From the IMG/VR virus record IMGVR_UViG_3300012920_000233, positions 1 through 25,679 of that record: 25,679 nt of DNA. The stretch is one strand, 5' to 3'. Source of the DNA: a virus. Positions 1 through 25,679 of this stretch are shown here, one piece after another. Both the position numbers and the translations under genes were made by a program. Within the stretch, counting starts at the first letter, position 1. The number at the start of each line of letters is the position of its first letter. Under the pieces are notes generated by a model, which ran no database searches, was not told the origin of the DNA, and worked only from the letters and a program-made list of their open reading frames with translations.

Positions 1-159
1 TATAAAAAAACTGTTATGCCAATAATAAAAGAGATACAAGCATCAGGTGTTAAATCTTTACAAGGTATTGCTGATGCTTTATCAGATAGAGAAATCAAAA
101 CTAGGTATGGCAAAGATATTTGGCATCCATCACAAGTTAAGAATTTATTAGAGCGATGA
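1..159 (+). CDS. Serine recombinase (resolvase family), C-terminal fragment
   Basis: Reading from base 1 gives 52 codons ending at TGA 157-159; the N-terminus lies outside the window. The readable part contains IKEIQASGVKSLQGIADALS, then REIKTRYGKDIWHPSQVKNL. This is the pattern known from the C-terminal DNA-binding part of serine recombinases: an 'IA..LN..GI.T..G..W....V..LL.R' helix-turn-helix. The protein ends directly after this motif, without the zinc ribbon and coiled coil of large serine integrases. It is therefore more like a small resolvase or invertase-type enzyme; this is inference, because the catalytic serine domain is not visible. The stop overlaps the next start (ATGA), suggesting co-translation with the small ORF downstream. 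Confidence 0.75.
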   Translation, partial: YKKTVMPIIKEIQASGVKSLQGIADALSDREIKTRYGKDIWHPSQVKNLLER

Positions 160-350
160 AAAAGAAATTAAAATTGCTGCTGAATAATTCACACGACAGC
201 ATCTATGTTGATTTTGCTGATTTTAGATGCGTTTACAAAGAGCATGGCATCACTTGTGTTTATCTAGTTGGTAGAGAAGAACCGATTGAATGTCGTGATT
301 CTGTAGATGAAATATCAGAGCAAGTACATCGATATTATGGGCAAAGCTAA
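156..350 (+). CDS. Small hypothetical protein, 64 aa
   Basis: I do not recognise this protein. It starts at an ATG overlapping the stop of the recombinase fragment (ATGA) and has no clear Shine-Dalgarno sequence of its own, so translational coupling is likely. The sequence is hydrophilic and of mixed charge. It has a lysine-rich start (MKKKLKLLLNNS), two internal cysteines and a short aromatic end (HRYYGQS). No signal peptide or membrane segment is seen. Its position between a recombinase and a recombination exonuclease suggests an early accessory role, but nothing in the sequence shows one. The tight four-base junction supports it being a real gene. Confidence 0.55.
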   Translation: MKKKLKLLLNNSHDSIYVDFADFRCVYKEHGITCVYLVGREEPIECRDSVDEISEQVHRYYGQS

Positions 351-618
351 AAGAACCTTTAGTTCTGCGGTAAGGCAACCATATCAGGATGCCATAGGTA
401 TCATTTTGAAGGTCATAGACTATCACAACGAACAAGCTAGAAAAGATTTTGCCAATGCACAATTTCATAGCAAACAAGCTACTGCCCTAAAATTATGGAT
501 GATTGATATGAAAGAATTTATCATTAAGCATGAAAAGAAAGAATCCCTATCAGTACAAACAGCCGAAGAAGAAACAGGGAGAGAAGCAGTTTTATCAAGC
601 ATTGGTAAAGATGTATAA
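337..618 (+). CDS. Hypothetical protein, about 93 aa
   Basis: Unrecognised. The frame is open from ATG 307, but the start at 337 (MGKAKRTFSSAV) is preferred because it overlaps the upstream gene by only 14 bases; neither start has a clear Shine-Dalgarno sequence. The protein is mostly charged and probably helical, with a possible amphipathic stretch around QDAIGIILKVIDYHNEQARK. The C-terminal third (EKKESLSVQTAEEETGREA) overlaps the next small ORF in another frame. At least one of the two reading frames over 530-618 could therefore be spurious or use a later start. Confidence 0.5.
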   Translation: MGKAKRTFSSAVRQPYQDAIGIILKVIDYHNEQARKDFANAQFHSKQATALKLWMIDMKEFIIKHEKKESLSVQTAEEETGREAVLSSIGKDV

Positions 619-715
619 AAAGGAAAGCAAAACAAAAATAAACTATGCTGGTAAATTAACCGAAGAAACATTAGACAGAATTAGAAAAGATTTAAAAAGG
701 AGAAATAAATTATGA
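530..715 (+). CDS. Small very basic protein, 61 aa
   Basis: Unrecognised. It is rich in Lys and Arg throughout, beginning MKRKNPYQYKQPKKKQGEKQ and ending near DRIRKDLKRRNKL, which would suit nucleic-acid binding; that is inference only. The stop overlaps the exonuclease start (ATGA, 712-715), a typical coupled junction. The start is uncertain. ATG 530 gives an 89-base overlap with the previous ORF, whereas the internal ATG at 611 (MYKKESKTKINYAG) would leave only 8 bases and a 34-aa protein. Neither has a well-spaced Shine-Dalgarno sequence. Confidence 0.5.
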   Translation: MKRKNPYQYKQPKKKQGEKQFYQALVKMYKKESKTKINYAGKLTEETLDRIRKDLKRRNKL

Positions 716-1695
716 AAACACAAAAGATTGACCATACACCTGAAGCTATAGGTAAATTGACACCTGATTATGAAATCAGCTGTAGTTTATTAGAACCATT
801 GATTACAGGACAAAATCCTTACACAACAAAGAATCAAGTATTGGAAAATTGTCGCAAAGCACTGAAAGGTGAAGATATCAGAATACCAACTAATAACTAT
901 ATGGAAGTAGGCAATCATTTAGAAAAGCCTGTGGCAGAACTAGCAGCAAAAAGAATGGGTTTGTTAGATATAGAACTTGTCATTGATGAGCCTGTAAGAC
1001 ACAAGAACGTGACCTTAAATGGTTCAATAGATTGTATTGGCGTTGCTGATAATTTATTTATAACTCAAGATGTAGACAAAGGTTTTTATTGTCCTGAACT
1101 TGAAGATGGCGAAGGCATTAAGCTGAACGGCAATGGAGTTATTGAAATCAAAGTAACCAATCGCCCTCTAAGCGAAAGCCTACCGCCATATTTAGGCGTT
1201 ATACAAGTTAAGGGTCTTATGGCTATTACCGAATATTCTTGGGCAGCAATTGCAGTTTTAAATGGCAGTGATCTTAGAATATATTTTTATCAACGTGATG
1301 AACAATGGGAGAAAGATGTCTTAGAGCCAACAGTGATTGATTTTAATAAACGTGTTGCTAATTTAGATTGGTATGACCCTTTTGATACAAAGGAAGCTAG
1401 TCACATAACACCACAAGACAATGGTGAATCTACTGAACTGACAAAGCAAGATCAAGTACAAATAGATAACATTGTGGCTTGGGAAGCACAAATAAAGAAC
1501 CTAAAGGACAATATCGAAGAAGCTAAGAAAAGCATTATGATGTCTATGAAAGAAGCCAAAGAAGGCTATTCTGAAAGCCATAAGGTCGTGTGGCAGACTG
1601 TTAATTACAAAGCACAACCTGAGAAGGTAGTACCTGCAAAAGAAGCCTATACTTCAAGAAGATTTAGTATCAAAGAATTACCAAAAAAAGATTAA
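712..1695 (+). CDS. YqaJ-type PD-(D/E)XK recombination exonuclease
   Basis: The 327-aa protein shows the order of motifs known for the YqaJ/lambda-exonuclease branch of PD-(D/E)XK nucleases. It has an early acidic residue in EVGNHLEKPVAE (E71), a metal-binding Asp in GSIDCIG (D107), the catalytic E-x-K in GVIEIKVT (E145, K147), and a following helix with Gln in YLGVIQVKGLM (Q165). Residues 240-290 look like a coiled helix, followed by a basic tail. Known members resect double-stranded DNA ends 5'->3' and work with a single-strand annealing protein in phage recombination. A very good Shine-Dalgarno (AAAAAGGAG, seven bases from the start) suggests strong translation. A clear RecT/Bet annealing partner is not in the window. 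Confidence 0.85.
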   Translation: MKTQKIDHTPEAIGKLTPDYEISCSLLEPLITGQNPYTTKNQVLENCRKALKGEDIRIPTNNYMEVGNHLEKPVAELAAKRMGLLDIELVIDEPVRHKNVTLNGSIDCIGVADNLFITQDVDKGFYCPELEDGEGIKLNGNGVIEIKVTNRPLSESLPPYLGVIQVKGLMAITEYSWAAIAVLNGSDLRIYFYQRDEQWEKDVLEPTVIDFNKRVANLDWYDPFDTKEASHITPQDNGESTELTKQDQVQIDNIVAWEAQIKNLKDNIEEAKKSIMMSMKEAKEGYSESHKVVWQTVNYKAQPEKVVPAKEAYTSRRFSIKELPKKD

Positions 1696-1702
1696 GTTTT
1701 TG

Positions 1703-1750
1703 TTGCAATAGTTGTAAAAATCATTAACATAATAGTTGTAGTTATTAACA
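1703..1750 (+). promoter_or_regulatory. Imperfect direct repeat with possible promoter upstream of the 207-aa gene
   Basis: This is the only real intergenic gap in the rightward block. It contains AATAGTTGTA followed by ATTAACA twice, at 1707-1729 and 1731-1750. It also has a weak promoter-like pair, TTGCAA (1703-1708) and CATAAT (1728-1733), with a 19-base spacer. Repeated short sites next to a promoter are often operators. The gene start at 1763 follows with a good AAAGGAG. The promoter call is weak because the spacer is long and the region is AT-rich. Confidence 0.3.
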
Positions 1751-1762
1751 AAGGAGAAAATC

Positions 1763-2386
1763 ATGGCAAAAGTACAAAAGCGATATTTTTTAGATACAGG
1801 TAAAGATAACATTATGTGGTGTCTTTATTTTGTAGATGAACTATGGGGAACACAAGGCGGTTATACAGGCGTTATAGGAGAAAAAACCATTTATTGCAGA
1901 AATCTATCAACTGATTATGATGTTGCTGTAGCAAAAGCAAAAGAATGGATTGGAGATTCTCCTTATCCGCTTTATGCAAATTCCGATAAAAAAACAAATG
2001 ATTGGGGAACAGGTGGTGGTAATTGGTATGAATCTATAAGCGAAGAAAAAAGGCTTGAAAGAAATAGAATAAATAAAATACAAAATGCAATATCTACAAC
2101 AATCAATGAAACTTGGGATTCTATAAGACAAGAAGTGCCTAATGGAAAAGACACATTTACAGGAAAAGTTTTGGGAATGAAATTTGTAGATAATGAATGG
2201 GGCGGTACAGTCAAAATGGTTTTTCAAGATGATAGGGGATTTAAACTTTATGGAAACTACGGTCTAAGGATGGATAAAGCAACAGACGAAGATGGTAGAT
2301 TAACCTTTACTGCTATAGCCAAACAAAGTGATAAAGATAAATATTTTGGCTTTTACAGAGAAGGTAAGCCTGTTAAGAAAAAATAG
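1763..2386 (+). CDS. Hypothetical early protein, 207 aa, next to the exonuclease
   Basis: Function not assigned. The C-terminal part (about 130-205) has a beta-rich pattern: FTGKVLGMKFVDNEWGGTVK, then a segment around DDRGFKLYGNYG, ending in KQSDKDKYFGFYREGKP. I recall similar strings in other phage early proteins, and the alternation of strands would fit a small OB-like barrel. The N-terminal half is rich in Trp, Tyr and Gly (for example NDWGTGGGNWYE). Position after a recombination exonuclease makes a single-strand DNA-binding or annealing partner a reasonable guess, but no known annealing-protein motif is visible. Its strong Shine-Dalgarno (AAAGGAG) and its place before a strong terminator support it as a real, well-translated last gene of the block. 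Confidence 0.7.
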   Translation: MAKVQKRYFLDTGKDNIMWCLYFVDELWGTQGGYTGVIGEKTIYCRNLSTDYDVAVAKAKEWIGDSPYPLYANSDKKTNDWGTGGGNWYESISEEKRLERNRINKIQNAISTTINETWDSIRQEVPNGKDTFTGKVLGMKFVDNEWGGTVKMVFQDDRGFKLYGNYGLRMDKATDEDGRLTFTAIAKQSDKDKYFGFYREGKPVKKK

Positions 2387-2821
2387 CTAATTCTCCCCTA
2401 CAACGAGTCGGTAGTTTCTATCGGCTCGTTTTTTTACTTGTTTAGCATAAGTAGAATCTAATAATTCTTCACCTGCTAGTTCAAAATCTCTTTCTTCCAT
2501 AGCCTCAAGCATCTTGGTGAATTTTAGTAACCTATTAACGCCCAAGCAAAAACACATATCTGCTAAGACCAATCTCACGTTGTAAGGCATAGATTGCCAA
2601 AAAGGTATGTTTCTATCTAAATCATTAAAAACACCATCCATGTCGTTTGCTAATAACATCTCAGCTTCTTGGACAGTTATGCCATTGTCAGTTAGATTAC
2701 GACCAACACCAATAGTCGTTTTATTGCTGGTACATTGATAAGGTTTAAGTTCCATACCTTCATTCTTGATAAGCATTTCTTTTAGATCATCAATCAGTTC
2801 TTTGGTAACGCCTGTTTCCAT
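2387..2821 (-). CDS. Endolysin, T4-type lysozyme (GH24 muramidase)
   Basis: The 144-aa length and motif order match phage T4-type lysozymes, which cut the peptidoglycan glycan backbone at the end of infection. The catalytic Glu is in IKNEGMELKPY (E21), and Thr36 in KTTIGVG aligns with T4 Thr26. The residue aligned with T4 catalytic Asp20 is Cys30 (YQCTSNK), giving an E-C-T set instead of E-D-T. No signal peptide or SAR anchor is seen, so export should depend on the holin just upstream. The ATG overlaps the holin stop by one base. The last codons contain the terminator hairpin used by the opposite strand. It is the final gene of the leftward late block and its stop abuts the convergent 207-aa gene. 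Confidence 0.88.
   Translation of the reverse strand: METGVTKELIDDLKEMLIKNEGMELKPYQCTSNKTTIGVGRNLTDNGITVQEAEMLLANDMDGVFNDLDRNIPFWQSMPYNVRLVLADMCFCLGVNRLLKFTKMLEAMEERDFELAGEELLDSTYAKQVKKRADRNYRLVVGEN
2403..2435 (+). terminator. Rho-independent terminator of the rightward block
   Basis: A 12-base stem (2403-2414 with 2418-2429, two G-T wobbles, TTT loop) is followed directly by seven T residues (2429-2435) on the plus strand. The minus strand has no T-run after the hairpin, so it should stop only rightward transcription. It lies 17 bases past the stop of the 207-aa gene and inside the C-terminal codons of the convergent endolysin. Confidence 0.85.
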
Positions 2822-3243
2822 TATGGCTTTAATACGTCTTTAATATTTTCTTCTCGCATGTTGTTTCGAGCAACACCTTTCCATTTTTCAGCAGTTCTTA
2901 AACCACCAAGACCAAGCAAAGATAAAGTCAAAGTCATTAGTCCTTCAGTATTAATTACTGGCGGTTGAATTGTTGAGCCTGAAATAACTACTACCCAATT
3001 CATCAAAGGTGCTAAAAAAAATTGCCAAGCTAAACCTAACGCACAAATCCAAAGAATTGCAGGTCTGCTTCCTGAAACAAAAATACTAGGATGTTTGGCT
3101 TGTTCTAAATTTATGTCTGCTTGTGCTTTTTGCAAATCAATCATTTGTGACTTGATACTAGCTTCCAATTCCATACGCTTATTTTTATCAGGTATGGCTT
3201 TACCAATTAGATCACTTATTGGTTTAAAAAATTTATCAATCAT
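2821..3243 (-). CDS. Holin, GTA-type 3TM family
   Basis: The 140-aa protein has a charged N-terminal helix (about 15-50), then the signature HPSIFVSGSRPAILWICALG leading into membrane segments at about 61-86 and 102-115. It ends with LGLGGLRTAEKWKGV and a basic tail. This matches the family known as GTA_holin_3TM (holins of gene transfer agents and related phages). These form lesions in the inner membrane that release the endolysin. A GGAGGG sequence sits ten bases before ATG 3243. The first codons overlap the end of the upstream MscS-like gene by eight bases, and the stop overlaps the endolysin start, a normal holin-endolysin pair. Confidence 0.85.
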   Translation of the reverse strand: MIDKFFKPISDLIGKAIPDKNKRMELEASIKSQMIDLQKAQADINLEQAKHPSIFVSGSRPAILWICALGLAWQFFLAPLMNWVVVISGSTIQPPVINTEGLMTLTLSLLGLGGLRTAEKWKGVARNNMREENIKDVLKP

Positions 3244-3598
3244 CTTCTTTGCCCTCCAAAATGTTTTTTAGTTTTTGTCGCTTTTCATAAGCAGAATCTT
3301 GATGTAAGTCTTTATCAACTATCTTTTCTAGTTTAAGGGATTCTATTTTATTATTGCTTATATAACGCCATGTATAGCCATCACGACCATAAACACCAAA
3401 GACAGTAGTACCCATGCCTATTTTAATTATCATGGCTTGTTCGCCATCTAATAAGACTTTATCGCCTTCATTGAATTGAGAGTTAAGTTTAAATTTAAGA
3501 CCCTTGATAAAAGATACAGAATAATCTTTTAGAGCAAGACCACCTAGTACACTTGCTATGAATATTGAAATTTCAACATAATATTCTTCTATGTTCAT
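3236..3598 (-). CDS. Small MscS-like membrane protein
   Basis: The start chosen is ATG 3598 (MNIEEYYVEISIFIA), two bases after the upstream stop. The frame is also open from ATG 3616, which would overlap that gene. The protein has about 120 aa, with one hydrophobic segment (roughly residues 8-23 from this start). A small beta domain follows: FNEGDKVLLDGEQAMIIKIG, then TTVFGVYGRDGYTWRYISNN. The 'GD.V..dG..a.I..Ig...T.f......' pattern and the 'ipN' equivalent ISNN resemble the beta domain of MscS mechanosensitive channels, reduced to one membrane helix. It lies between an XhlA-like protein and the holin, so a role at the host membrane during lysis or infection is plausible but unproven. Confidence 0.65.
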   Translation of the reverse strand: MNIEEYYVEISIFIASVLGGLALKDYSVSFIKGLKFKLNSQFNEGDKVLLDGEQAMIIKIGMGTTVFGVYGRDGYTWRYISNNKIESLKLEKIVDKDLHQDSAYEKRQKLKNILEGKEDD

Positions 3599-3599
3599 T

Positions 3600-3836
3600 T
3601 CACATGAAGAAAGCATTGATCACTAATGAAGATAATAAGCCAATTACAATACCTGCAATCTGCCATAATCTTTTGTTTGTGATATTTATATCAGACTCAA
3701 TAGAATCTAATCTACGAAAATTTTCTTTCCATTTTTGTTCACAAACTTTTTCATGCCTATCAAGGGCATTTGCTACTTGTTCAACTGTGGGTCTTTTAGT
3801 CGATTGTTTTTGTTTCGCTGTCTGCTGCTTCTTCAT
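3600..3836 (-). CDS. Small tail-anchored membrane protein, XhlA-like
   Basis: The 78-aa protein has a Lys/Gln-rich start and a helical, coiled-coil-like middle (about 18-55, with RRLDSIESDINITNKRL). It ends in one membrane helix (about 58-76, IAGIVIGLLSSLVINAFF). This layout is that of XhlA/hemolysin-type small phage proteins, which accompany holins in lysis cassettes. The 'rl..iE.d.n..n..l' spacing before the helix supports this. It overlaps the upstream small gene by 41 bases and ends two bases before the MscS-like gene. No good Shine-Dalgarno is visible, so coupling is likely. Spanin or a second holin are alternatives; no lipobox is present. Confidence 0.55.
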   Translation of the reverse strand: MKKQQTAKQKQSTKRPTVEQVANALDRHEKVCEQKWKENFRRLDSIESDINITNKRLWQIAGIVIGLLSSLVINAFFM

Positions 3837-4065
3837 CCTGAATCATCGATTGTTCAAATCCTTTAATCAGAATGTTTTTATAATCACTAAGGCAGACAAA
3901 TGAATCATAAGCATCTTGTAAAGAATTAAGTTGTTTTGCTGTTGCTCTTAATTTAAGTGCAATATCCCTTTGTTGGTCAGTCAATTCAGAAGATTTATAT
4001 TCTCTATCATTAAAAGTGATTAAAGTGGATTCTTCTGTAGACTCTGTTTTTTTAGTTTCTTCCAT
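3796..4065 (-). CDS. Hypothetical acidic protein, 89 aa
   Basis: Unassigned. After an acidic Thr/Ser/Glu-rich start, residues 16-30 read ITFNDREYKSSELTDQQ, a 'beta hairpin then helix' opening. I recall this from small phage proteins that begin 'I.ING.EY...EL.' and are sometimes found near lysis genes. The remainder looks helical, with one cysteine (SFVCLSDYKN). No membrane segment is seen. It is the first gene of the four-gene stretch that leads into the holin and overlaps the XhlA-like gene by 41 bases. The leader has no evident Shine-Dalgarno sequence. Confidence 0.55.
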   Translation of the reverse strand: MEETKKTESTEESTLITFNDREYKSSELTDQQRDIALKLRATAKQLNSLQDAYDSFVCLSDYKNILIKGFEQSMIQDEEAADSETKTID

Positions 4066-4088
4066 AATTTATTGTACAAAAATATTTG

Positions 4089-4412
4089 TTATTCGCCTAT
4101 AGTTTTTCTTTGTTCTGTAGGCGATATTTTTTCAGCTATTTTAAAAGCAATAACGTCTTTTAAAACTTGTACTTCTTCTTCCCCTAAAGCAGCTTCAGTC
4201 CAACTTTCTACAATACTAGCAGTTAAATCTGCAAAAGCAGTAAAATCTGAAAGATCATAAGTATCTAATGCTATTGTGCCATAAGCTGTTTCAGAGTTTT
4301 CGTTTTCATCAGTACCTGTCAAAATATAGTGAACATTAAAAACAGTATCAGCGTTGCCGTCTATTTCTTTGACATCTACAGTTTTGACATCCCATGTATA
4401 AGTTATTGACAT
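4089..4412 (-). CDS. Hypothetical phage protein, 107 aa
   Basis: It has the look of a small phage family that starts 'M.ITYTW.V' and continues with 'V..V.Y..TGTDE....' and a helical end: here MSITYTWDVKTVDVKEIDG, ILTGTDENENSETAYGTIA, then a segment around DFTAFADLTASIVESW. Such proteins occur beside tail-fibre genes in many marine phages. Their role is not known to me. Start support is good: AGAGGT sits a few bases before ATG 4412. It lies between the second fibre cassette and the lysis genes. Confidence 0.6.
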   Translation of the reverse strand: MSITYTWDVKTVDVKEIDGNADTVFNVHYILTGTDENENSETAYGTIALDTYDLSDFTAFADLTASIVESWTEAALGEEEVQVLKDVIAFKIAEKISPTEQRKTIGE

Positions 4413-4435
4413 TTAAACCTCTTTATTTAATTTTA

Positions 4436-4705
4436 TTATGTTTTTGGATATTTGTCCTTTACTTCCTTAATTTGTTTAGCCATGTCTTCTGGGAAAGCAC
4501 CAGCATGATACAAAGCATCTAATTGATCACCAATATCAGGATATTCAAACTGTCTTTTGTGTTTGTATTCTTCTGGGTCTTGCCAAGCATTGACTAAATC
4601 TTTATCAATATTAACTTCGTTACCATCTTTATCATAAGCAACTTCACCATCTATAACTGTAACATTAGAATACAATGCTCTTACTGCTTTATGAAAATCT
4701 ACCAT
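4436..4705 (-). CDS. Small fibre-partner protein, 89 aa (DQLD...KDKYPKT family)
   Basis: The C-terminal part reads FEYPDIGDQLDALYHAGAFP and ends IKEVKDKYPKT. The same ending scheme is found in the 115-aa protein at 6184-6531. Such small proteins commonly follow fibre genes in marine phages. A role in fibre assembly or attachment is inferred from position, not shown. The N-terminal half (VTVIDGEVAYDKDGNEVNID) is a different, short beta-type segment. The ATG shares a base with the stop of the 488-aa fibre gene, and a GGAGA inside the fibre's last codons probably serves as its ribosome binding site, so the two should be made together. Confidence 0.65.
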   Translation of the reverse strand: MVDFHKAVRALYSNVTVIDGEVAYDKDGNEVNIDKDLVNAWQDPEEYKHKRQFEYPDIGDQLDALYHAGAFPEDMAKQIKEVKDKYPKT

Positions 4706-6171
4706 TATGATTCTATCTCCATAAGTGTTATTGTTGAAATTGTTCTGCCTGTATAGTTAGCATTAGTATCATTATATGTTCTGTTTACATAATGTACACC
4801 TGCATAAATGAACGCTTGTATTTTATAAGTTGTAGCAGAGGTAGTAGAAGGAGTATCTAAAAATGTCATACTTGCATTTATGGCTCTATTTGCATCTAGT
4901 GCATGGGTATGACCGCCTGTAGTTGCTCTTGTTCTTGAACCAACATTTGTATTTGCACCAATACCAATTGCTGTCGTACCTCTGACAATTCTAAATTTAA
5001 CTAAAGAATTATTACCACCATTTGTATGAAAATTAACCAATATTTTACTAGATGTTGATGAAGGTGTTATTGTTGCATTGAAGCCTGTAATATCTTGATA
5101 TTGTCCTGTAAGTGAACTAGACCAAGTGTCTGATTTTGTTGTGCTAACAACTTGTAAAAGTTTACCGCCACCACTTACATTAGTTAAAGCTGAACCATCT
5201 CCTTCAAATGCAGTTGCTTTGACTGTTCCGTTTACCTCTAATTTTTCGCTAGGACTTGTAGTGCCAATACCAATATTTCCTGCCTTTTTAATTGTTAATC
5301 TTGCTTCTGGAGTTGCAGAAGCACCATTACCTGTATAAAAAGTAAATCCACCGCTTTGTGCACCAGAATTGTTAAACCATATATCAGCATTGCCATCCAT
5401 ACCAATACTTGATTTTTGTGGTGTAGAAGAATCATCCCAAAGTATTATTTTTGCACCGCTAGGATGCGAAACATTGGCTGCTGCTGGGTTAGTGTAACCA
5501 GCTGAAACACTAAAGTATGACTGTACACCTGTAGAAGCAGTACCACCAGCAACTTCAAATCTTCCGCTAGGATTTGATGTTCCAATTCCAATATCACCAG
5601 CACCAGTAATACGCATTCTTTCAGTAGTATTTGTTTTAAATACAATTGGATGATTGGTATTTCTTGCAATTTCAAGGAAATTACTAGAATCGCTGTAGAT
5701 TACAGATTTTCTTGAATTTGCTACACCCATGTCTATTCTTGAAGCCTGATTACCATTCAGTTGTAAACTTGCATTACTGCCTGTTGTGTCAAGTATCACT
5801 TTAAACCCCGGCATTGCTAAACCCATTGGATCAGAAGCAATAGAGCCAAACGTAACAATATCATCCTGCCTAAAAACGGCTAATGGGTTTGTGCCTAATG
5901 TTGAGCCATCGCCAATAATTAAGGCGCTATAAGTATCATCTAAACCAACGTGAAAATCATAATTATTACCGTCAAAAATAATTTTAGTATCTTCTGCATC
6001 ACCATCTCCTATTGTTATAGTAGGAGTTGTGCCACCTATATGTAATTGGGATTGTGGACTTGTTATCCCTATACCGACCTGTTCCGAACTGTCAATTGTT
6101 ATAGCAGTTGCGTTACCACTGTCAGAAATACTTGGTGTGCTTGATAGTTCTACAGGTATTTTGGTAGTCAT
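4705..6171 (-). CDS. Tail fibre protein 2, 488 aa
   Basis: The stem is built from repeats of the 'VGIGT..P..kLeV.G' type: GIGITSPQSQLHIGG near residue 33, GIGTSNPSGRFEVAGG near 195, and GIGTTSPSEKLEVNG near 300. Between them are Gly/Ser/Thr-rich beta segments typical of trimeric phage fibres. A GDGSALTNV linker is followed by a C-terminal globular domain (about 340-488) with FNATITPSSTSSKILVNF, TFLDTPSTTSATTYKIQAF and the ending STITLMEIES. I recognise this as a recurring tip domain of marine phage fibres. It is the likely receptor-binding end, but no receptor can be named. The stem shares long identical stretches with the 1346-aa fibre, whereas the tip differs. No Shine-Dalgarno is seen before ATG 6171. 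Confidence 0.8.
   Translation of the reverse strand: MTTKIPVELSSTPSISDSGNATAITIDSSEQVGIGITSPQSQLHIGGTTPTITIGDGDAEDTKIIFDGNNYDFHVGLDDTYSALIIGDGSTLGTNPLAVFRQDDIVTFGSIASDPMGLAMPGFKVILDTTGSNASLQLNGNQASRIDMGVANSRKSVIYSDSSNFLEIARNTNHPIVFKTNTTERMRITGAGDIGIGTSNPSGRFEVAGGTASTGVQSYFSVSAGYTNPAAANVSHPSGAKIILWDDSSTPQKSSIGMDGNADIWFNNSGAQSGGFTFYTGNGASATPEARLTIKKAGNIGIGTTSPSEKLEVNGTVKATAFEGDGSALTNVSGGGKLLQVVSTTKSDTWSSSLTGQYQDITGFNATITPSSTSSKILVNFHTNGGNNSLVKFRIVRGTTAIGIGANTNVGSRTRATTGGHTHALDANRAINASMTFLDTPSTTSATTYKIQAFIYAGVHYVNRTYNDTNANYTGRTISTITLMEIES
5179..5253 (-). repeat. Stem module shared with the 1346-aa fibre, copy in fibre 2
   Basis: These 25 codons encode PSEKLEVNGTVKATAFEGDG followed by SALTN. The same 25 residues are encoded at 6847-6921. 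The two DNA copies differ at about 15 positions, all silent. Confidence 0.85.
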
Positions 6172-6183
6172 TTTTATATTCTA

Positions 6184-6531
6184 TTATGTTTTTGGATATT
6201 TGTTTTTTATTTCAGCAATCATTGTTTCCCAATTGTTAGTGCCATTAATTCTATCCCAATATTGCATGTCTAGCTGATCACTAATAGGAGGATATTCAAA
6301 TCTTCTTGCTTCTTTATATGCGTTAGCTTCATCGTTAGCTTTTTGTTCATCTGTTCTAAAATCAAAAGTTTCTGTTGTGCCATCTGCATTTGCTTTATTG
6401 TGATTATTGTCTATTGCACTTTGCCATTGTTCATCACTTACTTCTACAGTGGGAGATGGAATAGTTGAATGTATGTTTGAATCATACCAACCTAAAATTT
6501 GATTGTTTTCGTCTATATGTGCTAATTTCAT
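6184..6531 (-). CDS. Small fibre-partner protein, 115 aa
   Basis: The N-terminal part (MKLAHIDENNQILGWYDSNI, then VSDEQWQSAIDNNHN) resembles tail-fibre assembly and XkdW-like phage proteins. Such proteins often start with a short beta strand, 'N.I..wyd', followed by 'VSDEQW'. The C-terminus reads FEYPPISDQLDMQYW and ends IKNKYPKT, related to the end of the 89-aa protein at 4436-4705. It follows the 1346-aa fibre by nine bases and precedes the 488-aa fibre by twelve bases. It is therefore most likely the assembly or attachment partner of the large fibre. Function is inferred from the family and context. Confidence 0.65.
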   Translation of the reverse strand: MKLAHIDENNQILGWYDSNIHSTIPSPTVEVSDEQWQSAIDNNHNKANADGTTETFDFRTDEQKANDEANAYKEARRFEYPPISDQLDMQYWDRINGTNNWETMIAEIKNKYPKT

Positions 6532-6540
6532 ATTTTATTT

Positions 6541-9500
6541 TTAAGTTATTTTACCTGTTGCTATCCAATAATATCCTGCTGTTACACTATAATGAGATAC
6601 TCTAAAACCTGTAGCGGTTGCACTTGTTTTTGGAGTTACAGCATCAGCATTACTAACACCATTTGTATCATTATTACTATGATATATAGTCGTAACAATG
6701 CTGTATAAATTAGTAAATGATGTTGGAAAAGTTACTGTATCTGAACTAGATGTTGTGGCTCTTTGACCCCATTGTATAGTGTAGCCATTTGAAAATTTTA
6801 TATACCCATTGGCTGCCAAACTACTAGCTGCTATATCACCGCTTATGTTTGTCAGTGCAGAACCATCACCTTCAAAAGCTGTTGCCTTGACAGTGCCATT
6901 TACTTCTAATTTTTCACTAGGAGTTGATGTCCCTATACCTAAACCTGTTGAAGTAAGTCGCATACCTTCAGCAGAATTGACAGAAAACCTTAATGGTTTA
7001 TCAACTCTAGTTGCCATTTCAAAGTAATTTAAATTGTCACTAAATAACAATCCTGTTCTGACATTATTATCACCAAAATTAATAATTCCACCACCACCAC
7101 CATCTAAACGTAAATCAGCATACTCAGAACTACCGCCACTATTTTTTAAAGCTAAAATTGTTGCTGCTGTTGATGTAAGACCTGCTATATTAGTTGTTGT
7201 TGTACCTAACATTAGGTTGCCATCAAGCAAACGCATTTTTTCAGAATTGGTAAAAGAATTACCTGCTGTGCCTTGGTCTGCTGAGTGCCAAGTGTGCATC
7301 CCATTAGTATTGATACATGTTTGTTCGTAAGATGTAGCACCACCGTCTTGTTGATAGATATAGTTACTACCGTCAAAATAATGATTAGCACCAAATCTTA
7401 CTGTATTATTTCTACCCCATATATTCCATGCACTTGTACCTGCTTTACCTTGCAAGATTATGTCACCTGTTACCCAAGAGTTAGGTGTAAAGCTAATGCC
7501 TACATTACCGCTTGAGTTTATTTCAAAATTACGATTAGCACCTACTGAGTTACCTTTACCTATAACTAAGCTGTCGTTTGTATCATAAATACCTAAATAG
7601 TAATCAACAGTGTTACCATCAAAAACAAGTGCTGTATTTTCTGCACCACCATCACCAATAGTAATTGTTGGGGTAGTGCCTGTCACACTTAAACTATCTG
7701 TTACAGTTAAAGTTGATGGTGTTGTTAATGCACCACTTAACTTAGCTGAAGTAACTGTGCCATCATCCGGTGTGCCGATAGACACTGATTCAGCGTTATA
7801 AACTGTTATTACTCTGCCGTTTTCTGGTGCAGTAGCAAAAGTTAAAGTTGTGCCTGAAACTGAATATACATTTTGTGCTTGAAAGACACCATCAATGAAA
7901 ACTACTAAATTATTTTCAGAAGTTGGTGCTGAAGACAAAGTGAAGCCTGTAGTATTGCCATCACCAGAAAGTATATTGGTAGTAAATGAGCCAGTATTGC
8001 CACTACCGGCTATTGCACCCCATGCACCATTTGCATAACCCTCAAACTGTTGATCTTCACTGTTATATCTAAAATAACCATTTGCACCTGTAGGTCTTTG
8101 TGCTGTAGTGCCTACAGGAACATGTATTGCATCAGTTGCACTTCCAACATCTAAAGAAACATCAGGAGAAGAATTAAGTATACCTACTCTATTATTAGAA
8201 CTGTCTACTTTAAGAGTGTTGGTATCTATTAGTAAGTCACCGCTTACATTTAATGAACTTAAAGTTCCCACACTAGTGACATTGTTTAGAGTGTCTAAAG
8301 CAGATTCAAAAAAAGTTTCAAAGTCAGTTAAAGCAACTTGTTTCATAGTGCCATTGTCATTAACCACAACTCTGTCAGTATCTGCCAATGTCACTGAAGA
8401 AGCACTTGTATCGCCATCAAGAATATTTAGTTCAGAAGCTGTCGAAGTAACGCCATCCAGAATATTAAGTTCTGCTGTTGTTGATGTAACACCATCAAGA
8501 ATATTAAGTTCGGAAGTTGATGCTGTTACACCGTCAAGAATGTTTAGTTCAGAAGTTGTAGCGGTAATGCCATCAAGAATATTTAATTCTGAAGTCGTAA
8601 CTGTTGCACCATCTAGAATATTTAATTCTGTAGCGTTTGAAGTAATTGCTGTACCTGCAAGAGTAATATCTGTAGTCGCTAAACTGTTAACATCTAAATC
8701 TGCTAAAGCATAACCTGTAGCACTACTGTTAACAGTGGTAGTTGGTGCTGTTTGTGTGTCTTTAAATATTTTGAACGTGCCACTATCAGAAGCATCATAA
8801 TAAATACCTGCATATTTTGTAGTGCTTGATTCAACATACTTTCCATAAAATCCAAAATCTGTACTATTGGCAGTATTGGAATTACTTAACCCTGTAAAAT
8901 TATTATCTGTAATAACTGAACCTGTTTGAGTTGTATTTCCCACAACAGTCAAGTCACCGCTTACTGTTAAGTTATTTGAAACAGTAACGTTGTTTGGCAA
9001 ACCTATTGTGAGTGTGTCGGTTGCACTAACAGCTACTTCAACTTCATTGCTTGTACCTGATACTGTTAAAGTGTCTCCACCTGCAATAGTTTGTGTATTT
9101 GTTCCATCAGAAAGTGTAAAGCTAGTAGAAATATTAGCTGTACTTGCACTTGTTATTCTGCCTTTAGCATCTATTGCAATTACTGGCACTGCAGTTGCAC
9201 TACCATAAGTTGCTGCACTAACGCCAGAAGATGCAAGAGAAACAGCACCACTATTGACTGAAAAATCGCTTGTAAATGAAGCTATACCTTTATTAGAACT
9301 TGTAGCATCTTCTGCTGAATAAGTTATTGTTCCTGAACTTTCTGATACATCTAAACCTTCACCTGCTGCATAATTTATAGTTTCGCCTAATTGTATTGAT
9401 GTTGTATTGCTGCCGTCACCGATTGTAATACTACTATTAGCAAGTTTTGCATTGGCTATAGAACCTGCTAATTGTGCATTTGTAATTGTTCCAGTTAAGC

Positions 9501-10581
9501 TGCTTGTTGGATAGTTTGTAGCATCAGATAGATCAAACGCAGGTGTTGCATCACTACCTCCTAAAGATAAGCTCACACCACCATAAGAAACTGATGAATT
9601 AGCAAGTTTTGAATTTGCAATACTACCTGCTAATTGTGAATTAGTAATTGTGCCGGACAAACTTGATGTTGGATAGTTAGTAGCATCGCTCAAATCAAAT
9701 GCCGGTGTGGTATCGCTTTCACCTAATGCAAGTGTAACACCTCCAAAGTTTACATTGGAATTTGCCAACATTGTATTACTAACTGTGCCACTATCGCCTG
9801 AACTGACAATAGTTCCTGTACTTGCAGGTAAAGTAAGTGTTGGATTTCCTGCAAATGCACTATGTGCAGGTGCTTGTAATTTTACATAATGAGCATTACT
9901 TGCTTCACAATAAAATAAAATATTTGACTGTGTACCACCATTTTTTATTTTTATTGTGCCTTGCTCTATAACAACGCCATTTGTTGAGCCACCACCTACG
10001 CCTAATGAAGAAGCAGTAACTTGATTAAAGGTTACATCATCAGAAGTACCGACACTTTGTCCAATAGCAAAAGTAACATTGTTACCTGATGCAGTTGATG
10101 TAATACCAGTGCCACCCAATAATCCCAAAGATTCGCTATCTAGGTCTATACTTATAGAACTGCTGCCATCTGATAAATCAAGGTCTTGTGCAGTTACTTG
10201 CGAATCAACATATGCCTTAATGGATTGTTGAGTGGCTAAAGCTGTATTTGAATCTGAACCTAAATTATCTTCATCTAATATAGTGGTTACTGTTTGACCA
10301 CTACTAAAACTAAAACTTGTTATGCCATTTACAGTGCCACCATTTATATCAACAGTATTATCTGCTGTTATAGATATTGGCAGAGTTATCCATCCGTTAT
10401 TTGCAGAATTTCTTATTTTTAATAAATCATTAGATGTATCTACCCAAATTTGATAAGCATACATTGTGGATGGCTCAGTAGCATTAGAGTTATTAGATAC
10501 AATTGCTTGTAAAGCATTGTTTAAATCTGCTCTAAAATTTGCACCTGATTGATTGTCAAGAACGTAATCGTGGGTAGCCAT
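6541..10581 (-). CDS. Tail fibre protein 1, 1346 aa
   Basis: The N-terminus (MATHDYVLDNQSGANFRADL, then NALQAIVSNNSNATEP) is the attachment-type opening seen on many marine phage fibres. The long shaft is Ser/Thr/Asn/Gly-rich and has several repeat classes. There are two 54-residue units with PAFDLSDATNYPTSSL, six 13-residue ELNILDG units, and 'GIGTSTPSEKLEV' stem units. The C-terminal 95 residues contain NGYIKFSNGYTIQWGQR, VTFPTSFTNLYS and YYWIATGKIT. This follows the pattern of the gp53-like tail-fibre tip: 'G.I..pnG..iQWG', 'v.FP..F', 'yWiAiG'. The tip probably contacts the host surface. It lies directly downstream of the tail hub and its small chaperone. There is no Shine-Dalgarno before ATG 10581, only an AT-rich leader. 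Confidence 0.85.
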   Translation of the reverse strand: MATHDYVLDNQSGANFRADLNNALQAIVSNNSNATEPSTMYAYQIWVDTSNDLLKIRNSANNGWITLPISITADNTVDINGGTVNGITSFSFSSGQTVTTILDEDNLGSDSNTALATQQSIKAYVDSQVTAQDLDLSDGSSSISIDLDSESLGLLGGTGITSTASGNNVTFAIGQSVGTSDDVTFNQVTASSLGVGGGSTNGVVIEQGTIKIKNGGTQSNILFYCEASNAHYVKLQAPAHSAFAGNPTLTLPASTGTIVSSGDSGTVSNTMLANSNVNFGGVTLALGESDTTPAFDLSDATNYPTSSLSGTITNSQLAGSIANSKLANSSVSYGGVSLSLGGSDATPAFDLSDATNYPTSSLTGTITNAQLAGSIANAKLANSSITIGDGSNTTSIQLGETINYAAGEGLDVSESSGTITYSAEDATSSNKGIASFTSDFSVNSGAVSLASSGVSAATYGSATAVPVIAIDAKGRITSASTANISTSFTLSDGTNTQTIAGGDTLTVSGTSNEVEVAVSATDTLTIGLPNNVTVSNNLTVSGDLTVVGNTTQTGSVITDNNFTGLSNSNTANSTDFGFYGKYVESSTTKYAGIYYDASDSGTFKIFKDTQTAPTTTVNSSATGYALADLDVNSLATTDITLAGTAITSNATELNILDGATVTTSELNILDGITATTSELNILDGVTASTSELNILDGVTSTTAELNILDGVTSTASELNILDGDTSASSVTLADTDRVVVNDNGTMKQVALTDFETFFESALDTLNNVTSVGTLSSLNVSGDLLIDTNTLKVDSSNNRVGILNSSPDVSLDVGSATDAIHVPVGTTAQRPTGANGYFRYNSEDQQFEGYANGAWGAIAGSGNTGSFTTNILSGDGNTTGFTLSSAPTSENNLVVFIDGVFQAQNVYSVSGTTLTFATAPENGRVITVYNAESVSIGTPDDGTVTSAKLSGALTTPSTLTVTDSLSVTGTTPTITIGDGGAENTALVFDGNTVDYYLGIYDTNDSLVIGKGNSVGANRNFEINSSGNVGISFTPNSWVTGDIILQGKAGTSAWNIWGRNNTVRFGANHYFDGSNYIYQQDGGATSYEQTCINTNGMHTWHSADQGTAGNSFTNSEKMRLLDGNLMLGTTTTNIAGLTSTAATILALKNSGGSSEYADLRLDGGGGGIINFGDNNVRTGLLFSDNLNYFEMATRVDKPLRFSVNSAEGMRLTSTGLGIGTSTPSEKLEVNGTVKATAFEGDGSALTNISGDIAASSLAANGYIKFSNGYTIQWGQRATTSSSDTVTFPTSFTNLYSIVTTIYHSNNDTNGVSNADAVTPKTSATATGFRVSHYSVTAGYYWIATGKIT
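6847..6921 (-). repeat. Stem module shared with fibre 2, copy in fibre 1
   Basis: This segment encodes the same 25 residues (P-S-E-K ... A-L-T-N) as 5179-5253, with about 15 silent DNA differences. It joins the stem to the C-terminal tip in both fibres. Confidence 0.85.
8413..8646 (-). repeat. Six tandem 39-bp units encoding ELNILDG repeats
   Basis: Copies of a sequence reading CCATCAAGAATATTTAGTTC with variations begin at 8413, 8452, 8491, 8530, 8569 and 8608, an exact 39-base step. Each unit encodes 13 residues of the form (T/A)SELNILDG(V/I)T(A/S)(T/S). They are in frame in the fibre gene and vary at third positions, so they are coding repeats rather than a recent slippage product. Confidence 0.9.
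9440..9763 (-). repeat. Two tandem 162-bp units in the fibre shaft
   Basis: Two units spaced exactly 162 bases apart (GCAAGTTTTG at 9440 and 9602) encode 54-residue modules. Each carries GGV.L.LG, PAFDLSDATNYPTSSL, GTITN.QLAGSIAN and KLANSS. The protein copies are nearly identical; the DNA differs mainly at silent positions. Confidence 0.85.
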
Positions 10582-10600
10582 AGCGTATTATATTATATTT

Positions 10601-10825
10601 TTAATCTGGTTTACTTGGAAATACAATAGAATCTATGTCATCTTCGTCAGAATATTTTGTAGGTAAGTCTCTTAACTCTTGTCTATAAATTGCCCATTCT
10701 GTTTTTTTAGAATCAGGCAAAGGTGAATCAGGCATTTGTGTCCAATCCGATTCTTTTAAACCCTCATCTCTCACAAATCGAAGATAGACTAAAGTTTCTG
10801 GAATATTATCTTGATTGAAATACAT
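10601..10825 (-). CDS. Small tail assembly chaperone-like protein, 74 aa
   Basis: The sequence ESDWTQMPDSPLPDSKKTEW, followed directly by AIYRQELRDLP, matches the pattern of the family called phage tail assembly chaperone protein (Phage_tail_APC): 'sDWtqlpDspl....k.eWa.YRq.LRdlp'. The usual role given to that family is help in tail or fibre assembly. The 74-aa length is normal. Its start overlaps the stop of the tail hub gene by one base, and it is followed by the large fibre, which suits a factor needed to put the fibre on the tail tip. Confidence 0.75.
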   Translation of the reverse strand: MYFNQDNIPETLVYLRFVRDEGLKESDWTQMPDSPLPDSKKTEWAIYRQELRDLPTKYSDEDDIDSIVFPSKPD

Positions 10826-13512
10826 TAAACACCTAAACCTACAACCTCAATAAAACCAAAACCAAATCCTAATGTACTTCCAGATGCAGTAAAGTTTTTT
10901 AAGCCTACATAAATACTAGCAACATAATTTGTATTACCACTTAAATTTACAGTAGCACCATTTATATGTGGTGATATAGTATTACCTATTCTCACACCGC
11001 CACCAGAATGTACTATTGTTCCAGTGCTAGTTTTGACTTCTAATACTAAAATGCTTTGGGATGTACTTGATGTTATTCCTGCGGGAGAACCAAAACCAGT
11101 AAAAGCATACTCTTTTGTTCCAGTAAAGTTAGGTGTAGTAAAACTTTTTGTAGCTAAAGTGAATAAAGTATGAGTACCATCAGTGTTTTGTGGCAAACTA
11201 CTTAAAAAACCAGCTAGACTTGTGCTTTGTCCAAAATAAAAAGAGATCACATTGTCAGTCGTAGTGCCATCTAATTTGTTGCCAGAATCTGCGGTAACAT
11301 TTCCAACACTGCCATCTTGTATATCATTTGTTACAACAGGTTTGTCACCAACTGAAAAAGTTAAATTAGTTGCACTAGATTCAACGCCTGTGCTATTCAA
11401 AGAAGATACACTTGCAACATAGTTTGAACCTTTTGGCAAAAAATTCATATCGGCAGTATGTTCATTTACTACTTTATTCATTAATTGATTTCCAGAACTA
11501 TCTTTTACATTTACTCTGTATTCGTTATAAGCAAAATCTGAAGGAACATCCCAAGTTAAAATTGGTCTGCCTATACTTGAAGAATTAGTATCCGTGAAAG
11601 TTAAGTTATCTGGGGCATCAACTGAATAACCATTAGGTATATTAACTGCATCATTGACTGCTTGTTGTGGTGGCACTTCCCATGTATATACATCAAAATA
11701 TTCTTGTAATGTAATATTTACAAAACCATTTGGTTGTAATTCCATCATTAGAACCCTAAATACTTTGCCACTAAATCCTAAATTTGCATAAGTAAGATCA
11801 ACAATATCACCAATATTTAGTTTGTATATTTCAGGTGTACCTGTAAAACTTACAGACATTTGATTACGACTTCTTGTCAAAATAGCTTTACCCATATTGT
11901 AAGCAATATAAGGATTAGTTATGTGTGGAAACTGTGCTGTAATCTCAAGTTCTTCCCCACCGTCATCAGAAGTAAAATTAGGTAAAGCATTATGTAAAAT
12001 TGTTACGGTATCTGGTTCAAAATTATTTTGACCATTGACATATTCAACTATAACTTTATTTGCCCTACTGTCCTTATCACCATAATTAACGGTAATACCA
12101 CTATCTCCTATTATATGTGAATCATTTATACTAAAAGAGGAACTACCTGTATCTTCAATCTCAAGTTCAAATTTGCCATCAACATAAGTAAAAATACCTC
12201 GCATTGTTGCAAGTAATTCTTTTGAATTTTCAATAATGTTTCTATCAGGGTCAACAACACCATTACAATGAAATCTGCGAACTTTAGATAAAGCAAAACC
12301 ACTTACTGAATAATTTGCTGTTAGTGGAAAGGCACTATCCCAATAAACTATATAGTATGGAGTATTGCTTCCATATTGATACCTTTTATCTACTTGCGTA
12401 ATTATTCGTTCATTAACAACTACATTGTTGTTGTTATCTCGCAAAGTCAAAGCATCCCCCACTTTAAATTTTCTCCATGAAGGAAAACCTTCTATGTAAA
12501 CTCTATTTTGTCCATTTACGCCATTCCAATTTAAAGTTGCAAGACTACCGCTAAAGTCAGCGTTGTTGTTTTTTACATCTGCTAAATTAGCTGCTGTTGT
12601 AAATGTGCTGGTATTAATTTTTGCAATTGGCAGACCCTTGCCATATTCATCATTAGTAATGTAATCTAAAAAAGTAAGAGCAGGATTGTCAGACCATTTA
12701 TAAGTAGATATATTTCCAAAAGTTTGTGAGGTATCTCTTGGGTCAAAAACTTTTTTGCCTTGAACTTCTACAGTCAATCTTGGTATTGAGCGAAACATAC
12801 CGTTAGGGTCATATCTATATTTAGCTGCTATATATGCTATTCCATTTAGTTTATGATTGCTTGTCCATTCGCCATTAGTTGATGCTACTAACATTGGGTC
12901 AGCAGTTTGTGTTTCTGCACCATGATGCAAGTTAAATACCATCCTGTATACTCCTGTTGGCGAAGACCCTTTCTGAGTAATTCTTCGACTAGTTCCCAAA
13001 AAAGGAGTGTAAGTCACTGGCGGTAGAGAAGTAAAAGCACCTGTATTGTCTACACTGTTAAGACTAAAATTACCAGATGTAACTTTATCTGAGCCAATAT
13101 AAGCACCATCTTTAAATCTTTCTCCATCATCAATAGGTGTTCCATCTATTTCTATTGTAGCTGCATCAATATTTTCAATTTCACCAACACACAAAGCATA
13201 GACAACAAACAAATCTTGATTAGAGTTATCAGCAGTATTTAAGTAAACAACTTGTGCACCAACTCTTCTACTACCATATATTATTGGTATTCTTCCTCCA
13301 GCAGTTGTTTTATTGGCTTTTATACCTTCGGTTTTAGCTTGTAAACTTTGTGCTAATTCTTTTGCAGCTTCTTTTGCATTTATATAATTATTTACACCTG
13401 ATGCAGCAGCTAGACCAACAGCTACACCTATAGCTATCGGTCCGCCAACTACTGCTGCTACTATACCTGCACCGAATGCTACAACATCTAAAACTTTATC
13501 AAAGAAAGACAT
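10825..13512 (-). CDS. Tail hub / tip attachment protein, gpJ-like, 895 aa
   Basis: The 895-aa protein opens with a long Ala/Gly-rich hydrophobic stretch (about 8-45: VVAFGAGIVAAVVGGPIAIG and onward). This is followed by GRIPIIYGSRRVGAQVVYLN, the common start of gpJ-type hub proteins. The middle contains paired beta domains (for example NKVIVEYVNGQNNFEPDTV and NIGDIVDLTYANLGFSGKVF), the hub rings of such proteins. From about 640 there is a fibronectin type III-like module (PDNLTFTDTNSSSIGRPILT, then WDVPSDFAYNEYRVNV) and a separate C-terminal beta domain. In lambda this protein sits at the tail tip and determines host range. Here separate fibre genes follow, so the C-terminal part may serve fibre attachment. 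It starts at a TAATG overlap with the upstream gene. Confidence 0.8.
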   Translation of the reverse strand: MSFFDKVLDVVAFGAGIVAAVVGGPIAIGVAVGLAAASGVNNYINAKEAAKELAQSLQAKTEGIKANKTTAGGRIPIIYGSRRVGAQVVYLNTADNSNQDLFVVYALCVGEIENIDAATIEIDGTPIDDGERFKDGAYIGSDKVTSGNFSLNSVDNTGAFTSLPPVTYTPFLGTSRRITQKGSSPTGVYRMVFNLHHGAETQTADPMLVASTNGEWTSNHKLNGIAYIAAKYRYDPNGMFRSIPRLTVEVQGKKVFDPRDTSQTFGNISTYKWSDNPALTFLDYITNDEYGKGLPIAKINTSTFTTAANLADVKNNNADFSGSLATLNWNGVNGQNRVYIEGFPSWRKFKVGDALTLRDNNNNVVVNERIITQVDKRYQYGSNTPYYIVYWDSAFPLTANYSVSGFALSKVRRFHCNGVVDPDRNIIENSKELLATMRGIFTYVDGKFELEIEDTGSSSFSINDSHIIGDSGITVNYGDKDSRANKVIVEYVNGQNNFEPDTVTILHNALPNFTSDDGGEELEITAQFPHITNPYIAYNMGKAILTRSRNQMSVSFTGTPEIYKLNIGDIVDLTYANLGFSGKVFRVLMMELQPNGFVNITLQEYFDVYTWEVPPQQAVNDAVNIPNGYSVDAPDNLTFTDTNSSSIGRPILTWDVPSDFAYNEYRVNVKDSSGNQLMNKVVNEHTADMNFLPKGSNYVASVSSLNSTGVESSATNLTFSVGDKPVVTNDIQDGSVGNVTADSGNKLDGTTTDNVISFYFGQSTSLAGFLSSLPQNTDGTHTLFTLATKSFTTPNFTGTKEYAFTGFGSPAGITSSTSQSILVLEVKTSTGTIVHSGGGVRIGNTISPHINGATVNLSGNTNYVASIYVGLKNFTASGSTLGFGFGFIEVVGLGV

Positions 13513-14063
13513 TAAGATTTACCCCAAGAAACATCTCCTTTAGTTTCTGTAGCATATTCAAGACCTAAATCACCGCTTGAATATTCTTGTTGCGATTCAT
13601 TAGTATAATATCTACCTTTTTTTAAAGACCAATTAGCAAATTGAGAAGCTACCCTTATAGTAAGAGATGATGCACTTGTATTTTCTGTCAGCACAACATT
13701 TCTAATAAAACCTGTAAAATAATTTATAGCACCAACTAAGGCATCTGAAGTATTAAAGTAAGCTATATAAATTTCTACTTCTTTATCTGTAAATGCACCA
13801 TCTTGGACTAGAAGTCTTATTTCATTAGTCACGTTAGAAAAACTAACATCTAATTCATTAACTCTTAAATCTCCTGTTTCTTGTATGCTATCTACGCGTA
13901 AAAAAGAACCTCCTGTTTCATAAGATTCAGAATTGTAAGTTACATCTGTATAAAAATCAGTTAGTCTGTATACAGTTGATAAATTTAATTTAACTAAAAA
14001 TGCAATTTTTGTAGATTCATTTGCAACTTCAGTTTGTAAAGCATTTGATAAACTTCTTGGCAT
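13512..14063 (-). CDS. Tail tip protein (DUF2163/gpL-like), 183 aa
   Basis: The sequence SLSNALQTEVANESTKIAFL, VYRLTDFYTDVTYNSESYET and GFIRNVVLTENTSASSLTIR has the 'ytd..i.ydg..Y..' opening and 'G.i......' pattern. This is found in small baseplate or hub-forming proteins of siphoviruses and gene transfer agents (DUF2163-like). It sits between the putative distal tail protein and the gpJ-like hub, the usual place for a gpL/gpM-type tip component. The start has a good Shine-Dalgarno (AGAGAGG, eight bases before ATG 14063). It ends in the TAATG overlap with the hub gene. No cysteine cluster (as in lambda gpL) is visible, so the exact counterpart is uncertain. Confidence 0.65.
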   Translation of the reverse strand: MPRSLSNALQTEVANESTKIAFLVKLNLSTVYRLTDFYTDVTYNSESYETGGSFLRVDSIQETGDLRVNELDVSFSNVTNEIRLLVQDGAFTDKEVEIYIAYFNTSDALVGAINYFTGFIRNVVLTENTSASSLTIRVASQFANWSLKKGRYYTNESQQEYSSGDLGLEYATETKGDVSWGKS

Positions 14064-14668
14064 TATATTACAACCTCTCTTACCTCAAAATTTATACTAT
14101 ACAATCCAGAAGCATCAGTAGAATACATTATTTCATTGCTAGAAAGATAAACAGTAAAAGAAGGTTTGTTAACAGTCACTGCTTCATTATCTGCTAGATC
14201 AGAAACTAAACTTGGTGATATTAAAACAGTACAAGCACCAGAGCCATCAGAATCTATATCGCTTTGTACCATGTAAACTTTTGTATGATTGGCAAATTTG
14301 ATAAGGTCACCTGCCTTCAAGACAGCAGAAGTGTTTGCATCAAAACCATCTAATGCTATAGAAGCATCTGTAGCAGTATGTGCACCTGCCACTAGAATAT
14401 CAGTTTGTGACTTGTTAGCACCTAAATTATCTGTAGGATATTCTATTGTAAAGTTTTCAAAACCGCCTTTTTGTTTTTGTAGAAAAGCAAAAATACTTTG
14501 TGACTCTGCTTGTGTCATTGGTGGCATAGCTACACCAAAAGAAAAAAATTGACCACCTATCTGTCTAGCTGTTTTTTTACCAGACAAAGTTTGATTGACC
14601 AAAACAGGTCTGTTGTCTTTAAAATTAAGAGTTCTAAATTTTGGACTTGTAGGAAAAGAACCTGACAT
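14063..14668 (-). CDS. Putative distal tail protein, 201 aa
   Basis: The N-terminal region reads GSFPTSPKFRTLNFKDNRPV, then SGKKTARQIGGQFFSFGVAM and PPMTQAESQSIFAFLQKQKG. This is a pattern common to a phage family encoded between the tape measure and the tail hub: 'sG..q.r..g.q.w.f....ppm.......i.aFl..QkG'. The rest is beta-rich, with LKAGDLIKFANHTKVYMVQS and an acidic C-terminus. Position and fold-like features suggest a distal tail or tip-initiator ring (Dit or gpM-like), but the assignment rests on context. ATG 14668 overlaps the tape measure stop (TAATG), so it is probably coupled to it. Confidence 0.6.
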   Translation of the reverse strand: MSGSFPTSPKFRTLNFKDNRPVLVNQTLSGKKTARQIGGQFFSFGVAMPPMTQAESQSIFAFLQKQKGGFENFTIEYPTDNLGANKSQTDILVAGAHTATDASIALDGFDANTSAVLKAGDLIKFANHTKVYMVQSDIDSDGSGACTVLISPSLVSDLADNEAVTVNKPSFTVYLSSNEIMYSTDASGLYSINFEVREVVI

Positions 14669-16158
14669 TACACTACACCCATCTTGCCTTTTGTATTCAT
14701 AGCGTTATTAATTATTTGTGTAATCAAGCCTTTTCTTGAAGCTAATAAATTATCAAAACTTGCAGCATCGACAGCATTAATATTAAAGTTTACTGTAGTT
14801 CCCATGCTTTGTCCTTTTGTATGGTCTATTACAGTTTCATTAGGATGAAGTATTGCAGGAAAACCACCTCTACCATCTACGCCACCTGTTCTTGAGCCAA
14901 AGCCTGTAAAACCACCGCCTTCCATTCCTACAGCAGTTATTGTAGTGTTGGGTGTGGTAGAAATATTACCACCACCAGAAATAGCACCGATACCGCCAAT
15001 AATTCCTGAGACTAACCTTTTAACAAGAAAAGTTCTTATAAGTTCATTGATAACTTCTGATAAAATCTTTTGACTTAATTTTCCAAAATCTAAAAATTCT
15101 TTTTTGGTAAAATCAAAAAAATTAGAAAAAGCATTTGTCAGTTTACCCTCTATAGTATTTTGAAAAAGTTCTACAACTGATACTTGTTCTTTAATTGCTT
15201 CTGTTTGATCAAGAATATCTGTAAAAGAATTACGCCTTTTACTAGCCTCTTCTTCTTGTAATCTTATTTTTTCTTTAAGCTGAGATATTTCTTCTTGTGT
15301 CCTCTGAACTTTTATTTCTTGTGCAGTTCGATTTCTTTTAGAAATTGTTTCAAGTCTTAGTTGTTGTTCGGCTTCTTTTTCTAAAAGTCTGTTCAATTCT
15401 GCTTTGTTCATTACCAAAGAACTATCTACGGCATCCAATAAACCCAAAGCTTCGCCAAATCTTAATGCACCATCAGCAACATTTATAAAAATTGTCTGTA
15501 AAGGTTCTAAAACTTGTCTCTTTAGCCTATTCATTGTGTCATTAAATCTTTCTGCTCTATCGACAGTTTCATCATCAATAACGCCAGTTGCAGACTCTGC
15601 TAAAGCCTTCATTGCTTCTGCACCATCTTTGCCCATTACTGCCAGTTTTACACCTGCTCTACCCATAAGGTCAGCTAATATTGCATTTTTTTGAAACTGG
15701 CTGCCAACTTGGTCTAATGCAGAAAACAAATCTATAAAAACATCTTCTGTGTCTCTTATAGAGCCATCAGCATTTTTTGTTTGTACGCCTAATTTTTCTA
15801 AACTTCTTCCGGCTTCACTAGTTCTAAGTTGTGCTTGACCTACCATCTTTGTAAAGTTTTGTAAGCCTTTGTTGAATTCTTCTGTTGTTAATCCAGATTG
15901 TTGTGCAGCAAATTGATATTTCTGTAGAAACTCTGCGCTGACACCTGCTGAGTCTGCAACCTTACCAATTGCATCAGCAGTTGCAAGAGCCTCACTACCA
16001 AACTGCACTAATTGTCTAACAGCAAATGCACCTGCAAATGCACCTGCTATTTTTTTCATAGCTTTTTGAGTATTGTCAATATTTCTATTTAACTTTTGAA
16101 ACTCTCTTGCAGTCTTGTCTTTTGCTCTAAGTGTTATGTTATATTTAGTTTCTGCCAT
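14668..16158 (-). CDS. Tape measure protein, 496 aa
   Basis: The protein begins with a helical 'AKDKTAREFQKLNRNIDNTQ' segment and AFAGAFAVRQLVQFGSEALA. This is the usual opening of siphovirus tape measures (the TP901-like core region, about 30-230). Residues 255-310 are strongly coiled-coil (for example EEEASKRR preceded by many Lys/Glu/Gln). Near 370-400 comes FLVKRLVSGIIGGIGAISGG, a hydrophobic segment of the sort thought to enter the host membrane. The C-terminus (HPNETVIDHTKGQSMGTTVN) matches the lambda-type tape measure ending. At 496 aa it is short for the family. If about 1.5 angstrom per residue holds, the tail would be roughly 75 nm. The last codons of the frameshifted chaperone overlap its start by 14 bases. 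Confidence 0.85.
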   Translation of the reverse strand: MAETKYNITLRAKDKTAREFQKLNRNIDNTQKAMKKIAGAFAGAFAVRQLVQFGSEALATADAIGKVADSAGVSAEFLQKYQFAAQQSGLTTEEFNKGLQNFTKMVGQAQLRTSEAGRSLEKLGVQTKNADGSIRDTEDVFIDLFSALDQVGSQFQKNAILADLMGRAGVKLAVMGKDGAEAMKALAESATGVIDDETVDRAERFNDTMNRLKRQVLEPLQTIFINVADGALRFGEALGLLDAVDSSLVMNKAELNRLLEKEAEQQLRLETISKRNRTAQEIKVQRTQEEISQLKEKIRLQEEEASKRRNSFTDILDQTEAIKEQVSVVELFQNTIEGKLTNAFSNFFDFTKKEFLDFGKLSQKILSEVINELIRTFLVKRLVSGIIGGIGAISGGGNISTTPNTTITAVGMEGGGFTGFGSRTGGVDGRGGFPAILHPNETVIDHTKGQSMGTTVNFNINAVDAASFDNLLASRKGLITQIINNAMNTKGKMGVV

Positions 16159-16635
16159 TTATCTGTTTGTTTTTTTCTTCTAAGTAAGCTAACCAACCTG
16201 TAAATTCAGATAAAGACATGTTTTCTTCTAAATCTTTTACTGTCATGCCTAACAGTTCTGCCAAATAATATTTAGCTTGAAAATCTTTATCTGTATTTAC
16301 TTTTTTACCTGTTCCTCTACTGTTGGTGCAGACATAATTTGTGTCGCAATTCTAGTTAGCACATCTTTGTCTACACGATTCATAAAAGTATTTTTATCGC
16401 CCACATCAAAAAGTTTATTACCTTCTGCATCTAAAGCTTTGTAGATTAAGCAATAAGCCATTAACGCAACATCATCATCCTGTGCATATCTTTGCAACTT
16501 AGACATTTCTGCTAATGTTAATGGCTTAGAATAAATTGTAAGCGTTTCTTCACCATCTTCTGTCCATTCTGGCACTTTTATTTCTTTAATTTCTAAAGAA
16601 TCAAAATGTGCTTTAGCTTTATCAATTAGTTTCAT
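16145..16635 (-). CDS. Tail assembly chaperone, -1 frameshift fusion (gpG-gpT type), 163 aa
   Basis: The product joins the 112-aa upstream chaperone frame (start ATG 16635) to a 51-codon downstream frame by a -1 slip at 16300-16306. After ...EEQVKK, reading continues VNTDKDFQAKYYLAELLGMT, then KDLEENMSLSEFTGWLAYLE, and stops at TAA 16145-16147. The second frame has no early ATG and would be missed by ordinary gene calling. The 'LA.LLGMT...LE..MSL.EF.GWLAYLEEKN' pattern is that of the gpT part of lambda-like tail chaperones. The long form is known to load the tape measure for tail tube assembly, and the gene sits immediately before the tape measure as expected. Expression by slippage is inferred from the sequence. 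Confidence 0.8.
16297..16635 (-). CDS. Tail assembly chaperone, short form (gpG type), 112 aa
   Basis: This is the zero-frame product, ending at TAA directly after the slippery heptamer (GTA AAA AAG TAA). The sequence (KEIKVPEWTEDGEETLTIYS, PLTLAEMSKLQRYAQDDDVA, then RVDKDVLTRIATQIMSAPTV) has the look of siphovirus tail assembly chaperones. In this family 'W....g' and 'l...e...l......d......' precede a helical end. In lambda both gpG and gpGT are needed, at a set ratio. It starts directly after the major tail protein gene (two-base gap), with no obvious Shine-Dalgarno, so it is probably coupled to it. Confidence 0.82.
   Translation of the reverse strand: MKLIDKAKAHFDSLEIKEIKVPEWTEDGEETLTIYSKPLTLAEMSKLQRYAQDDDVALMAYCLIYKALDAEGNKLFDVGDKNTFMNRVDKDVLTRIATQIMSAPTVEEQVKK
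16300..16306 (-). other. -1 programmed frameshift slippery site A AAA AAG
   Basis: On the minus strand the heptamer A-AAA-AAG ends one base before the zero-frame TAA. A slip of one base backward turns the next codon into GTA and opens the 51-codon frame. A purine-rich AGAGGA lies six bases upstream (16313-16318) and could act as an internal Shine-Dalgarno stimulator, as at dnaX. I found no strong hairpin immediately downstream. Confidence 0.82.
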
Positions 16636-16636
16636 C

Positions 16637-17023
16637 TTATGCTGTTGAAGTTGTTAAGCCACCAGAACCTTGTAAAGTTACACTAGCTTCGACTAAACCA
16701 TCAAAAGATGCACTTCTTGTAAAGCCTGTCACAATTGCAGAACCATTGTAGTAAGTGTCACCTGTTGAAGTACCTTCAGGATAAACTTCTAAAGTAACAG
16801 TTGAGCCTACAGATAGTGCAGTTTGTGCAGTGTCAGTTTCGTCAAAAAATACTTCTACAGATGCTGTAAATTGTGTAAGTGTAGATAAATAACTTCTTGA
16901 AGAATCGCCCATTGCAGTTTTTTCTACAACATCAGCACTTTCTTCAAGCGAGTATGATCTTACTTCAGCAACAGTATTAGCACCGACTTTGATTACGCCT
17001 TCGCTTCCTTTATGTACCGCCAT
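16637..17023 (-). CDS. Major tail protein (tail tube), 128 aa
   Basis: The sequence MAVHKGSEGVIKVGANTVAE and VRSYSLEESADVVEKTAMGD, with later VEVFFDETDTAQTAL and a final SVTLQGSGGL, follows a known tail-tube pattern: 'a..G....v.vg...v.ev..ws.e...d.vd.T.mg'. These are short tail tube proteins of marine and proteobacterial siphoviruses. The all-beta sequence of about 130 aa is the expected size. A good Shine-Dalgarno (AAGAGGT) precedes ATG 17023, fitting high expression. It lies between the tail terminator and the chaperones, as in lambda. Confidence 0.8.
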   Translation of the reverse strand: MAVHKGSEGVIKVGANTVAEVRSYSLEESADVVEKTAMGDSSRSYLSTLTQFTASVEVFFDETDTAQTALSVGSTVTLEVYPEGTSTGDTYYNGSAIVTGFTRSASFDGLVEASVTLQGSGGLTTSTA

Positions 17024-17153
17024 TTTCTTTTACCTCTTTTTTGGAAGAAGATTTAAGGGTTGCTTCTTCCTTCCAACCTTTCTTTAATAGACTTTCAACC
17101 TTTGAAGGATGAGCCTCTATAGAAGTTTTGCCATCTGGACTAAATAATTTCAT
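17010..17153 (-). CDS. Small hypothetical protein, 47 aa
   Basis: This short gene fills the space between the tail terminator candidate and the major tail protein. It encodes MKLFSPDGKTSIEAHPSKVE, then SLLKKGWKEEATLKSSSKKE, and ends KENGGT. I recall the motif 'kL..PdGkts.eahPskve.llkkGW' from small phage virion-region proteins with no assigned role. A Shine-Dalgarno GAGGT lies before ATG 17153, two bases downstream of the upstream stop. The end overlaps the major tail protein start by 14 bases and supplies that gene's Shine-Dalgarno. Both features support a real, coupled gene. Confidence 0.7.
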   Translation of the reverse strand: MKLFSPDGKTSIEAHPSKVESLLKKGWKEEATLKSSSKKEVKENGGT

Positions 17154-17155
17154 GC

Positions 17156-17602
17156 TTACCTCGCTACGTCAGGACTTTGTTCCTGACAATAATAATTAAC
17201 ATTAAAACTTAAAGTTGCATAACCTACTGGTTTTTCACCTTCAGCGTTAAATTCTATATTGGTTGACTCAAGAAAAGTATCTTTTGCCAAACCATTTAAA
17301 GTAGTATCTGCTGCTATTGCAGCTTCAACTTCCTTACATATTGTATCAACTGTGTCATCAAAATTGGTAGTTGCTTTTACATAACATTCTACTGCAACTG
17401 CTAAATTTCTTTCTAACAACCTATTACTGCCAATTACTACAGCTTCTGATTCTTCTGATTTTGTATAAATTAACAAAGCAGGTAAATTTGTGTCTTCTAG
17501 TTGATAGACTCTACTTTGAAAAACATTACTGCCTGTTGTCGTCAAACCTGTAAGAGTTGTGCCTATTTGTTCTCTTATTTGCTGCCTTAAATGGTTTGCC
17601 AT
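17156..17602 (-). CDS. Tail terminator / tail completion protein candidate, 148 aa
   Basis: The opening MANHLRQQIREQIGTTLTGL, TTGSNVFQSRVYQLEDTNLP and ALLIYTKSEESE is the 'lR..i...i...L.gl.ttg.rV...r.....lPal.vy' pattern of gpU-type and related minor tail proteins. The conserved 'nL.v.ve.y.......d...d.i..eve.ai' follows (ERNLAVAVECYVKATTNFDD). Such proteins cap the tail tube or join it to the head. A very strong Shine-Dalgarno (GGAGGAAATATA) precedes the ATG, and the start overlaps the upstream stop. It is one gene upstream of the tail tube region, the expected position. A gpZ-like role cannot be excluded. Confidence 0.75.
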   Translation of the reverse strand: MANHLRQQIREQIGTTLTGLTTTGSNVFQSRVYQLEDTNLPALLIYTKSEESEAVVIGSNRLLERNLAVAVECYVKATTNFDDTVDTICKEVEAAIAADTTLNGLAKDTFLESTNIEFNAEGEKPVGYATLSFNVNYYCQEQSPDVAR

Positions 17603-17955
17603 TATATTTCCTCCAACATAAAACTGCTAAATCCAGTTCTATCTACTTGAACATTTACAATAGTGTAGTTTTTTGCAGAACAGTATGTATTACCATCTGT
17701 ATCTTTGATTGCACTTACAGCTAAAGTGTTACCAAATACTGCATTAGGTGCATCAACTGTACGACAATAAGCTACAGGTTTTGTGCCTTCAGTACCTGTG
17801 CCTAAATCAGTTTCAAAATATTCGTTGTTGATTATTATATTTATTGTTGATTGTTGACCTGAACTGTTTGTAAAAACAGCAGTTACGCCATGTCCTGCAA
17901 CACTATCAAAATAACCTGCCATATCTTCTTCAGTTTCCATTCGATAGACTGACAT
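17602..17955 (-). CDS. Head-tail joining protein, gpFII-like, copy 2, 117 aa
   Basis: The sequence GHGVTAVFTNSSGQQSTINI, IINNEYFETD, VAYCRTVDAPNAVFGNTLAV and VDRTGFSSFMLEEI aligns along its length with the protein encoded just upstream (17955-18359). It also follows the layout of lambda gpFII: an early 'v.avF' strand, 'vr..d......gdtl....', then a 'v..d..G...l.L' end. Such proteins complete the head and join the tail. The ATG overlaps the upstream stop and uses an AGAGGA inside that gene's last codons. Two related copies in a row are unusual. Confidence 0.65.
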   Translation of the reverse strand: MSVYRMETEEDMAGYFDSVAGHGVTAVFTNSSGQQSTINIIINNEYFETDLGTGTEGTKPVAYCRTVDAPNAVFGNTLAVSAIKDTDGNTYCSAKNYTIVNVQVDRTGFSSFMLEEI

Positions 17956-18359
17956 TATTGTTCCTCTAAAATTAATTCTACAAAACCTGTATTATCAGGT
18001 TGTACATTTTTTATTTTGAATATTGTTTCAGGTTTTAATACTGAACCCTTGTTAGTGGTAATTGCATTTACAGTCAAAATATCATCCTGTGATATATAAG
18101 GAACATCTGTAGCTTTAACCAATGCTTTAGGTTGATAACCTGCAACAGCAATAGAATCTCCTTGTATGTCAAAATACTCTTGATCTATTATGATATTAAT
18201 ATTGATTGAATCACCTGAATCTATATCAAACCAAGTATCTATAAATCCAACTCTAGTATCCCATAATGAATTTTGTACTTCATTAAATACAGCAGTTACA
18301 CCAAACCCTGTTGTTGTATCAAGGTAAGCGTTAAAATCTGCTGCACTTTCTATTGCCAT
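17955..18359 (-). CDS. Head-tail joining protein, gpFII-like, copy 1, 134 aa
   Basis: The sequence GFGVTAVFNEVQNSLWDTRV, SININIIIDQEYFDI, YQPKALVKATDVPYISQDDI and VQPDNTGFVELILEEQ matches the gpFII layout; in lambda the protein has '.lfvrtdev..l..gd.L.....f.v..v.pd..G...l.L'. It is closely related to the next gene (17602-17955), especially in INIII..EYF, the AV.A..V...D.....LTV..I core and the closing TGF...LEE. Its start is the expected overlap with the stop of the small gene upstream, with only a weak AGAAG. The position between the capsid and tail genes fits head completion. Confidence 0.7.
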   Translation of the reverse strand: MAIESAADFNAYLDTTTGFGVTAVFNEVQNSLWDTRVGFIDTWFDIDSGDSININIIIDQEYFDIQGDSIAVAGYQPKALVKATDVPYISQDDILTVNAITTNKGSVLKPETIFKIKNVQPDNTGFVELILEEQ

Positions 18360-18571
18360 TATTTACTTCTTTTTTTAGGAGAAGGAGTTTCAGATTTTTC
18401 TAAACCAACACTTCTGTCAGTCTTCTTTTTTGTTTCTTTAACAGTAGATAATTCAGCTTTTTTATAACCAATAAGAATTGCACCTTCATCATCAGAAAGC
18501 TCTACTATATCACCTGCTTTAACTTTTTTATTGTCAGCTAAAGTATCTGACAGTATTAAATATTTTTTCAT
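18359..18571 (-). CDS. Small head-region protein, 70 aa
   Basis: The frame is open further upstream, but ATG 18571 (MKKYLILSDTLADNKKVKAG) is chosen. AAGGTGAT precedes it at a good distance, and the upstream part coincides with a terminator hairpin. The N-terminal half (VKAGDIVELSDDEGAILIGYKKAEL) looks like a small SH3-like beta barrel, a pattern seen in small proteins encoded just after capsid genes. The last 30 residues are a Lys/Ser/Thr-rich tail ending PKKRSK. The place matches lambda gpFI or gpD-region accessory proteins, but I cannot assign a function. Confidence 0.65.
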   Translation of the reverse strand: MKKYLILSDTLADNKKVKAGDIVELSDDEGAILIGYKKAELSTVKETKKKTDRSVGLEKSETPSPKKRSK

Positions 18572-18587
18572 TTCATCACCTTTTTTA

Positions 18588-18622
18588 GAAAAGGCGGTAG
18601 ACAAAATGCCTACCGCTTTTTC
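18588..18622 (-). terminator. Hairpin terminator after the capsid gene
   Basis: A 13-base-pair stem (18588-18600 with 18610-18622, including GCGGTAG/CTACCGC and one wobble) has a nine-base loop. It is flanked by A- and T-runs on both sides, so it could act on either strand. On the late strand it lies 15 bases after the capsid stop and ends in CTTTTC. It would reduce read-through from the capsid gene to the joining and tail genes. Confidence 0.65.
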
Positions 18623-18636
18623 AGTTGTTAGTGTCA

Positions 18637-21600
18637 TTAACTAGCTGTACAGAAAGATACCGCGTGTCTGACATTTACATCTAGACTTTGTAAAGCCACA
18701 ACTCTAACAGTACCAGAAGTGCTGTTTGAGTAAGGGTCTACAACAATATCTAAACCTGAGAACATACCTACTAATAAGTCTTGCATGTTACCGAAAACGT
18801 AGTTGTTTGCAGTAAGTTGTGCAGAAACTACAACAGGGTAACCATTGATCTCATTGTTAGCTAAAACAAATTGACCAGAACCACTGTCCTTAGTAGTTGT
18901 TTTCAAAGTACCTGCATTAGTTGGGTGAACGATGTATACAAGTCCTCCTAATAGTGCATTATCGACAGCAACAGAAGATTCCATAGAAACCATCTCAGCA
19001 AAAGTTGGTGCAGCAGCACTATTTAAAGAAACAGTGTTTACGCCTGTAGTGTTTGTAATACCTGTAGGATTACCACTTGAACCAGAACCTTCTAAAGCTG
19101 CATTATCAATCGCAATAGCCATTGAACCTGCTAAGTCATTTCTAATTAAGTTTTCAACATCTAAAGATGACTGAATCATAAGCTGACGAGTTACGTCAGT
19201 GAAAGCACCTAAAGTTTTAGGTGACATAGTCACTGAACCAATAGTCATTTCTGATTCACCGGCAGCACCACCCTCAGAAGAAATAAAAGCTGCAGTAGAA
19301 GCTGCTGTTTTCTTCGGAATTTTGACATCGCCAGATAGACCATTAAGAATAGTTGCATTCTGCATTACAGCAGAAGAATTTCTTAATACGTCAATAAAAT
19401 CACCTGCTCTGAAGTCTTGACCAATAAGGTTAGAATCGTCAGATGCGTTCATGTCACGTTGACCCCAATTAGCTAATACTTCTGGTGGTAGTAAAACACC
19501 TTGTGCTGTCTTACCATATAGTTCACCTGCTGCTCTTGAACATTCAAATTCAAATGCTGCATCTTCTTGAGCCTTGCGGTCAGTAGGGTTAGCCATTGCA
19601 TTAATGGCTCTTAAAATGCTAAATCTTTTGGTTTCTTTTTCAGTTAAACCGATTTCAGAAGGAGTTTCTAAAGGTTGGTCATTAGAAATATTTTCTAGCA
19701 ATACACCTCTAAATTCTTCGACTGATAAACCATCAGAAATAGCTTGATCAGCTAAATCTCTTTTGTTGTGTCTAGCAGCTAAGTCAAGAATCTCTTTTGA
19801 GTTTCTTTTAAACTCTGCTTTTGCTTCTTCAACAGTTTTAGATTTAACCTCGTCAAGATTTATTTCTTGTACTTCATTTTCCATTTTTCTTACCTCTTTA
19901 TGTAAAATGTTTTGGTTATCTTTAGAACGACCTACACCGACTAATCTACTTTGGTCAGCAGGAACGCTTACAGAAGATACTTCCATAGGTGTCCAACTAG
20001 CACGATAATAGGTTTCATCGTCTTTGCCTGTACGTTCTAATTTATCTACTCTGTAGCCAACACTTATATTCATTCGAATACCATCGACCACATCTTGAAA
20101 TACTTCACGAGCAAGTTGAGATTTACCAAATCTAACGATAGCAATTGTCCTTTTAGCTACCTCGTCAAGTTTAAATTCCTCGATTACACCAATTTGTTTA
20201 GTCATGTCATGGTCTAACAATAATGGTGCGCGTCCACTAGAAATAAATTCCATATTTACTTCGTCAGCACGATGTCCTAGTACTTCCATACCAAAACTTC
20301 TTTCAACAGGTTCTTCTGATGATACGCCTATGCGGACTCTCCTATTTTCTTCATCGATACCAGAAGTTCGTGATAAGTCGATCAATCTATATTCCATAGA
20401 ACTTTCTACTTTACGTTCTTCTTCATCGTCATGGTATGGTCTTTCGTCCATTTCCATGTCCATTTCTTCCGACTCATCCTTCATTTTTTTGAACTCAATG
20501 ACTACTGAATCATCAGTTTCAGAAAAATTTAGGATATGTCTATCTTCTTTATTTTCAATATCCATAATCTTTTCCTCTTTATTTTTGGATGACATTGGAT
20601 GTCCTTCAGGCAATAAATCTGTGTCATGCTTTCCTGAACGGAAGCGACCATTGCGGAGGGCGTACAGAAAGGAATTTATCCTTGCTGCTGCCCATTGCTC
20701 AGGACTACTGACTGAAGGTCTTACAGAAGATGGATTAGTCTTATAAGCACCAATCCCTCTTTCGTAAACTTTTGATAGTACGCTGACTGTAGTTCTTTTT
20801 GATTTTACATCGCCTACTTCTTCATTATGTTCTTTTACTTTATTCTTAATCATTTCAAGAGCCTTACCTGATACTGCTCTATTTTCTTCTATAGCTTGTG
20901 TGTTAATTTTGCCACCCATTCCAGAATGATTAACACAATAATAATATAAGTCAGGCGTATCTTGATTGATAGTTATTGAAATTGATGCACCTTCTTCACC
21001 TGCCTTGCCTGATACTTCAACGCCTTTTGTATAGGCTTCACCATCATTATGCACACCATCTTCTGTAACAGAAAATCTTAAAGCGTGTGTTTTATTAGAA
21101 GCATCAGATAAATTAAATACATAAGTATTACCTTCAAGCATATAAAGTCTTGGAGATAATTCACCGTCTAAATAGAATTTATTACCTTCACCATATTTGT
21201 TTTTACCAGCTTTTATAATTACTTCGTATTCAATTGTTTCTTGTCTTACTTTATTTACTTCTTCGTTATAAGTTTGTCGTTCTTCTTTCATTTTTTCTAC
21301 CAATCTTCTTGACCAAGAATATCCTGCATCTCCTCCCCATAATGCCCATGCAATACGTCCATTTGAAGGATATCCTTCCTCGCCAGAATCAAATCCTTCT
21401 GCTTCTTTATCTACTTCATGTCTGCTAAAAAAGCTATACATTCTTTTTATAGTATCGTCAGATAAGTTTTCACCGGCAACAATTTGTCTTGCCCTAATAG
21501 CACCAACCCTAGTACCACCACGACCAAATTCTTCTCGCCATTCAAGACCTTTCTTTGCTTCAGCTTTCATACCGGCATTAGGTATCGCCATCGTCATCAC
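18637..21600 (-). CDS. Three-module head protein: unknown cupredoxin-like module, S78 prohead protease, HK97-fold major capsid protein
   Basis: A single 987-aa frame. Residues 1-112 hold a phage motif block (WREEFGRGGTRVGAIRARQI, RIAWALWGGDAG). Residues 122-232 form a beta-rich, cupredoxin-like segment with H172 and YYYCVNHSGMGG (C222, H225, M228). About 240-340 is a second phage block (QWAAARINSFLYALRNGR, DTDLLPEGHP). From M346 comes an HK97-type protease with His464 in LLLDHD and Ser513 in IRMNISVGYRV. From M573 there is a helical scaffold-like delta region (578-640), then an HK97-fold capsid domain (GVLLPPEVLANWGQRD; GSGSSGNPTGITNTTGVN). Starts at 20565 and 19884 have their own ribosome binding sites, so separate protease (227 aa) and capsid (415 aa) products are likely besides the full fusion. 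The outer start is GTG 21600 or the ATGs at 21597 and 21591, overlapping the portal end. Protease and capsid identities are firm; the first module is unassigned. Confidence 0.85.
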   Translation of the reverse strand: MMTMAIPNAGMKAEAKKGLEWREEFGRGGTRVGAIRARQIVAGENLSDDTIKRMYSFFSRHEVDKEAEGFDSGEEGYPSNGRIAWALWGGDAGYSWSRRLVEKMKEERQTYNEEVNKVRQETIEYEVIIKAGKNKYGEGNKFYLDGELSPRLYMLEGNTYVFNLSDASNKTHALRFSVTEDGVHNDGEAYTKGVEVSGKAGEEGASISITINQDTPDLYYYCVNHSGMGGKINTQAIEENRAVSGKALEMIKNKVKEHNEEVGDVKSKRTTVSVLSKVYERGIGAYKTNPSSVRPSVSSPEQWAAARINSFLYALRNGRFRSGKHDTDLLPEGHPMSSKNKEEKIMDIENKEDRHILNFSETDDSVVIEFKKMKDESEEMDMEMDERPYHDDEEERKVESSMEYRLIDLSRTSGIDEENRRVRIGVSSEEPVERSFGMEVLGHRADEVNMEFISSGRAPLLLDHDMTKQIGVIEEFKLDEVAKRTIAIVRFGKSQLAREVFQDVVDGIRMNISVGYRVDKLERTGKDDETYYRASWTPMEVSSVSVPADQSRLVGVGRSKDNQNILHKEVRKMENEVQEINLDEVKSKTVEEAKAEFKRNSKEILDLAARHNKRDLADQAISDGLSVEEFRGVLLENISNDQPLETPSEIGLTEKETKRFSILRAINAMANPTDRKAQEDAAFEFECSRAAGELYGKTAQGVLLPPEVLANWGQRDMNASDDSNLIGQDFRAGDFIDVLRNSSAVMQNATILNGLSGDVKIPKKTAASTAAFISSEGGAAGESEMTIGSVTMSPKTLGAFTDVTRQLMIQSSLDVENLIRNDLAGSMAIAIDNAALEGSGSSGNPTGITNTTGVNTVSLNSAAAPTFAEMVSMESSVAVDNALLGGLVYIVHPTNAGTLKTTTKDSGSGQFVLANNEINGYPVVVSAQLTANNYVFGNMQDLLVGMFSGLDIVVDPYSNSTSGTVRVVALQSLDVNVRHAVSFCTAS
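19882..19897 (-). promoter_or_regulatory. Internal ribosome binding site and start for the capsid module
   Basis: In-frame ATG 19882-19884 (M573, MENEVQEINLDE) is preceded by AGAGGT at 19892-19897 with a seven-base spacer. It sits exactly between the protease and the capsid scaffold-like region. A product from here would be 415 aa, a normal capsid precursor size. Confidence 0.7.
20563..20580 (-). promoter_or_regulatory. Internal ribosome binding site and start for the protease module
   Basis: In-frame ATG 20563-20565 (M346, MDIENKEDRHIL) is preceded by AAAGAGGAAA at 20571-20580, with AGAGGA seven bases from the start. A product from here up to the capsid start would be 227 residues, a normal S78 protease size. 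Confidence 0.7.
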
Positions 21601-23062
21601 CGCCTTGTATAGTTGGCTCTACAGGTAATTTAGTACCAAAAGGTTGATAAGCTATCTCAATTCCATATTGTTTAGCTAGTTCAACTTCCTTTTGATGTTG
21701 TTCAAATAACTCTTCCGTATCTCTACCATAAGCAGCAGATATATCTGAGTAAGTCATAGTACCGTTTTGTAAACCTAACACACTTGATTGCATTTCTTTC
21801 AATGGGTCAATCCAAGAAAAACTTCTTGGTATGTAATTTATAGAACGTGCAAATTTATCATATTTAGAAATAGGTAAATTTATATAGCCACTAGATATAG
21901 CCATTTCTAACCATGACTTGAATATTGGGTCAATAAAGTGTTCTATAACAAACTGTTGATGCAATTGAAACATTGATCTATCTTCTAATGCACCTTGTCT
22001 TATTGAAGAATAGTTAACACTTGTAAGATCATTAGACAAAGCGTGATAAGAAATATTCAAACCAGATGCAATGCTTCTTAAAACTGATGTAGTGAAAGAT
22101 TCAAATGCTGAGGTAGGATGACTTGGGTCAAAGGCTTTGAAATCCATACCTGCAGGTAGTTGTTCAAATGTACCTGCATTAGCATTTGTGACAGGATTAA
22201 ATGTATCCTCCATGTCATCATCACCAACATAGCCATCACCATCAGGACTTACAAAAAATCCCATTTTAGATGCACCAACCCTTGCTGCTACTATTTCGGC
22301 TTCTAAGTAACCATTAAGCATTTTGACATTACTCATTGCAGTTGCAATTAAAGATACACCTCTTGTTTGTTCTGCTCTATTAGGTAAGTAAGCGTGTATT
22401 ATTTCATCTGCTGGAACTCTTATGTATTCGTTTTGATTGACATAAGTCCTATCATAAGGATGATTTTTATATAAGTGATAGGCAACAGGCTTGTCATTAG
22501 CATCAACTTCGACACCCATTTTAATTCTATTGCCATTCTTTGCATTGTCATTTTTCTTTTCATCTAAATGGTCAGCTTCTAAAAATTGTATTTGAAAGCC
22601 AAAAGGACTGTTTGCATTTTTAATTTTTCTAATAAGAACTTCACCATCTCTTGCTAATGATTCAATAAATATTTTTTGACAATCTAGAAATGACATTCTG
22701 CCATTAGCTGTGCAATTACCTATCTGTGTCCATTCTTTCCATGCTCTTTCAATTAATAAATTAGCACCTATATCTAATGATTGGTCATCATTTCTTGCTT
22801 TAGCTGATATTCTGATACCATGCTTACCAATAACATTAGAAACCATAAGATTTAAATATCTTGCAATATAAGAATCGTTTCTAGCTAATTCTCTTGCTCT
22901 ATCTCTAAGCAATCTAATATTATCTTTTACTTCTTGGTCAGCAGATGTAGATGAAGTTAGAAAGTCACCAAACAATCTGCCTGTGTTTGCACCTTGATAA
23001 CTTCTTTTAAAAGTTTGTTTCTTTTTAGGTTTTCTACCAATTATGTTGTCGTACCAAGCCAT
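21578..23062 (-). CDS. Portal protein, lambda family
   Basis: The 494-aa protein has the lambda-type portal pattern: RLLRDRARELARNDSYIARY, then LMVSNVIGKHGIRISAKARN, and later IQFLEADHLDE and HAYLPNRAEQTRGVSLIATA. The 'R.r.LarN..ya.r.l.l.v.nviG..Gi' segment is characteristic of the family (Phage_portal_2). The portal forms the 12-subunit ring at one capsid vertex through which DNA is packaged and where the tail attaches. Its ATG overlaps the stop of the gpW-like gene by one base. Its last codons overlap the start of the three-module protein by about 20 bases, the lambda W-B-C gene order. Confidence 0.9.
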   Translation of the reverse strand: MAWYDNIIGRKPKKKQTFKRSYQGANTGRLFGDFLTSSTSADQEVKDNIRLLRDRARELARNDSYIARYLNLMVSNVIGKHGIRISAKARNDDQSLDIGANLLIERAWKEWTQIGNCTANGRMSFLDCQKIFIESLARDGEVLIRKIKNANSPFGFQIQFLEADHLDEKKNDNAKNGNRIKMGVEVDANDKPVAYHLYKNHPYDRTYVNQNEYIRVPADEIIHAYLPNRAEQTRGVSLIATAMSNVKMLNGYLEAEIVAARVGASKMGFFVSPDGDGYVGDDDMEDTFNPVTNANAGTFEQLPAGMDFKAFDPSHPTSAFESFTTSVLRSIASGLNISYHALSNDLTSVNYSSIRQGALEDRSMFQLHQQFVIEHFIDPIFKSWLEMAISSGYINLPISKYDKFARSINYIPRSFSWIDPLKEMQSSVLGLQNGTMTYSDISAAYGRDTEELFEQHQKEVELAKQYGIEIAYQPFGTKLPVEPTIQGGDDDGDT

Positions 23063-23679
23063 TATGTTAAATCTGTAGGGTTAAATGATTTTTGTGAACC
23101 AAATTTTACTTTGATTGTATTACCTGAACCATGACCATTCTTTATTCTAGCCATCTTCACTTCTTTTAAATATTCTGCTTTGTAAGTATTTCTAAAGGTC
23201 ATTAATTCATCTACAGACATTCTTGACAAAGAACGACCTGCAATACTCATTGATGATTGATCAATTGTTGCTCTGTTTTCGATTACAGCTTCAATTGCAT
23301 CTAAAACAACTTTCGCGTGACTACGAACTGATGCAGTAGTTGTTGCATAGTTTTGTTGTATCTCTGTAAAACCTTCACCAATTTTTATTCTGGCATTATC
23401 AGATGACCTTTGTATGTAAGCTATCCAATTGTAATTACCGGCAGTGTATGAAGTGGTACTTGTAGTAGAGATAATGTATTCATCATTTGCTTCTGTTGCG
23501 GTCAAAGTAAAATTACTTGCAGTAGAACCATCTACTAAATTGAATTCATAAATCAACGCGTAAGCTGCTGTAGGATAATCAGTTGCAAGGTCTATTCTTT
23601 TCCATGCCCAAAAATCACCCAACTGTAATTCAGTAGGTTCTTTAGATGGAAAATTTGCAGAATCAAATAAGTTGCTCAA
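23062..23679 (-). CDS. Beta domain fused to a gpW-like head-tail joining domain, 205 aa
   Basis: The start is TTG 23679 (read as Met, MSNLFDSANFPSKEPTELQL), supported by a GAGGT eight bases upstream. Residues 15-110 form a beta-sandwich-like domain (LQLGDFWAWKRIDLATDYPT; SYTAGNYNWIAYIQRSS). Residues about 115-180 read SVRSHAKVVLDAIEAVIENR, SMSIAGRSLSRMSVDELMTF, then RNTYKAEYLKE, which is the gpW pattern ('y.iagRs..r.s..eL...r..y..e'). In lambda, gpW fits onto the portal after packaging and prepares the tail joint. Position between the large terminase and portal is the same as W in lambda. The unusual feature is the extra N-terminal beta domain in the same protein. Confidence 0.7.
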   Translation of the reverse strand: MSNLFDSANFPSKEPTELQLGDFWAWKRIDLATDYPTAAYALIYEFNLVDGSTASNFTLTATEANDEYIISTTSTTSYTAGNYNWIAYIQRSSDNARIKIGEGFTEIQQNYATTTASVRSHAKVVLDAIEAVIENRATIDQSSMSIAGRSLSRMSVDELMTFRNTYKAEYLKEVKMARIKNGHGSGNTIKVKFGSQKSFNPTDLT

Positions 23680-23716
23680 GCAATAACCTCACAATTGTTA
23701 GATACACTTGCAAGAT

Positions 23717-23746
23717 ATTATAACTTATATTGTTTCTAATTAAGAA
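23717..23746 (-). promoter_or_regulatory. Possible promoter between the terminase and gpW-like genes
   Basis: This 76-base gap is the longest in the late block. On the minus strand it contains a perfect TATAAT (-10, 23717-23722) with AT-rich sequence upstream but no good -35 box (best TCTTAA, spacer about 18). It could drive the structural genes separately from the terminase genes. Such boxes are common by chance in AT-rich DNA. Confidence 0.3.
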
Positions 23747-23755
23747 AACATTTTT

Positions 23756-25582
23756 TTATTTCCAATTATTTGCAAAATTACCTCGACCCCTATCGATTGG
23801 TAATCTTTGTTTTCTTGGTGGTGGTTTTGGCTTAGAATCTTCGTTCAATATTTTTGTTTCAATGACATCAAAGTTTGGATTTAAAATATAGATAGCTGCA
23901 AAATTATAAACCATTGTATCCAATGCTTCATTTCTATCTCTAATTTGTTTCCATGCCATTGTCGGTTTACCTCTGACATATTTAGTAATTCTTTTTTCTG
24001 CTGTTAATTGTTTAAAATATTCTTCATCTAAATCAACAGGAAAATGTATTGTACTCATTTCTGCATCTGCTGCTAATCTTGCAAAGATTGCTTCTTTAGC
24101 TGTATCTGTACCAACAGGATATAAAACAGCTTTATTCTTACCAACAAAAGTAGGTCTATTAGCAATTGGTTTACCAGCTTGACTAGCACCTTTGATCGCA
24201 AAAATTCTTCTGCCTTGTCTTGGCTTTGTAAAATGGTAAACCTGATTTGTATGATGACCACCTGAATCAATACAGGTACAAGATATTGGCAAGACTCTTC
24301 CTGATTCAGTTCTAAATCTTTGCTTTAAATAATTATCTAATTCTTGCCAGACGTTAGGTGCATTTGGGTCACCCCATAATATTTTGTAGTCCACTACCCA
24401 ACATTCATACGATTTTCCCCAACCGCACGTCTGTATCTCTAATCTATCTTTCTGCGTATCAATACCTGCGGTAAGCACTAATATATCTTCTGGTAGATTT
24501 GTGTAATCATAATTCAATCTTCTCTGCAATAATGTTTCATGCTCTAAAGAATCTCCTTGTTCTTCCCATGTTTCACCTAAAGCAGTATTGATGAAAGTCT
24601 TTAATGTTTCTGGCTGTTTCTTTGCTTCTAAAAAAGCTGTTGCCATTTCTCCCCATGTAGACCAAACAGAATACAATTCTGAAATATGAAAACCAGCAGT
24701 GTTATGTGTTGGTGCAGATGCAATCCATTTACCATGTTTTAACATCCATTGTTTTTTAGATTCATCAATTAGTGAGCCACAATTTTCACAAGCATATCTT
24801 GCTGTCTCTGGTTTATCTTCTTCCCAGATAACATTTTGCCAAACCAATTTTTGTTTGTGGTCACATTCAGGACAAGGCACATAATAATATCTTTGGTCAG
24901 ATTCTAAGAAAGCTGCTTCTATTCTTGATAAGCCTTTTACAGTTGGTGTAGAACACATATATATCTTTCTGTTAAAAAATGTTTTGGTTCTTGCTATTGC
25001 TAATTCTGTTGGGTCACCTTCTGTACCAGCAGAAGCATCATATCTATCTACTTCGTCTAATAATAAAACTCTAATAGGTCTTGATGCTAAACCTGATGCA
25101 GAATTAGAACCAACTATAGTTAAATGACCTGATGGAAACTTTTTATGCAAAACTGTATTGCCTGAATCTCTGGTTCTTGCTTCTTTAAAACATTCTCTTA
25201 TCTTTTCTGTATCACGAATCATTGCAGATAATCTATCTTTACTAAATGCTTGACCCATTTGCAAAGTAGGTTGGACTATCATCATTGGTGATGGGTCTTG
25301 GTCTACATAGTAGGCAATTGTATTTAAAATTATTTCTGTTTTGCCAACTTGTGAAGATGACATAACTACAATTCTTTGAATATTAGGTTCGTTAAATACG
25401 TCCATAATCTCTTTTTGATAAGGACTTCTTGATGTATTCCATGCACCAGCTTCTGCGGATGACTCTGGTGATAACTTTCTATACTTGTCTGCCCATTCAG
25501 ATATCTTCAGATTGGATGGACTCTTCCACATCTGATTTACTTTCTGTAATAGATTTTCTATATTTTGCTGGTATACCTTCAT
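23756..25582 (-). CDS. Terminase large subunit, GpA family
   Basis: The 608-aa protein follows lambda gpA. It has an ISEWADKYRKLSPESS opening (27-42), Walker A SSSQVGKTE (K81), Walker B RVLLLDEVDRYD (D176, E177), and the STPT motif at 211-214. A four-cysteine zinc-binding pair follows at CPEC...CENC (C237, C240, C265, C268). The nuclease domain has acidic residues in LTAGIDTQKDRLEIQ (D375), CIDSGGHHT (D439) and NEALDTMVY (D555). It cuts concatemeric DNA and drives it into the prohead through the portal. The chosen ATG 25582 overlaps the upstream frame by 86 bases. M18 (ATG 25531) is an alternative start with less overlap; neither has a clear Shine-Dalgarno. Confidence 0.9.
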   Translation of the reverse strand: MKVYQQNIENLLQKVNQMWKSPSNLKISEWADKYRKLSPESSAEAGAWNTSRSPYQKEIMDVFNEPNIQRIVVMSSSQVGKTEIILNTIAYYVDQDPSPMMIVQPTLQMGQAFSKDRLSAMIRDTEKIRECFKEARTRDSGNTVLHKKFPSGHLTIVGSNSASGLASRPIRVLLLDEVDRYDASAGTEGDPTELAIARTKTFFNRKIYMCSTPTVKGLSRIEAAFLESDQRYYYVPCPECDHKQKLVWQNVIWEEDKPETARYACENCGSLIDESKKQWMLKHGKWIASAPTHNTAGFHISELYSVWSTWGEMATAFLEAKKQPETLKTFINTALGETWEEQGDSLEHETLLQRRLNYDYTNLPEDILVLTAGIDTQKDRLEIQTCGWGKSYECWVVDYKILWGDPNAPNVWQELDNYLKQRFRTESGRVLPISCTCIDSGGHHTNQVYHFTKPRQGRRIFAIKGASQAGKPIANRPTFVGKNKAVLYPVGTDTAKEAIFARLAADAEMSTIHFPVDLDEEYFKQLTAEKRITKYVRGKPTMAWKQIRDRNEALDTMVYNFAAIYILNPNFDVIETKILNEDSKPKPPPRKQRLPIDRGRGNFANNWK

Positions 25583-25679
25583 TAACTAATTCATCTAAGG
25601 CTTCATAAACCTTTTCTTTAATAATTATTTCAGCTTCTGCATATTTGTCTACTGTAATTACTTGATGAGCAATCCTTGA
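25497..25679 (-). CDS. Probable small terminase subunit, C-terminal fragment
   Basis: Reading leftward from the window edge gives 60 codons without an in-frame start, ending at TGA 25497-25499. The text runs SRIAHQVITVDKYAEAEIII, KEKVYEALDELVNEGIPAKY, then an acidic, Ser-rich tail. The frame overlaps the large terminase start by 86 bases and lies exactly where the small terminase sits in lambda-like phages. The VYEALDELVNEGIPA helix and charged tail would fit a DNA-packaging small subunit. No diagnostic motif is visible in this fragment, so the name rests on position. Confidence 0.5.
   Translation of the reverse strand, partial: SRIAHQVITVDKYAEAEIIIKEKVYEALDELVNEGIPAKYRKSITESKSDVEESIQSEDI

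Follow-up and report, generated by a model that had tools for sequence, protein, structure and literature searches.

What lies between the portal gene and the tail genes of this marine phage? The window analyzed here—the 25,679 nucleotides of IMG/VR virus record IMGVR_UViG_3300012920_000233—contains a standard head operon, in which one long open frame is flanked by the portal gene on one side and by head-completion and tail genes on the other (Table 1). The frame runs on the minus strand from GTG 21600 to 18637, 987 codons without interruption, and the three head-assembly modules that an earlier note on this DNA had read in it are indeed there. Its protease matches Peptidase_S78 (PF04586) above the cut-off at about residues 456–551 of the fusion, its capsid part matches PF05065 at residues 728–984, and PHROG 617, characterized by an S78 protease and an HK97-fold major capsid protein (MCP) in one frame, spans residues 398–985 (E = 5e-141). 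Against NF045541, whose curated cut-off is 525 bits, the fusion scores 142.5 bits over residues 412–682 only, and we therefore file it under PHROG 617 and not under NF045541. ATG 21591 is a likelier first codon than GTG 21600; its Shine–Dalgarno (SD) sequence, AAGGCGG, is strong and overlaps the 3′ end of the portal gene, and the product from this start is 984 aa (108.4 kDa). The next gene after the fusion (18359–18637) starts inside the fusion stop (taATGa), lacks an SD of its own, and is probably translated by coupling to the fusion. A sequencing or assembly artifact was rejected, because the protease–capsid fusion recurs in cultured phages and in many contigs.

Table 1. Features of the fused head gene and its surroundings (positions in the window)
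Feature	Position	Strand	Remark
Portal protein gene	21578..23062	-	directly upstream, overlapping the fusion start
SD AAGGCGG of full-length start ATG 21591	21600..21606	-	duplex -11.0 kcal/mol
Fusion of N-terminal module, S78 prohead protease, delta, and HK97-fold MCP	18637..21600	-	single frame
N1 domain, phrog_2859 type, helical	21280..21582	-	about residues 7–107
Cupredoxin-like beta domain	20887..21192	-	about residues 137–238
DUF5824 (PF19141) segment	20662..20811	-	residues 264–313
Internal SD AAAGAGG of protease start	20574..20580	-	
Protease module	19885..20565	-	residues 346–572; internal start ATG 20565
Internal SD AAAGAGG of delta/MCP start	19893..19899	-	
Delta (scaffold) domain	19438..19884	-	residues 573–721; internal start ATG 19884
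Mature HK97-fold capsid protein	18640..19437	-	about residues 722–987; putative cleavage near residue 721

Two in-frame ATGs fall on module borders, each behind an SD sequence, as the earlier note had also claimed. ATG 20565 (residue 346) is preceded by aataaAGAGGaaaagatt and its predicted product has 642 aa (70.2 kDa); ATG 19884 (residue 573) is preceded by cataaAGAGGtaagaaaa and would yield a delta–MCP product of 415 aa (43.9 kDa). At both positions, then, an in-frame ATG with an SD stands at the border of a shared C-terminal part, as in nested head genes of the lambda C/Nu3 type. The 19884 site is almost identical to caaaaaAGAGGTaaaagaaaATG, the ribosome binding site of the phage's own major-tail gene (16637–17023), and the duplex energies of the two internal sites (-6.3 and -7.2) lie in the same range as those of the phage's ordinary genes. 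When SD strength and local folding are summed, the internal sites reach 2.2 and 1.7, favorable relative to the mean of 9.5 for the remaining in-frame ATGs. Two of these 28 other ATGs (20595 and 20853) attain similar values in this crude sum, so the window alone is not decisive and the comparison across the family decides. Nor would the sum lead one to expect 19884 to be the strongest of the three starts (net 1.7, 2.2, and 1.8); SD strength by itself does not set product amounts. Internal promoters in place of internal ribosome binding sites were rejected, with 8 promoter-like sites in the region vs. 9.5 in shuffles.

How widely are these border sites kept among relatives? Scans of viral contigs, genomes, and phage records yielded 134 loci, to which further cultured phages were added afterwards. 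Protease and capsid share one frame in practically all of the loci, although the linker between them varies, and a search within PHROG 617 itself for split protease and MCP genes returned none (L134 is frame-broken, and L045 and L116 carry stops). Every one of the 128 aligned members has an ATG at the delta border, in most cases with an SD. In 123 it lies within the scanned stretch and in the other five, each with an SD-like sequence, just outside it; the linker before it is 8–43 residues long and variable in sequence. The ATG also occurs, mostly with a moderate SD, in 15 further phages of other hosts (Escherichia, Enterobacter, Serratia, Acinetobacter, Pseudomonas, Burkholderia, Achromobacter, Xanthomonas, Vibrio, Halomonas, Rhodobacter, Dinoroseobacter, and Synechococcus). 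The SD at this border is weak in FoX5 and MQ-4, and the cyanophages S-CBS1, S-CBS3, and S-LBS1 keep the ATG and lack the SD. At the protease border, ATG and SD are found in nearly all marine members that cover the region, including several that have no N-terminal module. The internal sites are kept among phages whose protease–MCP proteins are only about 35–46% identical. In one pair of relatives, CRP-821 and CRP-406 (L024 and L025), protease and delta resemble those of the window and the capsid domain after delta belongs to another lineage, a capsid swap downstream of the internal start.

Are the SD sequences conserved beyond what the encoded protein demands, as the earlier note had proposed to check in related phages? 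We swapped the upstream codons for synonyms at each gene's own usage and compared the mean SD energies. The observed energy was -6.28 at the delta site vs. -3.05 in the shuffles (Z = -10.2; 43 nonredundant members) and -7.66 vs. -4.37 at the protease site (Z = -9.3; 38 members), Z values that are too large because the members are related. Restricting the comparison to contexts that differ at four or more of the five upstream residues left Z = -5.1 for delta (n = 17) and -4.1 for the protease (n = 7). By comparison, 727 other in-frame ATGs in the protease–capsid part of the same genes showed no excess (-2.62 vs. -2.86 shuffled). ATGs in and upstream of the N-terminal module also have an SD excess (n = 152, Z = -9.9), in a set that includes true gene starts without separating them, and in a distant prophage set the excess is weak (n = 15, Z = -1.7). 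The metaprofile has a single dominant peak near -9 at both sites, with the peak of the GG core at -10; among the 61 delta contexts with a recognizable core, 37 have GG at -10. Across phages the delta-site SD is written in several codon registers (KEV, QRS, LED, and others), which points to selection on the RNA and not on the protein. Nearly all protease sites use one register, and the evidence there rests more on the shuffles.

A sister family contains both fused and split arrangements of these genes. Faecalibacterium phage FP_Epona encodes protease and MCP as separate genes, and the stop codon of the protease gene overlaps the SD of the MCP gene (TAGGAGG, followed by the MCP ATG). The fused members S1 and PBb001 retain SD and ATG at that border; in Stenotrophomonas phage S1, whose capsid protein and that of FP_Epona are homologs, the border reads caggag followed by ATG. 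The internal site therefore stands where the split relative has a true gene start.

The N-terminal module (residues 1–345), described in the earlier note as a single unknown module, is present and resolves into three pieces: a domain of the phrog_2859 type (N1), a cupredoxin-like domain, and DUF5824. N1 is likewise part of prohead proteases and portal proteins in other viruses; it is built into the prohead protease of the archaeal virus HGTV-1 (locus L153, 2501–2779), and haloviral portal proteins also carry it. The cupredoxin-like domain has a type-1-copper-like His-Cys-His-Met ligand pattern (H172, C222, H225, and M228) and beta strands predicted with low confidence by a structure model of the module that is reliable for its N1 and DUF5824 part only; a PDB fold search with the module gave no significant match. 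Across the family the module is optional and mosaic, with N1, cupredoxin-like, DUF5824, TUDOR, and RPYPNEHAA pieces in varying sets. The cupredoxin-like domain is absent from two loci (L004/L005) that elsewhere in the gene are about 97% identical to the window in the best segment, and it is found again on another N1 variant (L060). It has been mobile recently and also appears in tail-fiber and structural proteins of cyanophages and pelagiphages. In one further locus (L061, about 3740–3776) module and protease lie in different frames, which is either a natural split or a sequencing error. The N terminus of the capsid gene appears as a docking slot for accessory domains.

What does a finished shell from this family look like? 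Gene 006 of Dinoroseobacter phage vB_DshS-R4C (R4C; locus L149, 1902–3791) encodes 629 aa that align nearly end to end with the protease–capsid fusions. Like the window, R4C has SD and ATG at the border (ggagg, with ATG at residue 189); unlike the window, it has no N-terminal module. Its cryo-EM shell holds 415 copies (PMC10276861), in a paper from which the word "protease" is absent. The modeled chain (8gta) corresponds to residues 362–629 (268 of the 629, at the C-terminal end), which leaves the upstream part outside the modeled shell. From this chain we infer proteolytic activity and precursor cleavage for the fusions, and it also places the likely border of the mature MCP, with cleavage near residue 721 of the window protein. 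The earlier note had allowed for an N-terminal module on the capsid. This placement is unlikely, because the mature R4C chain comprises only the C-terminal part and because the module precedes protease and delta in the chain, two parts that in HK97-type heads point to the interior and are removed; for the latter reason the module probably sits within the prohead and is removed as the head matures, rather than being displayed. Volume also matters: in a cavity with an assumed radius of 20.5 nm, the N-terminal parts of 415 full-length subunits would take up about 113% of the space, 415 copies of protease plus delta about 60%, and 415 copies of delta alone about 23%. A mixed shell of many delta–capsid and few fused subunits would solve this filling problem (60%, and above 100% with the N-terminal module).

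We propose, with a probability of roughly 0.78, that this is a nested head gene whose three in-frame starts yield mostly delta–capsid protein and few fused subunits that deliver the protease into the prohead. Start 19884 would give delta plus capsid (44 kDa), the main shell subunit and counterpart of HK97 gp5; start 20565 would give protease, delta, and capsid (70 kDa), and start 21591 the full fusion (108 kDa). Both longer products would be minor subunits, built into the shell through their capsid domain, and each would thereby bring a tethered protease, and in the full fusion the N-terminal module, inside the prohead. The protease would then cut near residue 721, freeing a mature capsid protein of about 27 kDa, and the same cut would remove delta, protease, and N-terminal module. 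The use of all three starts, the dominance of delta–capsid, and the tether as delivery mechanism are what we infer from these data. The idea of nested products in unequal amounts, already raised in the earlier note, survives in its main part—two conserved border initiation sites, probable nested products, and a fused form as minor, protease-delivering subunit—and loses the display of the N-terminal module on the capsid. Since the sites are conserved beyond codon constraint, nested products are the likeliest reading.

Could the fusion instead be a polyprotein, made in quantity in its full-length form only and cleaved by its own protease before or during assembly, with the internal SDs unneeded? 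The S78 domain within the fusion and the maturation cleavage near residue 721 implied by R4C both suit this view, and self-cleavage before assembly could also fix the stoichiometry. Yet it leaves unexplained why ATG and SD, and their spacing, are conserved beyond codon constraint at two borders, and a protease made one-to-one with 415 capsid subunits would be wasteful; we regard this alternative as unlikely.

Two other readings grant the SD sequences a past or a different role, and we give each of them very little weight. Three once-separate genes may have been fused by stop loss, their old ribosome binding sites lingering without function. The split state with an SD at that very place in the sister family, and the swappable nature of the N-terminal module, would fit such a history, but in a hypervariable linker an ATG without a function would be expected to have disappeared, and the sites persist at the low protein identities given above despite changed amino acids and codon register. 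Alternatively, SD-like stretches might slow ribosomes for folding without starting translation, and they do lie at domain borders. Pausing, however, requires no ATG at a fixed distance, whereas the ATG is there in every aligned member and the GG core recurs at one position in most delta contexts with a recognizable core.

How does the nested arrangement compare with known head genes? In phage lambda, the protease C is a longer form of the scaffold Nu3 made possible by an in-frame internal start, and the shared C-terminal part targets it to the prohead. This is the nearest known scheme; in lambda the nested product is the scaffold alone, with the capsid protein in a separate gene, whereas in the window the nested product would comprise scaffold and capsid together. 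HK97 shares the S78 protease, the delta domain removed at maturation, and the HK97 fold with the window, but encodes the protease (gp4) and delta–MCP (gp5) as separate genes. The protease–capsid fusion itself is already catalogued (NCBIfam NF045541, PHROG 617 and 4523), with the same order of protease, delta, and MCP in one frame, as one fusion protein; the window adds the N-terminal module, an addition of the marine branch. Cultured phages with N-terminal module, protease, delta, and MCP in one frame, like the window, are Synechococcus phages S-CBS1 and S-CBS3 and Roseobacter phages CRP-811, CRP-821, and CRP-406, the latter three of the CRP-822 type (PMC12629253); their fusions are annotated merely as major capsid or head protein. 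Internal starts are annotated in none of the protease–capsid fusion records examined, and we found no report of them in the open-access literature searched.

We consider it fairly probable, though less so than the nested reading of the window itself, that internal initiation in protease–capsid fusions is an old and widespread control of protease dose in tailed phages. The fused forms would be minority subunits that each carry a tethered protease, joined in marine phages by swappable N-terminal modules, of which the cupredoxin-like domain is one, and the annotated MCP would not be the main shell subunit in this family. If so, this would explain how phages with the fused gene avoid hundreds of proteases per head, the start annotated for the major capsid protein would need correcting across many genera, and these genes would offer a simple case of dose control through nested starts.

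Follow-up and report, generated by a model that had tools for sequence, protein, structure and literature searches.

The metal known from phage particles is mostly iron, held in fibres and spikes. Phages can also encode cupredoxins; the plastocyanin of cyanophages (petE) is one, but it is a free metabolic protein and not part of the virion. Ig-like domains, by contrast, are optional beta-sandwich modules that are exchanged among the head and tail proteins of phages and are sometimes carried on minor extended products. In T4, HxH motifs of gp37 bind iron, and metal-binding residues occur in structural proteins of marine phages as well (PMC11705849, from the part of the text available). The copper ligands of amicyanin are His53, Cys92, His95 and Met98 (PMC12723479, available excerpt), and viral nirK is the subject of a further paper (PMC8115048, available excerpt). 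In the open-licence literature, judged from search listings, we found no paper that describes a virion protein with a cupredoxin domain. The available part of a paper on roseophages (PMC12629253) does not mention a cupredoxin, and the open-licence listing for At5g54830 holds nothing on the phage cupredoxin-like domain described here.

Results

The window, by which we mean the whole 25,679-base virus record that was analysed, has the gene order of an ordinary tailed phage: terminase, portal, one long ORF, and head-tail and tail genes. In the C-terminal part of the 987-aa product of the long ORF, residues 415-685 match prohead protease/major capsid fusions and residues 728-984 match Phage_capsid; the segment considered here, residues 122-240, lies between matches to phrog_2859 (residues 7-119) and DUF5824 (residues 264-313; Table 1). 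A second model, covering residues 4-345, was poor (pLDDT 65.0, pTM 0.35), and we took nothing from it except that the flanking regions are helical. Elsewhere in the window, two neighbouring tail-fibre-like ORFs (4705-6171 and 6541-10581, minus strand) have the stretch SPSEKLEVNGTVKATAFEGDGSALTN in common, and the larger of them (6541-10581) contains tandem TSELNILDG-like repeats.

Table 1. Positions in the window of the long ORF, its parts and the putative internal start signals
Feature	Position	Strand	Basis or remark
Long ORF	21600..18637	-	987 codons
N-terminal helical domain	21238..21591	-	phrog_2859 match at residues 7-119
Cupredoxin-like domain, residues 122-240	20881..21237	-	AlphaFold model, Foldseek, VIA-align; Pfam Copper-bind sub-threshold
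His172 (domain H51), candidate first ligand, in THALRFS	21085..21087	-	Sequence; aligned to ligand His of secreted relatives and, via them, of Copper-bind
Cys222 (domain C101), candidate thiolate ligand, only Cys of the domain	20935..20937	-	Sequence, conservation, profile alignment
His225 (domain H104), candidate second His ligand	20926..20928	-	Sequence, conservation, profile alignment
Met228 (domain M107), axial ligand position	20917..20919	-	Sequence, conservation, profile alignment
Cassette absent from L366 and L367, ~130 aa, residues ~108-237	20891..21281	-	blastn gap and protein alignment
Helical region with DUF5824 match (residues 264-313)	20566..20880	-	Domain match and model
Shine-Dalgarno and internal ATG (M346), putative protease-capsid product of 642 aa	20563..20581	-	74/75 distinct contexts
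Prohead protease and HK97-type major capsid protein	18637..20565	-	Profile matches
Second Shine-Dalgarno and ATG (M573), putative capsid-only product of 415 aa	19882..19900	-	Strict GAGG/AGGA in 26/69 contexts

A preliminary description of this DNA had proposed that the ORF contains a cupredoxin-like segment with a complete set of type-1 copper ligands, and had named structure prediction and comparison as a check. AlphaFold2, supplied with 27 aligned sequences from the window and related loci, returned a confident beta sandwich for the 119-aa domain (pLDDT 95.0), and this predicted model has the Greek-key arrangement of solved cupredoxins. Almost every match listed by Foldseek was a multicopper oxidase or a rusticyanin, the best with E 3.5e-4. 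The best VIA-align match (Z 9.3, rmsd 3.0, 100 aligned) was to residues 26-137 of 2dv6_A, which form the N-terminal cupredoxin domain of a nitrite reductase from Hyphomicrobium; rusticyanin and a cupredoxin from Nitrosopumilus scored Z 7.2-8.0, and all listed rows were of the cupredoxin type. Z values of 8-9 barely exceed the background that VIA itself gives for common folds, and nothing can be concluded from a family missing from its list. PDB sequence searches gave only weak antibody, filamin and ovalbumin matches.

By sequence and profile alignment, His, Cys, His and Met occupy the four ligand positions of a type-1 site, H172 within THALRFS and C222, H225 and M228 within LYYYCVNHSGMGG, and the domain holds a single Cys. 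The CxxHxxM spacing is that of C92, H95 and M98 in amicyanin (PMC12723479, available excerpt). A chance motif and an Ig fold were considered and rejected, since cupredoxins are what the comparison of folds returns and the ligands follow a conserved pattern. The proposal of the preliminary description is thus confirmed by the model, by its cupredoxin matches and by the joint retention of the ligands described below, and we conclude from the model and the alignments that residues 122-240 are a true cupredoxin-type domain with an intact type-1-like site and belong to a family not resolved by Pfam. The BFVD matches to the model by fold include giant-virus "beta-sandwich proteins" (Marseillevirus LCMAC and Pithovirus LCPAC).

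Conservation of the site was counted in scans whose patterns came from alignments of the N-terminal part alone and contained none of the four ligands; two partial rows were dropped, and scans with ligand-bearing patterns (Cys and His stretches in one, His in another) were left out. All four ligands are kept in 123 of the 136 unique complete domains so obtained, and the remaining 13 each lack at least two. A third scan, with a pattern that includes the early His, gave the full set in 74/74 domains. Pooling yielded 237 unique domains, or 226 complete ones once 11 partial rows were dropped, 213 with the Cys and 13 without it. Every one of the 213 Cys-bearing domains has exactly one Cys, and loss of H51, H104 or M107 was seen in 0 cases each, whereas every other conserved column listed varies in some of these rows. 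In the 13 Cys-less domains H51 is gone in 11, H104 in 12 and M107 in eight, but F41, S44, S56, Y69, Y99 and Y100 are retained in nearly all domains, Cys-bearing and Cys-less alike. This pattern is suggestive of a site that disappears as a whole from domains that are otherwise retained. Natural relatives of the site-less type include L266 and L098. The domain tree, which is poorly resolved, contains about six changes of ligand state and three independent pairs on supported branches, for which a sign test gives p 0.25 for H51 and H104 and 0.5 for M107; because the rows are related and contribute only these changes and pairs, the joint loss is strong as a pattern and is not formally proved. Homologues that lose the four residues freely had been named beforehand as evidence against the proposal, and the ligands are instead kept or lost as a set.

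That 13 relatives without the site keep the remaining domain, and that many conserved non-ligand residues mark the family, would also suit a fold kept only as a binding surface, its four residues conserved by packing or recent descent with no metal bound in vivo. We consider this very unlikely: the ligand columns alone, among the conserved columns listed, are invariant in the Cys-bearing domains and they disappear together, and a lone conserved Cys in an exposed protein would be unusual without a metal. A further residue, H184 (domain H63, in a DGxH motif; 21049-21051, minus strand), is kept in 201 of the 213 Cys-bearing domains and gone in eight of the 13 Cys-less ones, and His63 may be a second-shell or further metal residue. 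One ORF (L104) carries two copies of the domain (2989-3297 and 3658-3966), of which one has the full set and the other is without Cys, His and Met.

The link to known copper proteins runs through secreted bacterial domains. Against the window domain, Pfam Copper-bind (PF00127) stays below its cut-off (E 0.064, 14.1 versus 21.2 bits), and at E up to 0.1 it matches only 3 of 35 family members; the family profile found no cupredoxin among PDB sequences. We built three profiles: A6, the phage family (35 members; eight of 39 cluster representatives, seven without the ligand set plus L070, were left out, and its invariance at the four ligand columns is a consequence of that selection); A7, from 13 of 15 extracted Copper-bind stretches; and A8, from 15 of 17 gammaproteobacterial stretches. 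A6 aligned to A8, the 15 secreted gammaproteobacterial domains, with His, Cys, His and Met in register (prob 99.1, E 1e-18), and A8 aligned to bona fide Copper-bind (A7) with the ligands again matched (prob 75, E 2.4e-5). The direct comparison of A6 with Copper-bind was weaker (prob 63, E 6.9e-5), with Cys, His and Met aligned and the early His three columns off. The At5g54830-like family PF25489 gave no match to the window domain at E up to 10 and a weak one in one of 35 scanned family members (E 0.0023); secreted gammaproteobacterial relatives do match it, L355 above the cut-off (33.1 versus 27 bits).

A set of His, Cys, His and Met is able to hold metals other than copper. The site might then bind zinc or iron, say, as a purely structural staple like the HxH iron of the T4 long tail fibre, and metal staples in phage fibres are established by gp37 (PMC11705849, available part). 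This is quite unlikely in our judgement, as copper is the best fit to a Met that is present in 213/213 Cys-bearing domains and to the alignment with the Copper-bind ligands.

A tblastn search found the domain in 189 of 50,697 phage records, nearly all from cyanophages, with a few from Pelagibacter and Methylophilales phages. Cultured cyanophages whose records contain it include S-TIM5, P-HM1 and P-SSM2. The names of the carriers in these records include tail fibre, baseplate wedge and virion structural protein, and the PHROG matches of eight locus ORFs agree with the tail-fibre, baseplate and virion-structural annotations. The statement in the preliminary description that similar strings recur in structural proteins of marine phages is borne out. 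A host metabolic gene was also considered as the source of the signal and was rejected because the domain lies in frame within virion proteins. Among the bacterial relatives are a lipoprotein-like ORF that also has a cadherin-like domain (L304), a protease of the serralysin/RTX type (L307) and a DUF4214-like protein (L308). Another is an open frame of 10,091 codons (L306, contig C5 of G003) from a Bacteroidetes genome in which other large ORFs contain Copper-bind domains. In the class to which genome G002 belongs, 17 of 185 genomes had a match, and 18/18 matches show H...CxxHxxM by eye. Three gammaproteobacterial proteins of ~500 aa (L351, L354 and L355) begin with a domain of the cupredoxin-like family, which is followed by a long C-terminal part.

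A full set of type-1 ligands, spaced as in amicyanin (PMC12723479, available excerpt), might point to a redox-active blue copper protein, in which the virion site would exchange electrons with the host envelope or remove oxidants, in the manner of the plastocyanin and amicyanin shuttles. A bacterial relative from another genome (L323) has Gln at the Met position, which also fits this possibility. Gln for Met is a known variation of type-1 sites. We nevertheless judge such a function unlikely: the carriers are fibres, baseplates and head extensions rather than respiratory proteins, no obvious redox partner was noticed among the window ORF translations read by eye, and 13 domains have lost the whole site and kept the fold, which shows the fold to be useful without metal.

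Two loci, L366 and L367, have protease-capsid parts 97% identical to that of the window and lack the cassette altogether. Their DNA matches the window over ~10 kb, with 95% identity on one side of the gap and about 90% on the other. Among 80 loci fetched by the protease-capsid part, the domain is present in 14 and absent in 56, and 10 are cut at the 5' side. In some loci the domain follows DUF5824 rather than preceding it, and L034 carries the domain without a DUF5824 match. A tree of the capsid part with 76 tips (32 with and 44 without the domain, a mixture of domain-fetched and capsid-fetched loci whose proportion is accordingly not a frequency) requires 13 changes of presence, at least 10 of them forced by starred branches, with gain and loss indistinguishable. 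As judged by these sequence comparisons, phage virion proteins and secreted bacterial proteins carry the domain as an accessory cassette that is optional and exchangeable.

The ORF also contains signals for internal initiation. At M346, just before the protease, 74 of 75 distinct contexts have GAGG or AGGA no more than 16 bases away, compared with 156 of 2342 other in-frame ATGs of the same ORFs; the sole miss is L406, which is cut at its 5' end. GAG makes up just 18.8% of the Glu codons in these ORFs. Roseophage CRP-406 has a Shine-Dalgarno sequence and ATG at the place matching M346. CRP-406 and CRP-811 are cultured roseophages that share this gene layout, and no cupredoxin is seen in their extensions. 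We infer that the internal starts are used and that the gene probably makes nested products of ~987, 642 and 415 aa. With starts at M346 and M573, the protease-capsid and capsid-only products would be without the domain; the copper domain would then be on the longest product only, and this product is probably a minor one. The placement of the domain on a capsid-related protein in the preliminary description is accordingly not supported as it stands, and "head protein" has to be qualified. The domain lies in an N-terminal extension upstream of both starts and outside the protease and shell parts, close relatives lack the cassette, and the domain does not belong to the shell-forming polypeptide, given the Phage_capsid match at residues 728-984, the start signals at M346 and M573 and the absence of the domain from most capsid-fetched relatives.

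Discussion

Our data suggest that the domain is most likely a metal-stabilised accessory module of virion proteins. The fuller account that we favour, with some reserve, is that of an accessory cassette of cupredoxin type with a type-1-like site, present in this phage on the longest product only, which would act as a metal-loaded structural or adhesive add-on. Under this account the cassette sits as an insertion between the two helical domains of an N-terminal extension, in a nested gene for prohead protease and major capsid protein. The site, once exposed outside the cell, would take up copper, the copper would lock and stabilise the sandwich at its loop end, and the module so loaded would provide a robust structural or adhesive addition to fibre, baseplate and head-associated proteins. 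A point against copper loading is that the phage protein is synthesised in the cytoplasm, which contains little free copper. In addition, because it is placed upstream of the prohead protease, the domain in this phage may be internal or may be cut off at head maturation; exposure is likelier in the fibre and baseplate proteins.

What appears to be new, from the sequence comparisons, is a conserved copper-type site that behaves as a mobile module of virion proteins. A broader proposal, which we offer tentatively and regard as possible rather than probable, is that many phages of the ocean, cyanophages and pelagiphages among them, have type-1 copper in their virions, bound by interchangeable cupredoxin cassettes that also occur in secreted bacterial proteins, that metal loading on release aids particle stability or host docking, and that phage particles constitute a pool of bound copper in sea water. 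If so, many phage particles may carry metal, copper would shape virion stability or attachment in the ocean, and phages would hold part of the bound copper pool. The system offers a clear and cheap test object, since it comes down to a single domain of 119 aa and four residues, with natural relatives from which the site has gone.

The domain shares with Copper-bind proteins and amicyanin the Greek-key fold, an early His followed by a C-terminal Cys-His-Met, an aromatic strand before the Cys and, with amicyanin, the CxxHxxM spacing. It differs from Copper-bind in its sub-threshold score, in a long segment from His to Cys that contains DGxHxxG, and in being a module of a virion protein rather than a soluble electron carrier. 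Like cyanophage petE it is a phage-encoded cupredoxin, but the window domain is part of a virion protein, whereas petE is a free metabolic protein. Compared with the Ig-like accessory domains, it has another type of fold, a predicted metal site and a position on an N-terminal extension made from an upstream start. The iron-binding HxH tail fibres likewise have metal-binding residues in phage structural proteins, those of marine phages included (PMC11705849, available part); there, however, iron sits at HxH motifs of the fibre, whereas here a globular domain presents the ligand set of a type-1 copper site. If our reading is correct, such domains would be the copper counterpart of iron-loaded tail fibres.
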